Source: Deltaproteobacteria bacterium
GTDB lineage: Bacteria > Myxococcota_A > UBA9042 > DTJE01
Reading direction: 5' to 3'
DNA: 64,000 nt
Assembly: GCA_029555025.1 (NCBI GenBank)
Contig: JAKPTZ010000017.1
Location: 62,001 to 126,000 of the forward strand
Shown: piece after piece, positions 1 through 64,000 of the stretch
Layout: each line of letters opens with the position of its first letter
Position numbering within the stretch: the stretch's first letter is position 1
Made by a program: the position numbers and the translations under genes
The notes under the pieces: model-generated
Databases searched by the model: none
What the model was told of the DNA's origin: nothing
What the model saw: only the letters and a program-made list of their open reading frames with translations

Positions 1-329
1 CAATCTTCTTTTCCTCTTTCGCCAGTCCGGTTCTGTCCGGGGTCTTTACCTTCGGCGTGTTCATGGTCGGCAGTTCGGTCACGGTGCTTCAGGAACTGAT
101 GCAGGCACGGAAGGGGATGCTTGCGACCCCCGGGCCGGCCAGGCTCATCGCCGAGGGAGCGGTGGCGGTATTTCCTGATCTGTCGGTGTTCAACGTCGGC
201 AAGGAGCTGATACTCCGCATCCCGGTAACGTGGGAATACGTCGGCGCCAGCATGCTCTATTGCGGATTTTACTGCCTGTTCTTCCTGGCCATCGGGGCCC
301 TGGTTTTCCAGCGGAGGGACTTCTCTTGA
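1..329 (+). CDS. ABC-2 type transporter permease, C-terminal fragment
   Basis: The reading frame is open from the first bases of the window and ends in TGA at 327-329, so only the C-terminal part of about 109 residues is present. It starts with a Ser/Phe-rich helix (FFSSFASPVLSGVFTFGVF), continues with a soluble stretch, and closes with a second helix around YCGFYCLFFLAIGALVFQRRDF. A final hydrophobic helix ending in a short basic tail (QRRDF) is typical of ABC-2 family permeases of the NosY/GldF kind, which form the membrane channel of ABC exporters. The ATPase partner would lie upstream, outside the window. The next gene starts at a TTG overlapping this stop (TTGA), so the two are translationally coupled. 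Family assignment is inferred from the topology and the helix pattern. Confidence 0.6.
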   Translation, partial: IFFSSFASPVLSGVFTFGVFMVGSSVTVLQELMQARKGMLATPGPARLIAEGAVAVFPDLSVFNVGKELILRIPVTWEYVGASMLYCGFYCLFFLAIGALVFQRRDFS

Positions 330-955
330 ATGGCCCGGCCCGATACATCGTCGCGGTGTGCCTGCTGATCCCGATCTCGATTGCCGTGATCAGGGTGGGC
401 GTTTCCGGCAGCGATGATCTCAAGACTGCCGTGGCGTGCGAGAAGTCCGGCCTGACAGACACCGCCATCGACTTCTATGGCAGGGCTGCCCGATGGTATC
501 TGCCTTTTTCGTCAACACAGGAACAGGCCCTGCAAGGCCTTTTGAACATCGCGGCAGGGTCATCAGGCCCGGAAGGCGACAAAACGGCCATAAGGGCCCT
601 TTACGAGGCCAGGGGGGCCATCCTGGCGACAAGATGGCTGATGACACCTTCTTCCGACATGCTGAAGGAGGTTAACGACACGCTGGCCCGGCGAATCGCC
701 CGGGGATCGAAACCTGGCGAAGACGGCGCCGACATCGACGGCAACCTGGCAATCCTGTCCAGGACCACATCACCCCGACCGGTGGTTTCGTTTCTCGCAA
801 CGCTTCTTTTTGCGGCATGGGTCACGGTGACGATTGTCGGGGCTACGCGCTCGGTGACGTCGGACGGTCGCTTTGCCGGCCGCCGGGGACTGCCGTGGAT
901 GGCAGTATCAGCGGCCCTTCTTTTCGGATGGCTCATCCTGCTTGCTCTTGCCTGA
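326..955 (+). CDS. Membrane protein of unknown function coupled to the ABC permease
   Basis: About 209 residues. I chose the TTG at 326 because it overlaps the upstream stop and has GGAGG at 313-317; the frame is open further upstream but only as a shadow of the permease gene. There is one N-terminal membrane helix (YIVAVCLLIPISIAVIRVGV), a soluble middle of about 120 residues containing two helix pairs that look TPR-like (AVACEKSGLTDTAIDFYGRA), and two C-terminal helices (residues about 145-168 and 187-208). The coupling suggests an accessory subunit of the ABC exporter. I do not recognise a named family. Its 3' end overlaps the convergent parB gene by 48 bases. Confidence 0.6.
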   Translation: MNGPARYIVAVCLLIPISIAVIRVGVSGSDDLKTAVACEKSGLTDTAIDFYGRAARWYLPFSSTQEQALQGLLNIAAGSSGPEGDKTAIRALYEARGAILATRWLMTPSSDMLKEVNDTLARRIARGSKPGEDGADIDGNLAILSRTTSPRPVVSFLATLLFAAWVTVTIVGATRSVTSDGRFAGRRGLPWMAVSAALLFGWLILLALA

Positions 956-1804
956 AGATTCAACCAGAGAATCCCTCAAGGCCCTGAACTGGGCAAGATT
1001 ATTAAATGATATCGATATCTTACCACGATTTCCACGAAAGGAAATCGTGACGGGAAGGTCAAGGGCTTCCTGAATTTCCTGCCTGGCCCCGCAGAAGTAT
1101 GCCGCCATCGCGGGCTGGCGCCTTTCACGCGGGGGGCGGGCTGCCGATTGCCTGCTGGCAAGCGCCTCGACTTCCCGGGTACTGAGTCCCCTGTCCCTAA
1201 TCTGCAGGAGGAGTTGAAGCTGCCTTTCGCGATCAAGACCAATCAGCGCGCGCGCCGACCCTTCCACAATTTGCCCGTCCTCAAGGGCCTCAAGAACTTC
1301 GGGAGACAGCTTCAGCAGGCGCAGCGAGTTCGCCACGGTGGATCGCTGCCGCCCCACCCTGGAAGCGGCCTCCTCCTGAGTCATGCCGAATTCCCGTACA
1401 AGACGCTGCCACGCGCGGGCCTGCTCGACCGGATTCAAGTCCTCCCGCTGGATGTTTTCGATCAGCGCCATCAGGAACACGTCGCCCGGCGCGGCCTGAC
1501 GGACAATCACCGGAACCGCCGCAAGGCCCGCCATCCTGGCCGCCCGCAACCTCCGCTCGCCCGCGATCAGGCCGTAACGGCCGTTTCCGCTGTCGGTGAC
1601 GACGAGCGGCTGGATGATTCCGGAAACCTTGATCGATTCGGCAAGATCGCGCAGGGCTTCATCGTCGAACCTGGTGCGCGGCTGACCGTCCTGGGCGTCG
1701 ATTCGATCGACGGGACACTCGAAAAGCGGCTGTGACGCCGTGGTCACGCTGGCGGGAAACAGCGCCGACAGGCCCTTGCCAAGGGCTGGCCTCTTCTGGT
1801 TCAT
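908..1804 (-). CDS. parB: Chromosome partitioning protein ParB
   Basis: A 298-residue ParB/Spo0J protein that binds parS, spreads on DNA using CTP and, with ParA, segregates the replication-origin region. The N-terminus has the usual ALGKGLSALF start. The ParB nuclease-like/CTPase domain follows, with GERRLRAARMAGL and LIENIQREDLNPVEQARA. A helix-turn-helix (MTQEEAASRVGRQRSTVANS) precedes the LRLLKLSPEVLEALEDGQI segment, and a C-terminal dimer domain ends in a Lys-rich tail. The length is normal. It lies 17 bases downstream of parA in the same direction, as in most bacteria. A perfect parS site lies at 2600-2615. Confidence 0.96.
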   Translation of the reverse strand: MNQKRPALGKGLSALFPASVTTASQPLFECPVDRIDAQDGQPRTRFDDEALRDLAESIKVSGIIQPLVVTDSGNGRYGLIAGERRLRAARMAGLAAVPVIVRQAAPGDVFLMALIENIQREDLNPVEQARAWQRLVREFGMTQEEAASRVGRQRSTVANSLRLLKLSPEVLEALEDGQIVEGSARALIGLDRERQLQLLLQIRDRGLSTREVEALASRQSAARPPRERRQPAMAAYFCGARQEIQEALDLPVTISFRGNRGKISISFNNLAQFRALRDSLVESSGKSKQDEPSEKKGR

Positions 1805-1821
1805 CGGAACCCCCGAAAGAC

Positions 1822-2625
<804 letters not shown>

Positions 2626-2647
2626 AGTCCAGTTCGGAACGCATGAA

Positions 2648-3049
2648 TCAGAGACCTTCGCCGGCCGGAGCAGCAGCCGGGGCCGGGGCGCCTTCAGGCG
2701 CCGGGGCGGCGGGATCGACCGCGGAAGGCTGTGCGGCCACGGGGGCCGGGGCCGGAGCAGCGGTTCCGCCGACTGCCGGCTTGGTCGCCGGAATATCGCG
2801 GGTCACGCTGGGCTCGACATTGGTCAGAGCTATCAGGATGGAAAGCACGAAGAACAGGCCGGCCAGGATTCCGGTGGCCTTCGTCAGGAACGTCGTCGCG
2901 CCACGACCGCCGAAGACCGACGACGATGACCCGCCACCGAACGCAGCGCCCATTCCGCCGCTTTTTCCGGGCTGAATGAGGATGATCACAATCAGCAGAA
3001 GCGCGACAACGATGAACGAAGCAAGAAGCAGACCGTAAAGAATACCCAT
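2648..3049 (-). CDS. secG: Preprotein translocase subunit SecG
   Basis: A 133-residue SecG, the small subunit that stimulates SecYEG translocation. Two membrane helices (residues about 5-25 and 58-78) flank the conserved cytoplasmic loop with QPGKSGGMGAAFGGGSSSS and VFGGRGATTFLTKAT. The last 50 residues are an Ala/Pro-rich low-complexity tail (many APAP pairs), common in GC-rich bacteria and of no known role. It lies two bases downstream of tpiA, the frequent tpiA-secG arrangement. Confidence 0.93.
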   Translation of the reverse strand: MGILYGLLLASFIVVALLLIVIILIQPGKSGGMGAAFGGGSSSSVFGGRGATTFLTKATGILAGLFFVLSILIALTNVEPSVTRDIPATKPAVGGTAAPAPAPVAAQPSAVDPAAPAPEGAPAPAAAPAGEGL

Positions 3050-3051
3050 GA

Positions 3052-3816
3052 TTAAACCCCCGCGGCTTCGACGATTGCGCCGAAAGAAGCCGACTTCAAG
3101 CTGGCCCCGCCAACAAGCGCGCCATCAACATCACTCTGGCCCATGAGCTCGCCGGCATTTTCCGCCGTAACGCTGCCGCCGTAAAGAATCCTGGTCGCCG
3201 CCGCGGTTTCCTGTCCGAACATTCTGACAAGAAGGCCGCGGATGAACTCGTGAACCTCCTGAGCCTGGGCCGGCGTGGCGACATCGCCGGTGCCGATGGC
3301 CCAGACGGGCTCATATGCAACAACCACGGAAGCCATGGCCGCGGCGTCCAGACCGGCCAGTCCGACGGTGACCTGCCGCTCCACGCGCTCAAAAGTGCGA
3401 CCGGCAACGCGCTCGTCCTTGCGTTCACCGACACAGAAAATCGGCGTCAGCCCGACCGCAAGCGCGCGCTTGACCTTGGCCGAGATCAGCTCGTCCGATT
3501 CGAAGTGATACTGGCGCCGTTCCGAATGACCGACGATAGCATAGCGGCAACCGACGCTGACAAGCTGATCCCCGCTGATCTCACCGGTAAAAGCGCCCTT
3601 GACCTCGGTACTGACGTCCTGGCCGCCGACCCCGACTGCGGAGCCTTCCATCACGCGCACCACCTCGGGAATCAACACGAAAGGCGGGCAAACCGCAACC
3701 TCCACGCCGCGGAACCTGGAAACCCTGTCAAGGACCTCCCGCGCCAGGGTTCTGGCGCCTTCCACGTCAAGATTCATCTTCCAGTTGCCGGCCACAAGAG
3801 GCTTTCTCGAAACCAT
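3052..3816 (-). CDS. tpiA: Triosephosphate isomerase
   Basis: TpiA interconverts dihydroxyacetone phosphate and glyceraldehyde 3-phosphate in glycolysis. Visible motifs are AGNWKMN (catalytic Lys), IVGHSERR (catalytic His) and VVAYEPVWAIGTG (catalytic Glu), with the phosphate loop LYGGSVTAENA and VGGASLK near the C-terminus. I chose ATG 3816 (254 residues) because GGAGGG lies six bases upstream and the ATG overlaps the stop of the upstream PGK-like gene (TGATG); the frame is open five codons further to a TTG. All catalytic residues are intact, unlike those of its neighbour. Confidence 0.96.
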   Translation of the reverse strand: MVSRKPLVAGNWKMNLDVEGARTLAREVLDRVSRFRGVEVAVCPPFVLIPEVVRVMEGSAVGVGGQDVSTEVKGAFTGEISGDQLVSVGCRYAIVGHSERRQYHFESDELISAKVKRALAVGLTPIFCVGERKDERVAGRTFERVERQVTVGLAGLDAAAMASVVVAYEPVWAIGTGDVATPAQAQEVHEFIRGLLVRMFGQETAAATRILYGGSVTAENAGELMGQSDVDGALVGGASLKSASFGAIVEAAGV

Positions 3817-5054
3817 CAGGACCCTCCACAAAGCGCCTTGACCCCCGGCAGCTCCCTGCCGAGCAGCATCTTCATACCGATATCGCCGCCACAGGACACG
3901 AATGAAAAGAACGGGGTCAGGACAAGACGCGACACGACTTCAGCCATCTCGTCACCGATAATCGTGGCTGCCGCCGAGGTGCGGATGACGCTTCGGGCGA
4001 CCTTGTCCGAAGATGCCGTGCAATCGGGCCCCCGACAGGTTCCGAGCGCCCCGTGCCACACCAGCGAACGCAGACCCCTCAAGCCGCCGCAGAACACCTC
4101 GACCGTGGCGGGTCCCACGTCCAGAATCACGTGATCGCCGGGGACGCCGTCGGAGCGCACGATACGTGCGTCGTCGTGCCCCGCGCCGTCCGGAACCACC
4201 AGAAAATCTTCGGGAAGAACGATTTCAACGCCTCGAAGCTGGGCCCTGGAAAGAACCTTGCCCGCCTGCTCGACGCGATCCTTTTCAACCTTATGGGCAC
4301 CGGTACGCCAACCCTTCGCAACATAGAAGGGAAGCGCGGCGTGACCGGCCAGAAAAACCTTCCTGGCGCGACCGGGATGATTCGCCAGGAACTCAAGGGC
4401 CATCCCGTCGTCGGGACCGCCGAAGATGAACCCCTGGCCTTCCGGTGCCTGAACCATCCTGGACAGCGCCTCGACCTCCCGACGGAACCGGAGTCCGGCA
4501 ACCTTCTCGTTGAAGAGCGCGGAAACCCCGACCGTTGACGCAAGCACCCGATCCGAAAGCCTGAATGCCTCGTTCACGAATACATCGGCCAGACTGAAGA
4601 GCCTTTGCGAAAAAAGGTCGTCGTTTCGGTCATCTTCAGGACAGAAGCCAAGATTCTCCAGCAGGACGACCTCGCCCTCGACCCGCTCCATGATGACCTT
4701 CCACGGGCCTTCGCCAACGGTGTCCTCGGGCAGGAAGATGTCCCGGTCAAGAATCTCGGCAAGCCTCTCGCCAAGAAGCGCAAGCGAAAGCTTCGGATTG
4801 CGGCGGCCGATCTGGCCACCGAGCGTGGTGGCAAGCACCACCCTCGCGCCCTCGGCGATCAGGTGCCGAATTGTCGGAAGACAAAGCTGGATTCGGGAAT
4901 CGTCGATGATGGTGCCGTCTTCATCGACAGGGCAATCCATGTCAACCCGAACCAGCACTCTCCTGCCGTCCAGGGACATGTCCTCGAGCCTGTCCATATC
5001 ACGGAAGCCAGCCACCGCAACCTCAAAACCCTGGCCGTATTCGGCCGGTCGCAT
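3816..5054 (-). CDS. Phosphoglycerate kinase-like protein with degenerate active site
   Basis: A 412-residue protein (393 if it starts at the inner ATG 4997) that aligns with phosphoglycerate kinase along its whole length: RVLVRVDMDCP, DDSRIQLCLPTIRHL, VVLLENLGF, LADVFVNEAF and a C-terminal SFVSCGG. Most ligand residues are changed, however. The SHLGRP segment reads TTLGGQ (about 76-81). ENVRF reads ENLGF, so its Arg is lost. HRAHAS reads DRVLAS, so both His are lost. The ATP-binding GGAKVSDK reads GGPDDGMA, so its Lys is lost. WNGPMGVFE reads WHGALGTCR, and the GGGDT loop is replaced. It is therefore unlikely to be an active kinase. The frame is intact and coupled to tpiA, so it looks maintained. 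No gap gene lies next to it. I left the symbol pgk off for these reasons. Confidence 0.82.
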   Translation of the reverse strand: MRPAEYGQGFEVAVAGFRDMDRLEDMSLDGRRVLVRVDMDCPVDEDGTIIDDSRIQLCLPTIRHLIAEGARVVLATTLGGQIGRRNPKLSLALLGERLAEILDRDIFLPEDTVGEGPWKVIMERVEGEVVLLENLGFCPEDDRNDDLFSQRLFSLADVFVNEAFRLSDRVLASTVGVSALFNEKVAGLRFRREVEALSRMVQAPEGQGFIFGGPDDGMALEFLANHPGRARKVFLAGHAALPFYVAKGWRTGAHKVEKDRVEQAGKVLSRAQLRGVEIVLPEDFLVVPDGAGHDDARIVRSDGVPGDHVILDVGPATVEVFCGGLRGLRSLVWHGALGTCRGPDCTASSDKVARSVIRTSAAATIIGDEMAEVVSRLVLTPFFSFVSCGGDIGMKMLLGRELPGVKALCGGS

Positions 5055-5174
5055 ACTTTATCAGAAAGACGTCCGGTGTCAATCGCAAGGATCCCGGTGA
5101 AATCCCGAATAAAAACCGCGACAAACCTCGGCGCCGGACCGTCCGGAAGCCGATCTGCCGGAGGACGGCGCCCG

Positions 5175-6533
5175 TCAATCGATCCCGCGCCGGGCAAGCC
5201 ACTCCCTTGTGGTCACCAGGGAATCGACTCCGTCAAGACTCTTCGTGGGCTGGAAATATCGATCACGATCCAGAACCAGCACGCCGACCCGGGAAGGTTC
5301 CAGGAGGCCGGCAAGCGACTGGTTGAGCATCTCGTGGGAGCATGCCCTGACAAGCCGTCCCCCGATATCGACCTCCTTCCCTCCGTAAAGGGTCGGCGGC
5401 AGGTCGGGTCTGACGGCGTCCAGCTCGACCAGATTCGTATTGATGTGGGCGGGAACGAGCAGAAGTCTTCCGGCCGCATCGACAGCCGTCGCGGTCTGAA
5501 CCGGGCACACCGAGTATTCTACCACCTCAACCCGACCGGTGACCCGGTTCATGGCGATGATGCCGACCTTCTCAAGCGGATCCACCCGCAAAACGGCAGA
5601 CATCGTCATGCTGAACCCGCCCCGGGCATGAAAACCGAGCCGCGCGGGCTCAAGCGCCATGGCAGCGACGTTATCGACATTGTGAAGCACGATGCTGCGG
5701 ACGCCAAGCCCCCGAAGCCAGCCGGCAACCCCGCCATCGCCGTATTCCGGGTCAAGGAGAGCCTTGAACACGCCACCGTGGCCATCCCCGGTGAAAACAA
5801 GGGAACCGTCCGCCCTGATAATAAGATGGCCGTCCATGTCCAGCCTGGGATGGTCGGCCTGAACCATGACCTTCACCAGACTCCTGTCAAAACCTTCCGG
5901 CAGCGATGTCTCGACCCATTCCAGAAGCGCGTCCCGGGTCGCCCGGCCGGCCATCAGCACCAGCGGGGCCATTCGCCCATGCCGGCGTCCGGATTGAAGC
6001 ATCTGCTCCGCGAACAGGTCAAGAAAGGATCGCCCTGTGATCGGCGCCACGGGAAACAGCCCCTTGGGAGCGTTCCCGCCATACCTCGACAGGATGGCCC
6101 TGGCCTGCGGATGTCCCGACGCTCCGGCCCAGAACCTGGTGGCCGCCCCGCCCGCAAAGATGATGACGCCCCATCGCCCGGCGGCAAGATCGGCCTCGCC
6201 GCGTGAAGCCAGATCCGCGGTTCCTGCCCCGGAAAGCTCCGAGTACCGGAATGGCACCAGTTCCGGAACGACACCGGAGCCATCGGACGCGGCGGCAAGG
6301 ACATCGCTTCGCAACCGCCTCAACCAGGCAAAATCGACCCTCGCAAGATCCAGAAACAGTCTTTCGAAAACTGCCGGCGGGGCCGACATGGGAACCCATC
6401 GTCCAATCGAGGCACCGAAACCTTCGTCACAAAGGATTCGAAGCAGCTCGCAATCACGCGGAACCGCTTCAAGATGGGCCCGCAGCCCCTCAAACGCCCT
6501 CACAGCGCCATCGAATTCCGAATCTCGTGTCAT
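5175..6533 (-). CDS. UTP-sugar-1-phosphate uridylyltransferase family protein
   Basis: A 452-residue protein of the eukaryote-type UDPGP family, which includes UDP-glucose, UDP-GlcNAc and broad UDP-sugar pyrophosphorylases. The nucleotide-binding loop is FAGGAATRFW (about 126-135), followed by the family motif PKGLFPVAP (157-164) and a central Rossmann-like region with LVLMAG, VFTGDGHGGVF and LHNVDN, where the NVDN pair matches the metal-binding site of the family. It follows galK by 45 bases in the same direction. I infer that it may turn galactose 1-phosphate plus UTP into UDP-galactose, replacing GalT; UDP-glucose or UDP-GlcNAc synthesis remains possible. Confidence 0.8.
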   Translation of the reverse strand: MTRDSEFDGAVRAFEGLRAHLEAVPRDCELLRILCDEGFGASIGRWVPMSAPPAVFERLFLDLARVDFAWLRRLRSDVLAAASDGSGVVPELVPFRYSELSGAGTADLASRGEADLAAGRWGVIIFAGGAATRFWAGASGHPQARAILSRYGGNAPKGLFPVAPITGRSFLDLFAEQMLQSGRRHGRMAPLVLMAGRATRDALLEWVETSLPEGFDRSLVKVMVQADHPRLDMDGHLIIRADGSLVFTGDGHGGVFKALLDPEYGDGGVAGWLRGLGVRSIVLHNVDNVAAMALEPARLGFHARGGFSMTMSAVLRVDPLEKVGIIAMNRVTGRVEVVEYSVCPVQTATAVDAAGRLLLVPAHINTNLVELDAVRPDLPPTLYGGKEVDIGGRLVRACSHEMLNQSLAGLLEPSRVGVLVLDRDRYFQPTKSLDGVDSLVTTREWLARRGID

Positions 6534-6578
6534 CTGGATACCCGCCTGATAAATGGTCGATCCAACCGATTTCCGCCG

Positions 6579-7748
6579 TCAGAACCGACCGGAAAGCAGC
6601 CCGCTGGCCGGACGAACCACCCTGACCACCGACTCGATCCCGGTCGCGCCCCTGTATTCGACCGCAAGCCGATCGCAGAAATCGACCGCCGCATCCTGGC
6701 GCACCAGGTTGACCGTATTCCCGCCGAATCCGGCGCCGGTCAGCCTTGCTCCCGCGCAGCCATCGATGCGCGACGCGATTTCGACCAGGCGGTCGAGCTC
6801 GGCACATGAGACCTCGTAATCAAGGGCCAGGCTCCTGTGGGAGCCGTGCATCAGCAACCCGACCTCCGCCACGTCGCCCGCCTGCAGGGCTGCTGCGGCC
6901 CTCACGGTACGGTCGTTTTCGCTTACCGCGTGACGAAGCCTTCTGAAAGAGACTTCGGACATCCCCTGCCTGACCGACTCCAGCATCTCCATGGACACGT
7001 CCCTGGCCGCGCGCACCGTGGGGAAGGAATTCACGACAAAGCTCATGCCGTCGGCGCATTCCTTCTGGCGCCTGGCGTATTCGCCACCGGCCAGTGAATG
7101 CCTGACGCCGGAATCGGCAACAACCAGAACCCATCCGGCCGGAACATCGACAAGCGTTGCCTGAAGAGTCCGGCAGTCCAGAAGCAGCGCCTTTCCCTCA
7201 TGTCCGCAGGCGCTCGCCATCTGATCCATTATCCCGCACGGTACACGGCAGAAAAGGTTCTCGGCCGTCCTTGCGATCGCCGCGACATCGGGGCAGGGTG
7301 GGGCGGAAAGCGACAGCCCGGCCGCAATCCCGACCAGCGAAACCTCGACGGAGGCCGACGAGGAAAGTCCGCCGCCGGACGGCACATCCCCGCCGACCGC
7401 CACGTCGGCGCCGGAAAACGGCCTGCCGGAACGAATCCAGGCCCAGAACGGCCCGCACGTGTATGACCGCCAGTCGATCCGGTCAAACGGCTTAAGGCCA
7501 TCCAGGGCGACCTCGACGGTACCGCCGAAATCGACCGCATGAATACGCAGGATGCCATCGTCACGACCGGCCGCCACGGCACACGTACGAAGATCAATCG
7601 CCGCCGGCAGCACGAAGCCGTCATGATAGTCGGTGTGTTCGCCGATGATATTGACGCGGCCGCCAGCGTCGGCCCAGACCTCGGGAACTCTGGAAAACTC
7701 GTTCCTGAAGCTTTCGCGGATCCTGTCCATCAATTGGGATTGAATCAT
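6579..7748 (-). CDS. galK: Galactokinase
   Basis: A 389-residue GHMP-family kinase that phosphorylates galactose to galactose 1-phosphate with ATP. The galactokinase signature GRVNIIGEHTDYHDGFVLP is at about residue 30, the GHMP ATP loop DVPSGGGLSSSASVE follows in mid-protein, the catalytic-Asp region reads CGIMDQMASACG, and GARLTGAGFGGNTVNLV lies near the C-terminus. It lies in a run with a sodium symporter, a small membrane protein, a cupin and a sugar-nucleotide pyrophosphorylase, which supports uptake and activation of galactose or a related sugar. No galT, galE or galM is present in the window. Confidence 0.93.
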   Translation of the reverse strand: MIQSQLMDRIRESFRNEFSRVPEVWADAGGRVNIIGEHTDYHDGFVLPAAIDLRTCAVAAGRDDGILRIHAVDFGGTVEVALDGLKPFDRIDWRSYTCGPFWAWIRSGRPFSGADVAVGGDVPSGGGLSSSASVEVSLVGIAAGLSLSAPPCPDVAAIARTAENLFCRVPCGIMDQMASACGHEGKALLLDCRTLQATLVDVPAGWVLVVADSGVRHSLAGGEYARRQKECADGMSFVVNSFPTVRAARDVSMEMLESVRQGMSEVSFRRLRHAVSENDRTVRAAAALQAGDVAEVGLLMHGSHRSLALDYEVSCAELDRLVEIASRIDGCAGARLTGAGFGGNTVNLVRQDAAVDFCDRLAVEYRGATGIESVVRVVRPASGLLSGRF

Positions 7749-7768
7749 CTTGTGCCTCTTGTTTCAGT

Positions 7769-8167
7769 TCAGCGCCAGTCGGCGGGCAGGCGGTATTCGG
7801 TATCGAATTCGTCCCGCTCGACAACAAGGCATGTGCCGGAAAACGGACCGTCGGGACAATACGCCGAGTGCGGGGAAGTGACCAGGACCGGCTTCATCGG
7901 CTGCAACGGCAGTTCGGTGACGCCACCGTTCATGTCGGAAATCACAAGTGTCACGGAACCCGAAATCAGCAGGAACAGTTCCGGACAATCGTGAATCTCC
8001 AGTTCGCCGACCTCGGCCGCCGAACATTCCGGTGGACTGAACGCACCGACCCGCCAATGGCCCGCATCACCGCAAAGCACGTTCCAACGCTCACCTTCCG
8101 GAAAGCTGATGGGAAGATCGGCCGCGACCTCGGGAAACGAAGGCCGCCTGGTTGTAACCTTTCTCAT
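7769..8167 (-). CDS. Small cupin-domain protein
   Basis: A 132-residue single-domain cupin. I chose ATG 8167 because GGGGTGG lies just upstream; a GTG three codons earlier is possible. The cupin core shows ELEIHDCPELFLLISGSVTLVI and a second strand set around PHSAYCPDGPFSGTCLVV. The first cupin motif has His and Glu in place, while the second keeps one His. It lies 20 bases upstream of galK within the sugar operon, so it may act on a sugar (mutarotase or isomerase-like) or sense one. The function is not known from sequence. Confidence 0.75.
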   Translation of the reverse strand: MRKVTTRRPSFPEVAADLPISFPEGERWNVLCGDAGHWRVGAFSPPECSAAEVGELEIHDCPELFLLISGSVTLVISDMNGGVTELPLQPMKPVLVTSPHSAYCPDGPFSGTCLVVERDEFDTEYRLPADWR

Positions 8168-8186
8168 GAAGACCACCCCGGGGCCG

Positions 8187-8402
8187 TCAGCCCTGCCGTT
8201 TGTGCGCGACCAGTCCGATTGCGGTGAAGATGACGCCGAAAACGATCATTACCGGGCCCCAGATGAACCCGGGCTTCAACGACTTCAACGCCTGTCCGCC
8301 GGGATCCATCGCCTGCCCCACGATCACGAGGATGCCATAGACGAAAAGGATGACGCCGACAAAGAACCAAATCGGGAGCGGCTGCTTTCCTTCGTTGTTC
8401 AT
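8187..8402 (-). CDS. Small two-helix membrane protein next to the symporter
   Basis: 71 residues with two predicted membrane helices (about 12-32 and 45-64) and short polar ends, the last being AHKRQG. It lies between the symporter gene (16 bases upstream) and the cupin gene (19 bases downstream), so it is part of the operon. I do not recognise a named family. The position suggests a small partner or stabiliser of the transporter, but nothing in the sequence proves this. Confidence 0.7.
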   Translation of the reverse strand: MNNEGKQPLPIWFFVGVILFVYGILVIVGQAMDPGGQALKSLKPGFIWGPVMIVFGVIFTAIGLVAHKRQG

Positions 8403-8418
8403 TTCAGATACCTCCGGT

Positions 8419-10197
8419 TCACCAGAACAGGATGTTAAGGACTATCAGGACAGCCAGCGAAACCGCGGCCCAGAAGGCCGGCCTGCCGTACCATGCCACC
8501 TTCACGGATCCGTCTTCCTCGACGGTCAGGCCCTTCACAAGGCCCACAAGCTCCGAATCGGGCTTCGGCACGGTGAAAAGACTGACAAGGATGGTGCCGC
8601 CGAAGCAGACGATCCATCCCCACGTGGCCTGCCAAAGATTCCTGGTCATGTCGCTGGGGTGTTCCGCCAGCGTCAGGATCGTCGCGACCGTCGGCCCGAA
8701 CAGGTTGAACTTGAAACCCATGTAGATGCCGAAGGAAACCAGCATGCCGGCGATAAGGCCCCAGAAGGCCCCGGCGCTGGTGGTGCGCTTCCAGAACATG
8801 CCAAGCAGCATGGTCGCGAAAAGCGGCGCGTTGACCCACGAGAAGATTGCCTGGATGTAATCCATGATCGTGTTGAACTGCATTGCGACATAAGCCGTCG
8901 CGACCGACAGCAGGATTCCGACTACCGTCGTGACGCGGCCGACCCATACCAGGTGGGCGTCGGATGCCTTCCGGTTGATGACGGCCTTGTAGATGTCGTA
9001 AGTCCAGACCGTGTTGAACGCGCTGACGTTTCCGGCCTGTCCGGCCATGAACCCGGCCAGAAGGGCGGTAATGCCCAGCCCGACCAGGCCGTGCGGATAA
9101 TACCTGGCAATCAGCATCGGCAACGCCGAGTCATACCATGCCTCGCCGGTCGATGGATGCGGCAGGAGCTCGAATCCCATGTCAGCCCGCCTGGTAAGCT
9201 GGAAGGCGACCAGGCCGGCCCCGACCACGATGAACGGAAGGGCCATCTTGAAGAACGAGGCGGTGATCGGGGTCAGGCGTGCCGACCGCAGATCCTTTGA
9301 CGAGAAGGCGCGCTGGACAACCAGGAAGTCCGTCGTCCAGTATCCGAACGAAAGCACGAATCCCAGGCCCATCACAAGACCCAGCCATGTAACGCCCATG
9401 TCGTTGCTGGACGCGGCCCCGGTCGTCTGCCACAGCGTGGTCATCTTGTCTGGCAGGTTGGCGAAGACTTCCGCCGGACCGCCAAGTTCCACAACGCCAA
9501 GGATCGTAACCAGGAAAAGCCCGGCCCAGATCAGGAAGAACTGCACAATCTCGGTGAAAATGGCGCTCATAAGGCCGCCCAGCGTGATGTAGCAGCCGAT
9601 GGCGGCCGCGGACACCCACATCGACACGTGCCAGTCCCACCCCAGAAGGACGTTGAAAACCAGCGCCATCAGGTACAGGTTGATCCCGGACATCAGAAGC
9701 GTCATGACGGCGAACGATATGGCGTTCAGGAGCCTGGTGCGCTCGTCGTACCGCAGTTTCAGGTAACCCGGCACCGAATGGATCTTCGAGCTGTAATAAA
9801 ACGGCATCATGTAAAGGCCCAGGAACAGCATCGCCGGGATGGCCCCAAGCCAGTACCAGTGGGACACGAACATTCCGTACTTCATCGTGCCGCCGGTCCA
9901 TCCCAGGATCTCCAGCGCACCGAGATTGGCCGACAGGAAGGCAAGGCCGGCAACCCAGGAAGAGTTCTTGCGCCCGCCCATGAAGAAGTCCTCGCCGGTT
10001 TTGGTGAACCCGCGAAGGTACAGGCCGATGCCGATGATCGCGACGAAATAAAGCGCGACCACCACCCAGTCGATCACACCCAGGCTCAGGATGGCCTTGT
10101 GCTGCCCTTCCTGGGCGGACGCCGCCGCGGCGGCCATCGACAGCACTGCGCCGGAGGTCAGGGCCGCCAGACGCGGCAATGGAATCCTGTCGAACAT
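8419..10197 (-). CDS. Sodium:solute symporter (SSS family), probable sugar transporter
   Basis: A 592-residue SSS-family symporter with about 14 membrane helices. It shows the family features DFFMGGRKNSSWVAGLAF, NLGALEILGWTGGTMKYG and GYWTTDFLVVQRAFSSKDL, close to the SGLT-like sugar branch. Substrate assignment to galactose comes from the downstream galK. Unusually, the first 29 residues look like a cleavable signal peptide (LAALTSGAVLSMAAAAASAQ) before the first transport helix. The Shine-Dalgarno sequence is GGGGTGA, three bases before the ATG. A 9-bp inverted repeat and a plausible promoter lie upstream at 10264-10320. It is the first gene of the operon running down to 5175. Confidence 0.9.
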   Translation of the reverse strand: MFDRIPLPRLAALTSGAVLSMAAAAASAQEGQHKAILSLGVIDWVVVALYFVAIIGIGLYLRGFTKTGEDFFMGGRKNSSWVAGLAFLSANLGALEILGWTGGTMKYGMFVSHWYWLGAIPAMLFLGLYMMPFYYSSKIHSVPGYLKLRYDERTRLLNAISFAVMTLLMSGINLYLMALVFNVLLGWDWHVSMWVSAAAIGCYITLGGLMSAIFTEIVQFFLIWAGLFLVTILGVVELGGPAEVFANLPDKMTTLWQTTGAASSNDMGVTWLGLVMGLGFVLSFGYWTTDFLVVQRAFSSKDLRSARLTPITASFFKMALPFIVVGAGLVAFQLTRRADMGFELLPHPSTGEAWYDSALPMLIARYYPHGLVGLGITALLAGFMAGQAGNVSAFNTVWTYDIYKAVINRKASDAHLVWVGRVTTVVGILLSVATAYVAMQFNTIMDYIQAIFSWVNAPLFATMLLGMFWKRTTSAGAFWGLIAGMLVSFGIYMGFKFNLFGPTVATILTLAEHPSDMTRNLWQATWGWIVCFGGTILVSLFTVPKPDSELVGLVKGLTVEEDGSVKVAWYGRPAFWAAVSLAVLIVLNILFW

Positions 10198-10575
10198 GAT
10201 TCACCCCTGGAGTTACAAGAATGCACCACGGACCAGACGGTCCCGAATCCGCGTAAAGATAGCATGTCCACGACCGCCGGGGCCAAGGGAATTTAACGAC
10301 GATCTTTAAGGCGTGGACATCCGGAACTTTCGGTTTTAATTGCCGACGACAATCTTCGGTCAGAAACTGACACTTTCGCGGCCCGGGATAATTCACCATT
10401 CCAGAGACTGCGGCTGTGACCCCGGTGCTCGACCGCAGCGGGTGGATATAATCCGCCCGTACGAGGACAGCGGGGAACACGGGGTATGCCGCTGCATGCG
10501 CATAAACACGACCGGAATCAGATTGTGGGACGGATCGGGCCGGTCAACGGCCGCCGAAGCGAACCGTGGTGCTAT
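10198..10575. other. Intergenic region upstream of the sugar operon
   Basis: 378 bases with no convincing gene. The part next to 10197 should carry the promoter for the symporter operon on the minus strand: TTGGCC, an 18-base gap, then CTATCT, reading from about 10290 to 10255. The remaining 250 bases next to the truncated peptidase gene show no ORF, terminator or RNA structure that I can support. Confidence 0.5.
10264..10320. promoter_or_regulatory. 9-bp inverted repeat, candidate operator
   Basis: ATGTCCACG at 10264-10272 is matched by its exact reverse complement CGTGGACAT at 10312-10320, with 39 bases between the arms. It overlaps the proposed promoter of the symporter-galK operon. The arms could be two half-sites for a dimeric or looping repressor responding to the sugar. 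No regulator gene lies beside it. Confidence 0.4.
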
Positions 10576-11673
10576 TCAATCACCCGTCACCGTGACAGTC
10601 CGGGAATTACTGTCCACGCCCGCCTTGTGACGTACCACGACCGGCACGTCCATCGGCGTCACGATGTTCGCTGGCAGCTTGGCGGTGACCGACGCATCGG
10701 ACCACTGATTTGTCGCGTACTCCTGGTAAAACACCACCAGACTGCCCCTGGCAGCCCCGTCGCCGAACCCGCCACCCGTCGCGGTCAGATCAACGGCACT
10801 GGCGTAGTGAAACGTGGCCGGCGTGACCTGGTCCAGCGTTGGAACCTCGAACACCACACTCGGATTGCGCGCGTAGTCGCCAGCCGGATGGCCGTTGACG
10901 TGGATCACTACCAGCGGATTTACCGTTGTGAACGTCTCGGCGCTGGCCAGCGCGATCCCCTCGGGCGTTCCCAGCCCATCAAGCCGCTCCTTCACCTTTC
11001 CCGCACTGTCCAACAACAATGTCCGCTGGAATCCGCCCTTGTGGGACGCCCGCAGCACGCTGCCACTGGCTTCGGCGTAGGACACCGGCGGCTGCGTCCG
11101 GGGGTCGGTCGTGGCACGAACGCCAATGATGCTCTCGGGTGGCAGGCCGCGGTCGATCAACAGCGTGGATGGATTCACTAGGGCCCGGGGCGGCAGGAAC
11201 GCCCTGGAAAGATCCCATCCATTGTACGGGGCGACCTGGCCCCCGAAGTAGGCCAGCGCAAAGCCTTCCAGGAACGCCGGCACATCGCCGACCTCTGTAC
11301 GCAGCGCGTCGTCCGGCCATGTGAGCGTCCCAACCGCCTGGAGAATGCGGAGCACCGCGCCCTCGTGCTGCTTCTCAAGGTAGTCGAACAGGGCAGCAGA
11401 CGCATAAGCCTGATCGTCGGATGCACCGCCAAGGCCATCCAGCCCCAGATGCACGAAATCCGATCCCGCCTTCGCATAATCCTTTGCCGAGTTCGAATCG
11501 GGTAAAGTGACCATCTCGGCCCAGACAGCCGAGCCCTCCATGAACCATTTCCACTGGGATTTCAACATCCTGGCCGCGTACGACATGTTTTCATACTGTA
11601 TGATGTGAAAAAGCTCGTGGGCCTGACCGATATGGCTCAATAAACCTTCGTGACAGGACTCTTGCATTCCCAA
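10576..11673 (-). CDS. Zinc metallopeptidase with IPT-like C-terminus, 5'-truncated
   Basis: A 365-residue ORF with a zincin site HELFHIIQ (HExxH) only about 20 residues from its start, and FMEGSAVWAE about 20 residues further, a likely third zinc ligand. The C-terminal 70 residues resemble an IPT/TIG-like beta-sandwich (GGGFGDGAARGSLVVF ... WSDASVTAKLPA). Secreted peptidases of this kind carry a signal peptide and a long N-terminal region before the HExxH, and none is present here. The frame runs straight into the TAA stop of the upstream FGE-domain gene, with only four codons between that stop and the TTG start. I read it as a gene that lost its 5' end by recombination or deletion, or as an assembly join. 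It may be non-functional. Confidence 0.65.
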   Translation of the reverse strand: MGMQESCHEGLLSHIGQAHELFHIIQYENMSYAARMLKSQWKWFMEGSAVWAEMVTLPDSNSAKDYAKAGSDFVHLGLDGLGGASDDQAYASAALFDYLEKQHEGAVLRILQAVGTLTWPDDALRTEVGDVPAFLEGFALAYFGGQVAPYNGWDLSRAFLPPRALVNPSTLLIDRGLPPESIIGVRATTDPRTQPPVSYAEASGSVLRASHKGGFQRTLLLDSAGKVKERLDGLGTPEGIALASAETFTTVNPLVVIHVNGHPAGDYARNPSVVFEVPTLDQVTPATFHYASAVDLTATGGGFGDGAARGSLVVFYQEYATNQWSDASVTAKLPANIVTPMDVPVVVRHKAGVDSNSRTVTVTGD

Positions 11674-11685
11674 CTCTCTACCGTT

Positions 11686-13524
11686 TTACTGCGCATCGCT
11701 GACACAGCGGAAGCCGAGCGTTCCAGGATGATCCGACGGTAAGTAACTGGAGCGAGCTGACGCTCGAAGGACCTGGCCATAATTCCTGTAGTAGCAGCCG
11801 CCGCGCACGACGCTGGAAGGGCCGCTAACCGGACCGGCTGGATTCGACGAAGGGCTGCTCTGGTAGTAATCCGAATTGTACCAGTCGGAAACCCACTCCC
11901 AGACGTTTCCGGACATATCGCACAATCCATATGGGCTGTCACCAACAGGTGATTTGCTGCACACATCCCATGTTTCATCGGATCCGCACCCATTGACACC
12001 GTTGTACATCACCGCGTAATCACATGTCGCCGATTGATTTCCCCATGGAAACTTCCGGCCATCAGTACCGCGCGCGGCCTTTTCCCATTCCGCTTCGGTC
12101 GGTAACCGCTTCCCGATCCACGTGCAATATGCGTCGGCCTGCGCCCAGGTAACACATACAACAGGGCGATTCGATGCAACCGATGGGTCCCATTTGCAAA
12201 ACGGAACCGTACACAAACCGGCATCGACGCACTTCTTGTACTCACCCTGCGTCACTTCCGTCCTGTCGATGCGATACGCCCGCAATGTGACCTTATGGTA
12301 AGGCTTTTCGTCACCCTGACATTCATTGTCCACTGAAGCATTGCAGCCCATCCAGAATGAACCGGCAGGAATCAGGCACATGCCACTGCTGCAGTTAACC
12401 GTGTGATTTTCAGGCCGCCAGACACAATCCCCGCTGACGCACTCATCCGTTCCTTGACACACGCCGCAATTCAGGGTTCCGCAGACAGGATCAAAACCGC
12501 ATTCAACGCCGGTACAATCGGGAATGCATGCGCATTTTCCACCATAACATGTGTGATGATCACCACATGTGCCACAATTCAAGGTTCCGCAGACAGGATC
12601 AAAACCGCATTCAACGCCGGTACAATCGGGAATACAAACGCATTTTCCACCAGAGCATGTGTGATGATCAGCACAGCTGCCACAATTCAACGTGCCGCAG
12701 ATTGGATCAGGACCGCATTTGCTGGTGCCACAATCCGGCTCACACGCGTTTTGAACACACTCGCCATCATGACACGAATACCCTTCATCACAAGAGCCAC
12801 ATTTCAGCGCGCCGCAAACCGGATCAACCCCGCAGACGTAACCTCTGCAATCCGGCAGGCACAAACTCTCAAGGCATTCGCCATCCCGACACGAATACCC
12901 TTCATTGCACGTACCGCAGTCCAACGTGCCGCAAACCGGATCATGACCGCATTCTCGGTCACCACAATCCGGCACGCAAGAGCTTCCGTCCTGCCAGACA
13001 ATGCCGTCGCCCGGACCGATATCCTGACTCCACATATCCAGCGTTCCAGAATAATCTGACCCACCATCGACGTTCTGAGAAATCTCCGTAGGCTCGTCCC
13101 TGCCCGTATCTGCACGCCCTTCATCCCGCTGACCGTCATTCATGACGTCAACCAGGCCTGACGCATCTTCGGAGCCCGAGTCATCCGGGACAACGTCCGA
13201 ATCGACCAAGCCTTCAACAACGCAGGCGCCTCCGCGGCATTCCCAGCCTTCGGGACACAGGTTGAACACGCTGCATCGGGCCGTGCACACCCGCCCGTCG
13301 CCGGATTTGCCCGGGTAACCTGCCGGGACGCAGATCTCCAGGCTCGAATCGCAATCATCGATGGACTGGCAGGCAACCGCGGCACACTTCATGTCACGGC
13401 ATGCAAGGCCCAGTTTACAGTCGATTGAATCAACGCATCGCACGTCGCCGGATCCGCAAGATATCGCAAGCACTGATAATGAAACAACAAGAACTGACCA
13501 TTTCAATTCACCAAAACGATTCAA
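11686..13524 (-). CDS. Cys-rich lipoprotein with FGE-sulfatase (SUMF1) domain
   Basis: 612 residues. A lipobox (VLAISC, Cys23) marks a lipoprotein. A Cys-rich region (30-101) and a disordered Asp/Gly/Ser stretch (105-180) follow. Then come five tandem Cys-rich repeats of 36-39 residues (183-368). Residues 383-610 are an FGE-sulfatase/SUMF1 fold: GMCLIPAGSFWMGC, RTEVTQGEYKKCVDAG, GKRLPTEAEWEKAARG, GNVWEWVSDWYNSD and LGFRCVSD. Such domains in surface lipoproteins are usually not true formylglycine-generating enzymes and often bind sugars or other ligands. Sample lines I counted are about 47-52% GC, against about 63% in neighbours, which suggests a different origin. Confidence 0.85.
   Translation of the reverse strand: MNRFGELKWSVLVVSLSVLAISCGSGDVRCVDSIDCKLGLACRDMKCAAVACQSIDDCDSSLEICVPAGYPGKSGDGRVCTARCSVFNLCPEGWECRGGACVVEGLVDSDVVPDDSGSEDASGLVDVMNDGQRDEGRADTGRDEPTEISQNVDGGSDYSGTLDMWSQDIGPGDGIVWQDGSSCVPDCGDRECGHDPVCGTLDCGTCNEGYSCRDGECLESLCLPDCRGYVCGVDPVCGALKCGSCDEGYSCHDGECVQNACEPDCGTSKCGPDPICGTLNCGSCADHHTCSGGKCVCIPDCTGVECGFDPVCGTLNCGTCGDHHTCYGGKCACIPDCTGVECGFDPVCGTLNCGVCQGTDECVSGDCVWRPENHTVNCSSGMCLIPAGSFWMGCNASVDNECQGDEKPYHKVTLRAYRIDRTEVTQGEYKKCVDAGLCTVPFCKWDPSVASNRPVVCVTWAQADAYCTWIGKRLPTEAEWEKAARGTDGRKFPWGNQSATCDYAVMYNGVNGCGSDETWDVCSKSPVGDSPYGLCDMSGNVWEWVSDWYNSDYYQSSPSSNPAGPVSGPSSVVRGGCYYRNYGQVLRASARSSYLPSDHPGTLGFRCVSDAQ
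12421..12978 (-). repeat. Five tandem Cys-rich repeats (108-117 bp units)
   Basis: Within the FGE-domain lipoprotein, units of 36-39 residues follow CxPDCxxxxCGxDPVCGTLxCGTC plus a short Cys-containing link. The last three units have an exact 108-bp spacing (CAATTC landmarks at 12467, 12575 and 12683), and two of them are nearly identical in DNA, so the array has expanded recently or is being homogenised. Such arrays are prone to copy-number change by slippage. Confidence 0.85.
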
Positions 13525-13752
13525 TCCACAATCCTCGCGCCAGAAATTCCGCCATACCCAGGCACATCGTCCCCGCCATTACAGCAATAATACCCGCAAG
13601 CCAGGGCACGGACAATCAGGGCCGACGAGTTGCATCCGCACGGGCGTCTTCTAAATTGAAATAAGGTACCGATATGCTGTACCATACCTTGGATTTTTGT
13701 CCCGGCACACACAACGCGCACAGCGTCGCTGCCGGGTTTATGGAGGCGGCCG

Positions 13753-16700
13753 ATGAAGCGTTTCTCCCTTTTCAGTGCACTGCTTTCCCTTGCCTTGATT
13801 TCCGTTCAGGCATGCGGCGGCGGTGAAAATCCCGCGGAAGACAGCACTGAACCGTACGATATCCAATGGGATTCATCCCTTGACATTGCCGGGGATCCGG
13901 GATCTTCGGACATCGGCTTGGACAATGTCGAACGCGACGCCAATTCGCCGGATACCGGCGATTCAATGTCTGGTGACGCGATGGCGGACTACGAGGAGCC
14001 GCCGGAGTGTCCCGGTGGTGCCGGATGCAGTTGCGAAACCGGAAGGGAGTGCCTTTCCGGGCTTTGCTTCCCGACGTTGAACGGATCCGTGTGCTCGACC
14101 TATTGTTCCGGCGCGGATAACAACTGCCAGCAGGGCTGGGTCTGCACAAACATCGCATCTGGCGGCGACCCGATTTTCGCGTGTGTCTATCCGTTCGCCA
14201 ACCTGTGCAAGCCCTGCATGACCGGCGCCGACTGCGTGCTCAAAGAGGGTGGTGGCGAAAACCTTTACCTGTGTGTCGAATTCGGTCCCGAGGGCAGTTT
14301 CTGCGGCGCCGAATGCAAGCGCGACACCGACTGTCCCGAAGGATTCCAGTGCGAGGACATCCCGTTCAACGGCGACTTCATCAAGCAGTGCATGCCCGCC
14401 GACGACTTCTGCCCGTGCTCGGCCGAATTCGCGACCATGGAATACAAGACTAAGTGTTACAACGAAAACGAATTCGGCACCTGCCGGGGTGAAAGAACCT
14501 GCGCGACCGACTGCAGCGCCAAGGTGCCGACGGCCGAAGTCTGCAACGGCAGCGACGACGACTGCGACGACAAGATTGACGAGGAACTGGCGGGCGTCCC
14601 GTGCGAACTGAAAAACAGCTTCGGCACATGTCCCGGCAAGAAGTACTGCTCGGGCGGAATCCTGGGTGATTGCCAGGGAACCCCGGCGGCCCCCGAGATC
14701 TGCGACGGCATGGATCAGGACTGCAACGGCGTCACCGACGACAACTTCCCGGACGATGACAAGGATGGGATCGCCAACTGCATCGACCCGGATATCGACG
14801 GCGACGGCATCGCGAACGCCCTGGACAACTGCCCGTACAAGAAGAACCCGGGCCAGGAAAACAACGACATCGACGACGAGGACGGGCCCGAGGTCATGGG
14901 CGACGCCTGCGACCCGGACGACGACAACGACGGCATTCCCGACGTCGGAGACAACTGCCCGCTGGTCAAGAACAGCGACCAGGGAAATATCGACGGCGAC
15001 GAGCTTGGCGACGCATGCGACTGCGACAAGGACGGCGACGGCAAGGCCAACCCGGCAGTCCTGAACATGCTGGGCGGCCAGTGCACGGTTTCCGAGGACA
15101 ACTGCGACGCAGTGCACAATCCCGGCCAGGAAAACACCGATGCCGATACGCGCGGCGACGCATGCGACTGCGACATCGATTCCGACGGGATTGCGAACAA
15201 CAACCCGGGTTGCCCGGTCGTGACGTCCGACAACTGCCTGTACGTCCAGAACCCGGATCAGGCAGACACGAATGCGAACAACAAGGGTGACGCCTGCGAC
15301 TGCGACGCCGACTCCGACGGCGTTTCGAACAACAACCCGGGCTGCCCGGTTCTGGAAAATCCGGACAACTGCATCCTGGTTCAGAACGTGAACCAGCGCG
15401 ACGTTGACAAGGACAAGATCGGCGACGCGTGCGACTGCGACATCGATTCCGACACCGTGTTCAACAACAACCCGGGCTGCCCGCTGGTTGATCCGGGCGA
15501 CAACTGCCCGTACACCCCGAACCCGGATCAGAACGCAATGGACTGCGATGACGACTTCGACGGCGACGGCATCGTCAACGAAGACGACAACTGCCCGTGG
15601 GATCCGAACCCGAACCAGGAAGACCAGGATATCGACGGCACCGGCGACGTGTGCGACTGCGACGCGGACGACGACGGCATAATCAATACCGGCGCCGACC
15701 CGAACGGCGTCATCTGCGTCCCGGCCGGACTCCCGGACAACTGCCCGCTGATCGCCAACGCGGGACAGGACGACCTTGATACCGACGGAATAGGCGATGC
15801 GTGCGACTGCGACATCGACGGCGACGACGACCCCCAGGCCGGGTTTGGCTGCCCGACACCGGCTAAGCCAGACTGCGAGCCGTACAACCCGGAAGTCGGC
15901 AAGTACCAGGCCGAACGATGCGGCAACAACATCGATGACAACTGCGACGGGCTGACCGATTCGGGCACCGCCATCGGATGCGCCAGCTTCTACATGGACA
16001 ACGACAGGGACACCTGGGGAAGCGCCGACTTCAGATGCCTGTGCGCCGGCGAAGGCAAGTACACGGCTGTAAGAACCGGCGACTGCGACGACAACAACCC
16101 GGCGCGGCACCCGGGAGCCCAGGAAATCTGCAGCAACGGGCTGGACGACAACTGCAACGGTTCCGAAAACGACGAAAACGCCGCCAACTGCCTGAACTTC
16201 TATTACGACAACGACGCCGACAACTACGGCACTAACGACTTCAAGTGCCTGTGCTCGACCTCCGGCCTTTACTCGGCCAGGTTCGGCGGGGACTGCAATG
16301 ACAACAGCCCGGCAATCAACCCCGGCATCAAGGAAATCTGTTTCGACGGCAAGGACAACGACTGCACCGGCTCCCAGAATGACGTTGGGGCCATCGGCTG
16401 CACAAGCTATTACTACGATGGCGACAACGACGGGTTCGGGACGTCCGACAACCTTTGCCTGTGCTTCGCCCTGGACATGTACCGGGCGAACCAGACCGGC
16501 GACTGCGACGACAACGACTCGTCGGTCAAGCCCGGTAACAGGGAAGTCTGCAACAACAACAAGGATGACAACTGCGACGGCGTCCAGAACACGGAAAATG
16601 CCGACGGCTGCCTGAACTACTTCATCGACGAAGACAGCGATGGTTATGGCGCGACCGGTTCAAGCAAGTGCCTTTGCGCCCCCACCGGACAGTACACGGC

Positions 16701-17544
16701 GGCGGCTGGCGGCGACTGCAAGGACAAGATCTTCGCCATCAACCCCGGCGTCGAAGAAACGTGTAACAACATCGACGACAACTGCTCGGGCGCGACCGAC
16801 GAAAACCCGACCGCGCTCTGTCCTTCCGACGATGAAATCCTGCATTCCGGCATGGTTTGCGTCAACGGCTCTTGCCAGGTTTCCGGCTGCGCGGCCGGCT
16901 GGTTCGATGTGAACAAATCCCCGACCGACGGTTGCGAATGCGCGCAGGACGCCAACGACAACACGGCCAACCTGTGCGGTCAGGCAATCGACCTTGGAAC
17001 CATCAACGACACCGGTTCTTCGCCCACAATCACCAGAACCGGCAGGATCGTCCCGGACACCGACGCCGACTGGTATAGAATCCAGGCGACCGACACGGCG
17101 GACAGCGGAACGCTGTCCAGTCCCGGTGCCGACAAATTCAACCTGCGCGCCTGGGTTGTCAGGCCTTCCGACGGTTCAATCGGTCTGGAAATCCACGTCG
17201 GTTCCTGCTCTCAGCCTTCGGCCTGCGCGGACGGCATCAACGACTACAACTACAACGTATCGGTTATTGACAAGGCTAACACCGTCGGCCAGGGCGCGTG
17301 CATCAACCCGACCGGACAGTTCTGGACCTGCTGCGCGCCGGACGCCTGCGGCGGCGGTGCCGGATCCGACCTGAACGCGTGCTGCGGCGCCAACAGCATC
17401 TGCACCGGCGTCAGCAACCCGTACAACATCCGCGAATGCGGCGACGACAGCCGGACCTTCTACATCAAGGTCTATCGAACCGGCGCCCCCGCGACAAGCT
17501 GTGCCCAGACCGACTACGAAGTCAGATTCTCAAACGGCAAATAA
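13753..17544 (+). CDS. Giant surface lipoprotein with thrombospondin type 3 and MopE repeats
   Basis: 1263 residues. A signal peptide ends in a lipobox-like LISVQAC, followed by an acidic linker and a Cys-rich module (about 85-225). MopE-type units (EVCNGSDDDCDDKIDEE, EICDGMDQDCNGVTDD) come next. A long array of thrombospondin type 3 calcium-binding repeats (DxDxDGIxxxxDNCP...NPxQ, about 335-700) follows, then five more MopE units (GDCDDNNPAxHPGAxEIC..DDNCNG, about 700-1020), and a C-terminal domain (1040-1263). Asp-rich repeats of this type bind many calcium ions and stiffen the protein. A shorter paralogue lies at 61563-63800. The next gene, a secreted lipase, starts four bases after the stop and probably shares the transcript. 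Confidence 0.9.
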   Translation: MKRFSLFSALLSLALISVQACGGGENPAEDSTEPYDIQWDSSLDIAGDPGSSDIGLDNVERDANSPDTGDSMSGDAMADYEEPPECPGGAGCSCETGRECLSGLCFPTLNGSVCSTYCSGADNNCQQGWVCTNIASGGDPIFACVYPFANLCKPCMTGADCVLKEGGGENLYLCVEFGPEGSFCGAECKRDTDCPEGFQCEDIPFNGDFIKQCMPADDFCPCSAEFATMEYKTKCYNENEFGTCRGERTCATDCSAKVPTAEVCNGSDDDCDDKIDEELAGVPCELKNSFGTCPGKKYCSGGILGDCQGTPAAPEICDGMDQDCNGVTDDNFPDDDKDGIANCIDPDIDGDGIANALDNCPYKKNPGQENNDIDDEDGPEVMGDACDPDDDNDGIPDVGDNCPLVKNSDQGNIDGDELGDACDCDKDGDGKANPAVLNMLGGQCTVSEDNCDAVHNPGQENTDADTRGDACDCDIDSDGIANNNPGCPVVTSDNCLYVQNPDQADTNANNKGDACDCDADSDGVSNNNPGCPVLENPDNCILVQNVNQRDVDKDKIGDACDCDIDSDTVFNNNPGCPLVDPGDNCPYTPNPDQNAMDCDDDFDGDGIVNEDDNCPWDPNPNQEDQDIDGTGDVCDCDADDDGIINTGADPNGVICVPAGLPDNCPLIANAGQDDLDTDGIGDACDCDIDGDDDPQAGFGCPTPAKPDCEPYNPEVGKYQAERCGNNIDDNCDGLTDSGTAIGCASFYMDNDRDTWGSADFRCLCAGEGKYTAVRTGDCDDNNPARHPGAQEICSNGLDDNCNGSENDENAANCLNFYYDNDADNYGTNDFKCLCSTSGLYSARFGGDCNDNSPAINPGIKEICFDGKDNDCTGSQNDVGAIGCTSYYYDGDNDGFGTSDNLCLCFALDMYRANQTGDCDDNDSSVKPGNREVCNNNKDDNCDGVQNTENADGCLNYFIDEDSDGYGATGSSKCLCAPTGQYTAAAGGDCKDKIFAINPGVEETCNNIDDNCSGATDENPTALCPSDDEILHSGMVCVNGSCQVSGCAAGWFDVNKSPTDGCECAQDANDNTANLCGQAIDLGTINDTGSSPTITRTGRIVPDTDADWYRIQATDTADSGTLSSPGADKFNLRAWVVRPSDGSIGLEIHVGSCSQPSACADGINDYNYNVSVIDKANTVGQGACINPTGQFWTCCAPDACGGGAGSDLNACCGANSICTGVSNPYNIRECGDDSRTFYIKVYRTGAPATSCAQTDYEVRFSNGK

Positions 17545-17547
17545 TCG

Positions 17548-18723
17548 ATGAAATACTGGTTCGCGGCTTTTCTGGCTGTGTTCGTGGTCATGCCCCCGTC
17601 CATTCTGTCGGCGGCCGAGCCCGACTATTCCCGAAGGCCCATCCTGATGATCCACGGTTATTTCCCGGTCAACGCCGGAGACTGGGTCACCTGGGGCAGG
17701 TTCAAGGACAAACTGATCGAGGACGGCTGGCCCGAAGAGTACATCATGAATCCCAAGTTCAACGACCCGACCGGCTGTGATCCCGACCACGCAAGGGAAA
17801 TATCGGCATGGGTCGATGAACTTCTGGAAAAGACCGGGTGGGACAAGGTCGATATCATCGCCCATTCCGAGGGCGGCCTGAACACCATGTACTACCTGCG
17901 GCACTTCTGCGGAGTGCACAAGATCCGCAATTTCGTGGGCCTCGCCATCGCGGTTCACGGCACGCGCGTGGCCTGTGTCGATTTCGTTTCGTGCGGTGCC
18001 GACGAGATGTGCATTCCGTCCGAAAAGGACGGAGGCTGGCAAAAAAACGACGTCCTGGCCGCCGTCAACGCCTGCGACGAAACGCTTGGCGACATCCGTT
18101 ACACATCGATCTGGAGCGATTACGACGAAATCATCATCCCGCAGGAAGGCTCCATCATTTACGGCGCTCGGAACATTGAACTTGAAACGCCTATGGTCGA
18201 GCACGGACTTATCTTCCTGGTTGACGAGTCCCTGAACTACATCAAGGACGCCCTGAAGAACAAGAGCGGATACAACACCGACGGACCTGGATGGGACTGC
18301 ATCCCGCAGTGCATCCTTCCGGATCAGGCGGAGCAGGCCGATCAGCCGGAACAGGCGGACGTTCCGACGATCCCCGAAGCGGTTGAAGTTAATGAAGGCG
18401 TGGTTGAGGAACCGTCCGGCGACGTGATTGGCGATGTCGCCTCGGACGTGACATCCAGGGATGTGGAAGAGGCCGACGGCGTCATCGTTGTTCCGTACGA
18501 TGCCGGCCCGAAGGATCGCGGAACCTCGGATCCCGACGACATCCTGGTCACGCGGGATCTGTCTTCGCCTGCCGACGAAGGCACCCAGGTGCCCGAGCAG
18601 ACGGACTCCTTGAAAGGAGGCTGTTCTTCCACGGGACATGGCAACCCGTGGTCGGCCTTGCTTGTGATTCTTTCGGCGGTCGCCATGCATGCCTGCGGTC
18701 GCCTGGTTCGACGACGCGGCTGA
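17548..18723 (+). CDS. Secreted lipase-like alpha/beta hydrolase with MYXO-CTERM-like tail
   Basis: 391 residues with an N-terminal signal peptide (cleavage near SAAEP). The hydrolase fold begins with RPILMIHGYFPVNAGDW, the oxyanion loop, followed by the nucleophile elbow IIAHSEGGLNTMYYL (AHSEG, catalytic Ser) as in class 2 triacylglycerol lipases. A disordered acidic linker rich in Glu, Asp and Val (about 265-355) leads to GGCSSTGHG, a hydrophobic helix and RLVRRRG. That ending matches the architecture of the MYXO-CTERM sorting signal, in which the Cys is expected to be lipidated and the tail removed. It is transcribed with the TSP3/MopE gene just upstream. Confidence 0.82.
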   Translation: MKYWFAAFLAVFVVMPPSILSAAEPDYSRRPILMIHGYFPVNAGDWVTWGRFKDKLIEDGWPEEYIMNPKFNDPTGCDPDHAREISAWVDELLEKTGWDKVDIIAHSEGGLNTMYYLRHFCGVHKIRNFVGLAIAVHGTRVACVDFVSCGADEMCIPSEKDGGWQKNDVLAAVNACDETLGDIRYTSIWSDYDEIIIPQEGSIIYGARNIELETPMVEHGLIFLVDESLNYIKDALKNKSGYNTDGPGWDCIPQCILPDQAEQADQPEQADVPTIPEAVEVNEGVVEEPSGDVIGDVASDVTSRDVEEADGVIVVPYDAGPKDRGTSDPDDILVTRDLSSPADEGTQVPEQTDSLKGGCSSTGHGNPWSALLVILSAVAMHACGRLVRRRG

Positions 18724-18726
18724 AGG

Positions 18727-19563
18727 TCAGGCTGGATTGATTGACAGTATCCGGCGTGCCTCTGCCGGCGTGGCAAGCGTTACACCAGCCTGTTCGGCCA
18801 TTTTCCGAACCTCTCGCACAAGTTCCCAGGAACCCTTCGCCAGCACGCCCCTGCTTATATAGCTGTTGTCTTCAAGCCCAACCCTGACATGGCCGCCGCG
18901 CGCGATTGCGGCCGACGCCAGCGGCAGTTCGAAACGACCGACGCCGGCGACCATCCACGTCGAATCTGCCGGGATGATGGATCGCATGAAATCCAGGCGA
19001 TCCTCGGTTCCGGTCATCGCACCCGGAACGCCAAGCACGAAATCGAAGTGCAGGGGGGCTGGAATGACGCCTTCGCGATGCAGGCGAAGGGCATTATCGA
19101 CAAACCCCGCGTCAAAGGCCTCTATCTCCATCCTGACGCCGTTTGCGACCGCCCTGGCCGCAATCTCCCGGATCATCGGGAACGTATTCTCGAAGACCTC
19201 GTCGCCGAAATTGCACGTCCCGGTCGTCAGGGTGCAGAACTCGGGCTTCAGATCCAGCGGCTGGGTTCGCTCCTGCACGGTCATGCCGACAGCGCCGCCG
19301 GTCGATGTCTGGATGATGATGTCCGGCGCGGCCTGCCTGATTGCATCAATCGCCTCGCCAAAAGTCCGGCGATCCTGGGTCGGCGACCCGTCCGGCCTTC
19401 GAACATGCAGATGTATGACGGATGCACCCTCGGCGCGACACAATTCGGCCTCGCGGGCAAGTTCCCGCGCGGTATATGGGACCGCCGGATTGTGATCCTT
19501 CATGGTCTCGGCGCCGCATATTGCCGCCGTGATTATCAACGGATCGCGTTGCCGCATGTTCAA
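18727..19563 (-). CDS. kce: 3-keto-5-aminohexanoate cleavage enzyme (BKACE family)
   Basis: A 278-residue DUF849/BKACE protein. Kce condenses 3-keto-5-aminohexanoate with acetyl-CoA to give 3-aminobutyryl-CoA and acetoacetate in lysine fermentation. Visible are [10 protein letters not shown] at the start, the zinc-ligand segment [16 protein letters not shown] (two His), [10 protein letters not shown], the substrate loop [11 protein letters not shown] and the Glu ligand in VRVGLEDN. It overlaps kal by four bases (ATGA), so the two are coupled. The family covers other beta-keto acids, but the kal partner makes the lysine pathway the best reading. Confidence 0.88.
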
Positions 19564-19979
19564 ACCTCCTTCGGGGCGAATCTCTGGAATTCAATCGGAA
19601 CGACGCACGTTCCGGTCGCGCGGCAGACCAGAACCGGCTGCTTCAGCACGTCGGCCGCGCTCGGGGTTTCCGGATCCCTGGATGCCTCGATTACCTTGAA
19701 GGCCGAAAACTCCATGACCCTGGACGTGCGCCCGACCCTGGTTATCCGACCGCGAGCCTCGATATAGTCCCCTGCATAGACCGGGGCAAGAAATTCGACC
19801 ATGTCGTAGGCCCGGAACAGGCCTTCATCGCCGTCGTGACGGATCAGGAGTTCGGTCGCCACGTCGCCGAAAAGCCCCAGCATCCTCGCCCCGTCAACAA
19901 GATTTCCACCGTAATGCGCGTCGTGCGCGCTCATGCGGAGACGAATCGTCACATCATTTGAAGAAACATCGCCATCCAT
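19560..19979 (-). CDS. kal: 3-aminobutyryl-CoA ammonia-lyase
   Basis: A 139-residue single hotdog-fold enzyme that removes ammonia from 3-aminobutyryl-CoA to give crotonyl-CoA, the step after Kce in lysine fermentation. It shows the highly conserved family stretch [19 protein letters not shown], then [19 protein letters not shown] and [17 protein letters not shown]. The start ATG 19979 is preceded by a GGTGATTCAGG segment. The other genes of the pathway (kamA, kamDE, kdd) are not in this window, so only the last two steps are encoded here. Confidence 0.9.
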
Positions 19980-20064
19980 CCTGAATCACCAGTTACAAGA
20001 CCGGACAACAATGCCGCAAAAAGACAATCCTGCCAAGACGGTTTGACCGGTGCGGGTAAACGGA

Positions 20065-21534
20065 TCACGGACGCGACGGAGTGGCGACACAGACGATTGA
20101 AAGCCCCAGCGGGCGCTTCGGGATTCTCTTTTCCAGGCCGAGAAGGACCGGGGAAAGAAGTTCGTAAAGGCCGAGCTGGGCCGTGGGAAGCCGCTGGCGC
20201 TTCAGGATCGGGCCGTTAATGAACCAGCCCAGCACCCCGGCCATGTTCAGCCGGAAGCTCTCTTCAACCTTCCAGCCGGTCTTTTCAAGCAGCGCCTTCA
20301 ATTCTTCCGACTCATACCTGCGGAAATGGCCCAGGTTCCTGTCCAGATCCGAATACAGGCCCTGGTAGGAAGGAACAAGCAGCAGAAGCCGGCCCTGACG
20401 GGATTCAAGAATCCTGCGCATGTTGACAAGGGCCTGCTCGTGGTCATCGACATGCTCGAGAACGTTCAGGCAAACAATGGTGTCGAACCCGTGTTCGACC
20501 ATCCACGAGGGTGGCTCGGATGCGACGTCCCATGCCTCGGCCCGGAATCCCTCGAGGGCGCCGAACTGTGCCTTCAGACGATCCACGCTGTCCGGATTGT
20601 AGTCCGTGGCCGTAACCTCGCCCCTGGCCGTCAGAAAACGCGTGATATTGCCGGTTCCGGCGCCGACCTCCAGAATCCTGTTACCGCACCACTTCGAAAT
20701 TGAATCAAAAAGGTACTGATTGAACTTCTCCAGCGCGTTCATCTTGGACAGAGTCTCCTCGACGACGCCGCCCTTGACATAGTCGCTGTCGAACATCGAG
20801 AACCTGATGATGCTGTAAAGCGCCTCGAAACCGTCCTTCATGCCGATCTTCTTGCCTTCGGCGTACGAACGGCCGCTGTAAGTGATGGGCACCTCGTAAA
20901 TGCGGTAACGCATCTTGGCCAGCTTCGCGGTCATCTCGGGTTCGATGCCGAAGCGCTCGGACTTCAGGTTCAGTCCCTTGATCACGTCGGCCCTGAAAAC
21001 CTTGTAGCAGGTTTCCATGTCCGTCAGGTTCAGGTCAGTCAGCATGTTTGAAAGGAAAGTCAGGAACTGGTTGCCGACCGAATGCCAGAAGAGCAGTACC
21101 CGCCTGGTCTCGCCCGCAAAGCGCGACCCATAGACGACATCTGCACGACCGTCCAGAAGCGGTACCAGAAGCTTCGGATACTCGTTCGGGTCATATTCCA
21201 GATCGGCGTCCTGGATGATGACGAAGTCCCCCGACACGGCCGCGAACCCCGTCCTGAGGGCGGCACCCTTGCCCCGATTGACCTGGTGGTAAAGCATCTT
21301 GATCGACGCTTCGCGCAACCGGGCCGACGGAACCCCCATGGAAGCCATCCTTTCCCGCCAGACATCGTTTTCAAGACTTCTTACGAGATCGGTTGTTCCG
21401 TCCTTCGAACAGTCATCGACAAGCACCAGTTCCTTGCGCATGCCCTTCAGATCGACCGAAAGAACCCTGGAAAGCAGGGTCAGAAGAGTCCTGCGCTCGT
21501 TATAGACCGGAATGACTATCGAAAGCGTGTTCAT
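20065..21534 (-). CDS. Fusion of family 2 glycosyltransferase and SAM methyltransferase
   Basis: 489 residues from ATG 21534, preceded by a G-rich Shine-Dalgarno (GGGGGAG); the open frame upstream is low-complexity noise. Residues 1-255 are a DPM1/DPG-synthase-like GT2: [47 protein letters not shown] (metal-binding DxD) and VVYGSRF. Residues about 290-480 are a class I methyltransferase with [16 protein letters not shown] (SAM loop), TATDYNPDS and [16 protein letters not shown]. There is no long hydrophobic region. A likely role is making and methylating a polyprenyl-phosphate sugar or surface glycan; the acceptor is unknown. The fusion itself is uncommon but known in environmental genomes. 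Confidence 0.85.
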
Positions 21535-21545
21535 ACTCCCCCCTT

Positions 21546-22424
21546 CTACTTCGGGCCCGCCTGACGGCGGCCGCCCTGCCCCCCCCTGTTGGGCCGCTGC
21601 TGAGGTCTGCCGCCGCCCGGTTGCCTCTGCTGACCCCTTCTCTGATCGCCTGCCTGCGGACCATGCCCCCCCGTTCTTGAAGCGGGCCGACCGCCGGGCA
21701 AATGTCCGTGCTGGGCCTCTGCCTGAGGCTGCCGCCTCTGGCCGCCACACTGATGGCCGCCCTGATGCTCCCGGTGACCGTCATCGCCGCCATCCTCGCC
21801 GAACTGCGAGGCATCCGAAAGGAACTCGACCGCCCACAGGTCATCCCTGCCAAGCTGGGCGACCAGATCCGCCTGTGACTGCGCGTCATCAAGTATCAGC
21901 GTCGCCGCCGAGCCGATCTCAGCCGCGCCGGCCTCGTGCCGCCCCGTGCCGCCGAACCCCTTCAGCTTCAACTGAACGACCGCGTCCTGGGCCATGTTGT
22001 TCTTCCAGGGATCGCGCCCGGCGTTGGCCACCTCGATTCCGCTGATGTCGTCAAGGTCGTATATCCCATCGGAAAATGCGGGGCCGTCGCTGCGATCGTA
22101 TGGATGCGCGGCAAACATCACGCCGCCTTCGGCCTTGAAAAAGGCGACCATCTCCTCCAGGCTCCGCCCGAATGGAAGGGCAAGGCCAAGGTGGGAAACA
22201 TCGGTTGGAATCCAGACGAGCCTTCCACGGGGAAGCGAGAATTCGACCCCGAAAAAGACCGCCAGGTCACCGGCAAGCTCCCTGATGCGTTCGACTGGCG
22301 GCACCGAGTCGATCCCGACCAGGCAGGCGCCGTCGAGGCCGGCACGCCGGCATGAATCAAGAACGCTTTCAATCACTTCGTCCGTCATCGACGGCGGAAT
22401 GCACACATGCAGGTCAACAATCAT
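21546..22424 (-). CDS. PHP-domain protein with Gly/Gln/Arg-rich tail
   Basis: 292 residues. Residues 1-208 follow a PHP-type (polymerase and histidinol phosphatase) metallohydrolase: MIVDLHV at the start, a [13 protein letters not shown] strand, FAAHPYDRS (metal-site His) and [17 protein letters not shown] where most PHP proteins have an SDAH motif. The first metal motif is DLHVC instead of DLHxH, and SDAH has become GRHE, so metal binding may be reduced. Residues 209-292 are an extremely Gly/Gln/Arg/His-rich tail with many RR, QQ and GG pairs, resembling disordered RNA-binding tails. The gene lies between leuS and the glycosyltransferase fusion, all minus strand. Confidence 0.72.
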
Positions 22425-22466
22425 CGATAAGCCCCCGGACAGCGCGAAATGCGCTGAACAATCGCG

Positions 22467-24890
22467 TCAACCGGCAACAATGTTGACCACACGGTTGCCG
22501 ACGACGATAACCTTCCTCACCGTCATTCCCTGAAGATGCCTGGCCACGTTTTCGTTGCCCAGGGCCATCTGCTTCAGGCTTTCCTGGTCTATGTCGCTTG
22601 CCGCAACGACCGTTCCGCGAACCTTTCCGTTTATCTGCACGGCCACTTCAACCGTATCCTGCACGCAAAGATCGGGATCGAATCCGGGCCACGCAACGTC
22701 AACGATGGACGGCCGATGTCCCATCCTTTCCCACAGTTCCTCGCACACGTGCGGCGCGAACGGGGACAGCATCAGAACCATCGCCTCGGCCACCTGCCGA
22801 TACTTCAGGGGCGCCTTGCCCGCTTCGTTCTGCAGGGTCATCATCTGGGCCAGCGCGGTGTTGTACCTAATCTTCTCGATGTCCTCGGTCACCTTCCGGA
22901 TGGTCTGGTGCAGAACCCTCTGCAAGTCCCTGGGCGGCGTTTCGTCCGACAACCTGTCGGAACAATAACGCCAGATTCGGTCGATGAACCGCTTTGTCCC
23001 GACGACGCCCCGGGTAGTCCACGGCTTGACCACCTCGAGAGGACCCATGAACATCTCGTACAGGCGCATCGCGTCCGCGCCGAACTCGCGCACCACATCG
23101 TCGGGATTGACCACGTTGCCGCGCGACTTCGACATCTTCTGGCCGTCCTCGCCCAGGATCAGCCCCTGGTTGACCAGCTTCCTGAAGGGCTCCTTCGTGC
23201 TGACCGCCCCGATGTCGTACAGGAAGTGATGCCAGAACCTTGCGTACAGCAGGTGGAGCACCGCGTGCTCGGCGCCGCCCACGTACAGATCGACCGGCAT
23301 CCACTTCCTTTCCTTTTCCGGATCGACCAGGCACGTGTCGTTGTGCGGATCAAGGTAACGAAGGTAATACCAGCACGAACCGGCCCACTGCGGCATGGTG
23401 TGGGTCTCGCGGCGGCCCCTGGCGCCGTTCCGGGGATCCGTCCAGGACACCCAGTCCTCGATGGTCGCCAGCGGCGATTCCCCGGTTCCGGCGACCTCGT
23501 AAGAGGTAACCGGCGGCAGCGTTACCGGAAGTTCGTCGGCGGAAAGCGCCCTGATGGAGCCGTCTTCCATGTGTACCAGCGGGAAAGGCTCGCCCCAGTA
23601 ACGCTGACGGGAGAATACCCAGTCGCGCAGGCGGTACTGGACCGAAGCCTTGCCGATGCCGCTGGCCTGGAGATCGGCGATGACCGCCGACTGCATCTGG
23701 GCCGTCGCCATGCCGGAATACCTTCCGGAATTGACGGCAACGCCGTAATCGGTGAATGCCTCTTCGCCACGTCCGTGAAGCTGGCCATCTGGCGAAACGA
23801 CCTCGATGACCGGAAGGCCGAACTTCCGGGCGAACGCGTAATCCCGGTCGTCGTGTCCCGGAACTGCCATGATGGCGCCGGTGCCATAGGTCGAAAGCAC
23901 GTAATCGGCAACCCAGATCGGAACCTTGTCGCCACTGACCGGATTGACCGCATACGCGCCGGTAAACACGCCCGTCTTTTCCCTGGTCGCATCCGTTCTG
24001 TCGATATCCGACATCGAACGGGCCTTCGCCACATATTCCCCGACCGACTTCACCCTGTCTTCAGTCGTTATCTTCTGCACCAGCGGATGTTCCGGCGCAA
24101 GCACCATGAAAGTCACGCCGAAAAGGGTATCGACGCGCGTCGTGAATATCCTGAACACGTCACCGGTTCCATCGACCGTGAAATCGACCTCGGCCCCCTC
24201 TGAACGCCCGATCCAGTTCCGCTGCATCTCCTTGATGGAATCCGGCCAGTCAAGATCGTCCAGCCCATCGAGCAGCTTGTCGGCATAGGCGGTTATCTTC
24301 AGCATCCACTGCCGCATCGGACGACGTTCGACCGGATGGCCGCCACGCTCAGACCTCCCGTCAATAACTTCCTCGTCAGCCAGGACCGTTCCCAGGGCGG
24401 GGCAGAAATTTACGGGGATCTCGGTCTGGTAAGCCAGCCCGTGCTCAAAGAGCTTGAGGAAAATCCACTGGGTCCATCGATAATAGGAACTGTCCGAAGT
24501 CGCGATTTCCCTTTCCCAGTCGTATCCCAGGCCGAGCATCCGTATCTGCCGCCTGAAATTGTCGATGTTCTTCTTCGTCGTGATTTCCGGATGAATCCCC
24601 GTTTTAAGGGCATACTGCTCGGCCGGCAGGCCGAAAGAGTCCCAGCCCATCGGATGCAGGACCTCGAAACCCCTCATCCTCTTGTACCGCGCCAGTATGT
24701 CGGTCGCCGTGTATCCTTCGGGATGGCCGACGTGCAGACCGGCGCCGGACGGATAGGGAAACATGTCCAGGATATAAAACTTCGGCCGATCCGAGTCGTC
24801 ATCGGCCCGAAACGTCCGATTGTCCAGCCAGAACTTCTGCCACCTGGCCTCAACTTCCGCAAAATCGTAAACACTGTCTTCAGGCGCCAT
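22467..24890 (-). CDS. leuS: Leucyl-tRNA synthetase
   Basis: Charges tRNA-Leu. The 807-residue protein from ATG 24890 has GAAGG eight bases upstream, so I prefer this to the TTG five codons earlier. The class I HIGH motif reads HVGHPEGYT after PYPSGAGL. The CP1 editing domain contains [13 protein letters not shown] and [10 protein letters not shown], where the Asp that clears mischarged tRNA is present. The KMSKS loop is [15 protein letters not shown]. The anticodon-binding and C-terminal domains ([15 protein letters not shown]) are complete. A TATAAT at 24929-24934 on the minus strand is the likely -10 element. Confidence 0.97.
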
Positions 24891-24928
24891 GGAATGTACC
24901 TTCAAAAAGAAAAACCGATCGCGCGGCG

Positions 24929-24934
24929 ATTATA
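24929..24934 (-). promoter_or_regulatory. Probable -10 element of leuS
   Basis: Read on the minus strand, these bases are TATAAT, about 39 bases upstream of the leuS ATG. The -35 region 17-18 bases further up (AAGGCA) is weak. The opposite side of this 229-base divergent gap shows TATACT at 25040-25045, a possible -10 for the propeller gene, and a 7-bp hairpin CAGGGGC / GCCCCTG (25072-25102) in its leader. Confidence 0.5.
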
Positions 24935-25119
24935 AACGAAACATGCGAATTTGCCTTGTTCGGCGGTTCCAATCCGCCCGGCGCCGCCGGGATTTTGGAA
25001 TGGATGAGCCGGACAGTCTGGATTTGTCGCGTGGATTCATATACTTTTCTTCAGGGTCGCGCAATAATTGTCAGGGGCTGACAGATTGGCGGACGGCCCC
25101 TGCTTGATGGTGGTGTGCC

Positions 25120-26925
25120 ATGAAAAAGATGCTGATGATGCTGTCCCTTGTGACTCTCCTTGTTCCAGCTGCCGCCTGGGCAGGGAACGAAACCGCGCTG
25201 ACCGGACTTCCCGGCTGGTATTCCAGGGTTCCTACAGGCGCTCTGAATACGCACATGTACTTCGCGGTCGATGCCCTGGACAGCAACAATCTTTACATCG
25301 GCGGCATGAACATCGCTTCCGGAAGCATGCAGGACATATTCCTGAAAACCAAGGGACTGGCTTTCATCAGCTATGACGCCGGCGAGGTCATAAGGGACAT
25401 CGCGAACGTCATCGGCGCAGGGATGGCCGGAAGCGTCCTCAATCCGGATGAAAGCAGCATGTGCACCATGTCGGATCTCGAATCCTGGCAGACCGAGGAC
25501 GACACCGGGCACAAGACGCGATACACGTGGGCCGCGTGCGGCAACTACATCGGCCTGGCCAGGCAGACCGGAAAATTCGACGTCAAGTTCGACGCGCCGA
25601 CCATCGGCGACAAAAAGGAAACCTTCACCGTCATGCACTCGTTTGACGGAAAATCCGGCGTCATCGGAACGGCCAGCGGATCGATATACCGCTTCGAACT
25701 GTCCGATGACGAAAAGGACGTCACGTTCACCGAAGCCAGCGTTCCTTACATGGGAAACCCGGAACACCCGGATTCAAGCCCGTCCATTGTCGCCATGCAC
25801 TTCATCGACGGCAGGAACGGCTGGGTCGCCGCGACCGAGGCCGAGGTAATCGAGGTCGAGGAATACGACCGGCCGCCGGTTGAAGAGCAGTATTACTACC
25901 GCACGCACATCCTGGTCACCTCCGATGGCGGCGGGAACTGGACAGAGGCCTCGACAATCGACATGCCGAACGAAGATCCGGTTCACACCGTATCGATGCT
26001 TTCATACACCGGACCGCTTACCTTCGAAGGGGGGTGGATCGCCCAGGAGATCGAGATGATTGACCGCGACGAGGGCTTCCTGGCCCTTTCCGCGTACGAC
26101 AACACGGAACAGCAGGGCAAGGTTGCCAAACTGCTGCGCACCATCGATGGCGGAAAGAACTGGTCCGACTGCATGATCAACATGCAGGTGGGCACAATCA
26201 GTTCGATGTTCGGAGACACGCAGATATTCATCTCCGAAGTTGCTGCCATGCATTTCTGGCGCGGCCAGGACGACGTCATCAGGGGCAGGGTGGCCGCATC
26301 CGCCTTTGTCACCAAGGGCGGCAGCGGCAGCGGCGGAAACCCGCCAAAGTACTTCGCCGTGGCGATGTTCGGCACCGAGGATGGGGGCGCGACCTGGAAC
26401 AAGGCCCCGGAACTGGGGAAAGTGGAGTATGACATGATGAGCCAGTCCGCCCCGGCCTGCGCGACCGGAAGACTGTTCGACGCGGACTTCATCGACCGCT
26501 ATACCGGATTCGGGGTCGGCGAGAAGGGAACCGTGTTCCGGTTCCAGCACAAATGCACCAAACAGTCCGACTGCGAATTCGGCTATTTCTGCAGCGTGGA
26601 GGAAGCGACCAAACTGCAGTGCGTCCCGTGTTCCGACATCGGCCTTACGACACACCCCGGTTCAATCGACAAGTGCGGCGGATGGGAACCGCCTCCGGAG
26701 CCTGATCCCGATCTTGGGGGACGCGACGCCATCGAAAGAACCGACAGCGGTTCCGACTCCCAGGGATTTTCAGATGTCATTTCAGGCAACGACTTACGCG
26801 ACGAAACGGAAACCTCAGGTAGTGGTTGCAGCGGTTCCGCCGGAAAATCCGGCACGACGGGCGCCACCCTGCTCTTGATGCTCGCACTGATTGGAATCAT
26901 TCAACTTCGCCGCCGCACGACCTGA
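25120..26925 (+). CDS. Secreted BNR/Ycf48-like beta-propeller with MYXO-CTERM-like tail
   Basis: 601 residues. A signal peptide (LVTLLVPAAAWAG) is followed by a propeller of sialidase/photosystem-assembly type with several Asp-box (BNR) repeats: LVTSDGGGNWTEA, LLRTIDGGKNWSD and GTEDGGATWNKA. A Cys-rich module (KCTKQSDCEFGYFCS ... CVPCSD, about 485-515) and a Pro/Asp linker follow. The C-terminus has SGSGCSGSAGKSG, a hydrophobic helix and QLRRRTT, the Gly-Cys / helix / Arg layout of MYXO-CTERM sorting signals. No catalytic residues of a true sialidase are evident, so it is probably a binding or scaffold protein at the cell surface. Confidence 0.78.
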   Translation: MKKMLMMLSLVTLLVPAAAWAGNETALTGLPGWYSRVPTGALNTHMYFAVDALDSNNLYIGGMNIASGSMQDIFLKTKGLAFISYDAGEVIRDIANVIGAGMAGSVLNPDESSMCTMSDLESWQTEDDTGHKTRYTWAACGNYIGLARQTGKFDVKFDAPTIGDKKETFTVMHSFDGKSGVIGTASGSIYRFELSDDEKDVTFTEASVPYMGNPEHPDSSPSIVAMHFIDGRNGWVAATEAEVIEVEEYDRPPVEEQYYYRTHILVTSDGGGNWTEASTIDMPNEDPVHTVSMLSYTGPLTFEGGWIAQEIEMIDRDEGFLALSAYDNTEQQGKVAKLLRTIDGGKNWSDCMINMQVGTISSMFGDTQIFISEVAAMHFWRGQDDVIRGRVAASAFVTKGGSGSGGNPPKYFAVAMFGTEDGGATWNKAPELGKVEYDMMSQSAPACATGRLFDADFIDRYTGFGVGEKGTVFRFQHKCTKQSDCEFGYFCSVEEATKLQCVPCSDIGLTTHPGSIDKCGGWEPPPEPDPDLGGRDAIERTDSGSDSQGFSDVISGNDLRDETETSGSGCSGSAGKSGTTGATLLLMLALIGIIQLRRRTT

Positions 26926-26972
26926 AATCGGTTGAAAAACAGGCGAAACCCCGTATTTGGATTAAGAAATCG

Positions 26973-27006
26973 TTGACATTGACACCTGTCCTGCCGCATA
27001 CTGTAT
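26973..27006 (+). promoter_or_regulatory. Probable speD promoter
   Basis: Two overlapping TTGACA hexamers (26973-26978 and 26979-26984) are followed by CATACT at 26997-27002, 18 bases after the first, or CTGTAT at 27001-27006, 16 bases after the second. Both fit a housekeeping sigma-70 promoter. Transcription would start near 27010, just before two hairpins and a short leader ORF that precede speD. Confidence 0.6.
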
Positions 27007-27014
27007 GCCCTTGT

Positions 27015-27055
27015 CCCCGCCTTCGCGGGGCACTCGATTCCGCCGGAGCGGAATC
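27015..27055 (+). promoter_or_regulatory. Two hairpins in the speD leader
   Basis: The first hairpin is CCCCGC (27015-27020), loop CTTC, GCGGGG (27025-27030), a perfect 6-bp GC stem. The second is GATTCCG (27036-27042), loop CCGGAG, CGGAATC (27049-27055), a perfect 7-bp stem that ends two bases before the Shine-Dalgarno of the leader ORF. There is no U-run after either, so they are not simple terminators. They match no riboswitch that I recognise. Confidence 0.55.
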
Positions 27056-27067
27056 CGGAGGTGACTT

Positions 27068-27091
27068 ATGAACCTGGGGCCGGAACGCTGA
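27068..27091 (+). CDS. Putative seven-codon leader peptide upstream of speD
   Basis: ATG AAC CTG GGG CCG GAA CGC TGA encodes MNLGPER. Its Shine-Dalgarno is GGAGGTGA at 27057-27064, a full match to the 16S rRNA 3' end, and the ATG follows at ideal spacing, so initiation here should be strong. The ORF is in a different frame from speD and ends 35 bases before the speD start. The position right behind two hairpins suggests control of S-adenosylmethionine decarboxylase by translation of this peptide. Without comparative data this remains a hypothesis. Confidence 0.45.
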   Translation: MNLGPER

Positions 27092-27126
27092 CGCACCGGC
27101 CTCGTGTCAGATCGGAGGACAAAGAA

Positions 27127-27525
27127 TTGAACGCGCTTGGACGTCATCTGGTGGCTGATTTTCATGACTGCACCGCTGACCTTAACGATCCGGTGCTGAT
27201 CCTTGAAACACTCGAGAAAGCTTGCGAAATTTCCGGCGCCACGATCGTTAGCCGGACCAGGCACCACTTCAGCCCGTATGGCGTGACGGCCGTCTTTGTC
27301 ATTGCCGAGTCACATCTTGCCGTTCACACATGGCCGGAATACGGATACGCCGCGGTCGATCTGTTCACATGCGGAAGCACCGTCGATACCTGGAAGGCGT
27401 TCGAGCACTGCAAGACTGCATTCGGTGCCGGAAGGGTGGAAGTCAAGGAAATCGCGCGCGGAATTCTTCCGGAAGCAAGCCAGGCCCCGGCCCAGGGCTT
27501 TGCGTCCAGCGGTAACGCAGCCTGA
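27127..27525 (+). CDS. speD: S-adenosylmethionine decarboxylase proenzyme
   Basis: Makes decarboxylated SAM, the aminopropyl donor for spermidine. I chose TTG 27127 (133 residues) because GGAGG lies eight bases upstream (27114-27118) and the product then begins MNALGRHLVADFHDC, as is usual for the small bacterial class; the frame is open to a GTG at 27061. The self-cleavage site ESHLAVHTWPEYGYAAVDLF is present, with Glu61-Ser62 giving the pyruvoyl group, and the downstream FTCGS supplies the catalytic Cys. A spermidine synthase gene is not adjacent. The convergent gene behind it ends six bases away. Confidence 0.93.
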   Translation: MNALGRHLVADFHDCTADLNDPVLILETLEKACEISGATIVSRTRHHFSPYGVTAVFVIAESHLAVHTWPEYGYAAVDLFTCGSTVDTWKAFEHCKTAFGAGRVEVKEIARGILPEASQAPAQGFASSGNAA

Positions 27526-27531
27526 TAGCGG

Positions 27532-28257
27532 CTATACGACCTCGCCCCGATCATCGTCCGCCGATACACCGGGCCCATCGCCGACATCGGTCGCAATGTC
27601 TTCGGTGACGGTCGACGCCACGACCGGCGAGGCTTCGGAATCGGTTTTTGCGACGGCCGACGCTTCGGTGCCGCCAGCCGACCTGCGCCGCCGCACAACG
27701 ATCATGAACGCCAGCCCAAGCACCACCAGAACGGAGGAAACCACCAGGATTATCATTGGCAGGCGCGTGCGGCCGCTCAGCTTGTTGTCGAGTTCGGTCT
27801 GTTCCTTCCACCAGGCCTTCATCACGTCAGAAACCGCCGCGGCCTCGGGTTTCTGTTCCCTTATCAGTTCGGGACATGCGCGAAATTCTGGATCCGGATG
27901 AAGCTTCGAAAAAAGTCCGGAAAGCCACTTCGACTCATCGGCGCCGACGTCCGAGGCGTTATCCCGCCCGAACACCGTCTGGGAAGTCACCAGATCCAGG
28001 CCGACGACCGTCATGCCGACGACCACGAGCCCCTTCTTCCCAGGGGAGGAAAATGACGCCAGTACTCCCGTCTCGACCGGCACGACCTTATCGACCTTCA
28101 TGGTTCCCAGTTCACCGGCCCGAGCGCGAATGAAGCGCTCTGCACAGGTCTCGGCGCCGCTGGCGCCGGACGCGGCGACATGAACAGCGAAGATGGCCAG
28201 GACAACCGCCGGAATCCTTTCAGAAAATGACTTCATGTTGTTCAACCCCACGTTCAT
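27532..28257 (-). CDS. Exported protein with single C-terminal membrane anchor, unknown function
   Basis: 241 residues (234 if it starts at the inner ATG 28236). There is an N-terminal signal peptide (PAVVLAIFAVHVAASGASGAE), an extracytoplasmic domain of about 125 residues with two Cys (ETCAERFI and FRACPELI), one membrane helix (MIILVVSSVLVVLGLAFMIV) followed by VRRRRS, and an acidic Ala/Val/Thr-rich cytoplasmic tail. I recognise no family. It starts six bases after the stop of the membrane glycosyltransferase gene, so the two are likely one transcript. Confidence 0.65.
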   Translation of the reverse strand: MNVGLNNMKSFSERIPAVVLAIFAVHVAASGASGAETCAERFIRARAGELGTMKVDKVVPVETGVLASFSSPGKKGLVVVGMTVVGLDLVTSQTVFGRDNASDVGADESKWLSGLFSKLHPDPEFRACPELIREQKPEAAAVSDVMKAWWKEQTELDNKLSGRTRLPMIILVVSSVLVVLGLAFMIVVRRRRSAGGTEASAVAKTDSEASPVVASTVTEDIATDVGDGPGVSADDDRGEVV

Positions 28258-28263
28258 GCCACT

Positions 28264-30147
28264 TCAAGGCCCGCGTTCCGGGCCGCACAAATATAGTTCA
28301 TCAGACGCGTTACGTTCAACAAGCCGGCAGTGTCGCGAAAGCCATTCGCAATCCCAGGCCGACCATGTCATCCCCTGGCCGGTCGCGCAGTTCGCCTGCA
28401 TCCTTGCGTACCAGAAGCTGCCGGATGACCGTAGGAATCGGGATAGTTCGGGCCACTGGCCCAGGCGCCAGGACCAGTACCGCTCGAATCCGATGACATG
28501 ATACCAGCCTTTCGGTCCGGAAAACGACATGCGATCGAAGTTCCTGACTATGACAGGTTCGACCCCTGCTTCCGAAGCCGTCGCCGGCCCCAGGTGATAA
28601 AGGAACGATTCCGCCTCGAAAGCCGGCGTGACGAGTACGGTGGCCGGCCGCGTTGAAGCGGGCTGCTTCCCGGAGGAAATGATCCCGGAGAATTCTTCGA
28701 CCGATGCGGATCTCCAGAGGTAGGGGCGCGAAACTCGCGCCATGACAGGGCTGTCGGAAGGTTCGCGGGCAACGATTATCGAAGCTGCAAGAAATCCGGC
28801 GAGCACGACGGCCGTGCCGACACGGGCAAACCGCATGCGGTCGATGCAACCTGCAAGCAGAATCATGACCGGGGCCGCCACGCCCACGGAGTACGACACT
28901 TCCCAGAAGATGAATGGACTTGTCGCCAGGCAGAGGCCGACGTATCCGGAAATCGCTGCGGCAAGCGCCGTCGCCGGCCGGCTGCGCCAGAACCTTCCGG
29001 CAACAATGATGGCGACAACGGCAATGCCGGAAACATGGGGCATGCCCGACAGCAGCGCCACGGTATCGACCGCCCATGATTCCGGCAGCATCGATCCCTG
29101 CTTCGAGCCGAAATCAAAGAAGAAGAACGGCACCAGCGGAAGGAAGGAGACCAGGACGAACAAGGCCGAAATCGCGGGCTTTAACAGCCTGCGCGGATGA
29201 AGGACAAGTGTCGCCAGCATCACGGCGCCCAGAAGGGCCAGCCAGATCCACGCGATGTAATGCGTCCAGACCGCAAGGGCGCAGAAGATGGCAAGCCGGA
29301 CCGCGTCGCCGTCCCTGTCATCGCCGCGCGCCAGCCTGAAGGCCGGGGGAATGGCCGCCACAAGAAAAGCCGCCATCGGCAGGTATGCGCGCATGGTGGC
29401 CGACCAGATGACCAGGCCGGGATGAAGGGCGACCAGGAAGGCGGCCAGAATACCTGCGCGACGGCCGAACATCAGTCGGGCCGAGGTTCGCGAAGACCAT
29501 ATCATCCAGACTCCGGCCAGGACAATCGGAAGCCGGAAACAGAACGGGTGGTGACAGACCAGGAATACGAAGTGCTCGACCAGGTTGAGCAGCGGCGGGT
29601 TGGTCAACACCTCGTAACCGGAAAAGGCGATGTCGGGAATGGCAGAAAAAGGCTTGTGTTCGACCGTTCCCCATTCGGATCCGTGAAGGGGAAGAAGCGC
29701 GGCGGCGACAAGCCGGACGACGGCGCCAAGCCCGATGGCCACCAGGATCGGCACGAGATCGTCGGGAACGCCGGCATCGGACGCAGCCGGCGGACTTGCC
29801 CCGGAACGTCGCGACCTCCGGAAATGCCACAGGACGAACACCACGAACAAAGGTACGGCAACCAGCCAGGAAACCAGAAAAACATGGAAATGCGGAGGCC
29901 TGTCCGACGGCTTCAGTCGTTCAAAAGCCGGCTTTGCGTGGGGGGGAATCCGTTCGAAATCAAAGACTGAAAAGACCTGGCGGGAAAGTTCGTCACCGTC
30001 GGGATCCCAATGGCCGCCTCCTGGCTTGACGGTGTCGTCGGCCACGACCGGGGTGCCGGGATTGCCTGCGCCCGCGCCCGACGCGGCCAAAGCCGGCCAG
30101 GACGACGGCAGAGCGACCATCACGGCAACCAAAGCGGACAGTCTCAT
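28264..30147 (-). CDS. Multi-pass membrane glycosyltransferase-like protein (GT-C type)
   Basis: 627 residues from ATG 30147; upstream in-frame residues lack signal-peptide character. A signal peptide-like start (MRLSALVAVMVAL) and an extracytoplasmic stretch are followed by about 11 membrane helices. The first large loop has PLHGSEWGTVEHKPFSA, in the place where GT-C enzymes (PMT/ArnT/GT39-like) hold their catalytic acidic residue. Later come RLPIVLAGVWMIWSS and ALHPGLVIWSATMRAYLPM, a typical GT-C stretch. It probably moves a sugar from a lipid carrier to an extracytoplasmic acceptor. The donor and acceptor are unknown. Confidence 0.72.
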   Translation of the reverse strand: MRLSALVAVMVALPSSWPALAASGAGAGNPGTPVVADDTVKPGGGHWDPDGDELSRQVFSVFDFERIPPHAKPAFERLKPSDRPPHFHVFLVSWLVAVPLFVVFVLWHFRRSRRSGASPPAASDAGVPDDLVPILVAIGLGAVVRLVAAALLPLHGSEWGTVEHKPFSAIPDIAFSGYEVLTNPPLLNLVEHFVFLVCHHPFCFRLPIVLAGVWMIWSSRTSARLMFGRRAGILAAFLVALHPGLVIWSATMRAYLPMAAFLVAAIPPAFRLARGDDRDGDAVRLAIFCALAVWTHYIAWIWLALLGAVMLATLVLHPRRLLKPAISALFVLVSFLPLVPFFFFDFGSKQGSMLPESWAVDTVALLSGMPHVSGIAVVAIIVAGRFWRSRPATALAAAISGYVGLCLATSPFIFWEVSYSVGVAAPVMILLAGCIDRMRFARVGTAVVLAGFLAASIIVAREPSDSPVMARVSRPYLWRSASVEEFSGIISSGKQPASTRPATVLVTPAFEAESFLYHLGPATASEAGVEPVIVRNFDRMSFSGPKGWYHVIGFERYWSWRLGQWPELSRFLRSSGSFWYARMQANCATGQGMTWSAWDCEWLSRHCRLVERNASDELYLCGPERGP

Positions 30148-30204
30148 CAATAATCCCCGGAAAATCACCGAAGGAAGGCAAAATCGACCTGTTGAGGTTA
30201 TCAT

Positions 30205-31005
30205 ATGACCGCAATCAGGTGCGGCCCAAAGATGCCCGGACAGACCCGCAACATCAGGCTCCTTATCCAGTTCGACGGAACCGGCTTCTGCGGATGGCAG
30301 ATGCAGGCTTCCGACAGGACGGTTCAGGGTGTCCTGGCCGAGGCGCTGAACAGACTGACCGGACAGCCGGTTCGCCTTTATTCCTCGTCAAGAACCGATG
30401 CCGGGGTTCACGCGGTCGGAATGGTCGTCAACTTCAAGCTCGATACCACGCTTCCCCTGGTTGCGTTCCATTTCGGCCTCAACAGCCTGCTTCCACGCGA
30501 CCTTCAGGTGGTAATGGCCGACGAGGCCCCGGACAACTTCAACGCAAGGTTTTCCGCAAGGGGTAAGACCTACGTCTATCGAATACAACCGGGACACACA
30601 CGGCTTCCGCTGGAGGCGTCAAGGGCCTGGCACGTCCGGGGATCGCTGGATGTCGAAGCGATGCAAAGGGCGGCGGCCATGATGCTGGGGCGACACGACT
30701 TCAACGCGTTCCGTTCGGCCCAGTGCGATTCGGACAACCCGGTCAGGACGGTCGATCAACTGACGGTGGAGCAGGGCGCCGACGGCATCGTCACAATCAC
30801 CATCAGGGCAAGGGCGTTTCTTCGAAACATGGTACGTATCATTGCGGGCACGCTGGTCGAAATCGGGCGCGGCAGGAAAAACCCGGAATGGGTCATTGAA
30901 CTGCTGGAGTCGGGCGATCGGACGAAGGCCGGCATGACCGCCCCGCCGCAGGGACTTTTCCTGGTCAAGGTGCACTACCCGGAAGACATCAGCCAGCCCG
31001 CCTGA
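30205..31005 (+). CDS. truA: tRNA pseudouridine(38-40) synthase
   Basis: 266 residues. TruA converts uridines 38-40 of the tRNA anticodon arm. The catalytic Asp lies in SSRTDAGVHAVG, preceded by RLLIQFDGTGFCGWQ and TVQGVLAEALNRL; FSARGKTYVYRI and RAFLRNMVRIIAGTLVEIG are also typical. ATG 30205 has GAGG seven bases upstream, which I prefer to the later ATG 30232. Its last 17 bases overlap the convergent flippase gene. Confidence 0.95.
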   Translation: MTAIRCGPKMPGQTRNIRLLIQFDGTGFCGWQMQASDRTVQGVLAEALNRLTGQPVRLYSSSRTDAGVHAVGMVVNFKLDTTLPLVAFHFGLNSLLPRDLQVVMADEAPDNFNARFSARGKTYVYRIQPGHTRLPLEASRAWHVRGSLDVEAMQRAAAMMLGRHDFNAFRSAQCDSDNPVRTVDQLTVEQGADGIVTITIRARAFLRNMVRIIAGTLVEIGRGRKNPEWVIELLESGDRTKAGMTAPPQGLFLVKVHYPEDISQPA

Positions 31006-32521
31006 CCCGCCTGGACATCACCCTTCTAAGGACGCCGAGATCGGCCCGACCGATGCCGCCGGTCAATGCGAGAACCGCCAGGAATACGGCCAGCGCGACA
31101 ACCGGAAGAACCGGCCAGGGGCATGCCCCGCGAAGGAGCCTCGCGGCGATCAGGGCCGCGACTGCCGATACCGCGGCGGACAAGGCCGAGCGCACCCACC
31201 CGGAAAAGCCGAACACGCGGCCGCAGAGGATGCCGGCAACAATGGCCCCGGACGCCGAACCGCACAACGTCGATACAGCGGCAAGCCATGTGGCGTCGGC
31301 GGCAGATGCGCCGGGAAGCAGAATCCCCAGCATGACTATCTGGACGACGGCAGCGCCGACGCCACCGAGCACCGAAACGATCGGGCGCCCGGAAGACGCA
31401 AGAACCGCGTTGCCCACATGCATGAACGCCAGCATGGCCCCAGCGCCCAGCAGAATCACCAGACCGGGTGCGCCTGACGAATATGACGCGCCGAAAAGCA
31501 GGCCAAGCGTTTCCGCGGGGGCCGAGCCGAAAACGGCGACAGCGCACCAGGACAGGAGCGAAGCCAGCCTGAAGGCGCCCGAAACCACCCGGGACGCCCT
31601 TTCGCTGTCACCGCGGCTTGACGCCGAGGAAACGATTGGAAAAACGACGAAGGCCAGCGAAATCACCGCCTGGTATGGAAGCAGCGCCACATTCTTCGCG
31701 GCGCCATAGACGCCGGCGGCGGCGGAGGCCGCGTCGGCGGCGCCAATCGAACCACCATGGCCTGACAGACGCCCCAGGAAGCCCTTGAGCGCTATGACGT
31801 CGGCCTGAAGCAACAGATTCAGGACAAGTGCGTAGCCGGCAAGCGGCAGCAGATACGACAGGTATTCCTTCAGGTCGATCCCGCCGCGGGATGAACGCCC
31901 GACGCCGGAAAAGACCCTGCCCGAAACGAACGCGGCGACAATCAGCACCGTCCAGGCGGCCGCGGCGAAGGCACCGTAGGAAAGCGCCACCGACCCGGAA
32001 AAGACGACCGCCGCAATCATCAGCCCCGTCTTCAGCGTCGAAAACAGGATGTCCATGGAGGCCTGCCGCCCGAAATGACAGGTACCGTTCAGGAGTCCGA
32101 TGATGGCCGCGTAGTACATGTAGGCCAATACAATCAGACCCGAAACGAGAAGCGGCCGGGCAATTCCCGGATCGGACAGCAGGTTTGACGCGATGAATCC
32201 GTGAAACGCAATGAAGGCAAGGAATACCGGCCCGAATACCAGGGTCTGGCCGACCATGGCGGTGCGCCGAACCCTTGAAAGGTCGGCACCGGACTGACTC
32301 GCAAGCTTGCTTACCGCCTGAACCGAGGCCGTGATCACGACCATCGTCACGACGTTGAGCAGGCCCGACACCACCCGGTACTGACCGAACAAGACCTGAT
32401 CGCCGAAAAGCCTTGGAAAGGCCAGGCTGGTGAACGTCGCGGTAAGCAGGAACCACAGCTTGGCGCCGGTTATCAGGAAGAAACCGCGCCCGGCCTGTCT
32501 GATCGAACCATCCGAATCCAT
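30989..32521 (-). CDS. Polysaccharide/lipid flippase (MOP superfamily)
   Basis: 510 residues with about 14 membrane helices and short loops, in the pattern of Wzx/RfbX/MurJ-type MOP flippases. Helix-rich stretches such as GFFLITGAKLWFLLTATF at the start and GFIASNLLSDPGIARPLL fit the superfamily, which flips lipid-linked sugars across the inner membrane. It lies close to a GT-C glycosyltransferase and sugar-nucleotide genes, but not inside a clear polysaccharide locus. The product could equally be an O-antigen or exopolysaccharide flippase. It is divergent from the DUF167-lnt pair, with 152 bases between them. Confidence 0.8.
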   Translation of the reverse strand: MDSDGSIRQAGRGFFLITGAKLWFLLTATFTSLAFPRLFGDQVLFGQYRVVSGLLNVVTMVVITASVQAVSKLASQSGADLSRVRRTAMVGQTLVFGPVFLAFIAFHGFIASNLLSDPGIARPLLVSGLIVLAYMYYAAIIGLLNGTCHFGRQASMDILFSTLKTGLMIAAVVFSGSVALSYGAFAAAAWTVLIVAAFVSGRVFSGVGRSSRGGIDLKEYLSYLLPLAGYALVLNLLLQADVIALKGFLGRLSGHGGSIGAADAASAAAGVYGAAKNVALLPYQAVISLAFVVFPIVSSASSRGDSERASRVVSGAFRLASLLSWCAVAVFGSAPAETLGLLFGASYSSGAPGLVILLGAGAMLAFMHVGNAVLASSGRPIVSVLGGVGAAVVQIVMLGILLPGASAADATWLAAVSTLCGSASGAIVAGILCGRVFGFSGWVRSALSAAVSAVAALIAARLLRGACPWPVLPVVALAVFLAVLALTGGIGRADLGVLRRVMSRRVRRAG

Positions 32522-32613
32522 CGGGACGCCCCCGGATCGACAGGCATCTTCTTACCACCTGGCAGTCAAAACCGCAAAGATGGCGTTCTCGGTCATCCAA
32601 CTTCGACCTTCCT

Positions 32614-32643
32614 TTCCGACTGCCGCGCGCCGGATGCTATAAT
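32614..32643 (+). promoter_or_regulatory. Promoter of the DUF167-lnt operon
   Basis: An extended -10, TGCTATAAT (TATAAT at 32638-32643), is preceded 18 bases upstream by TTCCGA (32614-32619). It is one of the closest matches to a sigma-70 promoter in the window, and lies 31 bases before the DUF167 start codon. Confidence 0.65.
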
Positions 32644-32673
32644 GCCGCACGGAAACTGGCAGGCTCGGGCACC

Positions 32674-32970
32674 ATGCTGAACGAAGGCGCGCGCGGAACC
32701 GTGATCGAGATAAGCGTCCGTCCCAGAGCCGGAAAGTGCCGCATCGTCGAAGTCGGTCCGGACAGGGTTCGAATCGAGGTCACGGCGGCTCCGGAGGGAG
32801 GAAAGGCGACCGAACAGGCCCTGCGCACCCTTGCCGATGCCCTCGGCGTCATGGCTTCGGGACTGAAACTCCTGACAGGAAAGACCGCCAGGCACAAAAC
32901 GATCCTGGTTTGCGGGGCCACCGCGGCCGACTGCGAATCAAGACTGAAACAGGCCGTTGCAGGACACTGA
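32674..32970 (+). CDS. DUF167/YggU family protein
   Basis: A 98-residue protein of the DUF167 (YggU) family: ISVRPRAGKCRI, VRIEVTAAPEGGKATEQAL, LADALGV and LLTGKTARHKTILV fit the conserved pattern of short beta strands and a Gly-Lys-Ala turn. The family is widespread, small and of unknown biochemical role. It starts shortly after an extended -10 promoter and is followed 21 bases later by lnt. Confidence 0.88.
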   Translation: MLNEGARGTVIEISVRPRAGKCRIVEVGPDRVRIEVTAAPEGGKATEQALRTLADALGVMASGLKLLTGKTARHKTILVCGATAADCESRLKQAVAGH

Positions 32971-32991
32971 GGGCCGACATCAGGAATTGAG

Positions 32992-35586
32992 ATGGCACGA
33001 AAGAACCCTTCCGCCAAAAAGACGACTTCCGGTATCGGGCCGATTGTGCCGATCTGGCTGGCAATCCTGCTGGCAATCTTCGGCGGGTGCCTGATCTTCT
33101 TGAGCTTCCCGACGTTCGACATCTTCCCGCTGTCGTTCTTCGGCGTCGCCATGATGCTCCTGGCAATCCGTGGGCGTGGGGCCGCCGCCGGCTTCTGGCT
33201 TGGACTCCTGACAGGTTTTGTCACGAACCTGGGCGGGTTTTACTGGATATCTTACATGCTGCGGGAATTCGCCCACATGACCGTCTGGCTGTCGTGGGTA
33301 ATCACCTGCATGATGGTGGCGGTCCAGGGCCTTGTCTATGCGATTCCTGCCGCAATATCCTCAGGCTTTGCCAACAGGTTCCCGAAGCTGCCCTGGATGC
33401 TGTTCTTCCCCGTGATCTTCACGGCCGTCGAATACCTGTTTCCACTGATATTCCCATGGTATCTGGCAAACGGGCAGCAGAAGTTCACGGCGCTGATTCA
33501 GATGGCCGACATCACCGGGGCCGCCGGCATCACATTCCTGATAATCCTTGTCAACTGCTCGATAGCGGACATCGCCGCACGTCGGATTTCGGGGGCTGGA
33601 TTTCCCGCAGTCAGCGTCGCAGTTGCTTCCGTTGCTCTGGTTGCCGCCCTGGCATACGGGATGTTCAGGATCGACCAGATTGACCAAAGGATGGAAGCGG
33701 CCCCAAAACTGAAGGTTGGAATGGTCGAGGCCGACATCGGGATCTGGGAAAAGGAAGCCCGGAACCAGGACGGATCTCCGCTGGACGGGGCCGGCCAGAT
33801 GGCGATGCTGTACTCAAACCTGTTGAAACACCAGTATCTTTCGCAGACCCTGGAAAGGGAACACAAACCGGATCTCATCGTCTGGCCGGAATCTTCCTAC
33901 TTCCCGCTCTACCAGGTCTTTTCCAGGCGCAACCCTGCCAGCCTGCTGGCCGTGACGGCCGGAGGAAGCCTTGTCGGCGTGACGGACAGTTCCGCCACTG
34001 TTGATGCGGAGTCGTCAAAGGTATTCCGGGACTCCGGCCTTACGGCGATTTCCGCGCAGAATGAGGAAAACATCCTGGCTGTCGGGCCGCGGGGCGCGAT
34101 CTACAAGTTCGACGGCGTGAAATATTTAAGGGAAGAATCCGGCACGGATCGCAACCTGAACGCTGTAGCGTGGTCCTTCGATGACGGCTCCGCTATGGCG
34201 GTCGGAGATAACGGGGTAGTGCTGCTGAGGGAGCTGGATCAGGACTCAAAGGCTTCATGGAAGGTGGTCGATACCGGACGAAACTTCACGCTGCGCGGTG
34301 TCGTCAAGACACCGAAGTATGGATGGGTGGCTTGCGGGGACAATGGCAGCCTGATCTCGATTGACGAGGGACGTGTGCGCAGCCTTGTCCCGGATGGACT
34401 TCCTGACCTTACCGCCGTCACCTGGTCCGACAAGCTTGGCGTGGTGGCCGTGGGGCACCAGGGTGCAATCGTCACGATAAGCGGGCCGAACGAAGTGAAA
34501 ATGGAGCAGCCCTCAAAGAAGACGCTGCGCGCCGTATGGGCCGATTCCCTCATATGGGCGGTCGGGGACGACGGCCTGGTCGTGCTGTGCGACTCGACCT
34601 GCCACACGGTCAAATCTGGCGTCAGGCGCACGCTGAACGCCATCGGCTACATGGGCAGGGGTTCCGTGGTGGCCGGTGGCCTTGACGGCATCCTGCTGGA
34701 ACTGTCCCAGGACAAGGGGCCTCGAAGGATTGAAGGCGCCTCGGGACGAATCACCGGCATCACCGACCTGCCTTTCGTCGAAGGTTATCCATTCCCGACG
34801 GACGTGAAAAAGATCTATGTTTCACGGACTCCGCTGCCGCAGGAAGGTTCGGCCGGGGATCTTCTTCCGGCCTACGAGTCCGACAGGAAAAGGCCGCCGG
34901 CCGAACGCAATTCGGTAATGCGCGGGTTTTCAACTCCGATGATATTCGGGGCCGCGACCCAGGAGAGGTTCCCCGCCCCCGGCAAGGCGCCCGTTCGACA
35001 CAATACGGCGATAATGATGGACGGCTCGGGGCAGGTGCTTGGCACGTACTTCAAAAACCGCCTGCTCATCTTCGGCGAATACATTCCGCTGGAAGGACTT
35101 TTCCCGATTTTCAGGAAATGGCTGCCCGAGGCGGGAGACTGGACGCCTGGCGACGGACCGGCCCTGTTCGCGCTGGGCGACGCAAAGATCGGCATATCCA
35201 TCTGCTATGAAGGTCTTCTGGCCGGTTTCCACAGGAAGCTGGCGGCGCTGGAACCCAACGTTTACGTGAACATAACGAACGACGCCTGGTTCGGGCGTAC
35301 CCATGAACCATGGCTGCACCTGCAACTGGCCGAACTCAGGGCGGTTGAGGCCAGGACGCCCATGGTGCGTTCGACAAACACCGGGATTAGCGCCTTTGTC
35401 GATGCCGTCGGCAGACGGACGGCACACACAGCGATTGAGGGTGCCGAAGTCCTGGTCGGTGAAGTGGCCCTGACCAGCGAAAAAACAATATACGTGCGAT
35501 ACGGCGATGTTTTCGCCTGGGCGTGCTGCGGCATCGCCGCAATCATGATTCTTGCGCTTGCCGCCGGCCGGCGCCGCCGCGCATGA
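32992..35586 (+). CDS. lnt: Apolipoprotein N-acyltransferase with inserted beta-propeller
   Basis: Lnt adds the third acyl chain to lipoproteins at the periplasmic face of the inner membrane. The N-terminal membrane region (to about 225) and the C-terminal helix fit the family, and the nitrilase domain keeps all three catalytic residues: Glu300 in VWPES, Lys688 in YFKNRLLIFGEYIPL and Cys738 in ICYEG. Related Lnts are about 510 residues; this one has 864. The extra 320 residues lie between Glu300 and Lys688 (about 318-642) and form six repeated units of about 40 residues with the pattern L(N/T/R)AVxW...AVGDxGxV. Because the nitrilase domain is periplasmic, the propeller should be too. The frame is uninterrupted. 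Essential lipoprotein maturation and many lipoproteins nearby make the enzyme role certain; the insert's role is unknown. Confidence 0.93.
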   Translation: MARKNPSAKKTTSGIGPIVPIWLAILLAIFGGCLIFLSFPTFDIFPLSFFGVAMMLLAIRGRGAAAGFWLGLLTGFVTNLGGFYWISYMLREFAHMTVWLSWVITCMMVAVQGLVYAIPAAISSGFANRFPKLPWMLFFPVIFTAVEYLFPLIFPWYLANGQQKFTALIQMADITGAAGITFLIILVNCSIADIAARRISGAGFPAVSVAVASVALVAALAYGMFRIDQIDQRMEAAPKLKVGMVEADIGIWEKEARNQDGSPLDGAGQMAMLYSNLLKHQYLSQTLEREHKPDLIVWPESSYFPLYQVFSRRNPASLLAVTAGGSLVGVTDSSATVDAESSKVFRDSGLTAISAQNEENILAVGPRGAIYKFDGVKYLREESGTDRNLNAVAWSFDDGSAMAVGDNGVVLLRELDQDSKASWKVVDTGRNFTLRGVVKTPKYGWVACGDNGSLISIDEGRVRSLVPDGLPDLTAVTWSDKLGVVAVGHQGAIVTISGPNEVKMEQPSKKTLRAVWADSLIWAVGDDGLVVLCDSTCHTVKSGVRRTLNAIGYMGRGSVVAGGLDGILLELSQDKGPRRIEGASGRITGITDLPFVEGYPFPTDVKKIYVSRTPLPQEGSAGDLLPAYESDRKRPPAERNSVMRGFSTPMIFGAATQERFPAPGKAPVRHNTAIMMDGSGQVLGTYFKNRLLIFGEYIPLEGLFPIFRKWLPEAGDWTPGDGPALFALGDAKIGISICYEGLLAGFHRKLAALEPNVYVNITNDAWFGRTHEPWLHLQLAELRAVEARTPMVRSTNTGISAFVDAVGRRTAHTAIEGAEVLVGEVALTSEKTIYVRYGDVFAWACCGIAAIMILALAAGRRRRA
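33943..34917 (+). repeat. Beta-propeller insertion inside the Lnt nitrilase domain
   Basis: The region encodes about 325 residues with six blade-like units starting near residues 350, 389, 434, 473, 512 and 548: LTAISAQNEENILAVG, LNAVAWSFDDGSAMAVG, LRGVVKTPKYGWVACG, LTAVTWSDKLGVVAVG, LRAVWADSLIWAVG and LNAIGYMGRGSVVAGG. Each is followed by a (D/G)xGxxxxx strand. This is the Ycf48/BNR or WD-like layout. The canonical Lnt sequence resumes at about 647 with STPMIFGAAT. Boundaries are approximate. Confidence 0.8.
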
Positions 35587-36160
35587 CAAGCGCCGGCAGA
35601 TTGACCGCATCAACGATTACGTGCATCGCGACAGGCGCGACAAGCGATCCGGTCATCATGTAAAGGCCCCCGGCCGCCAGCCCGCCAGCCAGGGCGAACA
35701 ACCCCCACAGAACCAGCCCGCGCCTGAACAGGCCGTGAACGGCGGCAAACAGGACGGAAGTCACGCCAAAAGCCCACCACCTGCCAACCATCGATTCCAC
35801 GAGGGACCAGAGTGCGCCACGGAAGACAAGCTCCTCGGAAACACCTGCCATCACGGCCAGGACAAGCGCGCCGGCGGGCGAAAGTTCCTTTGTGGCGGAA
35901 GCAAGGACGGATGCCATTCGCCGGCCCGAGGCGGAAAAAAATACCAGAAGCCATGAAGCAATGATCAGAATTGCGGCAACCGCCGCGCCGGCAAGAACGG
36001 ACACGGCCCAGGATCGGGCATCGGCGGGAAACGCCGCAAAGCCGAAAATCCGGGGAAAAGCCCGGGCGGCGGCGGCCGATAGAATGCCCGCGACGGCATA
36101 AAAGACCAGCCCCGCGACGAGCAGCCGCCAACGACCCGGCCTGTTCCCGGATTCACCCAT
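35543..36160 (-). CDS. CPBP-family intramembrane metalloprotease (CAAX-like)
   Basis: About 205 residues from ATG 36160. It has at least six membrane helices and the CPBP/Abi motifs: EELVFRGAL (EExxxR), AAVHGLFR (HxxxR) and HVIVDAVN (HxxxN). The Glu and His residues form the metal site of this intramembrane protease family. In bacteria the family includes CAAX-type processing and bacteriocin-immunity proteins; its substrate is unknown. It overlaps the murU-like gene by eight bases and the convergent lnt by 44 bases. Confidence 0.82.
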   Translation of the reverse strand: MGESGNRPGRWRLLVAGLVFYAVAGILSAAAARAFPRIFGFAAFPADARSWAVSVLAGAAVAAILIIASWLLVFFSASGRRMASVLASATKELSPAGALVLAVMAGVSEELVFRGALWSLVESMVGRWWAFGVTSVLFAAVHGLFRRGLVLWGLFALAGGLAAGGLYMMTGSLVAPVAMHVIVDAVNLPALVMRGGAGRRQAQES

Positions 36161-37169
36161 TGTTCTTAACCGGCCCATCGGGAAGGGCAATACCAGAGAA
36201 CTTGCCGGATACCACCGCACCTGCCATCACAACGGCATTGCCGACATCCGAACCCGGCATTATCCGGCCGCTGCAAGTGACGTTCGGGCCGATCGTCGCG
36301 CCGGTTCCAACCCATGCGCCATCGGAAACGAAGGCCGGACCGTGAAACACAACGTCCGAATCGATCCGGGCCCGACCGGATACGAATACCGACGGGCCAA
36401 TTTCGGGAGGCACGGGGAATCCCCTTCGGGAAAGCAGCATCGGGGCCGCCGGTATTGCCCTTGAACACAGATCGAGATAGCTGCCGATTGTCCCGATGTC
36501 GCAATACCACGTGTCGTCGAATTCAACGGAGGCAGGCCTTATTCCAAGCCTCAAGGCCGGGATCAATCCGTCACCGACCAGGCACGGACTGAAAGAGTCG
36601 TCGCCGCGCCTGGCAACGGTGTCACGGAGAATCTCCAGAATCTGCGGGCCAACGACTGAAACGCCACCATAAACGACCTTCCTGCCGCCGCCGGGCGCCG
36701 GCAGTCCACGAAGGGCCGACACGGAACCGTCGGGCGCCAGTTCAACCCTTCGTTCCGACGGGTCAAGGCGCGAGCCGTCCAGCACCCCAAGCACCGTCCG
36801 GGCCGATGCCCCGACAAGCCGCCCGATGTCCCAGTCGCTGAAGATGTCGCCGTTGTGGACAAGAACGCCATCCGAATCGCCAATCAAGTCAAGGGCCCTG
36901 ACCAGCGCACCTCCGGTTCCGAGAACCCTTTCCTCGTGCGAATAGGTGATCCCGACACCCAGCCGCGAACCGTCCCCGAGCACGCCGACCACGGATTCGG
37001 GAATATGGTGAAGGTTGACAACCAGCTCGGTCACGCCGGCATTTCGCAACCCGGCAACCACCCACTCGACAAGCGGCATTCCAAGCACTGGAAATGCCGG
37101 CTTCGCGATTCGGGCGGAATAGGGGAGCAGCCTTGTGCCGAGCCCGGCCGCCAGTATGAACCCCTTCAT
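36153..37169 (-). CDS. Nucleotidyltransferase of MurU type (sugar-1-phosphate)
   Basis: 338 residues. The N-terminal signature is ILAAGLGTRLLPYSARIAKPAFPVLG, as in sugar-nucleotide pyrophosphorylases, with VLVHNGDIFSDWD carrying the metal-binding Asp. The C-terminal 90 residues form a partial left-handed beta helix with IGPSVFVSGRARIDSDV-type turns, longer than the usual MurU. It directly follows an AmgK-like kinase gene (two bases between), the pair that in Pseudomonas salvages cell-wall MurNAc. I therefore infer MurNAc 1-phosphate uridylylation. Mannose 1-phosphate guanylylation is the alternative. Confidence 0.78.
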   Translation of the reverse strand: MKGFILAAGLGTRLLPYSARIAKPAFPVLGMPLVEWVVAGLRNAGVTELVVNLHHIPESVVGVLGDGSRLGVGITYSHEERVLGTGGALVRALDLIGDSDGVLVHNGDIFSDWDIGRLVGASARTVLGVLDGSRLDPSERRVELAPDGSVSALRGLPAPGGGRKVVYGGVSVVGPQILEILRDTVARRGDDSFSPCLVGDGLIPALRLGIRPASVEFDDTWYCDIGTIGSYLDLCSRAIPAAPMLLSRRGFPVPPEIGPSVFVSGRARIDSDVVFHGPAFVSDGAWVGTGATIGPNVTCSGRIMPGSDVGNAVVMAGAVVSGKFSGIALPDGPVKNNG

Positions 37170-37171
37170 CT

Positions 37172-38212
37172 TCAGAAATGCTCCGGAAGGTACCTTTTCA
37201 GAACCGCCCTGGCCTGAGCGTACTCGGGAAGATGATCGAACGCCTCGGCCACGTACGCAAGCGACTGCGGTATGTTTGGAAGGAACTTGGGATTTCCCTT
37301 GACCCGGTCTATGAACACGAACCGCCCCGCATCCTTCAACTTGCGCTGCAAGGCCTGCAGGTGGAAAAGGCGCCGGATTTCTTTAATATCGGGAATCCAT
37401 GGCATCAACGGCCTGCCGACCTCGTGATAATACGAAAGAAAATCGTCAACTTCCGAAGGACTGAATTTCACGTAGGAATCACGGAGCAGGGCCACCAGGT
37501 CATAAATAAAGGGGCCGACAAGCGCGTCCTGAAAATCGATGACCCTCATCCGGCCATCCTTGATCATCAGATTTCGACTCTGGTAATCCCGATGCACGAA
37601 CCCCTGGCGCATCGCCGTCAACCTGGATGTTACATCCTGGAAGAACGCCTTCAATAACGCCGAGTCGGCCGCATCCGGCTCTCGCCCGCACATCTCGACC
37701 AATCCCCACTCGCGGAAGTGATCGAATTCCCACATCAGCAGATCGGCATCGAACGACCGCTTGAAGGCAACATTCGAAGGGTCGGGATTGAGAAAGGCCC
37801 AGTACTGCATGTCAACAAGCACGTCGATGGCCCATCGGTACAGGTCACGACGGTTTCCGCCCGCCGCAAGAGCCCGTTCGAGCGTGACGTCGCCAAGATC
37901 CTCGAGCACCAGGAAACCGGCATCAAGGTCTGTAACCAGGATTTCCGGAACCGCGACATTGCCCCGCGAAAGATAATCGGCCACGTCACAGAAAGGAAGT
38001 CGCCTTGAAGCCCCCCCCGACGGCCCTTCCTCGCTTGAAAAGGGCTCGGCGGCAAGCTTCATGACCATGAACCGGCCGGGGCCGGAAAGCCTGAAATATG
38101 ACCTGTTTGAAGCGTCGCCGGGAAGCCTCGTCACTTCCCAGCCGACGGGAACGGTTCCGCCTGAAAAATCCCGAAATGCACGCGCCGCATCTTCACCGGA
38201 TCCCGACATCAT
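37172..38212 (-). CDS. Anomeric sugar kinase of AmgK type (APH fold)
   Basis: About 346 residues if translation begins at ATG 38212 (371 from the longest frame at 38287; no start has a clear Shine-Dalgarno). It has the aminoglycoside-phosphotransferase fold: LPGDASNRSYFRL near the start, LVLEDLGDVTLE, then the catalytic HRDYQSRNLMI and VIDFQDALVGPFIYDLVALL. AmgK phosphorylates the anomeric position of MurNAc or GlcNAc during peptidoglycan recycling. The partner nucleotidyltransferase lies just downstream. I see no antibiotic resistance context, so a cell-wall recycling role is more likely than aminoglycoside modification. Confidence 0.8.
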   Translation of the reverse strand: MMSGSGEDAARAFRDFSGGTVPVGWEVTRLPGDASNRSYFRLSGPGRFMVMKLAAEPFSSEEGPSGGASRRLPFCDVADYLSRGNVAVPEILVTDLDAGFLVLEDLGDVTLERALAAGGNRRDLYRWAIDVLVDMQYWAFLNPDPSNVAFKRSFDADLLMWEFDHFREWGLVEMCGREPDAADSALLKAFFQDVTSRLTAMRQGFVHRDYQSRNLMIKDGRMRVIDFQDALVGPFIYDLVALLRDSYVKFSPSEVDDFLSYYHEVGRPLMPWIPDIKEIRRLFHLQALQRKLKDAGRFVFIDRVKGNPKFLPNIPQSLAYVAEAFDHLPEYAQARAVLKRYLPEHF

Positions 38213-38341
38213 CCAAACCCCGAAAGATTCACGCAGAGCATAACGCATTCGGGCCGCGACCGGAAAACGCATGGCGCCCGGGGACACGAAGCTGTGCCTG
38301 CAATGAAGTGTTACGTCAGGCTGTCGGGGGTAATATCAGCG

Positions 38342-41300
38342 TCAGTTAAAAAGGCCGGCGTCGGCGATCGCCTGTTCCATGATGGCGATGCGGTCTTCAA
38401 GATCACGGATGGTTTCCGCCTGACGATTGATCTTGTCGTCAAGGTACTTGCTGGCAACCAGCAGGAAACCGACCGAGTCGTTGGCGTACCATCCATCACC
38501 GCCGTTGGTGATGATTTCCGGCATTTCGTCGAGAATCAGACCGATGTGCGGGACGTTACGGATGAACATCTTATCGGTGCTCTCGTTGGCCTCGGCCGCG
38601 GCGACTTCGTGATTGTAGAGGAAGGTTGCCGGCTTAATCTGCTGCAGCGCCTTGCCGATGGAATCCATGTCGCGCTTGTTCAGATAACGGATGTCCTTCT
38701 TCAGCTCACGATTCGACGTCCAGACGCTGTTGATCGAGTACATGAACGCGAAGCGCTTTCCGGACATGCCGACCGCGCCCTGGCCGTCGGTATGCGGAAT
38801 GATGCTCGTATTTCCGTACATGCGGATACCGGTGCCCCAGTCGCCGTTACCGACGACGAACAGGCCGTTCGTTCCATCGATGCGCAGACCCTGATGGACA
38901 CGCAGGTAATACGTCGAGATGTACTGGGAGTAGATCTCGTAGGCGTTGGAAGTGTTACCGGCGTCCATGACGCAGGTCGGGCTGACGCTGTCAACCATCG
39001 ACGGCGCCTTGAAGGTGCCGACGACTTCGGTCGTGCCGCCGCTCTGATCCCAGTTCAGCAGCAGGCGCTTGTCGGTGGAACCGGAGTTGATCACCAGGTA
39101 TCCGCCGTTGGTCCGGAAGGACGGGATGCCGGCCGAAACGTTGCCGTTAAGGCTGAAGACCATCCTGTCGTTTCCGGCAAAGCGCATCAGAACGAAAGCC
39201 GACCCGTTCGGTGCCGGGCTGATGTAAAGGTTCGTGCCGGAGGATGCGAACTGGCCGTAACCGTTGGGCGGGTCACCCTGCCAGGAACCGGTGGTTCTGA
39301 AGCTGTTGCCGTAATGAACATTGAAGTAAGACGCGCTGCTGGGATCCAGGTAGTATCCCGTCGCACCGTCGTTCCACTGGGTATCGAAAGCGTACGTTGT
39401 TCCGTTGATGTAGTTGGTCGTCGTGCCGGTCGCGGGAAGCTGAACGGTGTTCGTTTCCAGGGTCGCGATCTTGCTGTGGGAAGCGGGATCGACCACATAC
39501 GCGCCGGAATCTTCATCAACCAGGGACTTTGCCTTCAACGTTCCGTGGATCGTCATGATGTTCGATCCGCAGGTCGTTCCATAGACATCGATAAGACCGC
39601 AGGCGTTCTTGGCGATGTAAAGGGTCTCGCCGTTGGCCGCGTCGATGCTGCTGGTGTAAAGCGACATCGTCCCGCCGCCGTTCGTCTTCAAACCATAGTA
39701 GTTATTGGTTCGAAGCTGGAAGTTGGACGCGTTGATAGTGTTCATCACAGAGGTCGCCTGGGGATCCGCGTACCAGTTCGGCGAACCGGTGACATCGACG
39801 AACTTCTGGGCCCAGACTTCACCCGCGGTCACCTTGCCGGTGGTCGTGAGCTGGAGGGCCGGGTTCAGGTCAGCGCCGGTGATGGTGCCGTCATAAATGT
39901 CGTTGGTCGTGACCGTTCCGTCGGCAATATCCGTGGTGTCAACGCAGCCGGTGCAGGAAAGCGCGCCGTCCATCTGGACGGAGCCGGCGTGATACGCGTT
40001 GCCGTTCGCGAACAGGCGGTGCCTGGCGCCGGTGTAGGCGCCGGTGCCTTCGATTTCGAAGTACGAACCGGAACCGGCCGCGGCCTGGCCGAGGGAAAGC
40101 CTGATCTGGGCATTGCCGTCGCCGCCGGTCGAAACTTCCTGCAGGCGGGCCGGATACGAACCGGGATTGTCGCTGCCGTCGAGGAAGTCGATGTACTTGC
40201 CGTCGCCGAGGGTCAGGTGATCAATGCCCTGCTCGAAGTACTGATCTCCGTGGTTGTGATCCTTCTGGGCAACCTGGGTCCAGTCGGGCGTGATCGAACC
40301 GGATGAAATCGCGATGCCGGAGCCGATTTTCACGACGCCGAGGTCGGTCGTGGTCGCGGTGGTGATCTTCGAGCCCGTGATCGGGCCGGTGATGTCGGCA
40401 TTGACAATCGTGCCGTCGCTGATGTCGCCGCTGTCAACGCAGCCGACGCACAGCAGGTCGTTGGCCGGGCCACCCTTGGTGGCGGAAGCGGCCCAGTTGA
40501 AATCGACTTCGTTGGTGCTGACGCAGGCGCTGCCGCAGGCAAGGCCGGTCGCGTCGCCACCCCGGGAGGTCGAATTCGCGTAATTGAAGTTGACTTCGGT
40601 TGATGCGATGCAGTTCGTGCAGGCCACGTCCGATGCCGGACCGCCCTCGCTGGTCGAGCCAGCGTAGTTGAACTGCACTTCACCGGAGCCGACGCAGTCG
40701 GTGCAGGCCAGATCGACGGCAGCGCCGCCCTTCGTGGCGCCGGCCGCGTACTGGAACGATACTTCGCCGGCCTCGACGCAGCCGCCGGGAATCGCAAGGC
40801 AGTCCAGGTTTGCCGACGGGCCGCCCTTCGTGGTGCCAAGCGCGTAATTGAAACCGGCTTCAAGGTCGGAAACGCACGGCCCCGAGCAGTTCAGATCCGC
40901 GGCAGGCCCGCCCTTCGACGTACCGAGCGCGTAGTTCACGCCGAGCTGGGTGTCGCCGACCGCGCCGGTGCCGATCTTTACCGTTGTCACGGCGCCGGTG
41001 GCCAGGTCGTTCGTCGTTACCTGTCCGTCCTCGATGTTACCGGTCTTGACCGAATTCGCGCCCAGCTTCGAATTGCTGATCGCGCCATCGGCGATGTTGC
41101 CGTTCTGAACCTGGCCGGCGCCGATGTTATTGGTCGTGATGGATCCGGCGGCGATGTCGCCGGGTGCCCCGCCCGAAACGCAGCCGTTGCAGTTCACGTC
41201 GGTGGCGGGACCGCCACGCGTCGTACTGCCCGCGTACGGGAACGATACTTCATTGTCGCCGATGCAGCCGACGCAGTTCACGTCGGTCGCGGCGCCAAGA

Positions 41301-41695
41301 AGTTCGTCCGCCTGTTCCGCGTGTTCGGCCTGGATGGCGAACCCGACGGATGTCAGCGGGATGCGGGCCAGTTCGGCGTCACTGCCGACCTGGATGCCCA
41401 GATAGGCGGCCGTCCTGTTGACGAATGCCGTTGCCGGGCAGGTGACCGACGTGTTGAACACGCCGCCGGTCACGGAGATGCTGGTGATGTTCTGACACAG
41501 AACAGCACCGCCTCCGATCGCATCGTAAATCGTGAACTTGACCGAATACGTTCCGGTTACAACTTCACCGCCCACGTTTCTCAAGACACCCTGGATATTG
41601 ATGCCGTGAGGAACGGCATCAAGGGCCAGCGCGCCTGGGACGTACAGTCCGGCAAAAAGCACGGCTGCAGCCACGTACTTGAGAAGCGACTTCAT
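38342..41695 (-). CDS. Large exported protein with collagen-like/tail-fibre repeats and S74 chaperone domain
   Basis: 1117 residues from ATG 41695, which has a perfect GGAGGTGA Shine-Dalgarno; upstream frame is noise. A signal peptide (AAAVLFAGLYVPGALA) is followed by an N-terminal beta domain (GINIQGVLRNVGG), then tandem Cys-containing repeats such as GGPAxDLxCxxCVxxxEVxFNYA (about residues 130-430), long tail-fibre-like regions, and at the C-terminus an intramolecular chaperone of peptidase S74: SNRELKKDIRYL from about residue 994, with the Ser and Lys that cut the chaperone off after trimer assembly, and a coiled-coil tail. Such chaperones help trimeric beta-helical fibres fold. It is most likely a surface trimer. 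Confidence 0.85.
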   Translation of the reverse strand: MKSLLKYVAAAVLFAGLYVPGALALDAVPHGINIQGVLRNVGGEVVTGTYSVKFTIYDAIGGGAVLCQNITSISVTGGVFNTSVTCPATAFVNRTAAYLGIQVGSDAELARIPLTSVGFAIQAEHAEQADELLGAATDVNCVGCIGDNEVSFPYAGSTTRGGPATDVNCNGCVSGGAPGDIAAGSITTNNIGAGQVQNGNIADGAISNSKLGANSVKTGNIEDGQVTTNDLATGAVTTVKIGTGAVGDTQLGVNYALGTSKGGPAADLNCSGPCVSDLEAGFNYALGTTKGGPSANLDCLAIPGGCVEAGEVSFQYAAGATKGGAAVDLACTDCVGSGEVQFNYAGSTSEGGPASDVACTNCIASTEVNFNYANSTSRGGDATGLACGSACVSTNEVDFNWAASATKGGPANDLLCVGCVDSGDISDGTIVNADITGPITGSKITTATTTDLGVVKIGSGIAISSGSITPDWTQVAQKDHNHGDQYFEQGIDHLTLGDGKYIDFLDGSDNPGSYPARLQEVSTGGDGNAQIRLSLGQAAAGSGSYFEIEGTGAYTGARHRLFANGNAYHAGSVQMDGALSCTGCVDTTDIADGTVTTNDIYDGTITGADLNPALQLTTTGKVTAGEVWAQKFVDVTGSPNWYADPQATSVMNTINASNFQLRTNNYYGLKTNGGGTMSLYTSSIDAANGETLYIAKNACGLIDVYGTTCGSNIMTIHGTLKAKSLVDEDSGAYVVDPASHSKIATLETNTVQLPATGTTTNYINGTTYAFDTQWNDGATGYYLDPSSASYFNVHYGNSFRTTGSWQGDPPNGYGQFASSGTNLYISPAPNGSAFVLMRFAGNDRMVFSLNGNVSAGIPSFRTNGGYLVINSGSTDKRLLLNWDQSGGTTEVVGTFKAPSMVDSVSPTCVMDAGNTSNAYEIYSQYISTYYLRVHQGLRIDGTNGLFVVGNGDWGTGIRMYGNTSIIPHTDGQGAVGMSGKRFAFMYSINSVWTSNRELKKDIRYLNKRDMDSIGKALQQIKPATFLYNHEVAAAEANESTDKMFIRNVPHIGLILDEMPEIITNGGDGWYANDSVGFLLVASKYLDDKINRQAETIRDLEDRIAIMEQAIADAGLFN
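40420..41310 (-). repeat. Tandem Cys-containing repeats in the S74 surface protein
   Basis: Consecutive units of about 28-32 residues share a conserved core of GG(P/A)A, DLxC or DVxC, xxC(V/I), EVxFNYAxSTxKGG. At least six are recognisable, with paired Cys in each, so disulphides between neighbouring strands or chains are likely. The DNA repeats are diverged, so the array is older than the one at 12421-12978. Confidence 0.7.
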
Positions 41696-42087
41696 CTGGG
41701 TCACCTCCAGTCCTGAAACTTCATTGTCATCAACGTACCACCGTCGGCATGCCAGCCGGCAGCAACCCCCGGGAGACCATTTTTCGCCAATTATCGCCAC
41801 GTGGTATGCATTATTTTCATAACAACGCACGCCACATCCACGTCCTGAAAAACCAAAAAACCGAGATTTCAAGGCTTTACAGGGCGCGGGACGACTCAAG
41901 CGAAAGTCGACCCCACACCGAGTTCATATTTTAGCACTCTTCGTGCCATGCTGCACCAGATCTTTTTTATTTCGCACGGATTTGCCAAAACGTTTCTACA
42001 GGTCGGCCCGTCCAACCGGATTTGACATCATTTGACATAAGGGGGCCGTCAAATCTATCCTCGCGACAGGCTTTCGGGGAGGTGCCC
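41696..42087. promoter_or_regulatory. Divergent intergenic region with direct-repeat promoter
   Basis: 392 bases with no gene of its own. On the plus side, TTTGACATCA (42021-42030) is repeated as TTTGACATAA (42031-42040); the second TTGACA (42032-42037) with an 18-base gap and TATCCT (42056-42061) is a likely promoter for the next lipoprotein gene. On the minus side I see no strong promoter for the S74 protein, only AT-rich stretches near 41780-41870. An 8-bp palindrome CCACGTGG lies at 41797-41804. Confidence 0.5.
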
Positions 42088-42984
42088 ATGCGCCGATTTC
42101 TTCAGGTTGCGGCGGGAAACACGGGGACGTTGGCCATGATTGCCGCGTTGGCGGCCCTGAGTATAGGGTGCGGCGGGGATCGCCGGCCGGAAAAGACGCC
42201 ACCGGCCCAGGCCGGCGAAGGCCCTGCGGAAAAGGCTCCCGCCCCGGACGACGACGCGAAGCCCGACAGCAGGCAGAACAAGGCAGGCCCCAGGGTATCG
42301 GCAAAAGCGGATCAGAAGGCGGATAAGCCGACGGCCACGGATTCTCAGGCGGTTCCCGGCCCGGCAGACATGGCGGCGAAGCCGGAAATCCGCGTCGAGC
42401 AGCCGCAAGCGGCCAGGAATCCCGGACAGGTTCAGGCCGCGGAACCAGTTTCCGCGACAACCGCCCCGGCCGCACAGACTGCCGCCGCTGGTCAGGCGCC
42501 CGCGCCGGGAGCCTCGAACCCGGCCGATTCCCCCCAGCCCGTGCCGAAGCCTGATCCCTCCAGGCCGCCACTGCCAGATCCAAGACTTCTGCTGACGATG
42601 ACCGACGTGGCGGCAATCGCCCCTGCCAGGGCCAGATTCCAGCGCGCCCCGCTTGCCGGTGCTCCGCGGACGGAAGACTCCGACGCGATCCTTTACCGGC
42701 CCGAAAAGGGAAACGGCTTCGGATTCTCGCTTCAGATATTCCGCAGCCGAAACGCGCTGGAAACCAGGAAGCGCTTCGATTCGCTCCTGGCGTCATATCC
42801 TTCGGCCCAGGAAATCGCTTCCGTATCCGGGAAGACTTTCTTTTCCTACTGGGGCGACACGATTCACATCGGGTTCGTCCAGCCCTCGCGCAACCTGACA
42901 GCCATCGTATCCTGCGGCAGGGATTTCTGTGACAGCGACAAGTTGATGGAACTATCGACGAAAATCGCCGAACGCCTGCGCTAG
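42088..42984 (+). CDS. Lipoprotein with Ala/Pro-rich linker, unknown function
   Basis: 298 residues from ATG 42088 (Shine-Dalgarno GGGGAGGT, five bases away). The lipobox LSIGC puts the mature N-terminus at a lipidated Cys. A long Ala/Pro/Lys-rich linker (about 28-170) can span the periplasm or cell wall. A folded C-terminal domain of about 125 residues follows (ILYRPEKGNGFGFSLQIF, FFSYWGDTIHIGFVQPS) with two Cys near the end (VSCGRDFCDS). I recognise no family. Its stop overlaps the end of the convergent recD2 gene by four bases. Confidence 0.7.
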   Translation: MRRFLQVAAGNTGTLAMIAALAALSIGCGGDRRPEKTPPAQAGEGPAEKAPAPDDDAKPDSRQNKAGPRVSAKADQKADKPTATDSQAVPGPADMAAKPEIRVEQPQAARNPGQVQAAEPVSATTAPAAQTAAAGQAPAPGASNPADSPQPVPKPDPSRPPLPDPRLLLTMTDVAAIAPARARFQRAPLAGAPRTEDSDAILYRPEKGNGFGFSLQIFRSRNALETRKRFDSLLASYPSAQEIASVSGKTFFSYWGDTIHIGFVQPSRNLTAIVSCGRDFCDSDKLMELSTKIAERLR

Positions 42985-45266
42985 GGCTGCCTGCACTCAC
43001 GCAACCTGGAAGCCAGGAGCGTGTTGCGGCCCTCTTCCATGGTATTCCCGGCCGCCATCCCGATTGCCTTCCGGCTGCCCACCAGAACCACGACGCGTCG
43101 CCCCCTCGTGACGGCCGTATAAAGCAGATTCCTGCGAAGCATGACGAAGTGCTGATTGTGCATGCAGACTACCACCGCAGGAAACTCGCTTCCCTGGGAT
43201 TTGTGAACGGTGACGGCAAAGGCCTGGCAGAGGTCGTCCATGTCAGCCGCAGGAATACGCACGATTCTCCTGTCGAACCTGACGAGCAGACCGTTGTCGC
43301 CGGAAGGGCCCGCAACGGTACCGATATCCCCGTTGAAGACATCCAGGTCATAATTGTTTCTGGTCTGCATGACCCTGTCTCCTGGAAGGAAGGGCGTCTG
43401 GGCCGCCAGTTCATCATCCACGCCTGGATTGAGCCTGCGACGGATGCGTTCATTCAATTCGTCCGTCCCGCAGGATCCCTTTTTCATCGGTGCCAGGACC
43501 TGGATATCCTGCCGGGGATCAAGCCCGAAGCGGGCCGGGATGCGTTCGGTCACGAGCGCGACGGCAAGGTCGGCGGCCTCCTCGGCCGATTCCCTGAACA
43601 CCACGTGGAAATCGCCCGGGTCGGATCCGGATGACCTGTCGGACGAAGGAACCCGGCCGGCCATGATTTCATGCGCCGCGGAAACGATCGAACTGCCGTC
43701 GCCCTGACGGAATACCTGGGTCAGCCTTGCGACCGGGACAGATCCAGACCGGATCGCTTCCCTGAAAGGATCGCCTGGCCCAACGGGTGGAAGCTGATCC
43801 GCGTCCCCGACAAGGGTCAGCCTGGTGCCCGGCCTGATGGCTGCAACAAGGGCATGAAACATGAACATGTCGATCATCGACGACTCGTCAACCACCACCC
43901 AGTCCGCCTCCAGCGGGTTGTCAGGCCCGCGGACGAACCGGTCGGTGGCCGGGTTGTACTCAAGCAGCCGGTGCAGCGTAAGCGCCTCCACTCCTGAAGC
44001 CTCGCGCATGCGCATGGCCGCTCGGCCGGTGGGCGCGGCCAGCGACACCCGGATTCCGGATTTCCGGCAGATGGTCATCAACCTTCCGACAACGGTAGTC
44101 TTCCCGGTTCCCGGTCCACCGGTCAGGATGGAAACCGGAAAGGAACACAGTGTTCGAAGCGCTTCCATCTGCGACGGCGCAAGATCGGACTCCCCGGGAC
44201 AGGCGACGACAGGAATCGGGGCCGGCGCCCCGCTGCACAGGGCGGCAAGCCCGACCGCCGCGCCAAGTTCAGCTTGGTGCGCACCGGACGCATAGACTAC
44301 AGCCCCTTCGCCGGCCCTGTCTTCCCGCACCACTTCGCCGGCCGACACCAGAGCTTCCAGCCCTGGCACGACCTGCCGAGGCGTGAGATCAACCAGGCCG
44401 GACGCCGACTCCAGAAGGACGTCCTCGCGAAGGAACATGTGTCCGGAATCCTGGGCTCCGGCCAGCGCATGGGCGACTGCGGCCTTCAGCCTGGCGGGAG
44501 CAAGCGGATCCGTCCCGATCCGGGAAGCAACGCGATCCGCGGACTTGAACCCGTACCCGCGAAGATGCCTCTGCAACGACCAGGGATCCGAAGCCACGAT
44601 CGAGGGAGCCGACGCACCCCAGAGGCCCGCGATCCTCGACGCCTGGGCCGGCAGAAGTCCCATGTCGCAAAGGACTATCACCGCCTCGCGGGCCTCGATA
44701 CCCTTCTTCCATGCCTTCCAGATGGCTGCGGCCCGCCCGGAACCAATTCCCGGACAGGAAGTCAACTTTTCCGGCCCGGTGTCAAGCGCCAGGCGCAGGC
44801 CTTCCCCGAAATGATCAAAGAGCCGTCTGGCAAGGATCTTTCCAACCCCCTCCACCGCGCCTGACGATAGAAAGGCCATTATTCCCCGGCCGGAAGACGG
44901 GGGCACCTGCATGCCCGACCCGAAACGGAACTGAACCCCGAAGCGCGGATGATTCCTGAAATCCCCGCTCAGCCGGACTTCCATGCCGCCGGTCACGCCG
45001 GGGAGGGGACCCACCGCGGTGACGGTGGTGCCAGAGATGTCTTCGGGAAGGGAAACGATGACGTCGAACACGGAAAAACCGCGTTCCTCGTCAAAGTACC
45101 GAAGTTTTGATACCTCACCGGAAAGGGTTGTCACTTCAGACGTCTTGGTGCTGCCCTGGCCAAGTATAGTCCAAATCTCCGGGATCTGGCCGACGTCGGG
45201 CTCATAACTTAGAATACCCGCGGCAGTTTTTCCGTTATGAACGTGGGCGTTGTCTTTCGCGGTCAC
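42981..45266 (-). CDS. recD2: RecD2-type ATP-dependent DNA helicase
   Basis: 761 residues. RecD2 is a 5'-3' superfamily 1B helicase acting alone, not as a RecBCD subunit. It has an OB-like N-terminus (SGEVSKLRYFDEERGFSVFDV), helix-hairpin-helix motifs (VEGVGKILARRL, CPGIGSGRAAAIW), Walker A LTGGPGTGKTT (residues 381-391), VVDESSMID, LVGDADQLPPVGPG, and the C-terminal FAVTVHKSQGSEFPAVV. The first 44 residues do not resemble the family, so an internal GTG at 45134 may be the real start, although its ribosome binding site is weak. It is transcribed divergently from the HEAT-repeat gene. Confidence 0.92.
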   Translation of the reverse strand: MTAKDNAHVHNGKTAAGILSYEPDVGQIPEIWTILGQGSTKTSEVTTLSGEVSKLRYFDEERGFSVFDVIVSLPEDISGTTVTAVGPLPGVTGGMEVRLSGDFRNHPRFGVQFRFGSGMQVPPSSGRGIMAFLSSGAVEGVGKILARRLFDHFGEGLRLALDTGPEKLTSCPGIGSGRAAAIWKAWKKGIEAREAVIVLCDMGLLPAQASRIAGLWGASAPSIVASDPWSLQRHLRGYGFKSADRVASRIGTDPLAPARLKAAVAHALAGAQDSGHMFLREDVLLESASGLVDLTPRQVVPGLEALVSAGEVVREDRAGEGAVVYASGAHQAELGAAVGLAALCSGAPAPIPVVACPGESDLAPSQMEALRTLCSFPVSILTGGPGTGKTTVVGRLMTICRKSGIRVSLAAPTGRAAMRMREASGVEALTLHRLLEYNPATDRFVRGPDNPLEADWVVVDESSMIDMFMFHALVAAIRPGTRLTLVGDADQLPPVGPGDPFREAIRSGSVPVARLTQVFRQGDGSSIVSAAHEIMAGRVPSSDRSSGSDPGDFHVVFRESAEEAADLAVALVTERIPARFGLDPRQDIQVLAPMKKGSCGTDELNERIRRRLNPGVDDELAAQTPFLPGDRVMQTRNNYDLDVFNGDIGTVAGPSGDNGLLVRFDRRIVRIPAADMDDLCQAFAVTVHKSQGSEFPAVVVCMHNQHFVMLRRNLLYTAVTRGRRVVVLVGSRKAIGMAAGNTMEEGRNTLLASRLRECRQP

Positions 45267-45295
45267 GCCCCGGAAGTTTTATTGCAGGAGCCGGA

Positions 45296-47596
45296 ATGAA
45301 AAACCTGGTATCGACACTGCTTGTTGTCCTGTCTGCCCTGGCGCCCATGGCGCTTGATGCCGAACCACTGCCGCTCGTGTACGAGGCCGTCACTCTGGCG
45401 ACAACGGACGGCAAGCCCAGAATCGCGGTGTTTCCCAGATCAGTGCCGCTGCAGATGGCGCAGGGACGCACGGCCGACACTCCATCGGTTCAAAGAATCT
45501 TTGAAACGATGAAGGCCCGCTTTCCGGCCGCGTACGGAACGACCACGCTGTCGATATCCGGGGGCCGGGAGCCCGTGGCCACGATTAACCTGGATCCTTC
45601 GAGAAAGGAAACCTGGGGGCTCGTGACGGCGGAAATCTTCTATACGCTCAAGTCCTTCGGTTTCGAAAACATCGTCGCGCCGCTCTATCTGCAGGATCCG
45701 CTGAACCCATCGCTGATAGATGCCGTCGTCATGGTGCCGGTTCAGCCCTGGTTCAATGCAGCCGGGGAAGACTTTCCTTCGACAATTGCAGTATCGCTGG
45801 ACGGCAGCAGGATGATCTCGACAAGCCTTTTCCGCCAGCTCCTGACGACCGGAAACCCCGACGTCGCAAGGATAGTGCAGGCCGCACTGTCGGCGCCCCT
45901 TGAAGCGCAGAGGCTTGCCGCGGTCAGGGCGCTGGCCGCCCAGAAGCCGGTATCCGCCGACCTCGTCGCAAGGATTTCATCCCTTCTGACAGATCCATCG
46001 CCGGCAATTCGCGGGGCAATCCTGGAACTGGCGGAGGCCAGGAAGATCCAGGTTGCCCTGGAGGATCTCCGCAAGGTGGCTGACGCCGATCAGGATCCGG
46101 CGCTGCGGCTGGCCGCGGCGAAGCTGCTTTCGGCCGCCGGCGTCAGGGACTACGACCACATCCTCGAGGTGCGAAACCTTCGAAGCGGCAACCCGACCGA
46201 TATCGCGCAGTCGCTTCGGCGCCTGAAGACATCGGGCAAGTCCGACATCGCTCCAGCGGTCGCGGAAACACTTGAATCCCCGGACGAGACGGTCCGCAAC
46301 CTGGCGGTGGAGGTACTGCTGTCGATGAAGGCCGCCACCGTGGTCGCGGCGGCGCTCCAGAACCCGAAGGTTCAGCCCGCACAGAAAACGGTCCTGGCTT
46401 CGGGCCTGCTTTCAATGTGTCCCGGCGACGATTCGGCGATCGCCTGGATGGCGGGACAGCCTGCCATGGCCGGCCGCGCCCTCGCCGCCCTGTGCGGGAC
46501 ACCCGCGCAGCCCCCCGCTTACTGTCGCAGGTCATCCGGCGTCCTTCCCGTGATCCCGTTGTTCCTGAAAAGACCCGAAACCGAAATCCGCCTGAAGGCG
46601 ATTGAATGCCTTTCGACACGAAACGAACAGGAAGTCCTGGATCTCCTGATCCCGATGACGACGACAGCGGGCACCGAGCAGGCTGCCACGGCGGCAGCGT
46701 CCGCCGTATTGTCCAGGCAGCCGCAGGCGGTTCTTCTCGGGATTATCTCCGAAAGGGGCGTGCCGGCAGCGCGGGCCACGAGACAGTTTCGCCTGCTCGC
46801 GCTGAACGGCCTTGCATCACAGGCACAGTCAACAGCCCTTGAACCGTCGGCCCTGGCCATCCTGAAAGGTCTGATGAAGGATCCCGACATAGAGATCCGC
46901 AGGGCGGCGACCGGCGTGATGGCAAGATCGCGCGACGCGGCCGTCGCGGCGCTGGTGCTTGACGGCATCAACGATCAGGACGAGGGAATCAGGACGGCGG
47001 CCGTGATAGCTGCCGGGCGTATCCCCGGACCGGCTTCGGATGCCGCCATCAGGAAGTCCCTGGAAGATCTGTCGGTCCAGGTTCGGGCGGCCGGACTTGA
47101 AATTCTGGCATCAAGGCCGCTTGAAGGGACAAGACCGAAACTTCAGATGCTGGCCCAGAACCAGAGACCCGAGATCAGGCGGCCGGCAGTCGCGGCCTTC
47201 CTGAAGACGCTCGGCCCCGGTGATGATGCCGTCAGAACGCAGTTCGTATCGACCCTTCTTTATGACAATTCGGAAGAAATCCGGATCATTGCCGTGCGGG
47301 CCATGGAAGAGATGACGGACACCCAGTCGGCGCGGGCGGTCGGTTCACTTGTCATAGACCGCTCGGTGCCCGTCCGGGTTGAGGTTGCAAGGGTTCTTGG
47401 ACAGATGCGCAACGACGTATCGCTGGATTACCTGAAGAAAATGGCCAGGGATCAGGACTTCCAGGTCAGGAAGACTGTAATAGAGGCCGTCGGACGCTTC
47501 CCCGTCGCATCTTCCACGCCGGCATTCCGGGAAATGCTGGGAACCGAATCCGATGGTACCCTGAAAGCGCTGATCGAGCAGAAACTTGCGAGATAG
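45296..47596 (+). CDS. Exported HEAT-repeat protein
   Basis: 766 residues with a signal peptide (LVSTLLVVLSALAPMALDAE) and CAGGAG seven bases before the ATG. After an N-terminal domain of about 170 residues (TINLDPSRKETWGLVTAEIF) come repeated helical pairs of the HEAT type, from about residue 200 to the end: for example VQAALSAPLEAQRLAAVRAL, LTDPSPAIRGAILELA, LKDLSVQ-like pairs and IDRSVPVRVEVARVLG. Such solenoids bind other proteins. The function is unknown. It is likely periplasmic. Confidence 0.78.
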   Translation: MKNLVSTLLVVLSALAPMALDAEPLPLVYEAVTLATTDGKPRIAVFPRSVPLQMAQGRTADTPSVQRIFETMKARFPAAYGTTTLSISGGREPVATINLDPSRKETWGLVTAEIFYTLKSFGFENIVAPLYLQDPLNPSLIDAVVMVPVQPWFNAAGEDFPSTIAVSLDGSRMISTSLFRQLLTTGNPDVARIVQAALSAPLEAQRLAAVRALAAQKPVSADLVARISSLLTDPSPAIRGAILELAEARKIQVALEDLRKVADADQDPALRLAAAKLLSAAGVRDYDHILEVRNLRSGNPTDIAQSLRRLKTSGKSDIAPAVAETLESPDETVRNLAVEVLLSMKAATVVAAALQNPKVQPAQKTVLASGLLSMCPGDDSAIAWMAGQPAMAGRALAALCGTPAQPPAYCRRSSGVLPVIPLFLKRPETEIRLKAIECLSTRNEQEVLDLLIPMTTTAGTEQAATAAASAVLSRQPQAVLLGIISERGVPAARATRQFRLLALNGLASQAQSTALEPSALAILKGLMKDPDIEIRRAATGVMARSRDAAVAALVLDGINDQDEGIRTAAVIAAGRIPGPASDAAIRKSLEDLSVQVRAAGLEILASRPLEGTRPKLQMLAQNQRPEIRRPAVAAFLKTLGPGDDAVRTQFVSTLLYDNSEEIRIIAVRAMEEMTDTQSARAVGSLVIDRSVPVRVEVARVLGQMRNDVSLDYLKKMARDQDFQVRKTVIEAVGRFPVASSTPAFREMLGTESDGTLKALIEQKLAR

Positions 47597-47598
47597 GA

Positions 47599-47623
47599 CT
47601 GTCCGGAAAGAAACGTCGGACAG
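47599..47623. terminator. Weak hairpin between convergent genes
   Basis: CTGTCCG (47599-47605) pairs with CGGACAG (47617-47623) across an 11-base loop. It lies in the 51-base gap between the HEAT gene and the convergent barrel gene. There is no T-run on either side, so an intrinsic terminator is uncertain. Confidence 0.35.
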
Positions 47624-47647
47624 AACCGGTGAATCAAGGGATACCGG

Positions 47648-49093
47648 TCAAAAGAAGGCGTACCCGAATCCAAATTCCACGACGAATGGAAAGTTCAGAT
47701 CCACCAGGGCGCTGTTGGAAACGAAGTAACCGGAGATCCCCGCCTGAACCATGACGAAAACGCTTCTTGAAACGAACACGTTGACGCCCAGCAAACCTAC
47801 CGCCCCGAAAAGGAAGGACGGTTCGGTGACCTGGGACGACGGACACAGATCCGGATCATCCGGCCACAGCTTGCATCTTGGTTCGGTGGATGACTTGAAT
47901 CCACTCAGGTAGTCCATCTCGAAACCGAAATGCGTGAAGACGCGGCCCCAGTTGAAAACCGCCGAATACCCGACACCGATTGAGGCCCGGAAGCTGAAGA
48001 AGTCGTCCAGCAGGTCGCCGTAGGAATCCTCTCGGGCCTGATAGAAGGAAAGCCGGAGGAATGTGTCGAGGCCCGGCTGAATCTGGTATGCGGTGCCGAT
48101 TGACAGGCCGATATTGTGAAAACCGGTCCTGGTGGAATTGTCCTGGGCAAACATGGAATAGGAAAATCCGGTGTCCAGGAAAACCCTGGGGAGCCTTTTC
48201 AAGGTGTCGGTGCGGGACGGGAGATCAGCGCACGCAAGCCAGGAAGATATCGCCATCGACACCGACTCGACGCCGCGGTACGGCCTGCTGTCCCTCATCA
48301 CCTCCACCGAACCGGCATCCTTCCGAGAAACCTCGAAAACCCTCGTTTCCAGGCGATCGCCGCCTTCCGGATCGCTTTCCAGAAAAACATAAACCAGTGC
48401 GTCGGCACCGCGTTCACGAAGGAATCCAAGCGCGCGTTCGGTCGATTCGAACGGATTCTCGCGCGCCGGCGACTTTACGAAATCAAGCGCCGCCGCCCGA
48501 AGAGCCCTTTCCTCCCTTGCCGGAAACCATCCCTGCCGGAATCTGCGTTCCGGCATATGACCGAACATCTGTTTCAGGGCAATGTGGGCCAGATCCGGTT
48601 CCGACGTCTCCAGGCGGGACAGCCCAAGGTACAGGTAAAGATCCGAGACGACGGCAGGAACCAGGACATCCGAGTCCGACGCAAGCGCCGCCGATATGCC
48701 GTCCTCCAGCGAGGAGATCGCTTCCGGCAGGCGGATATCCCTGTACCTCTCGATTCCCAGATGCAGCATGCCCATCACGACCAGGTGACGGCTGGCGGTT
48801 CCCTGGGGGGCCGAAACCGGCTGGCCCGACGACAGGTCAACGAGTTCGATCTCCGGTTCCGCGGCGAGAACGGCGGAAGCCTCCCTTATCAATTGCGGCA
48901 TCTCCTGCAATCTCGGGGGTGGTTCCGAAGGATCGAAAAACAGCTTGTCCGGATCGATTCGAAAGTCCCTTCCCGGTATCAGAATCACCTTCTTTGATGC
49001 CGGGCGCACGACCTCGGAACCTGTTACCGGAACTGCCGTGATCAGCCCGGCCAGGCAGACGAGGATTCCCACGAATGCTGCCCTGCAAGTCAT
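47648..49093 (-). CDS. Outer-membrane barrel protein with helical N-terminal domain
   Basis: 481 residues with a signal peptide (GILVCLAGLITAVPVTG). Residues about 30-290 are soluble and helical with TPR-like stretches (YRDIRLPEAISSLEDGISAAL, DLYLYLGLSRLE). From about 300 to the end, alternating hydrophobic strands with aromatic girdle residues (VFLDTGFSYSMF, FLRLSFYQ, IGVGYSAVFNWGRVFTHFGF) form a probable beta barrel ending in Tyr-Ala-Phe-Phe, the usual BAM recognition signal. The ATG overlaps the stop of the upstream lipoprotein gene by four bases (ATGA). Confidence 0.75.
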   Translation of the reverse strand: MTCRAAFVGILVCLAGLITAVPVTGSEVVRPASKKVILIPGRDFRIDPDKLFFDPSEPPPRLQEMPQLIREASAVLAAEPEIELVDLSSGQPVSAPQGTASRHLVVMGMLHLGIERYRDIRLPEAISSLEDGISAALASDSDVLVPAVVSDLYLYLGLSRLETSEPDLAHIALKQMFGHMPERRFRQGWFPAREERALRAAALDFVKSPARENPFESTERALGFLRERGADALVYVFLESDPEGGDRLETRVFEVSRKDAGSVEVMRDSRPYRGVESVSMAISSWLACADLPSRTDTLKRLPRVFLDTGFSYSMFAQDNSTRTGFHNIGLSIGTAYQIQPGLDTFLRLSFYQAREDSYGDLLDDFFSFRASIGVGYSAVFNWGRVFTHFGFEMDYLSGFKSSTEPRCKLWPDDPDLCPSSQVTEPSFLFGAVGLLGVNVFVSRSVFVMVQAGISGYFVSNSALVDLNFPFVVEFGFGYAFF

Positions 49094-49665
49094 CCGGCAT
49101 CTCCGGTTTCAGGCGGGTCGTCGGCGTACAGAAGCGGATCCCCGCACTTCAAATCGGCTTCGCCGACCTGCCTCCAGGTTCTTGCCCTTCGAAAAGTCAC
49201 ATCGACCTGACCTGGCTCGCCGGCATCCTGAAGCTCAAGCGTTCCGGAAAGCAGTTCACCGGCTTCGTCATCGACGACCACGGGTTCCTTGAACGTGAAC
49301 CTGCCGATTATCAATGGCGTCCCGGACGAACCGGGGCAGTCTCCATGGCTCCTGAACGACAGCGCCATGCTGCTTGACTCGACTTTCCCGTTCTCGACGA
49401 ACCGACACGGGCAGACTTCGGAAGACGGGACAAGGAAATCGGCATCGTCATAAACACGGACGATACCGGTGATGTCGGGACCGAACTGGGCAAGCATCAT
49501 CTCGAAGTATCGGGGCGTATCAAGGCCGGGAACCCCGTCAATCACCACTGGCAGATCGGACTGATAAATGCCCGAAATCATGCGGCTTGAATCACATGAG
49601 ACCAACCCGGCCAGGAAGAGCGCAGCGGATAAGGCGGGACAAACTGCCGAAAGGCGAACGGACAT
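49090..49665 (-). CDS. Small lipoprotein of unknown function
   Basis: 191 residues from ATG 49665, with a lipobox LAGLVSC. This start gives a normal signal peptide and has GGAGTGGGGG upstream; a GTG at 49695 overlapping the preceding stop (GTGA) is possible. The mature part is a predicted beta-rich domain (FEMMLAQFGPDITGIVRVYDD, CPCRFVENGKVESSSMALSF) with four or more Cys. It is followed by the barrel protein with an ATGA overlap and may assist it. Confidence 0.7.
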   Translation of the reverse strand: MSVRLSAVCPALSAALFLAGLVSCDSSRMISGIYQSDLPVVIDGVPGLDTPRYFEMMLAQFGPDITGIVRVYDDADFLVPSSEVCPCRFVENGKVESSSMALSFRSHGDCPGSSGTPLIIGRFTFKEPVVVDDEAGELLSGTLELQDAGEPGQVDVTFRRARTWRQVGEADLKCGDPLLYADDPPETGDAG

Positions 49666-49691
49666 CGGGAAACCCCCACTCCGGGGAACAT

Positions 49692-50519
49692 TCACCCGGG
49701 AAGGCCTGACCCCCCGGCGTCCCCGGGTTCATCGCCGTGATCGGACGGCGAAGGCGTGGGCGTGGGTTCTGAAACGACGGCGGCCCCGGGTTCATCTTCA
49801 ACGTCCTCGGCCTCGATGATCTCGCCTTCACCGACCTCGACCGATAACCTGGACTCAAGGACGGGTCTGGGCTTTCCGGTCGTCAAAAGGCACAGTCGAT
49901 CTTCCGCCAGGTCAAGCTGCATCTGGGTGACAAGCCAGGCCCGCCGGTTGTGCTCGGCCTTGCGCAGGGCGACCCGGCGCATCTCCTCGGCTTCGGCGAC
50001 CCTTCTTCGCATGGTCTCAAGTTCGGCCTTCAGCAGCCTGGCATCGCCACCGTCAGGCACTTCTTCGACCGGTCGCGGAGCGGCCTTTGCCGCACCCGAC
50101 TCCTCGAGCCTGGCAAGGCGTGCCTTCAGTCTCTCGTTTTCGGCCATGCTGGCGGCAAGTCGGGCCTTAAGGGACTCTGACTCTTCGGATGCCGCCCCGG
50201 CAGCGATCCTGGCTTCCTGCGCGGCCGCCGCATGCATGTCGATCTCGCGCTTCAGGGTTTCGTATTTTTCCTCGTAGAAGGCCGCCGCCTTGTCGGCACG
50301 CTCACGACAGTCGGCCAGTCTCAAGGCCTCGGCCTTTGCCGCGGCCACTTCCGATTGCAGCGCCGACGCGTCCCGCGCGGCGTTCTTCAGGTCTGCGTCC
50401 ACCGAAGCAAGCCTGGCGCGCATCTGGCCAATCTCATTCTGGCAGGCTTCCGCCCGCTGAAGGGCAAGGTCGAGTTCCCTGCGGACATCCTGAAGTTCTT
50501 TATTTCCAAACAAGCCCAC
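49692..50519 (-). CDS. Coiled-coil cytoplasmic protein
   Basis: 275 residues starting at a GTG with a strong GGGGAGGT Shine-Dalgarno. Residues about 5-200 are a continuous heptad-rich coiled coil (RRELDLALQRAEACQNEI, KARLAASMAENERLKARLARLEE), interrupted by a short Pro/Gly stretch near 150. The last 60 residues are acidic and disordered (EVGEGEIIEAEDVEDEP). No signal peptide is present, so the protein is cytoplasmic. It may be structural. Its stop overlaps the GTG of the next frame. Confidence 0.72.
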   Translation of the reverse strand: MGLFGNKELQDVRRELDLALQRAEACQNEIGQMRARLASVDADLKNAARDASALQSEVAAAKAEALRLADCRERADKAAAFYEEKYETLKREIDMHAAAAQEARIAAGAASEESESLKARLAASMAENERLKARLARLEESGAAKAAPRPVEEVPDGGDARLLKAELETMRRRVAEAEEMRRVALRKAEHNRRAWLVTQMQLDLAEDRLCLLTTGKPRPVLESRLSVEVGEGEIIEAEDVEDEPGAAVVSEPTPTPSPSDHGDEPGDAGGSGLPG

Positions 50520-50573
50520 AAATACCTCCCCAAGGACGGACGGCGGACGCCTTCGTCAGATGCCGCAGCGTCG

Positions 50574-50990
50574 TCACGCCGGGTCCAGATCGACAATCTC
50601 AAAATTTCCGGCGACCAGATCGGCGCGGTATTCCATCATCCGGAAGGACAGGTTGCCCTCGCCCGGAACAACCACCGGAACCACGTGCGCACCGAGCTCG
50701 CTTGAATCCAGCGTGGCCCAGGCGGCGATGATCACCTTGTCGCCCCTGTGTGCCAGATGAGCCGCCGCGCCGTTGATCTGGACGACCCCCGAACCGCGAG
50801 GCCCCGGAATGCAGTAGGTAGAAAAGCGCGAGCCGGTTGTAACGTTCCAGACCTCGACTTCCTCGACCGGAGCAAGCCGGGCGGCGTCCATCAGGTCGCT
50901 GTCGATTGTGATCGACCCTACGTAGTTGACGTCGGCATCGGTGACGGTCGCGCGATGAATCTTCGATCTCAGGAATCTGCGAAACAACAT
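50574..50990 (-). CDS. panD: Aspartate 1-decarboxylase proenzyme
   Basis: 138 residues. PanD makes beta-alanine from aspartate for pantothenate and CoA. The self-cleavage site is Gly25-Ser26 in [16 protein letters not shown], preceded by the [11 protein letters not shown] start that is nearly universal in the family; [24 protein letters not shown] is the second conserved block. A strong Shine-Dalgarno (GGAGG) lies five bases before the ATG. No other pantothenate gene is in the window. Confidence 0.96.
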
Positions 50991-51073
50991 GATTGCCTCC
51001 CCTGGGTCAATCTGTCGGCGGAATGCTACCGTATCAAGGCGTCGAAGTACAGGATCATATTAGTCTGTTGTTG

Positions 51074-51102
51074 TTGCGAAGCCCTGATTTGATCGATACA
51101 AT
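51074..51102 (+). promoter_or_regulatory. Sigma-70 type promoter of the 51182 lipoprotein
   Basis: TTGCGA (51074-51079), a 17-base spacer, then TACAAT (51097-51102). Spacing is ideal and the -10 is five of six. It drives the plus-strand gene starting at 51182 and leaves a leader of about 70 bases. Confidence 0.6.
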
Positions 51103-51181
51103 ACCGCATGTGCGCCTTTTCCATGGAGATCCGGTTATTCCGGGGGCCTTGGGCCGGACGTTCCGGCAAGGACGAATGACG

Positions 51182-53197
51182 ATGAACAGATCCTTACTGC
51201 AAGCCATCGCGGTGGCCGGGATCGTGCTGGTCGCCGGTTGCGGCGGTCAGCCGGAAACCCACGACGTGCCGGTCGTCGATATCCAGATTGACAGCATCAC
51301 GGAACAGGACACCGCCGTCCCGGACGAGGGCGTGCAGCGCCCCGACAACGGAACCGATGAAGAGGTCGCGTGCGTCTCGGGCTTCGGCCTGGTCGGGGAA
51401 CCGGAAGATCCGCTTCTGGACGCCGACATCGTGCTCAGCGGCAACCAGCTTCGAAATGTCGAGATCTTCTACCGCGACTGCCTCGGGGACGATGCCGACA
51501 GGCTTGTAACATTCAAGCAGATCGACGGCGAGGATGTCTGTTCGCTTCAAGTCCAGATGGACTACACGGACAAGAACGGAATTGCCCTGATGCCCGTCCA
51601 GAGCGATGTGACGTCGGGCTTCTGCCACATCGAGGCGTGCCCTGACGGGGCCGCCGATCAGTGCATCACGGTCACCATCTACGTCGAACCGAAAAAGATC
51701 CCGCCTCTGCGGGTCAGATTCGATCAGTACGACGGCCGCTTCAACGTGACCAACGGCAGCGGCACAGTGCGTCTTTACAAGAAAACCCCGGAAAACCAGT
51801 ACCCCTGTTCCGCCATGGATCCGCGGAACCTGCCCAGCCCGGCTACCGTGGAGAAGGCCGACGTCGCCATCATCGGCGGACTGGCGGTCTTCTCCAGGCT
51901 TGAAGGCCTTGGAAACGAAGCGGGCCAGGTGCTTTCCCAAGACTACACCATCGTCGGACTTGCGTACGAGGCACAGGACAACCGGAACATCCGGGCATGG
52001 GCCTGCGACGACACCGGCGGCCACGTCGAATTCGGCGACATGACCACGGTAATCCTGAAGCTGTACGACGTGGTGCCGTCCATCTTCGGCGAATGGGACA
52101 TCGACAGCAATTTCGACCTGATCTCCGGCCTGCCGCCGACGGTCGAAAAGATTATCAACATCCTCATCGGGCTTTTCGTTTCCCCGACCGGCCAGATCCT
52201 GCTCCTGATGTGCGACGAATCGCTCCTGGGATTCACCGTGGGAGAAACCTTCTGCGGCTACATCTTTGCCGATCCGAAAAATCCGAAACTCGGCGAATAC
52301 GGAACCATCGGTTCATTCGTCATCAACATCGTCGACCAGATCATCGTGAACCTTCTGAAGAACAACTGTCCTTACGAGGACGACCCCGATTTGTGCTCGA
52401 AGATCTACTTCACCGGGCGTGATGTCGGCATGATTCTCCAGAAGTTCCGAATCCTTTCGACGATGAACTGCACGAAGGAGCCGGTCATGGACTGGTCCGA
52501 TCCCGACGCCGGCGCCATCATCTCGAAGGGCGACTGCACCGAGAACTGGCACACCGTAGTCTTCAGGTGGTCGCTGGGCGAGGACTGCGACCCGGCCGAC
52601 ATGGAATGCGGGGCCAAATACTTCTCGATGTCGTCCATTCCCGGCATCGGAAAGGCGATCAGCGCCGAGATCAGCGGCAGGATCACCGAAGGTCAGTACC
52701 TTCACATCGACCAGCACGCCGTCAACCTGAAGTACGGCGCCCTTATCAACTTCGCGCTGGAAAAGATCCTGCTTCCGCAGGTTTTCGGCGACGGTTCCGA
52801 CGGACTTCCCGCGGTCGATACGTACGAAAAACTTGTCGGATCCCTGCTTGCCGGACGCCAGTGCTTAAGAACCATGTCGTGCTGCGCGGACTTCGACGCG
52901 ACACTTACACAGAAATACACCTGGCTGCCGGCCGGGCTGGCGGGCGGGGCCTGCGAGGCTCTTCTGGACACTGCTGTCGGCTTCATCAGGGATCAGTTGA
53001 ACCTGCTTGACGCGACGCCGGAAAACTTCACGCTCGGGACCCCGGAGGACGATCCGGCACAAATGTTCGACACGAACAACGACATGAAGTTCGACACCAT
53101 TGGCAACCAGCTTGACCTTGCCAACTGGGAAGCCAGGCTCCAGATCGGATCTTCCGTCTATGACCCGATCGGCCTGTTCTGGGGCATCCGGAACTGA
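51182..53197 (+). CDS. Large lipoprotein of unknown function
   Basis: 671 residues. I chose ATG 51182 because AAGGA lies nine bases upstream and the product then has a clean signal peptide with lipobox VLVAGC; the frame is open to 50993. An acidic linker is followed by a beta-rich region with paired Cys (DGEDVCSLQVQMDYTDKNG, EACPDGAADQCITVTIYV) and, from about residue 310, a mostly helical domain with hydrophobic patches (INILIGLFVSPTGQILLLM). Cys count is high, consistent with an oxidising extracytoplasmic site. I recognise no family. Confidence 0.72.
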   Translation: MNRSLLQAIAVAGIVLVAGCGGQPETHDVPVVDIQIDSITEQDTAVPDEGVQRPDNGTDEEVACVSGFGLVGEPEDPLLDADIVLSGNQLRNVEIFYRDCLGDDADRLVTFKQIDGEDVCSLQVQMDYTDKNGIALMPVQSDVTSGFCHIEACPDGAADQCITVTIYVEPKKIPPLRVRFDQYDGRFNVTNGSGTVRLYKKTPENQYPCSAMDPRNLPSPATVEKADVAIIGGLAVFSRLEGLGNEAGQVLSQDYTIVGLAYEAQDNRNIRAWACDDTGGHVEFGDMTTVILKLYDVVPSIFGEWDIDSNFDLISGLPPTVEKIINILIGLFVSPTGQILLLMCDESLLGFTVGETFCGYIFADPKNPKLGEYGTIGSFVINIVDQIIVNLLKNNCPYEDDPDLCSKIYFTGRDVGMILQKFRILSTMNCTKEPVMDWSDPDAGAIISKGDCTENWHTVVFRWSLGEDCDPADMECGAKYFSMSSIPGIGKAISAEISGRITEGQYLHIDQHAVNLKYGALINFALEKILLPQVFGDGSDGLPAVDTYEKLVGSLLAGRQCLRTMSCCADFDATLTQKYTWLPAGLAGGACEALLDTAVGFIRDQLNLLDATPENFTLGTPEDDPAQMFDTNNDMKFDTIGNQLDLANWEARLQIGSSVYDPIGLFWGIRN

Positions 53198-53219
53198 CAT
53201 TCCCGCCGACATTGAATAT

Positions 53220-54203
53220 ATGCATTCAGATATGAACCCGATACGGCTGGGGGTAATAACCAACCCCGCGGCCATGCACAACGAAAGATTCCCATACACC
53301 CACAAGCGCCTTGAAAAGCGCCTGGCCCAGGCCGGCGACGCGGTCCTTACGGCAAGCCTGGGCGAAATCGACGATGCGGTGCGAACGTTGCTGGTTGATC
53401 GCGGAATCAACGTGCTTGGGATAAACGGGGGCGACGGCACCATCCACAGCACCATCGGCGCGGTCATCGGGCTGCTTCAGGCCAACCCCGGAATCGCCAG
53501 GCCGACACTGCTGCTGCTCAACGGAGGCACATACAACATCGCCAGCCGCGCGATGCGCACCAACCACAACCCGGTTGATACGCTCAGGCGTTTCCAGGCC
53601 AGGTGGGGCGGCCAGCCGGTGGAAAAGGTCTCGACAAGGGAACTTGGACTCCTTGAGGTGCGGACAGAAGAGGGCCGGACCCTGACCGGCATGGTTTTCG
53701 GTTCCCAGGTGATCGCAAACGCCCTTGAACTGTGCGACGAAATCGGGGGCGGATACTCGGGATTCTCCAGGTTCCTTCTAAGGGGCGTCGCGGGTTACGC
53801 ATTCAAGACCCCGTTCTTCCGGGAAAACAAATGGCGGCTTCAGCACCGGGCCGACCCGATTATCGTCGATTCCACGGCGGGTAACCGGACGGTCGGCGTG
53901 GTCGCGTCGACGGTTGACGTCAAGCTGGCGCGGGGGCTTGTGTGGGCACTTTCCGCCTCGTCGCCCGAGGAAGGCTTCCACAGCAAGACCATCTCGGCCG
54001 GAAACCCGTCCGACGTCGTGCGCCTTGTTCCATTCCTGCTGTGGGAACTTCCCCATCCCATGATCGTCGCAAGACCGCGCACGAAGATGATCAGGACTTC
54101 CGGCAATTTCACCCTCGACGGGGAGCTGTATCCCGACATGGGCCCGATCACGGTTACAATAAGCCCGTGGCGTTTCAACGTGGTCGCCGGGGAGGACCTG
54201 TGA
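53220..54203 (+). CDS. Lipid kinase of the diacylglycerol kinase (DAGK) catalytic family
   Basis: About 327 residues from ATG 53220. It has IRLGVITNPAA at the start, the ATP-binding GGDGTIHSTI motif (INGGDGT), LLLLNGGTYNIASRAM, and a C-terminal beta domain where FTLDGELYP is expected to bind substrate phosphate. DgkB/YegS-type enzymes phosphorylate lipids such as diacylglycerol, but this branch is diverged and its substrate cannot be told. The stop overlaps the CCA enzyme start by one base (TGATG), so the pair is translationally coupled. Confidence 0.8.
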   Translation: MHSDMNPIRLGVITNPAAMHNERFPYTHKRLEKRLAQAGDAVLTASLGEIDDAVRTLLVDRGINVLGINGGDGTIHSTIGAVIGLLQANPGIARPTLLLLNGGTYNIASRAMRTNHNPVDTLRRFQARWGGQPVEKVSTRELGLLEVRTEEGRTLTGMVFGSQVIANALELCDEIGGGYSGFSRFLLRGVAGYAFKTPFFRENKWRLQHRADPIIVDSTAGNRTVGVVASTVDVKLARGLVWALSASSPEEGFHSKTISAGNPSDVVRLVPFLLWELPHPMIVARPRTKMIRTSGNFTLDGELYPDMGPITVTISPWRFNVVAGEDL

Positions 54204-55459
54204 TGGATCGGCTTGCGGAAGGCACGGTGCCCCATCTTGACCTTCCGAACGACAATCCTGCCTTGAAGGGTGCGCGCAGGATTGCCCGGATGCTGTCGGC
54301 CGCGGGCTTCGAGGCCTGGCTGGCCGGAGGTTCGGTTCGCGACCTGCTGATGGGCAGGACTCCCATGGACTTCGACATCGCGACATCCGCCAGGCCGGAA
54401 CAGGTCATCGCCATATTCGACCGGACCATTCCGGTCGGGGTTCGTTTCGGGGTCGTGATTGTCAGGATGTACGGCTTCGACTATGAAGTCGCGACCTTCA
54501 GGTCCGACATCGGCCACTCCGACGGTCGCAGGCCGGACGACGTTCGCTTCACTGATCTGCACGAGGACGTGAAGCGCCGCGACTTCACGATGAACGGCAT
54601 AGTCTGCGACCCGGTAAGCGGATGCGTCGTTGACCTGGTCGGCGGGATTGACGACATCCGGAACGGTGTAATCAGGGCCATCGGGGATCCTGCCGAGCGG
54701 TTCCGGGAAGACCGCCTGCGCCAGATGCGGGCAATCCGTTTCGCGGCCCAGACCGGTTTTTCGATCGAGCCGGCAACCCTTGCGGCGGTCGCTGAAAATG
54801 CACCGTTCATCGTCAAGGTCAGCGCGGAAAGGATCGCCGAGGAATACAGGAAGCTGCTGGAATCAGGGGATCCGGCCCGCGGGCTTGAACTGGCCGCGCG
54901 CACGGGAACCCTGAATCACACCATACCGGAACTTTCCGCGGATGCGGCGGGCTCGGCCGTCGAGCTTGCCCGCCGGTTAAGCGGTGGGCCCATTGAACTG
55001 ATGTGGGCGGCCGTGCTCCAGTCGCTGGACCCGCAGAAGGCCGGCGACGTTCTCCGGAGGCTGCGACGAAGCAACGCGATGATCGATTCGGTCGTCGCCA
55101 TCCTGTCCGATGCCCGCGAAGCAGAAGCCGGCCCATCGGGAGACGTGGCGGCCGAAAAGAGGATGATACGGCGCAAATCCTTCGCTGACGGCCTGCTGCT
55201 GCTTCAGGCGGTGCTGGAAGCGACCGGGCGTTCAATCGATCCCGTCCTGGCGTGGCGCGAGCGTGCCGCTCAATGGAAGCAGGACGAACTGTTCCCCGAA
55301 CCGCTGGTTTCCGGCAACGACATAATCGCGGCAGGGGTTGCAAGGGGCCCGGCGATTGCCGCGCTTCTGGACGACGTGGAAAGCCAGCAGCTTCGAAACG
55401 AGCTGGTGACACGAAACGATGCCCTGAATTATCTTGCCGGACTTCCGAAGATACGCTGA
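54203..55459 (+). CDS. cca: CCA tRNA nucleotidyltransferase / poly(A) polymerase family
   Basis: 418 residues from ATG 54203, with a GGGGAGG Shine-Dalgarno. The N-terminal nucleotidyltransferase has AWLAGGSVRDLLMGRTPMDFDIAT, with the catalytic Asp pair in DFD, the base-selection region VKRRDFTMNGIV, and EDRLRQMRAIRFAAQTGF. The C-terminal half has the helical neck and tail of class II enzymes. Both poly(A) polymerase and CCA activity are possible in this family; a CCA role is more usual in organisms with one copy. It is coupled to the lipid kinase. Confidence 0.92.
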   Translation: MDRLAEGTVPHLDLPNDNPALKGARRIARMLSAAGFEAWLAGGSVRDLLMGRTPMDFDIATSARPEQVIAIFDRTIPVGVRFGVVIVRMYGFDYEVATFRSDIGHSDGRRPDDVRFTDLHEDVKRRDFTMNGIVCDPVSGCVVDLVGGIDDIRNGVIRAIGDPAERFREDRLRQMRAIRFAAQTGFSIEPATLAAVAENAPFIVKVSAERIAEEYRKLLESGDPARGLELAARTGTLNHTIPELSADAAGSAVELARRLSGGPIELMWAAVLQSLDPQKAGDVLRRLRRSNAMIDSVVAILSDAREAEAGPSGDVAAEKRMIRRKSFADGLLLLQAVLEATGRSIDPVLAWRERAAQWKQDELFPEPLVSGNDIIAAGVARGPAIAALLDDVESQQLRNELVTRNDALNYLAGLPKIR

Positions 55460-55468
55460 AACGGAATT

Positions 55469-55918
55469 TCACCTGACGCCAAGGAGTTCCACATCGAAAA
55501 CCAGGGTGGCGTTCGGGGGAATTACACCGCCGGCTCCGCGCGCTCCGTATCCAAGCTCCGGCGGGATGATCAGCTTGCGCTTTCCACCAATCTTCATCGT
55601 TGAAAGACCTTCGTCCCAACCCTTGATCACGCGCCCCTGGCCAAGCGGGAAGGTAAACGGCTGTCCACGATCGACCGAACTGTCAAACTTCCTGCCATCC
55701 GTCAGCGTGCCGGTGTAATGCACGATCACAGTCTGTCCCGCCTGGGGAACGGCACCCTCGCCCACCTTGATGTCAACGTACTTCAGACCGCTCGGGGTCG
55801 TGACTTCCGCACTTTCAGCCTTTTCCACCTTTGCCTCCTTCGCCGGTTCTTCCTTGCAACCGGCCGCAAACGAAACCACAAGTACCGACGACAGAGCCAC
55901 CAGGAAATACGACCTCAT
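55469..55918 (-). CDS. FKBP-type peptidyl-prolyl isomerase lipoprotein
   Basis: 149 residues from ATG 55918 (GGAGGT upstream). The lipobox is SFAAGC. A short charged linker leads to the FKBP domain: [73 protein letters not shown] and [10 protein letters not shown]. The key aromatic and Asp residues of the FK506-binding pocket (Tyr, Phe, Asp, Trp) are conserved. It probably helps fold periplasmic or outer-membrane proteins. Confidence 0.92.
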
Positions 55919-55967
55919 GTGAACCTCCACCGGGGCACGATCCCCGAAAAACAGACCGCCGCGTTCG

Positions 55968-56591
55968 TCAGCGGCCCAGCCTTGCCATCGCCACGATACG
56001 CTCCGCGAATTCACGCGCCGCGAAAGGCCCGGCCGCCGTCACGATCCTTTCCGAAACGACCACCGGGCTGTCAACAATTACTGCCCCGCCCATGGCCAGT
56101 TCATCCGCGGCCACCGGATGCGCCGTTGCCGGCCGCATGCTCAGCAGTCCCGCGCGGGCCAGGATGCCGGGGGCCGCGCAAAGGGCCCCGACGACGCAAC
56201 CGGCATCGACAGCCGCCCGGGCAAGCTTAAGGATAAAACGACTGTTCAGGCACGCGGACACGCCGGAACCGCCAATGAAAACAACAGCGGCACACGACCG
56301 CAAATCGACTTCGAACAACGCCAGTTCAACATCGACCCATAGTCCGAAACTTCCACGGACAAGGCCCTTCTTCAGGCCGCAGACCCTCACATCCAGGCTT
56401 GTCCCCGGAACCAGACCGGTCGCGATGCCTCCGGATGCAGCCGCATCGAAAACTTCGCGGCAGATTGAATACTCGTCGTCGTTGAAGTCGCCGGGGGCCA
56501 GAACCATCATTATGGTCATCGGGTTTCCAGGCGTTCCGGGATTACCCGGGACATCCCCGGTTTCTTCGATTCCAGCCGGCAGGAAATCCAT
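55968..56591 (-). CDS. DJ-1/PfpI family protein
   Basis: About 207 residues from ATG 56591, where GAGG lies five bases upstream; the inner ATG 56519 ([17 protein letters not shown]) is an alternative that would fit the fold directly. The nucleophile-elbow Cys is in [16 protein letters not shown], with the preceding strand VVFIGGSG as in DJ-1. Most family members are stress-related, deglycase-like or protease-like. The start overlaps nothing, and folC ends seven bases upstream, so it is part of the folC transcript. Confidence 0.82.
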
Positions 56592-56598
56592 CCGAACC

Positions 56599-57876
56599 TC
56601 AATCCGCGAAGCCTGGCCAGCCGAAATCCCGGATGGCGGCGCCAATCATGTAAAGGGAGCCCGTTACAAGGACAGTCCCGGATTTTCCCGCAAGTGCCAC
56701 TGCCTTTGCAACAGCATCGGACAGGCACGGCTCGACCATGACCGCCACGCCAGGTCGCACGTGCGCCACCGAAACGGCCGCCACGGAATGGGGGTCGGCG
56801 CCGCCTTCAAACCCGGCATGCACAATCGCATCCGCTTCCGGCGCAAGCAGCGCCAGAACGCCGTCATAATCCTTTTCGGGCCTGGTGCCATGAACCATGA
56901 CCAGCGGACGCGACAGCGATGAAAGCTCGTTCTTCAGAGCCCGCGCCCCGTGGACGTTGTGACAGCCGTCAAGAATCACGACCGGGTCGCGGGCAACCAT
57001 CTGAAAACGCCCCGGCCAGAAGGCATCTCGCGCACCTTTTACATACGCGGATTCATTCGCCGTCCGTCCCGAAACGGCCAGGAAGGCCTCGACCGCGGCC
57101 ACGGCCAGGCACAGGTTGAACGACTGGTACCTGCCGGAAAGACCGGGAACCAGGGCGCGGTGAACGCGACCGCCAGATTCCCAGTCAAGTCCGTCAACAC
57201 CTTCGCGACACGTGAAATCCAGCCCGTATCGAACCGGGCGGGCGCCGATTCTTTCAAGCTCCGGGCCGACGGTTGAACCGTAGAGCCCGTCTTCGACACC
57301 GGTTATGAAAGGCCGCCCCGGCCTTGCCACGCCAGTCTTCTCAAGGGCTATGGCTTCGACGGTCGAACCAAGGAACGACGTATGATCCAGTCCGACCGAT
57401 GTCAGGACGGAAACCACCGGGTCGGAAACATTCGTGGAATCCAGCCTTCCGCCCATTCCGACCTCGACGACTGCGACATCGACGCCAGCCTCGGCAAACG
57501 CCATGAAACCAATCGCCGAAAGCGCCTCGAAGAATGTGACCTCAAGCGATTCCTTCTGCAGCACCCGCCTGAGTTCCTCGCCGAGCCTCGCGAAAGTCCC
57601 GGCGTCAACCATCCTGCCGTCGATGAAGACCCGCTCCCGTACATCGACCAGGTGCGGCGAGGTGAATCGCCCAGTCCTGAAGCCGGCCGCCCGCAGGATT
57701 GAATCGATGAAACAGGTGGTTGAGCCCTTTCCGTTTGTGCCCGTGACAATGATGACGGGGTAGCGCGACTGCGGGTGTCCAAGACGCTCGACCAGCGCGC
57801 GCATCCGATCCAGACCGGGGACGATGCCGGCACGCTGCAGGCCGCCCAGGAATCCGAGCTTCAGGACATCATCCAT
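56599..57876 (-). CDS. folC: Folylpolyglutamate synthase / dihydrofolate synthase
   Basis: 425 residues of the Mur-ligase fold. ATP loop [16 protein letters not shown], then [17 protein letters not shown] and [14 protein letters not shown] (magnesium and substrate site), with [16 protein letters not shown], and a C-terminal domain with [15 protein letters not shown] and GSLYMIG. It adds glutamates to folates and probably also makes dihydrofolate. The gene starts 21 bases downstream of the rpoD stop, on the same strand. Confidence 0.92.
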
Positions 57877-57897
57877 GATGTGTCAGGATCCTCTTGG

Positions 57898-59625
57898 CTA
57901 CTCAAGGAAAGTCTTGAGCTTCTTCGAACGGGACGGATGGCGGAGCTTGCGCAGGGCCTTCGCCTCGATCTGGCGGATACGCTCGCGGGTAACCTTGAAC
58001 TCCTGGCCGACTTCCTCGAGGGTGTGGTCGCTGCGTTCCCCAATCCCGAAGCGCATGCGAAGCACCTTTTCCTCGCGGGTGGCAAGTCCGCACAGAACCT
58101 TCCTCATCTGTTCGGCAAGATTGGCCTTCACGACCGAATCGGCGGGAGACGGCGTCTTCTTGTCCTCGATGAAATCCCCGAGCCTGGAGTCGTCTTCCTC
58201 GCCGATGGGCGTTTCCAGCGAAATCGGTTCCCTGGCGATCTTCATCACCTTGCGAACCTTCTCGACCGGAATTTCCATCTTCTCGCTGATCTCCTCGGGA
58301 GTCGGCTCGCGGCCGTACTCCTGGACCAGGTATCGGCTTGTCCGGACCAGCTTGTTGATGGTCTCGATCATGTGAACCGGGATTCTGATCGTTCTTGCCT
58401 GATCCGCGATTGCCCTGGTGATCGCCTGGCGTATCCACCATGTCGCGTACGTCGAGAACTTGTAGCCGCGGCGGTACTCGAACTTCTCGACCGCCTTCAT
58501 CAGTCCGATATTACCTTCCTGGATCAGGTCAAGGAACTGCAACCCGCGATTCGTGTACTTCTTGGCAATGGACACGACCAGCCTCAGGTTGGCCTCGACC
58601 AGTTCCCATTTGGCCTTCTCGGTCCGCTTCTCGGCCGACATGATCGCCTGCTGTGTGCACAGAAGCTGATCCGCGCTCAGGTTGGCCTTCTGCTCGACTG
58701 CCCGGATCCTCTTCCTGGCGTTCTGGACCTTGTGATCCATCTCCTCGAGCTGCTCGATGGAGAAGGTTCGTCCAGAGTCCGAACAAGCCACGCGATCCGG
58801 GGACAGTTTCGAGTCGCGCAGCATCCGGCGAAGGGCCGGCAGATCCCCGACCTCCCTTTCCACGGCGCGAATCTCGCATCTGGCCATGTTGATCTTCCTG
58901 ACGCAGTCCTTCAGGATTTCAACAATCTCGTTAATCTGGGACTGGTTCAGGCGCATCGCCGCCAGGGCCATTTTCATGTCTTCCTTGTGGCCGGCAAGCT
59001 GAGCCAGAAGCTGCTGTTTTGCCCGCGCCGACTGATTCGGCTTCTCAAGCAGCATCATTTCGCGATGAATCACCTTGTCCAGTTCACGAAGCTGATCGAG
59101 CAGATCCAGGACGCGCTTGCGCGTGGCAACCTCGTCCCCGACTTCCTCGTCCTCGTCCAGATCCTTGACGATCTGCTTGATGCTGACGCGCCCGCGCCGA
59201 AGGCTTTCCTCGAGCTTCAGTATCTCGGCGATGGCGATGTCGGTCTCCATTATCAGACCGAAGACCTCGAGTTCGCCCTCCTCGATCCTGCGGGCGATTT
59301 CGACCTCGCCCTCACGATTCAGAAGCGGAACCTCGCCCATGCGGCGCAGGTACATCCTGACCGGGTCATTCGACTTGCCGTAAGCTTCCGAATAGGAATC
59401 TTCATCTATGGGAATGGAGACCGAATCCTTCATCTTCGAGGAACCCTTCGAAGCGCCCCCCTCGACCACCTCGACGCCGGCCGTCCTGAGTTCAACCAGA
59501 ACGTCGTCGATGTCCTCGACCGGTACATTGCCCCGGGACATGGCGACATTGACCTCGTCGAACGTCAGGTGGCCACCACGCTTCTTCCCCATGTCAACAA
59601 GGCGCTTGATCTCGTTCTTTTCCAT
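57898..59625 (-). CDS. rpoD: RNA polymerase primary sigma factor RpoD
   Basis: 575 residues. Region 1.1 ([20 protein letters not shown]) and region 1.2 ([21 protein letters not shown]) are present. Regions 2.1-2.4 read [41 protein letters not shown] and [19 protein letters not shown]. Region 3 reads [16 protein letters not shown]. Region 4.2 has the HTH ([20 protein letters not shown]). All are intact, so this is the housekeeping sigma factor. It lies directly downstream of dnaG (about 40 bases), the classic dnaG-rpoD macromolecular synthesis arrangement. Shine-Dalgarno GAGGTGGGGA. Confidence 0.97.
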
Positions 59626-59666
59626 TCCCCACCTCGATCAACCCGTGCGACTGCCGCACGTTTTTA

Positions 59667-61433
59667 TCACAAAGTGCCCCTGAATCTCCATAAGGAAGGA
59701 CCGGCTTCCTTCAACTGACGTTCGACGGCGGTCACATCGACAAGCAGACGCATCTTGGCATCCTCGTCGACGGCCCCGCGCATGGCCTGCTTCAATTCAT
59801 TAAGGCGCCGATTCAGAAACGCAATCCTCAACTGAAGAAATGTCTCGTCAAAGGCGGCCTGCACATCAGAAATACCGGTCGGCATCGTGATCACCGAAGC
59901 AACCGCCGACATCACGGACCCCTGCTCGGACACCGCCGCAAGCAGTTCACCCTCAAGGTCGCCGCCGGAAGCATACAGGTCAAACATCCGGTTCAACACC
60001 GCAATCGCTTCCTCGGACTGGAAGTACTCCCTTCCGCCCCGATCCAGCAGCGTGTCAATCAACGCCGGACTCAAGGCCAGCAGCTTCAGCATGCTTACTT
60101 CAACGGAATTGGGAACTTCCGGCCCACGACCGGGAACATCAGTCTGACGACCTCCAAGAATTCCCTTCAGTTCACGGACATCCATCCCAAGGATCCTGGC
60201 GACCTCCTCCCGGTAAAGTCCGTACCTGATTCGATCCTTTTCGGCGGCAAGAACCCCCGATACTTCCTCGATAACCTGCCTTATTCCATGAGGGCTCCTT
60301 CCGAAGACTCCCACAAGCGAATCGACAAGCCAGGTAACCATTGGACGCGCATCGGCGACGGCAGCTTCGATTGCCTGCCGACCACCCCTTCGCGCCATGG
60401 AATCCGGATCCTCGCCGGAAGGCGTGGAAACGATGTAACCCTCGACGCCCTCCTCAAGAAGAATTGAGACCGAACGTCTTGAAGCCTTGTAGCCGGCCTC
60501 GTCGCCGTCGAAAAAGAGCGTAACCCTGCCGGCGAACCTTGCCAGTTGCCTGACCTGCTGTGGCGTCAGTGCCGTGCCGAGCGGCGCCACCACGTTCAGG
60601 ACTCCCGACGCGGCCAGGGATATCACGTCGAAGTTGCCCTCGACGACGATTGCATGCCTCGACTGCCTTATCGCCTGCCTGGCCTGATAGAGCCCGAATA
60701 CCATCGAGCCCTTGCGGAACACGGCCGTCTCCGGACTGTTCAGATACTTGGGTCCGTCGTCGTCCCCCGGCAGAATCCTGGCGGAAAAGGCGACCGCCGC
60801 GCCATCATTGTTGAATACCGGACAAATCACCCGGCCCCTGAACCTTTCGTAGTAGCCGGTTCCCCTGGTCGAAGGCAGCACCAGGCCGGCTGACTCCGCG
60901 ATCTGCATCGGGACGCCACGTTTCTCAAGCATCCGTATGAGTCCGCCGCCGACGCCACCGAAACCAAGGCCATAGGCGGCCGCGGTCTGCTCATCCACCC
61001 CGCGATCGGAAAGATAGTCCCTTGCCCTTTCGCCTTCGGGTGCATAAAGGGAGGAAACGAAGTACTCCTGCGCAACGACCAGGGCCTTCATTATCTCGGA
61101 ACGCTCCCGCGCCGCGGCTTCCTCGGCAGGATCGGAAGGCCTCTGCTGCGGGAGCTGAACCCCCGTCTCGGCTGCCAGCCGTTCAATCGCTTCCCGTTTG
61201 GTAAGGCCGGCAACTTCCGAGAGGAACGTAATCGCATTCCCACCGCGGTGGCATCCGAAGCAGTAATACATGCGCCTGGACGGGTTCACCGAAAACGACG
61301 GCGTCTTTTCGGCATGCATCGGACAGAGTCCCCATAGGTGCTGGCCGTTCTTGCGAAGCTGGACGTACTCCGATACCAGCCTGACGATGTCGGCGCGATT
61401 CAGGATTTCCCGGACGGCCTGGTCGAATTCCAT
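59667..61433 (-). CDS. dnaG: DNA primase DnaG
   Basis: 589 residues from ATG 61433, where MEFDQAVREILNRADIVRLV matches family starts; a GTG 23 codons upstream is possible. The N-terminal zinc finger reads CPMHAEKTPSFSVNPSRRMY followed by YCFGCHRGG (a CHC2 site). The TOPRIM catalytic region has AIVVEGNFDVISLAASG, with its acidic metal ligands. The C-terminal helicase-binding domain contains LKLLALSPALIDTLL. It makes RNA primers at the replication fork and is followed by rpoD. Confidence 0.96.
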   Translation of the reverse strand: MEFDQAVREILNRADIVRLVSEYVQLRKNGQHLWGLCPMHAEKTPSFSVNPSRRMYYCFGCHRGGNAITFLSEVAGLTKREAIERLAAETGVQLPQQRPSDPAEEAAARERSEIMKALVVAQEYFVSSLYAPEGERARDYLSDRGVDEQTAAAYGLGFGGVGGGLIRMLEKRGVPMQIAESAGLVLPSTRGTGYYERFRGRVICPVFNNDGAAVAFSARILPGDDDGPKYLNSPETAVFRKGSMVFGLYQARQAIRQSRHAIVVEGNFDVISLAASGVLNVVAPLGTALTPQQVRQLARFAGRVTLFFDGDEAGYKASRRSVSILLEEGVEGYIVSTPSGEDPDSMARRGGRQAIEAAVADARPMVTWLVDSLVGVFGRSPHGIRQVIEEVSGVLAAEKDRIRYGLYREEVARILGMDVRELKGILGGRQTDVPGRGPEVPNSVEVSMLKLLALSPALIDTLLDRGGREYFQSEEAIAVLNRMFDLYASGGDLEGELLAAVSEQGSVMSAVASVITMPTGISDVQAAFDETFLQLRIAFLNRRLNELKQAMRGAVDEDAKMRLLVDVTAVERQLKEAGPSLWRFRGTL

Positions 61434-61511
61434 GGACAAGGGATCACCAACGCGACACGAAAAGCGCCAACCCGATCCTTCCGCGGCGCGGGCAGGAAGC
61501 ACGGGCGCGGT

Positions 61512-61539
61512 AGCATACAGGATATCCGCAAACTATGAA
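61512..61539 (-). promoter_or_regulatory. Possible dnaG-rpoD promoter
   Basis: Read on the minus strand, TTCATA (61539-61534) is followed after 16 bases by TATGCT (61517-61512). Both hexamers match the sigma-70 consensus only partly. It lies upstream of ATG 61433 and near the ends of the longer frame, so it supports the later dnaG start. Confidence 0.35.
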
Positions 61540-61562
61540 AGCGGGAATTTTGTTCGATAATC

Positions 61563-63800
61563 TCAGGTGCCGGAGAAGGGATACAGGCCGTTGCTGATCT
61601 CGAATTCGTACTGTTCGCAGGTGGGTGTCTTCAGCGGATCCCTGAATATCTTGATGAAAACGTCGGCGGTGTTGTTGCTGCACACGTTGGTGTTGACGGC
61701 ACCGTATCCCGGACAGCTTCCGCACTTGTGCGGGTTCGATTCGACCCTCATGCACTCGGCATAGCTGGCCGGAGTATCACACCCGGGGGCCGTTGCGGTC
61801 GAACACGGGCATTCGCCCTTCCTGTCGCCGCCGGTTCCGGACGTGAAGTTGACGGCCCACTCGTGGTTGGAAGTTCCGCCGCAGATCTGGTTGGCAGCGG
61901 CGCAAGATCCGCGATACACGTCGAACATGAACTGGCTTCCGGGATTCTTTATGAACTTGACGCGGACATTGTAATTGTCGCAGCTTCCAGGCTCGCCGTT
62001 CCAGGTCGGATCCGAAGCCCGGAACTTGTACCAGTCAACGTCGGATGAAGGAACCACGGAACCCTTGCTGCTGTCTGAAGCGACCCGGAAACCGCTGTCG
62101 GGAACGATCCCGAGATCCACGGCCGAGTTGCAGGTCTGGCCGCCGACAGCCTCGACCTTGTCGGCCTGGCATTCACAACCGTCCGTGATGTTCTCGTTAA
62201 CGTCGTACCAGGCCGGGACGTAATTTCCGAGTCCATCGACAGTCGCGCCGTCGCAGGCGCCAACCTTGCAGACCTTGTCGCACACGGTGGTTCCATGAAG
62301 CTCGACGCCGGGCGGCACCGGACAGAGCGAGGCCACATCGCCCTCGTCGGTCTTTCCGTTGCAGTTGTCATCGATTCCGTTGCAGATTTCATCGCCGGTC
62401 GAGTTGATTTCCGGGTCGGTATCGACACAGTCGCCGGCGCGGGTCGCGGTGTAGAGTCCCGTCGGCGCGCAGAGGCACTTGAACTTGCTGGGCAACCCGT
62501 AAGTATCCTGATCCGCGTCGAAATAGTACGGGGTGCACAGGAGCGCGTTTTCGCCGTCCGTCACGTCGTCGCAGTCGTTGTCGATGCCGTCGCACTTTTC
62601 CTTGCACTTGTTCGAATCCGGGCAGATCGCCGCATTGGCGTCGTCGCAGTCGCCAACCACGGTTCCGGTGAAGGGGGGCGTCGGATTGCACAGACACCTG
62701 CGTTCCCCCGGCTGGCCGAATCCATCGCCGTCGTTGTCGAGGGAATACTCCCTGCAGCCAATCGAGCCGTATTCGTCGGTGACCCCGTCGCAGTCGTCGT
62801 CCATTCCGTTGCAGACCTCGGCGACCGCCGGATTCATTCCGAAAGAGGAGTCGTTGCAGTCGCCGTCCTTGCTGGCGTACCCGAGCGGAGCTTCGTCGCC
62901 GCACACGCAGTGCTGGATTCCGATACCCCAGCCATCCTGGTCGTTATCGATGTAATAGGACTTGCATCCGACCGAGCCGGGATTGTCGGTTACGCCGTCG
63001 CAATCGTCGTCAACCTTGTTGCATGCCTCGACGGCCGGATTGCGGGCATCGCAGTTGGTCAGCCCGCCCGGGAGGCATTCGCGGGCGCCGGAGCACAGGC
63101 CGTTCGCGTTCGATATGAAACAGGAAGTCGAGGCGCCAAGATCTATCGCAAGCTGTGAACAGGTGCACTCGCCGGTCTGCGGCACGCACTGAAGGGCCGT
63201 CGATCCCCCAACTACCGAAACCTCTTCGCAGGAATATCCTTCCGGACACGGAACGTCATCCTTTCCACCGCACTGGGTTCCGCAGAAACTGCCAATCGAC
63301 CCGAAGGCCACGCACTTGTCGCCTGAAACATCTATCGAAGTCGTGCATTCGGCGTTTGTCGTGCACGGACGGCACAGGAATACGTTCTGGGGGACGCAGA
63401 TGTAAACGGGGTCGCCGGCAACAAGAACCTGGCGGCAGTCCCAGGAATCGGGACAACCGGTGCCGGCGCAGTTCTTCGAACAGACCATGCCCTCGGAAGA
63501 CTGCACGCAGAAATTCGAATAACACTGACGATCACTGGTGCACGGGTACAGGAATCCGCCCGGAACGACGCCGGTATCTTCTTCCCCGGAGCCTTCGTCC
63601 ACCGCCATCATGTCGGTGGCCTCCTCGACGGGGATGTCGCGCGGCTGGTTGAGATCCTCCTGAACGCCGTAGTCGATGATGATCACGGTGTCCCTTCCGG
63701 TGTCGGGCAGAACATCGGTTCCGCCTTCGTCAAGCGTGTCCGGGCCGCCGCCGCAGGAAACAAGGAGAACGGTCAACAGGAACCACATCGGCCGCTTCAT
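61563..63800 (-). CDS. MopE-repeat surface lipoprotein, paralogue of 13753-17544
   Basis: 745 residues from ATG 63800 (GGAGGT upstream). Lipobox LLVSC, then an Asp-rich linker and Cys-rich module (GFLYPCTSDRQCYSNFCV ... EGMVCSKNCAGTGCPDSW), matching the paralogue in layout. Four MopE-type units follow (YIDNDQDGWG, GDCNDSSFGMNPAVAEVCNGMDDDCDGVTDE and two more), then a C-terminal domain (VDWYKFRASDPTWNGEPGS and ISNGLYPFSGT). It lacks the thrombospondin repeats seen in the other copy. It is probably a calcium- or metal-binding outer-surface protein. Confidence 0.88.
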   Translation of the reverse strand: MKRPMWFLLTVLLVSCGGGPDTLDEGGTDVLPDTGRDTVIIIDYGVQEDLNQPRDIPVEEATDMMAVDEGSGEEDTGVVPGGFLYPCTSDRQCYSNFCVQSSEGMVCSKNCAGTGCPDSWDCRQVLVAGDPVYICVPQNVFLCRPCTTNAECTTSIDVSGDKCVAFGSIGSFCGTQCGGKDDVPCPEGYSCEEVSVVGGSTALQCVPQTGECTCSQLAIDLGASTSCFISNANGLCSGARECLPGGLTNCDARNPAVEACNKVDDDCDGVTDNPGSVGCKSYYIDNDQDGWGIGIQHCVCGDEAPLGYASKDGDCNDSSFGMNPAVAEVCNGMDDDCDGVTDEYGSIGCREYSLDNDGDGFGQPGERRCLCNPTPPFTGTVVGDCDDANAAICPDSNKCKEKCDGIDNDCDDVTDGENALLCTPYYFDADQDTYGLPSKFKCLCAPTGLYTATRAGDCVDTDPEINSTGDEICNGIDDNCNGKTDEGDVASLCPVPPGVELHGTTVCDKVCKVGACDGATVDGLGNYVPAWYDVNENITDGCECQADKVEAVGGQTCNSAVDLGIVPDSGFRVASDSSKGSVVPSSDVDWYKFRASDPTWNGEPGSCDNYNVRVKFIKNPGSQFMFDVYRGSCAAANQICGGTSNHEWAVNFTSGTGGDRKGECPCSTATAPGCDTPASYAECMRVESNPHKCGSCPGYGAVNTNVCSNNTADVFIKIFRDPLKTPTCEQYEFEISNGLYPFSGT

Positions 63801-63827
63801 CGGACGACCTCCAGCAAGCTTCAAGGA

Positions 63828-64000
63828 TTAATCACCCTTAACCAGTACCACCGTGATGTTGTCACGACCGCCTTTCGTGTTGGCACGGCCGATAAGTTCG
63901 GAGCAGCAGCGATCAAGGTCGTCCCGAAACTCGTTGCACGTGTCCAGGATCTCTTCGTCGTCCAGTTCGCCCGAAAGACCGTCGCAACACAGAAGGTAGC
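63828..64000 (-). CDS. PP2C-type protein phosphatase, C-terminal fragment
   Basis: The reverse strand is open from the right edge to the TAA at 63830-63828, giving 56 residues. They read YLLCCDGLSGELDDEEIL, then ends with RANTKGGRDNITVVLVKGD. The first part holds the LLCCDGL motif, in which Asp binds metal, and GGRDNITVVLV is the last conserved motif of PP2C (PPM) Ser/Thr phosphatases such as PrpC/Stp. Such enzymes reverse Hanks-type kinases; none is in the window. The start lies beyond the edge. Confidence 0.88.
   Translation of the reverse strand, partial: YLLCCDGLSGELDDEEILDTCNEFRDDLDRCCSELIGRANTKGGRDNITVVLVKGD

Follow-up and report, generated by a model that had tools for sequence, protein, structure and literature searches.

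A predicted galactose operon of a Myxococcota bacterium that pairs galactokinase with a divergent, UAP-like UDPGP-family enzyme

The window analyzed here is a 64,000-nucleotide stretch of contig JAKPTZ010000017.1 (assembly GCA_029555025.1). On its minus strand lie five ORFs, which encode a symporter, a 71-aa membrane protein, a cupin, galactokinase (galK) and a UDPGP-family enzyme (Table 1). The gaps along these genes are 16, 19, 20 and 45 bp, in agreement with the original prediction of five co-directional genes with small gaps. In the gap between the UDPGP gene and pgk, consensus scans gave a terminator-like site at 5136-5119 and a promoter-like one at 5082-5055; both are matches only. An Rfam scan of positions 4800-11000 matched no RNA element.

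Table 1. Coordinates of the five-gene module and of the adjoining pgk gene in the window.
Feature	Position	Strand	Basis or remark
SSS/SGLT-type Na+/solute symporter, 592 aa	8419-10197	-	PF00474, TIGR00813
71-aa membrane protein	8187-8402	-	ORF
Cupin-fold protein, 132 aa from ATG	7769-8167	-	predicted model
galK, galactokinase, 389 aa	6579-7748	-	TIGR00131
UDPGP-family uridylyltransferase, 452 aa	5175-6533	-	PF01704
pgk	3816-5054		next gene, 120 bp past UDPGP gene

Thirteen genomes were compared within the taxonomic family of the source genome, which we labeled f1. The full five-gene order was present in six of them (G000, G003, G004, G008, G009 and G012), was consistent as far as contig ends permit in three (G001, G007 and G011) and was rearranged in four (G002, G005, G006 and G010). 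Given this conservation, partial as it is, the order is more than chance. At three distant loci (L168, L177 and L180) the galK-UDPGP pair recurs, and the symporter, 71-aa protein and cupin were undetected there. A literature search, for which subscription papers were mostly beyond reach, turned up no account of a Myxococcota operon that combines galK with a UDPGP gene.

The galK product scored 284.7 bits against the curated equivalog model TIGR00131 (cut-off 226.65), confirming its identification as galactokinase. It matched human GALK1 with 250 bits, versus 109 bits for N-acetylgalactosamine kinase (GALK2). The UDPGP gene of G010 is intact, but its galK is a truncated fusion. For the cupin, neither Pfam nor NCBIfam supports the assignment, which comes from an AlphaFold model with a cupin fold (pLDDT 86.9); its top Foldseek match was 3d0j, an uncharacterised protein. 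The cupin gene, present in 20 of 89 genomes, belongs to a cupin-galE-galK-galT operon in G033, where GalT scored 393.8 bits on TIGR00209 and GalE 385.6 on TIGR01179, and stands in a cupin-galE-galK group in G053. It is a marker of galactose operons. Because the cupin recurs in the G033 operon, we assign the window module, which also contains a galK above the curated cut-off, as a predicted galactose operon, as had been proposed. The further proposal, the cupin as epimerase or mutarotase candidate, did not hold as a substitute for GalE: it is not a replacement epimerase, because galE coexists with it in G033 and G053, and its own genome carries galE elsewhere and an aldose-epimerase-family gene.

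The symporter scored 170.2 bits on PF00474 (SSF) and 228 bits on TIGR00813, and its best solved relative was the Vibrio SGLT structure 2xq2 (E 1.8e-47). It is 74-81% identical across genera of the family and, judging by sequence, is a probable galactose importer. Read from an alignment, it has Y in place of E102 and E in place of H83 (hSGLT1 numbering), both of them sugar-binding positions in SGLTs. These two differences would fit salvage of some other sugar (e.g. L-arabinose, galacturonate or glucuronate) by a plant-like kinase and USP pair, as would the breadth of USPs, which are broad in substrate. The galactokinase equivalog score and the galE/galT company kept in relatives, which indicates galactose, make such salvage very unlikely. 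The 71-aa protein matched no family above cut-off in a Pfam search. Wherever present it adjoins the symporter, and in f1 genomes and G032 it is kept between symporter and cupin; it is possibly a small subunit.

As predicted, galT and galE are both absent from the module. The genome as a whole, however, contains a true galE, which scored 450 bits on TIGR01179 (cut-off 262.3). Canonical GalT was not found in this genome, and its sole GalT-family member is a divergent protein (C72, at 1498-2529 of L032) with 113.6 bits on TIGR00209 (cut-off 102.1) and 148.7 on the stricter PRK11720 (cut-off 448). Since C72 lies above the TIGR00209 cut-off, service as a GalT is still conceivable. The pathway could then be an ordinary Leloir pathway, in which C72 would handle galactose 1-phosphate (Gal-1-P) and the UDPGP enzyme would only make UDP-glucose, priming the GalT cycle and hence sitting with galK. 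Consistent with this, a GalT-family protein is present in 13/13 family f1 genomes. However, C72 is far nearer the Arabidopsis ADP-glucose phosphorylase structure 1z84 (245 bits) than true GalTs (118 bits or less). PMC6329318 describes At5g18200 as an ADP-glucose phosphorylase and USP as an alternative route for Gal-1-P in plants. Gene context likewise argues against C72 as the GalT of this pathway: its homologue adjoins a GH57 gene in all 13 family genomes, and in G015 and G026 the GalT homologue sits between GH57 and GlgC. Furthermore, the divergent GalT occurs without an above-cut-off galK in 22 of 37 genomes, among which two have a split or truncated galK (G006 and G010) and two a galK-like match below the cut-off (G020 and G027). 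In G032, galK adjoins another kind of GalT, which matches human GALT (63 bits) better than 1z84 (27 bits) and, at 100.1 bits, falls slightly under the TIGR00209 cut-off.

GalU was not found in the source genome (97.6% complete): its best match to TIGR01099 (E 7e-8) was at background level, and its five PF00483 matches were GlgC, a GMP-type protein, a MurU-like protein, GlmU and one without assignment. Because GalU is missing, the sequence data suggest that the window enzyme also makes UDP-glucose, replacing GalU, a role absent from the original prediction. We examined the distribution in 89 relatives and in 25 related loci from genome contigs. UDPGP alone was found in 43 genomes, GalU alone in 36, both in five (all of family f18) and neither in five; G042 was dropped from the UDPGP set for its weak match (E 2.8e-4, with no PF01704 match). 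UDPGP and GalU are nearly mutually exclusive across the 89 genomes. The Fisher test applied to the genome counts ignores shared ancestry, but switches within families f6 and f20 suggest several independent exchanges.

Among the 24 genomes with galK, canonical GalT was found in three, all of which have GalU and none UDPGP; 19 of the 21 without canonical GalT have UDPGP and no GalU, and in two galK genomes (G014 and G032) both UDPGP and canonical GalT are missing. Across the phylum, UDPGP follows galK where canonical GalT is lacking. In six of the 19, from four families, a PF01087 protein is entirely absent. The absence of any GalT homologue from six galK genomes, which carry UDPGP kinds other than the window's, speaks against the Leloir pathway. 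In its favor, UDPGP complements GalU across the 89 genomes and lacks galK within the examined flank at 10 of the 25 loci, so that UDP-glucose synthesis is likely a core role; these 10 loci also mean that the role of the enzyme is not only in galactose metabolism. On balance, we regard the ordinary Leloir pathway as unlikely.

The 452-aa enzyme had been predicted to be a eukaryote-type UTP-sugar pyrophosphorylase. Its membership of the UDPGP family stands (PF01704, 56.5 bits; cut-off 22), with matched positions spanning only 67-256 of 413, but it is nearer UAP than USP, with two UGP-like residues in its sugar pocket. It matched UAP structures with a profile E value of 5e-44 and scored 154 bits for UAP versus 38-44 for USPs. 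In fold comparison, the predicted model of a relative gave Z scores of ~37 for UAP (at ~20% identity), 28.5 for UGP and 27.4 for USP. The nucleotide- and phosphate-binding residues agree with this UAP fold: the AfUAP1 ligand-binding positions T132, R133, K157, Q225, G251, G324, E339, Y340, K386 and K431, taken from the list in PMC8386105, are matched in 23/23 members. In all 23, however, the GlcNAc-contacting Asn (AfUAP1 N249) is His252 and Cys277 of UAP is Asn285, both of which are the canonical UGP residues of the phylum. Thus, the enzyme appears to be a divergent bacterial UDPGP subfamily with a UAP-like fold and a partly UGP-like sugar site.

The best sequence and fold matches, being UAP/AGX structures, would fit mammalian-type N-acetylhexosamine salvage, in which the kinase would form GalNAc-1-P and a UAP/AGX-like enzyme UDP-GalNAc. 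We consider this very unlikely, since the kinase resembles galactokinase more closely than it does GalNAc kinase, the sugar-contacting Asn is replaced by His throughout, the cupin of the operon has galE-galK-galT as neighbours in G033 and the genome encodes a full-length GlmU. The presence of GlmU also makes UDP-GlcNAc synthesis unlikely as the main role of the UDPGP gene.

At the position of the UAP sugar-site Asn (N355), His (H363) occurs in 15/23 members, among them every one of the 11 next to galK; this call hinges on how the sequences align around a repeated N-x-N motif. Its placement agrees with the UAP profile alignment, but the canonical UGP NTN motif is possibly shifted by two. Rows with Asn come mostly from one clade, so the pattern reflects few evolutionary events; going by sequence, this His may tune the enzyme to galactose. 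The alignment (A2) and tree exclude two of the 25 related loci, L163 (broken frame) and L181 (partial), as well as the fragment L173.

Two other enzyme types of this phylum provide a comparison, the canonical, eukaryotic-type UGP found in other Myxococcota (12 loci) and a short GGMATRF/GHGD type (16 loci). They share with the window's kind the GHG histidine, an NxDN motif and the catalytic Lys, and all three occur mostly in genomes without GalU. In contrast, their nucleotide loop reads GGLGTS or GGMATR rather than GGAATR, GHGD stands against GHGG, and canonical UGPs score 352-439 bits on PF01704 versus 56.5 for the window protein. A C-terminal domain of relatives is missing from the window protein; a relative's model aligns to LmUSP up to residue 600, including this extra domain. 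We offer as a more tentative possibility that a separate bacterial UDPGP subfamily, with its UAP-like scaffold and partly UGP-like sugar site, replaces both GalT and GalU and has become the central enzyme of UDP-hexose synthesis in a Myxococcota lineage; in the window's genus it would act without the C-terminal domain.

Building on the gene content and operon order, GalK, GalE, the canonical GalT and GalU that were not found, the predicted fold and the catalytic residues, as observed in sequence or phyletic data, we think it reasonably probable that the operon serves galactose uptake and activation by the Isselbacher route, replacing GalT, with an enzyme that is probably also a UDP-glucose pyrophosphorylase. 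The symporter would import galactose, which GalK would convert to Gal-1-P, and the UDPGP-family enzyme would form UDP-galactose and PPi from Gal-1-P and UTP. The unlinked GalE would then yield UDP-glucose, from which the pyrophosphorylase, acting in reverse, could release UTP and Glc-1-P for glycolysis; acting forward, it would supply UDP-glucose in a genome without detectable GalU. Against this reading stand the closer match of the enzyme to UAP, the C72 score above the TIGR00209 cut-off, the UDPGP loci without galK, the truncated galK of G010, the two galK genomes with neither UDPGP nor canonical GalT, the different UDPGP kinds in the six galK genomes that have no GalT homologue, the two symporter substitutions and the missing C-terminal domain. 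The core idea of the original prediction, a pyrophosphorylase that bypasses GalT, is retained as plausible.

Like the plant and Leishmania Isselbacher route, which uses USP, the proposed pathway combines GalK and a UDPGP-family pyrophosphorylase with no recognised GalT. As in Arabidopsis (PMC6329318), the sole GalT homologue belongs with ADP-glucose phosphorylase. The proposed pathway differs in being bacterial and contained in one operon, with an enzyme that is not nearest USP and probably also replaces GalU. With eukaryotic UAP1/AGX1, its best fold and sequence match, the enzyme shares the catalytic Lys as well as the residues that bind nucleotide and phosphate, and differs by the two sugar-site substitutions and, in relatives, by the added C-terminal domain. 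A Leloir operon (galE-galK-galT) has galK in common with the window and, in the case of G033, its cupin gene too, whereas the window operon has the pyrophosphorylase in place of galT and galE.

If this interpretation is correct, bacteria would have assembled the GalT-free galactose route of plants and trypanosomatids in one operon, using an enzyme that belongs to another branch of the family, and a new single enzyme would make both UDP-galactose and UDP-glucose. It would call for caution in the automatic GalT annotation of ADP-glucose-phosphorylase-like proteins and provide a clean test of what makes a UAP-like fold select hexose or N-acetylhexosamine. It would also help to explain how many Myxococcota manage without GalU.

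The module lies on the minus strand in the order SSS symporter, 71-aa membrane protein, cupin-fold protein, galK and UDPGP-family gene (the pyrophosphorylase), and the same-direction run with small gaps described in the original prediction was found, with gaps of 16, 19, 20 and 45 bp. The genome comprises 3.49 Mb in 158 contigs and is 97.6% complete. On sequence evidence, the module is a predicted galactose operon, since the galK product scores above the galactokinase equivalog cut-off and is nearer to human galactokinase than to GalNAc kinase, and since its cupin, present in 20 of the 89 genomes, recurs with galactose genes. In genome G033 (a single genome with 8% contamination, to be read with care) it stands in a canonical cupin-galE-galK-galT operon, with NCBIfam equivalog scores of 385.6, 299.7 and 393.8 bits for GalE, GalK and GalT, and in G053 (79% complete) it stands in cupin-galE-galK. 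The place of galE and galT in the G033 operon is taken in the window's family by the pyrophosphorylase gene.

Downstream are pgk, tpi, secG, parA and parB, which also come next in several relatives, so that the module keeps a constant position close to parAB. One terminator-like and one promoter-like site between the UDPGP gene and pgk suggest that pgk may be a separate transcription unit. The pgk gene is unusually divergent, with 39-46% identity across genera of the family vs 59-67% for the adjacent tpi, and the motifs that we take to be usual for PGK look altered in its product. The gene just upstream of the module partially matches the MXAN_6640 HExxH putative metalloprotease family.

Coordinates of the features discussed
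Feature	Location	Coordinates	Strand
Window	contig C45	62001-126000	
Pyrophosphorylase gene	window	5175-6533	-
Pyrophosphorylase gene of congener	locus L157	1667-3016	
pgk	window	3816-5054	-
Gene upstream of module	window	10576-11673	-
MurU-like/AmgK-like pair	locus L042	841-2975 (window about 36150-38290)	
GalT-family gene, own genome	locus L032, contig C72	1498-2529	
cupin-galK join, G010	locus L161	about 7450-7880	

Conservation of the five-gene order held in part among the 13 genomes of the window's family, own genome included: it was complete in six, compatible but interrupted by contig ends in three, and different in four. The symporter trio is apart from galK-UDPGP in G005 and G006, and G002 has cupin-galK on one contig and UDPGP on another. 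In G010, the cupin start is joined in frame to the galK end, whether by a genuine deletion or through misassembly, and the UDPGP gene that follows is intact. The symporter, membrane protein and cupin genes make up a separate unit, found in G032 as well. A genome contig scan gave 25 related loci; by title, most belong to Myxococcota, Myxococcales or Deltaproteobacteria, while Oligoflexales, Bdellovibrio and Anaeromyxobacter account for one locus each. The UDPGP gene adjoins galK in 12 of these, 10 have no galK within the examined flank, and the last three (L161, L162, L173) are either remnants or lie at contig ends. In the 23-protein tree, having galK as a neighbour requires four changes, and the galK-adjacent members are not one clade.

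A profile built from 14 members of the pyrophosphorylase subfamily placed UDP-GlcNAc pyrophosphorylase (UAP) structures first (E 5e-44), with UDP-glucose (UGP) and UDP-sugar (USP) pyrophosphorylases far weaker. The predicted model of a full-length relative (L158, 629 aa, pLDDT 90.3) gave structural alignment Z scores of about 37 to UAP, 28.5 to UGP and 27.4 to LmUSP, the last over 481 residues and reaching model residue 600. Residues of AfUAP1 binding UTP, phosphate and sugar are described in PMC8386105; the equivalents T132, R133, K157, Q225, G251, G324, E339, Y340 and K386 are kept in all 23 members, as is catalytic K431. The remaining two UTP-loop residues of AfUAP1, Q138 and G139, are not kept as such, being mostly Ala at the first position and Ala or Gly at the second. 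His252 and Asn285 replace UAP Asn249 and Cys277, states matching the phylum's canonical UGPs (12/12) and short type (16/16). At position 363 (UAP Asn355), where the alignment is less certain, 15 of 23 have His, including all 11 galK-adjacent rows, and eight have Asn. Only 22 residues follow the catalytic Lys in the window protein and its congener, vs 156-203 in the other 21, so the window's genus has lost a C-terminal domain of ~150 residues common to the rest of the subfamily while keeping the catalytic residues.

The absence of galT and galE holds for the module, but only in part for the genome. A true GalE (450 bits) is encoded outside the module, along with one aldose-epimerase-family gene and three PGM/PMM-family genes. 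The best match to GalU in this genome was at background level only, and its five PF00483 matches are GlgC, a GMP-type protein, a MurU-like protein, GlmU and a fifth not placed in any named family. The MurU-like gene directly adjoins an AmgK-like kinase gene, both below curated cut-offs, a pair that suggests peptidoglycan sugar recycling. The main rival to a pyrophosphorylase route is a conventional Leloir route, in which a divergent GalT handles Gal-1-P and the UDPGP enzyme only replaces GalU. The sole GalT-family protein scores 245 bits to 1z84, which we take to be At5g18200, and at most 118 to true GalTs. Among the 30 of 42 GalT-family loci examined for neighbours, its gene adjoins a GH57 gene in all 13 family genomes, and in G015 and G026 the GalT-family gene lies between GH57 and GlgC. 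According to PMC6329318, the nearest GALT homologue in Arabidopsis, At5g18200, acts as an ADP-Glc phosphorylase, and USP may provide the alternative Gal-1-P route in plants. Counting against an ADP-glucose-phosphorylase-type reading, the protein exceeds the NCBI TIGR00209 cut-off (113.6 vs 102.1), and thus may be auto-annotated as GalT though close to the Arabidopsis enzyme.

Across all 89 genomes (GalU called at E below 1e-50, galK over cut-off), 43 have UDPGP without GalU, 36 GalU without UDPGP, five both and five neither. The two occur together only in family f18 (5/6 genomes), which could help to tell their roles apart. Three of the 24 galK genomes have canonical GalT, all with GalU and without UDPGP; UDPGP is present and GalU absent in 19 of the other 21, and neither UDPGP nor canonical GalT was found in the galK genomes G014 and G032. 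Bearing on the Leloir alternative, no GalT homologue at all was found in six of the 19 (families f16, f20, f23, f26). These six carry UDPGP kinds other than the window's; alongside the window's kind, the phylum has canonical UGP, two UAP-like ones and a short type (GGMATRF/GHGD), so the phyletic case leans on more than one subfamily.

In the likely scheme, judged step by step from enzyme family membership, galactose would be imported and phosphorylated by GalK, the pyrophosphorylase would uridylylate Gal-1-P, the unlinked GalE would epimerise the product, and the pyrophosphorylase in reverse would free Glc-1-P. Its forward reaction on Glc-1-P would supply the cell's UDP-glucose. Action on Gal-1-P, predicted on the same basis, is the least certain step. 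Some Gal-1-P activity is reported for human UGP and for one bacterial GalU (PMC5381698, PMC6888414), so low activity of the pyrophosphorylase on Gal-1-P would be unsurprising and by itself would leave its role undecided. Plants and trypanosomatids are already known to use the pyrophosphorylase route (PMC12584669, PMC4722067), and our literature searches found no paper on this bacterial galactose-pyrophosphorylase operon. New here are the putative bacterial operon, its divergent subfamily and the proposed joint replacement of GalT and GalU.

Follow-up and report, generated by a model that had tools for sequence, protein, structure and literature searches.

The lipoprotein N-acyltransferase Lnt is a core enzyme of the envelope and a target for antibiotics. 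In the published structures consulted here, hardly anything of the substrate is recognised apart from the lipid and the initial residues. In the Escherichia coli enzyme Arm 5 is one of the loops that ring the active-site funnel (PMC5500888), and the Lnt arms 3 and 7 have been reported to open or change their shape, admitting the lipopeptide (PMC10313180). Known elaborations of the enzyme are the mycobacterial Lnt-Ppm1 fusion and the paired Lnts of Streptomyces scabies, Lnt1 and Lnt2, two homologues whose roles within the same cell are unequal, both as given in one paper (PMC3850990).

The stretch of DNA analysed here (the window, 64,000 nucleotides) encodes an Lnt with a propeller built into its catalytic domain. 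We regard this architecture as near certain, and it is a new form of a known enzyme. In Ppm1 the Lnt is fused to a glycosyltransferase, and there too an extra domain is present, but the two parts simply follow one another, Lnt first, whereas in the window the added domain breaks into the catalytic domain by the active site; the Streptomyces pair parallels the two Lnts found in our class of bacteria, the accessible part of the same paper mentioning no propeller for Streptomyces (PMC3850990). The insert itself is similar in repeat profile and predicted fold to the seven-bladed propellers Ycf48/HCF136 (PDB 2XBG, 5OJ5), but these, and the propeller proteins of Myxococcota, stand alone, while the window propeller sits inside an enzyme. 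Our literature search, thin on subscription papers, turned up neither an Lnt nor any other nitrilase into which a propeller is inserted; this agrees with a first-pass annotation of the same DNA, which knew of no Lnt of this design, and the form appears to be undescribed.

Results

The gene, its parts and its immediate upstream neighbour are located in the window as follows.

32674..32970, + strand: DUF167/YggU gene, directly upstream of the long lnt (Pfam PF02594, 9.8e-18; synteny)
32992..35586, + strand: lnt-type gene, Lnt with propeller insert, 864 aa (ATG at 32992, stop at 35586)
33085..33558, + strand: membrane domain LNT_N, residues 32-189 (Pfam PF20154, E 1.4e-28; predicted helices)
33700..33924, + strand: first half of the nitrilase-like domain, residues 237-311, with Trp252 and Glu300 (alignments)
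33889-33891, + strand: codon of catalytic Glu300 (alignments)
33925..34782, + strand: propeller insert, residues 312-597 (motif repeats, profile search, predicted structure)
34588..34602, + strand: Cys533/Cys537 (CX3C) in blade 6 (invariant in 8 aligned sequences of family f1; the Cys pair matches in f2)
34783..34938, + strand: post-propeller linker, residues 598-649, YPFPTDV..Y.S..PLP...RGFSTP (alignments; kept in a propeller-less paralog)
34939..35481, + strand: second half of the nitrilase-like domain, with Lys688, Glu696 and Cys738 (Pfam PF00795; alignments)
35053-35055 and 35203-35205, + strand: codons of Lys688 and Cys738 (alignments)
35509..35580, + strand: C-terminal transmembrane helix, residues 840-863 (predicted helix)

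Sequence comparison and structure prediction together establish the product as a genuine Lnt-family enzyme with an intact active site, and thus bear out the first-pass identification. Besides LNT_N, Pfam recognises CN_hydrolase at residues 657-827 (E 5.8e-20), with no domain match between the two, and the NCBIfam model lnt (TIGR00546) scores 219.1 bits against a curated cut-off of 132.9, in two stretches split by the insert. When the predicted full chain was submitted to Foldseek, all solved Lnt structures came out as the top matches (E 2.9e-19 to 7.8e-16), and they were also matched by sequence search; the E. coli and P. aeruginosa enzymes (PDB 5N6H, 8B0P, 5N6M, 8AQ2) reach TM 0.75-0.81, normalised by the known structures, and have the membrane domain, the nitrilase-like domain, the triad and, probably, the gating residues in common with the window model.

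The triad Glu300, Lys688 and Cys738, as first proposed, is invariant in 23 of 23 aligned long homologues, and so are E696, Y739, E740 and H776, the equivalents of E343, Y388, E389 and H425. Position 252 is W or F in the 23 long Lnts; Trp252 lies in the loop corresponding to that of the gating Trp237 (Arm 7), a loop whose length differs from that in E. coli, the position being not strictly alignable. The catalysis of the propeller Lnt would be expected to be normal. The catalytic Glu and Lys are, as already noticed in the first reading, 388 residues apart, against 68 in E. coli Lnt, which like that of P. aeruginosa has no propeller, and 56-82 in nearly all ordinary Lnts sampled.

Residues 312-597, absent from ordinary Lnts, contain the motif LxAV...VGxxG six times, starting at residues 350, 389, 434, 473, 512 and 548, and none of 10,000 shuffled versions of the insert contained it more than once. 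A profile made from 23 inserts found mostly propellers in the PDB, with designed Cake propellers first (1.6e-19) and Ycf48 at 1e-12; five of the 23 match PF14870 (PSII_BNR/YCF48) at E up to 1, the best at 8e-8. The window's own insert alone has no significant PSII_BNR/YCF48 match in Pfam, and no Asp-box (SxDxGxTW) was seen by eye in residues 312-597, where SIDEGRVR is the nearest stretch; because of this absence we liken the insert to Ycf48 by its profile and do not file it as a member.

AlphaFold, supplied with an alignment of the window sequence and related-locus rows only, modelled the full chain with pLDDT 88.7 and pTM 0.88. The sole weak stretch inside the model, at about residues 510-556 (blade 6), is where the four most distant alignment rows are out of register; with the insert modelled alone from one sequence the blades form, including this stretch (pTM 0.68, pLDDT 62), and the best structural neighbours of that model are WD40 propellers of the RACK1 and WDR type, many of them seven-bladed, at TM of about 0.5-0.57. 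The AlphaFold model shows repeated four-stranded blades; the strands of six of them lie at residues 352-381, 389-427, 434-464, 473-505, 513-540 and 548-579, and a composite seventh blade is assembled from strands at about 309-337 and 587-592. Judging by this strand order, the insert would be a seven-bladed propeller with its ring closed by the N- and C-terminal strands.

The first-pass annotation had described a six-bladed propeller-like insertion, at about residues 318-642. The profile, AlphaFold and Foldseek uphold that the chain itself folds into a propeller between its catalytic Glu and Lys, and the six visible repeats stand, but the predicted strand order replaces six blades by seven, the extent becomes about 312-597, and closure of the ring fits the strand order of the model. 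In blade 6 the pair Cys533/Cys537 may possibly make a periplasmic disulfide or a metal site. Counted from the catalytic Glu, the insert starts some 12 residues further on, and it stops short of the linker to strand 650-657, a location that corresponds, by alignment and published arm definitions, to the Arm 5 loop of E. coli Lnt; because of this position the propeller is placed near the funnel.

The open reading frame 32992-35586 contains no internal stop codon, and its continuity rules out the insert as an independent ORF. That an assembly chimera or a frame artefact explains the insert has a negligible probability: the source is a draft MAG of 158 contigs, but the identical architecture occurs in independent assemblies over 11 families, together with conserved synteny, so a chimera is refuted and the doubt about frame and assembly raised in the first reading is cleared.

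The search of homologues for the same insert found it throughout one class of uncultivated Myxococcota, which rules out that the propeller Lnt is unique to the window's genome. The scan covered 46 genomes of the class with a completeness of 80% or more; this Lnt type is present in 44, and 40 of the 44, belonging to 11 families, have the propeller with the frame open; 35 of the 40 span it in one match and 5 in split or partial pieces. As for the remaining four, the propeller is shortened in G006, cut at a contig end in G004 and absent from G001 and G016. The Glu-Lys distance in the G006 protein (L075/L022) is 280 residues, about three blades being missing through a natural deletion or an assembly fault. 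In other Myxococcota this loop measures 92-135 residues, or 191-199 where it holds an insert of another kind that is not a propeller, and among the best 80 matches of one scan Lnts from other phyla have ordinary spacing. Lnts of families f41 and f42 (L155-L157, L170) have about 75 extra residues at this loop, which are not propeller-like. In a tree of 37 rows one clade of the class's long Lnts and their propeller-less kin is not rejected (p-AU 0.071), and the best tree requires five changes of the propeller state; a single origin of propeller Lnts would be compatible with these alignments, which neither reject nor establish it.

Most genomes of the class possess two Lnts, the long form and an ordinary form of 520-540 residues, the latter being a separate clade in the tree. 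In G010 and G012 both are on one contig, so contamination is not the cause of the second copy; G013, G027 and G028 (87-96% complete) have the long Lnt only. The window's genome is without an ordinary-length Lnt and has instead a 629-aa paralog (L001) on contig C18, with 52% identity to the window Lnt, which keeps the catalytic residues and the post-propeller linker and misses residues of about 320-593. In the tree L001 and L026, from the other genome of the genus, together form the fully supported sister group of the window protein, which means that the propeller was lost in them; it is absent also from L071. As this close paralog has none, the propeller is unnecessary for the family fold, and it is probably not needed for catalysis either. 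The first-pass annotation had considered the enzyme essential, which is not supported for this copy, the genome having a second Lnt without propeller on contig C18.

Some side observations belong to these paralogs. L026, the propeller-less Lnt of the sister species (G001), is broken by an in-frame TGA. The gene after the propeller-less paralog on contig C18 (L191, 2179-4731) encodes an 851-aa lipobox protein with a C39-like peptidase domain. The ordinary-length paralogs of the window's family, f1 (L056, L059, L061, L062, L064-L067), have no evident counterpart of Trp237 and make a separate divergent clade, and their function may differ from that of Lnt.

The propeller is the fastest-evolving part of the long Lnt: its mean pairwise identity is 24% across the class and 39% within the family, against 39-52% and 53-64%, respectively, for the membrane domain and the nitrilase halves. 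Apart from glycines and loop edges few propeller positions are conserved class-wide; in family f1 the invariants beyond glycines include E381, D386, R387, W423, C533 and C537. Such fast evolution with few class-wide conserved positions speaks against one shared ligand site, and would fit lineage-specific partners or weak constraint. Similar repeats are found in stand-alone proteins of the window's genome and are widespread in the phylum, so the propeller module could be of local origin. One protein of this genome (L175, contig C148), of 698 aa and lipobox-like, is made up of propeller repeats resembling those in the Lnt insert.

Discussion

Propellers commonly bind proteins, and the design seen in the window suggests an added docking module for lipoproteins or partner proteins. 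We propose, as a tentative reading that has somewhat less than an even chance of being right, that an active Lnt with a periplasmic propeller at the funnel rim is an exchangeable docking platform which biases the choice of lipoproteins or partners, the second Lnt covering other work. A phospholipid acyl chain would be passed to Cys738 and then to the lipoprotein N-terminus, in the normal two-step reaction, and the propeller, on the periplasmic side by the rim of the active-site funnel, would keep certain lipoproteins, bound by their protein moiety, or else a partner protein, close to the funnel entrance. In this way it would bias which lipoproteins are handled by the propeller-bearing copy, and in most of these cells other work would be left to the second, propeller-less Lnt. 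Two Lnts per genome are indeed typical, and elsewhere in Myxococcota the Arm 5 loop tolerates other insert sizes (92-199 residues). Against the docking proposal, our analysis found neither a ligand nor a partner nor a gene that co-occurs, so that the first-pass suggestion of lipoprotein substrates or Lol factors as what the insert binds gained no support from it, and L001/L026 and the Lnt of G016 manage without the propeller; its identity of only 24% across the class makes a single conserved binding site unlikely, and the three genomes with the long Lnt only indicate that a division of labour is not universal. A stronger version, in which the Lnt would be client-selective throughout the class, the rim propeller recognising a folded lipoprotein part or a partner, the export machinery for example, and N-acylation being sorted between the two Lnts, we consider unlikely.

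It would also be logical to ask whether the propeller is a structural decoration without a ligand of its own, passively tolerated or lending rigid support to the Arm 5 loop and the lid. Its fast evolution with mainly structural glycines conserved, the plentiful propellers of this kind in Myxococcota genomes, which were available for insertion, the acceptance of unrelated inserts by the same loop, and the loss in L001/L026 and absence in L071 all favour such a decoration. But an open, folded insert is kept by 40 of the 44 class genomes, in 11 families, which indicates that it is maintained and is not junk, since 280 residues without any use would be expected to decay more frequently, and the family f1 invariants beyond glycines also argue for more than a scaffold; we take decoration to be rather unlikely, yet still to be reckoned with. 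That the propeller takes the place of a loop adjoining the mobile arms which open and close the funnel would suit a role in sensing or regulation, with the active site gated on binding of peptidoglycan, a small molecule or an envelope protein, but no polar pocket is conserved class-wide and the syntenic locus is without a regulatory gene neighbourhood, so that we find a sensor very doubtful. Improbable, too, is an enzyme that has ceased to be a lipoprotein N-acyltransferase and acylates something else, the ordinary-length paralog being the true Lnt. Two copies in most genomes are in line with it, and Streptomyces scabies offers a precedent, its second Lnt homologue playing a subsidiary part (PMC3850990); however, it is the long form that keeps all the catalytic residues and W/F at the gating position, scores 217-232 bits against TIGR00546 and, in three genomes, is the sole Lnt observed, while the short paralogs checked in family f1 have no evident Trp there.

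Whichever reading is preferred, the Arm 5 loop is shown to accept large insertions, and the propeller-less paralog in the same genome makes a natural, ready-made comparison. A binding-type domain of 280 residues on an active-site arm would offer a handle on the question whether N-acylation of lipoproteins may be selective or tied to a partner and, if the client-selective version were true, lipoprotein N-acylation in Gram-negative bacteria would not be indiscriminate.

According to the synteny comparison, the order truA, flippase-like gene, DUF167 and long lnt is kept in family f1, together with several downstream genes, which indicates vertical descent. The syntenic locus runs from truA to the gene of a 1185-aa protein (truA, flippase-like, DUF167, long lnt, Rce1-like, NTP transferase, APH kinase, 1185-aa protein), and no clue to a partner was found among these neighbours of lnt. 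The NTP_transferase and APH-type kinase genes adjoin each other (36153-38287, - strand), and we presume them to resemble the MurU/AmgK pair of cell-wall recycling. The 1185-aa protein (38342-41899, - strand), also syntenic in family f1, is repetitive (GG.A.D..C..C) and without a Pfam match, and its C-terminal end is like a tail-fibre/chaperone-type domain.
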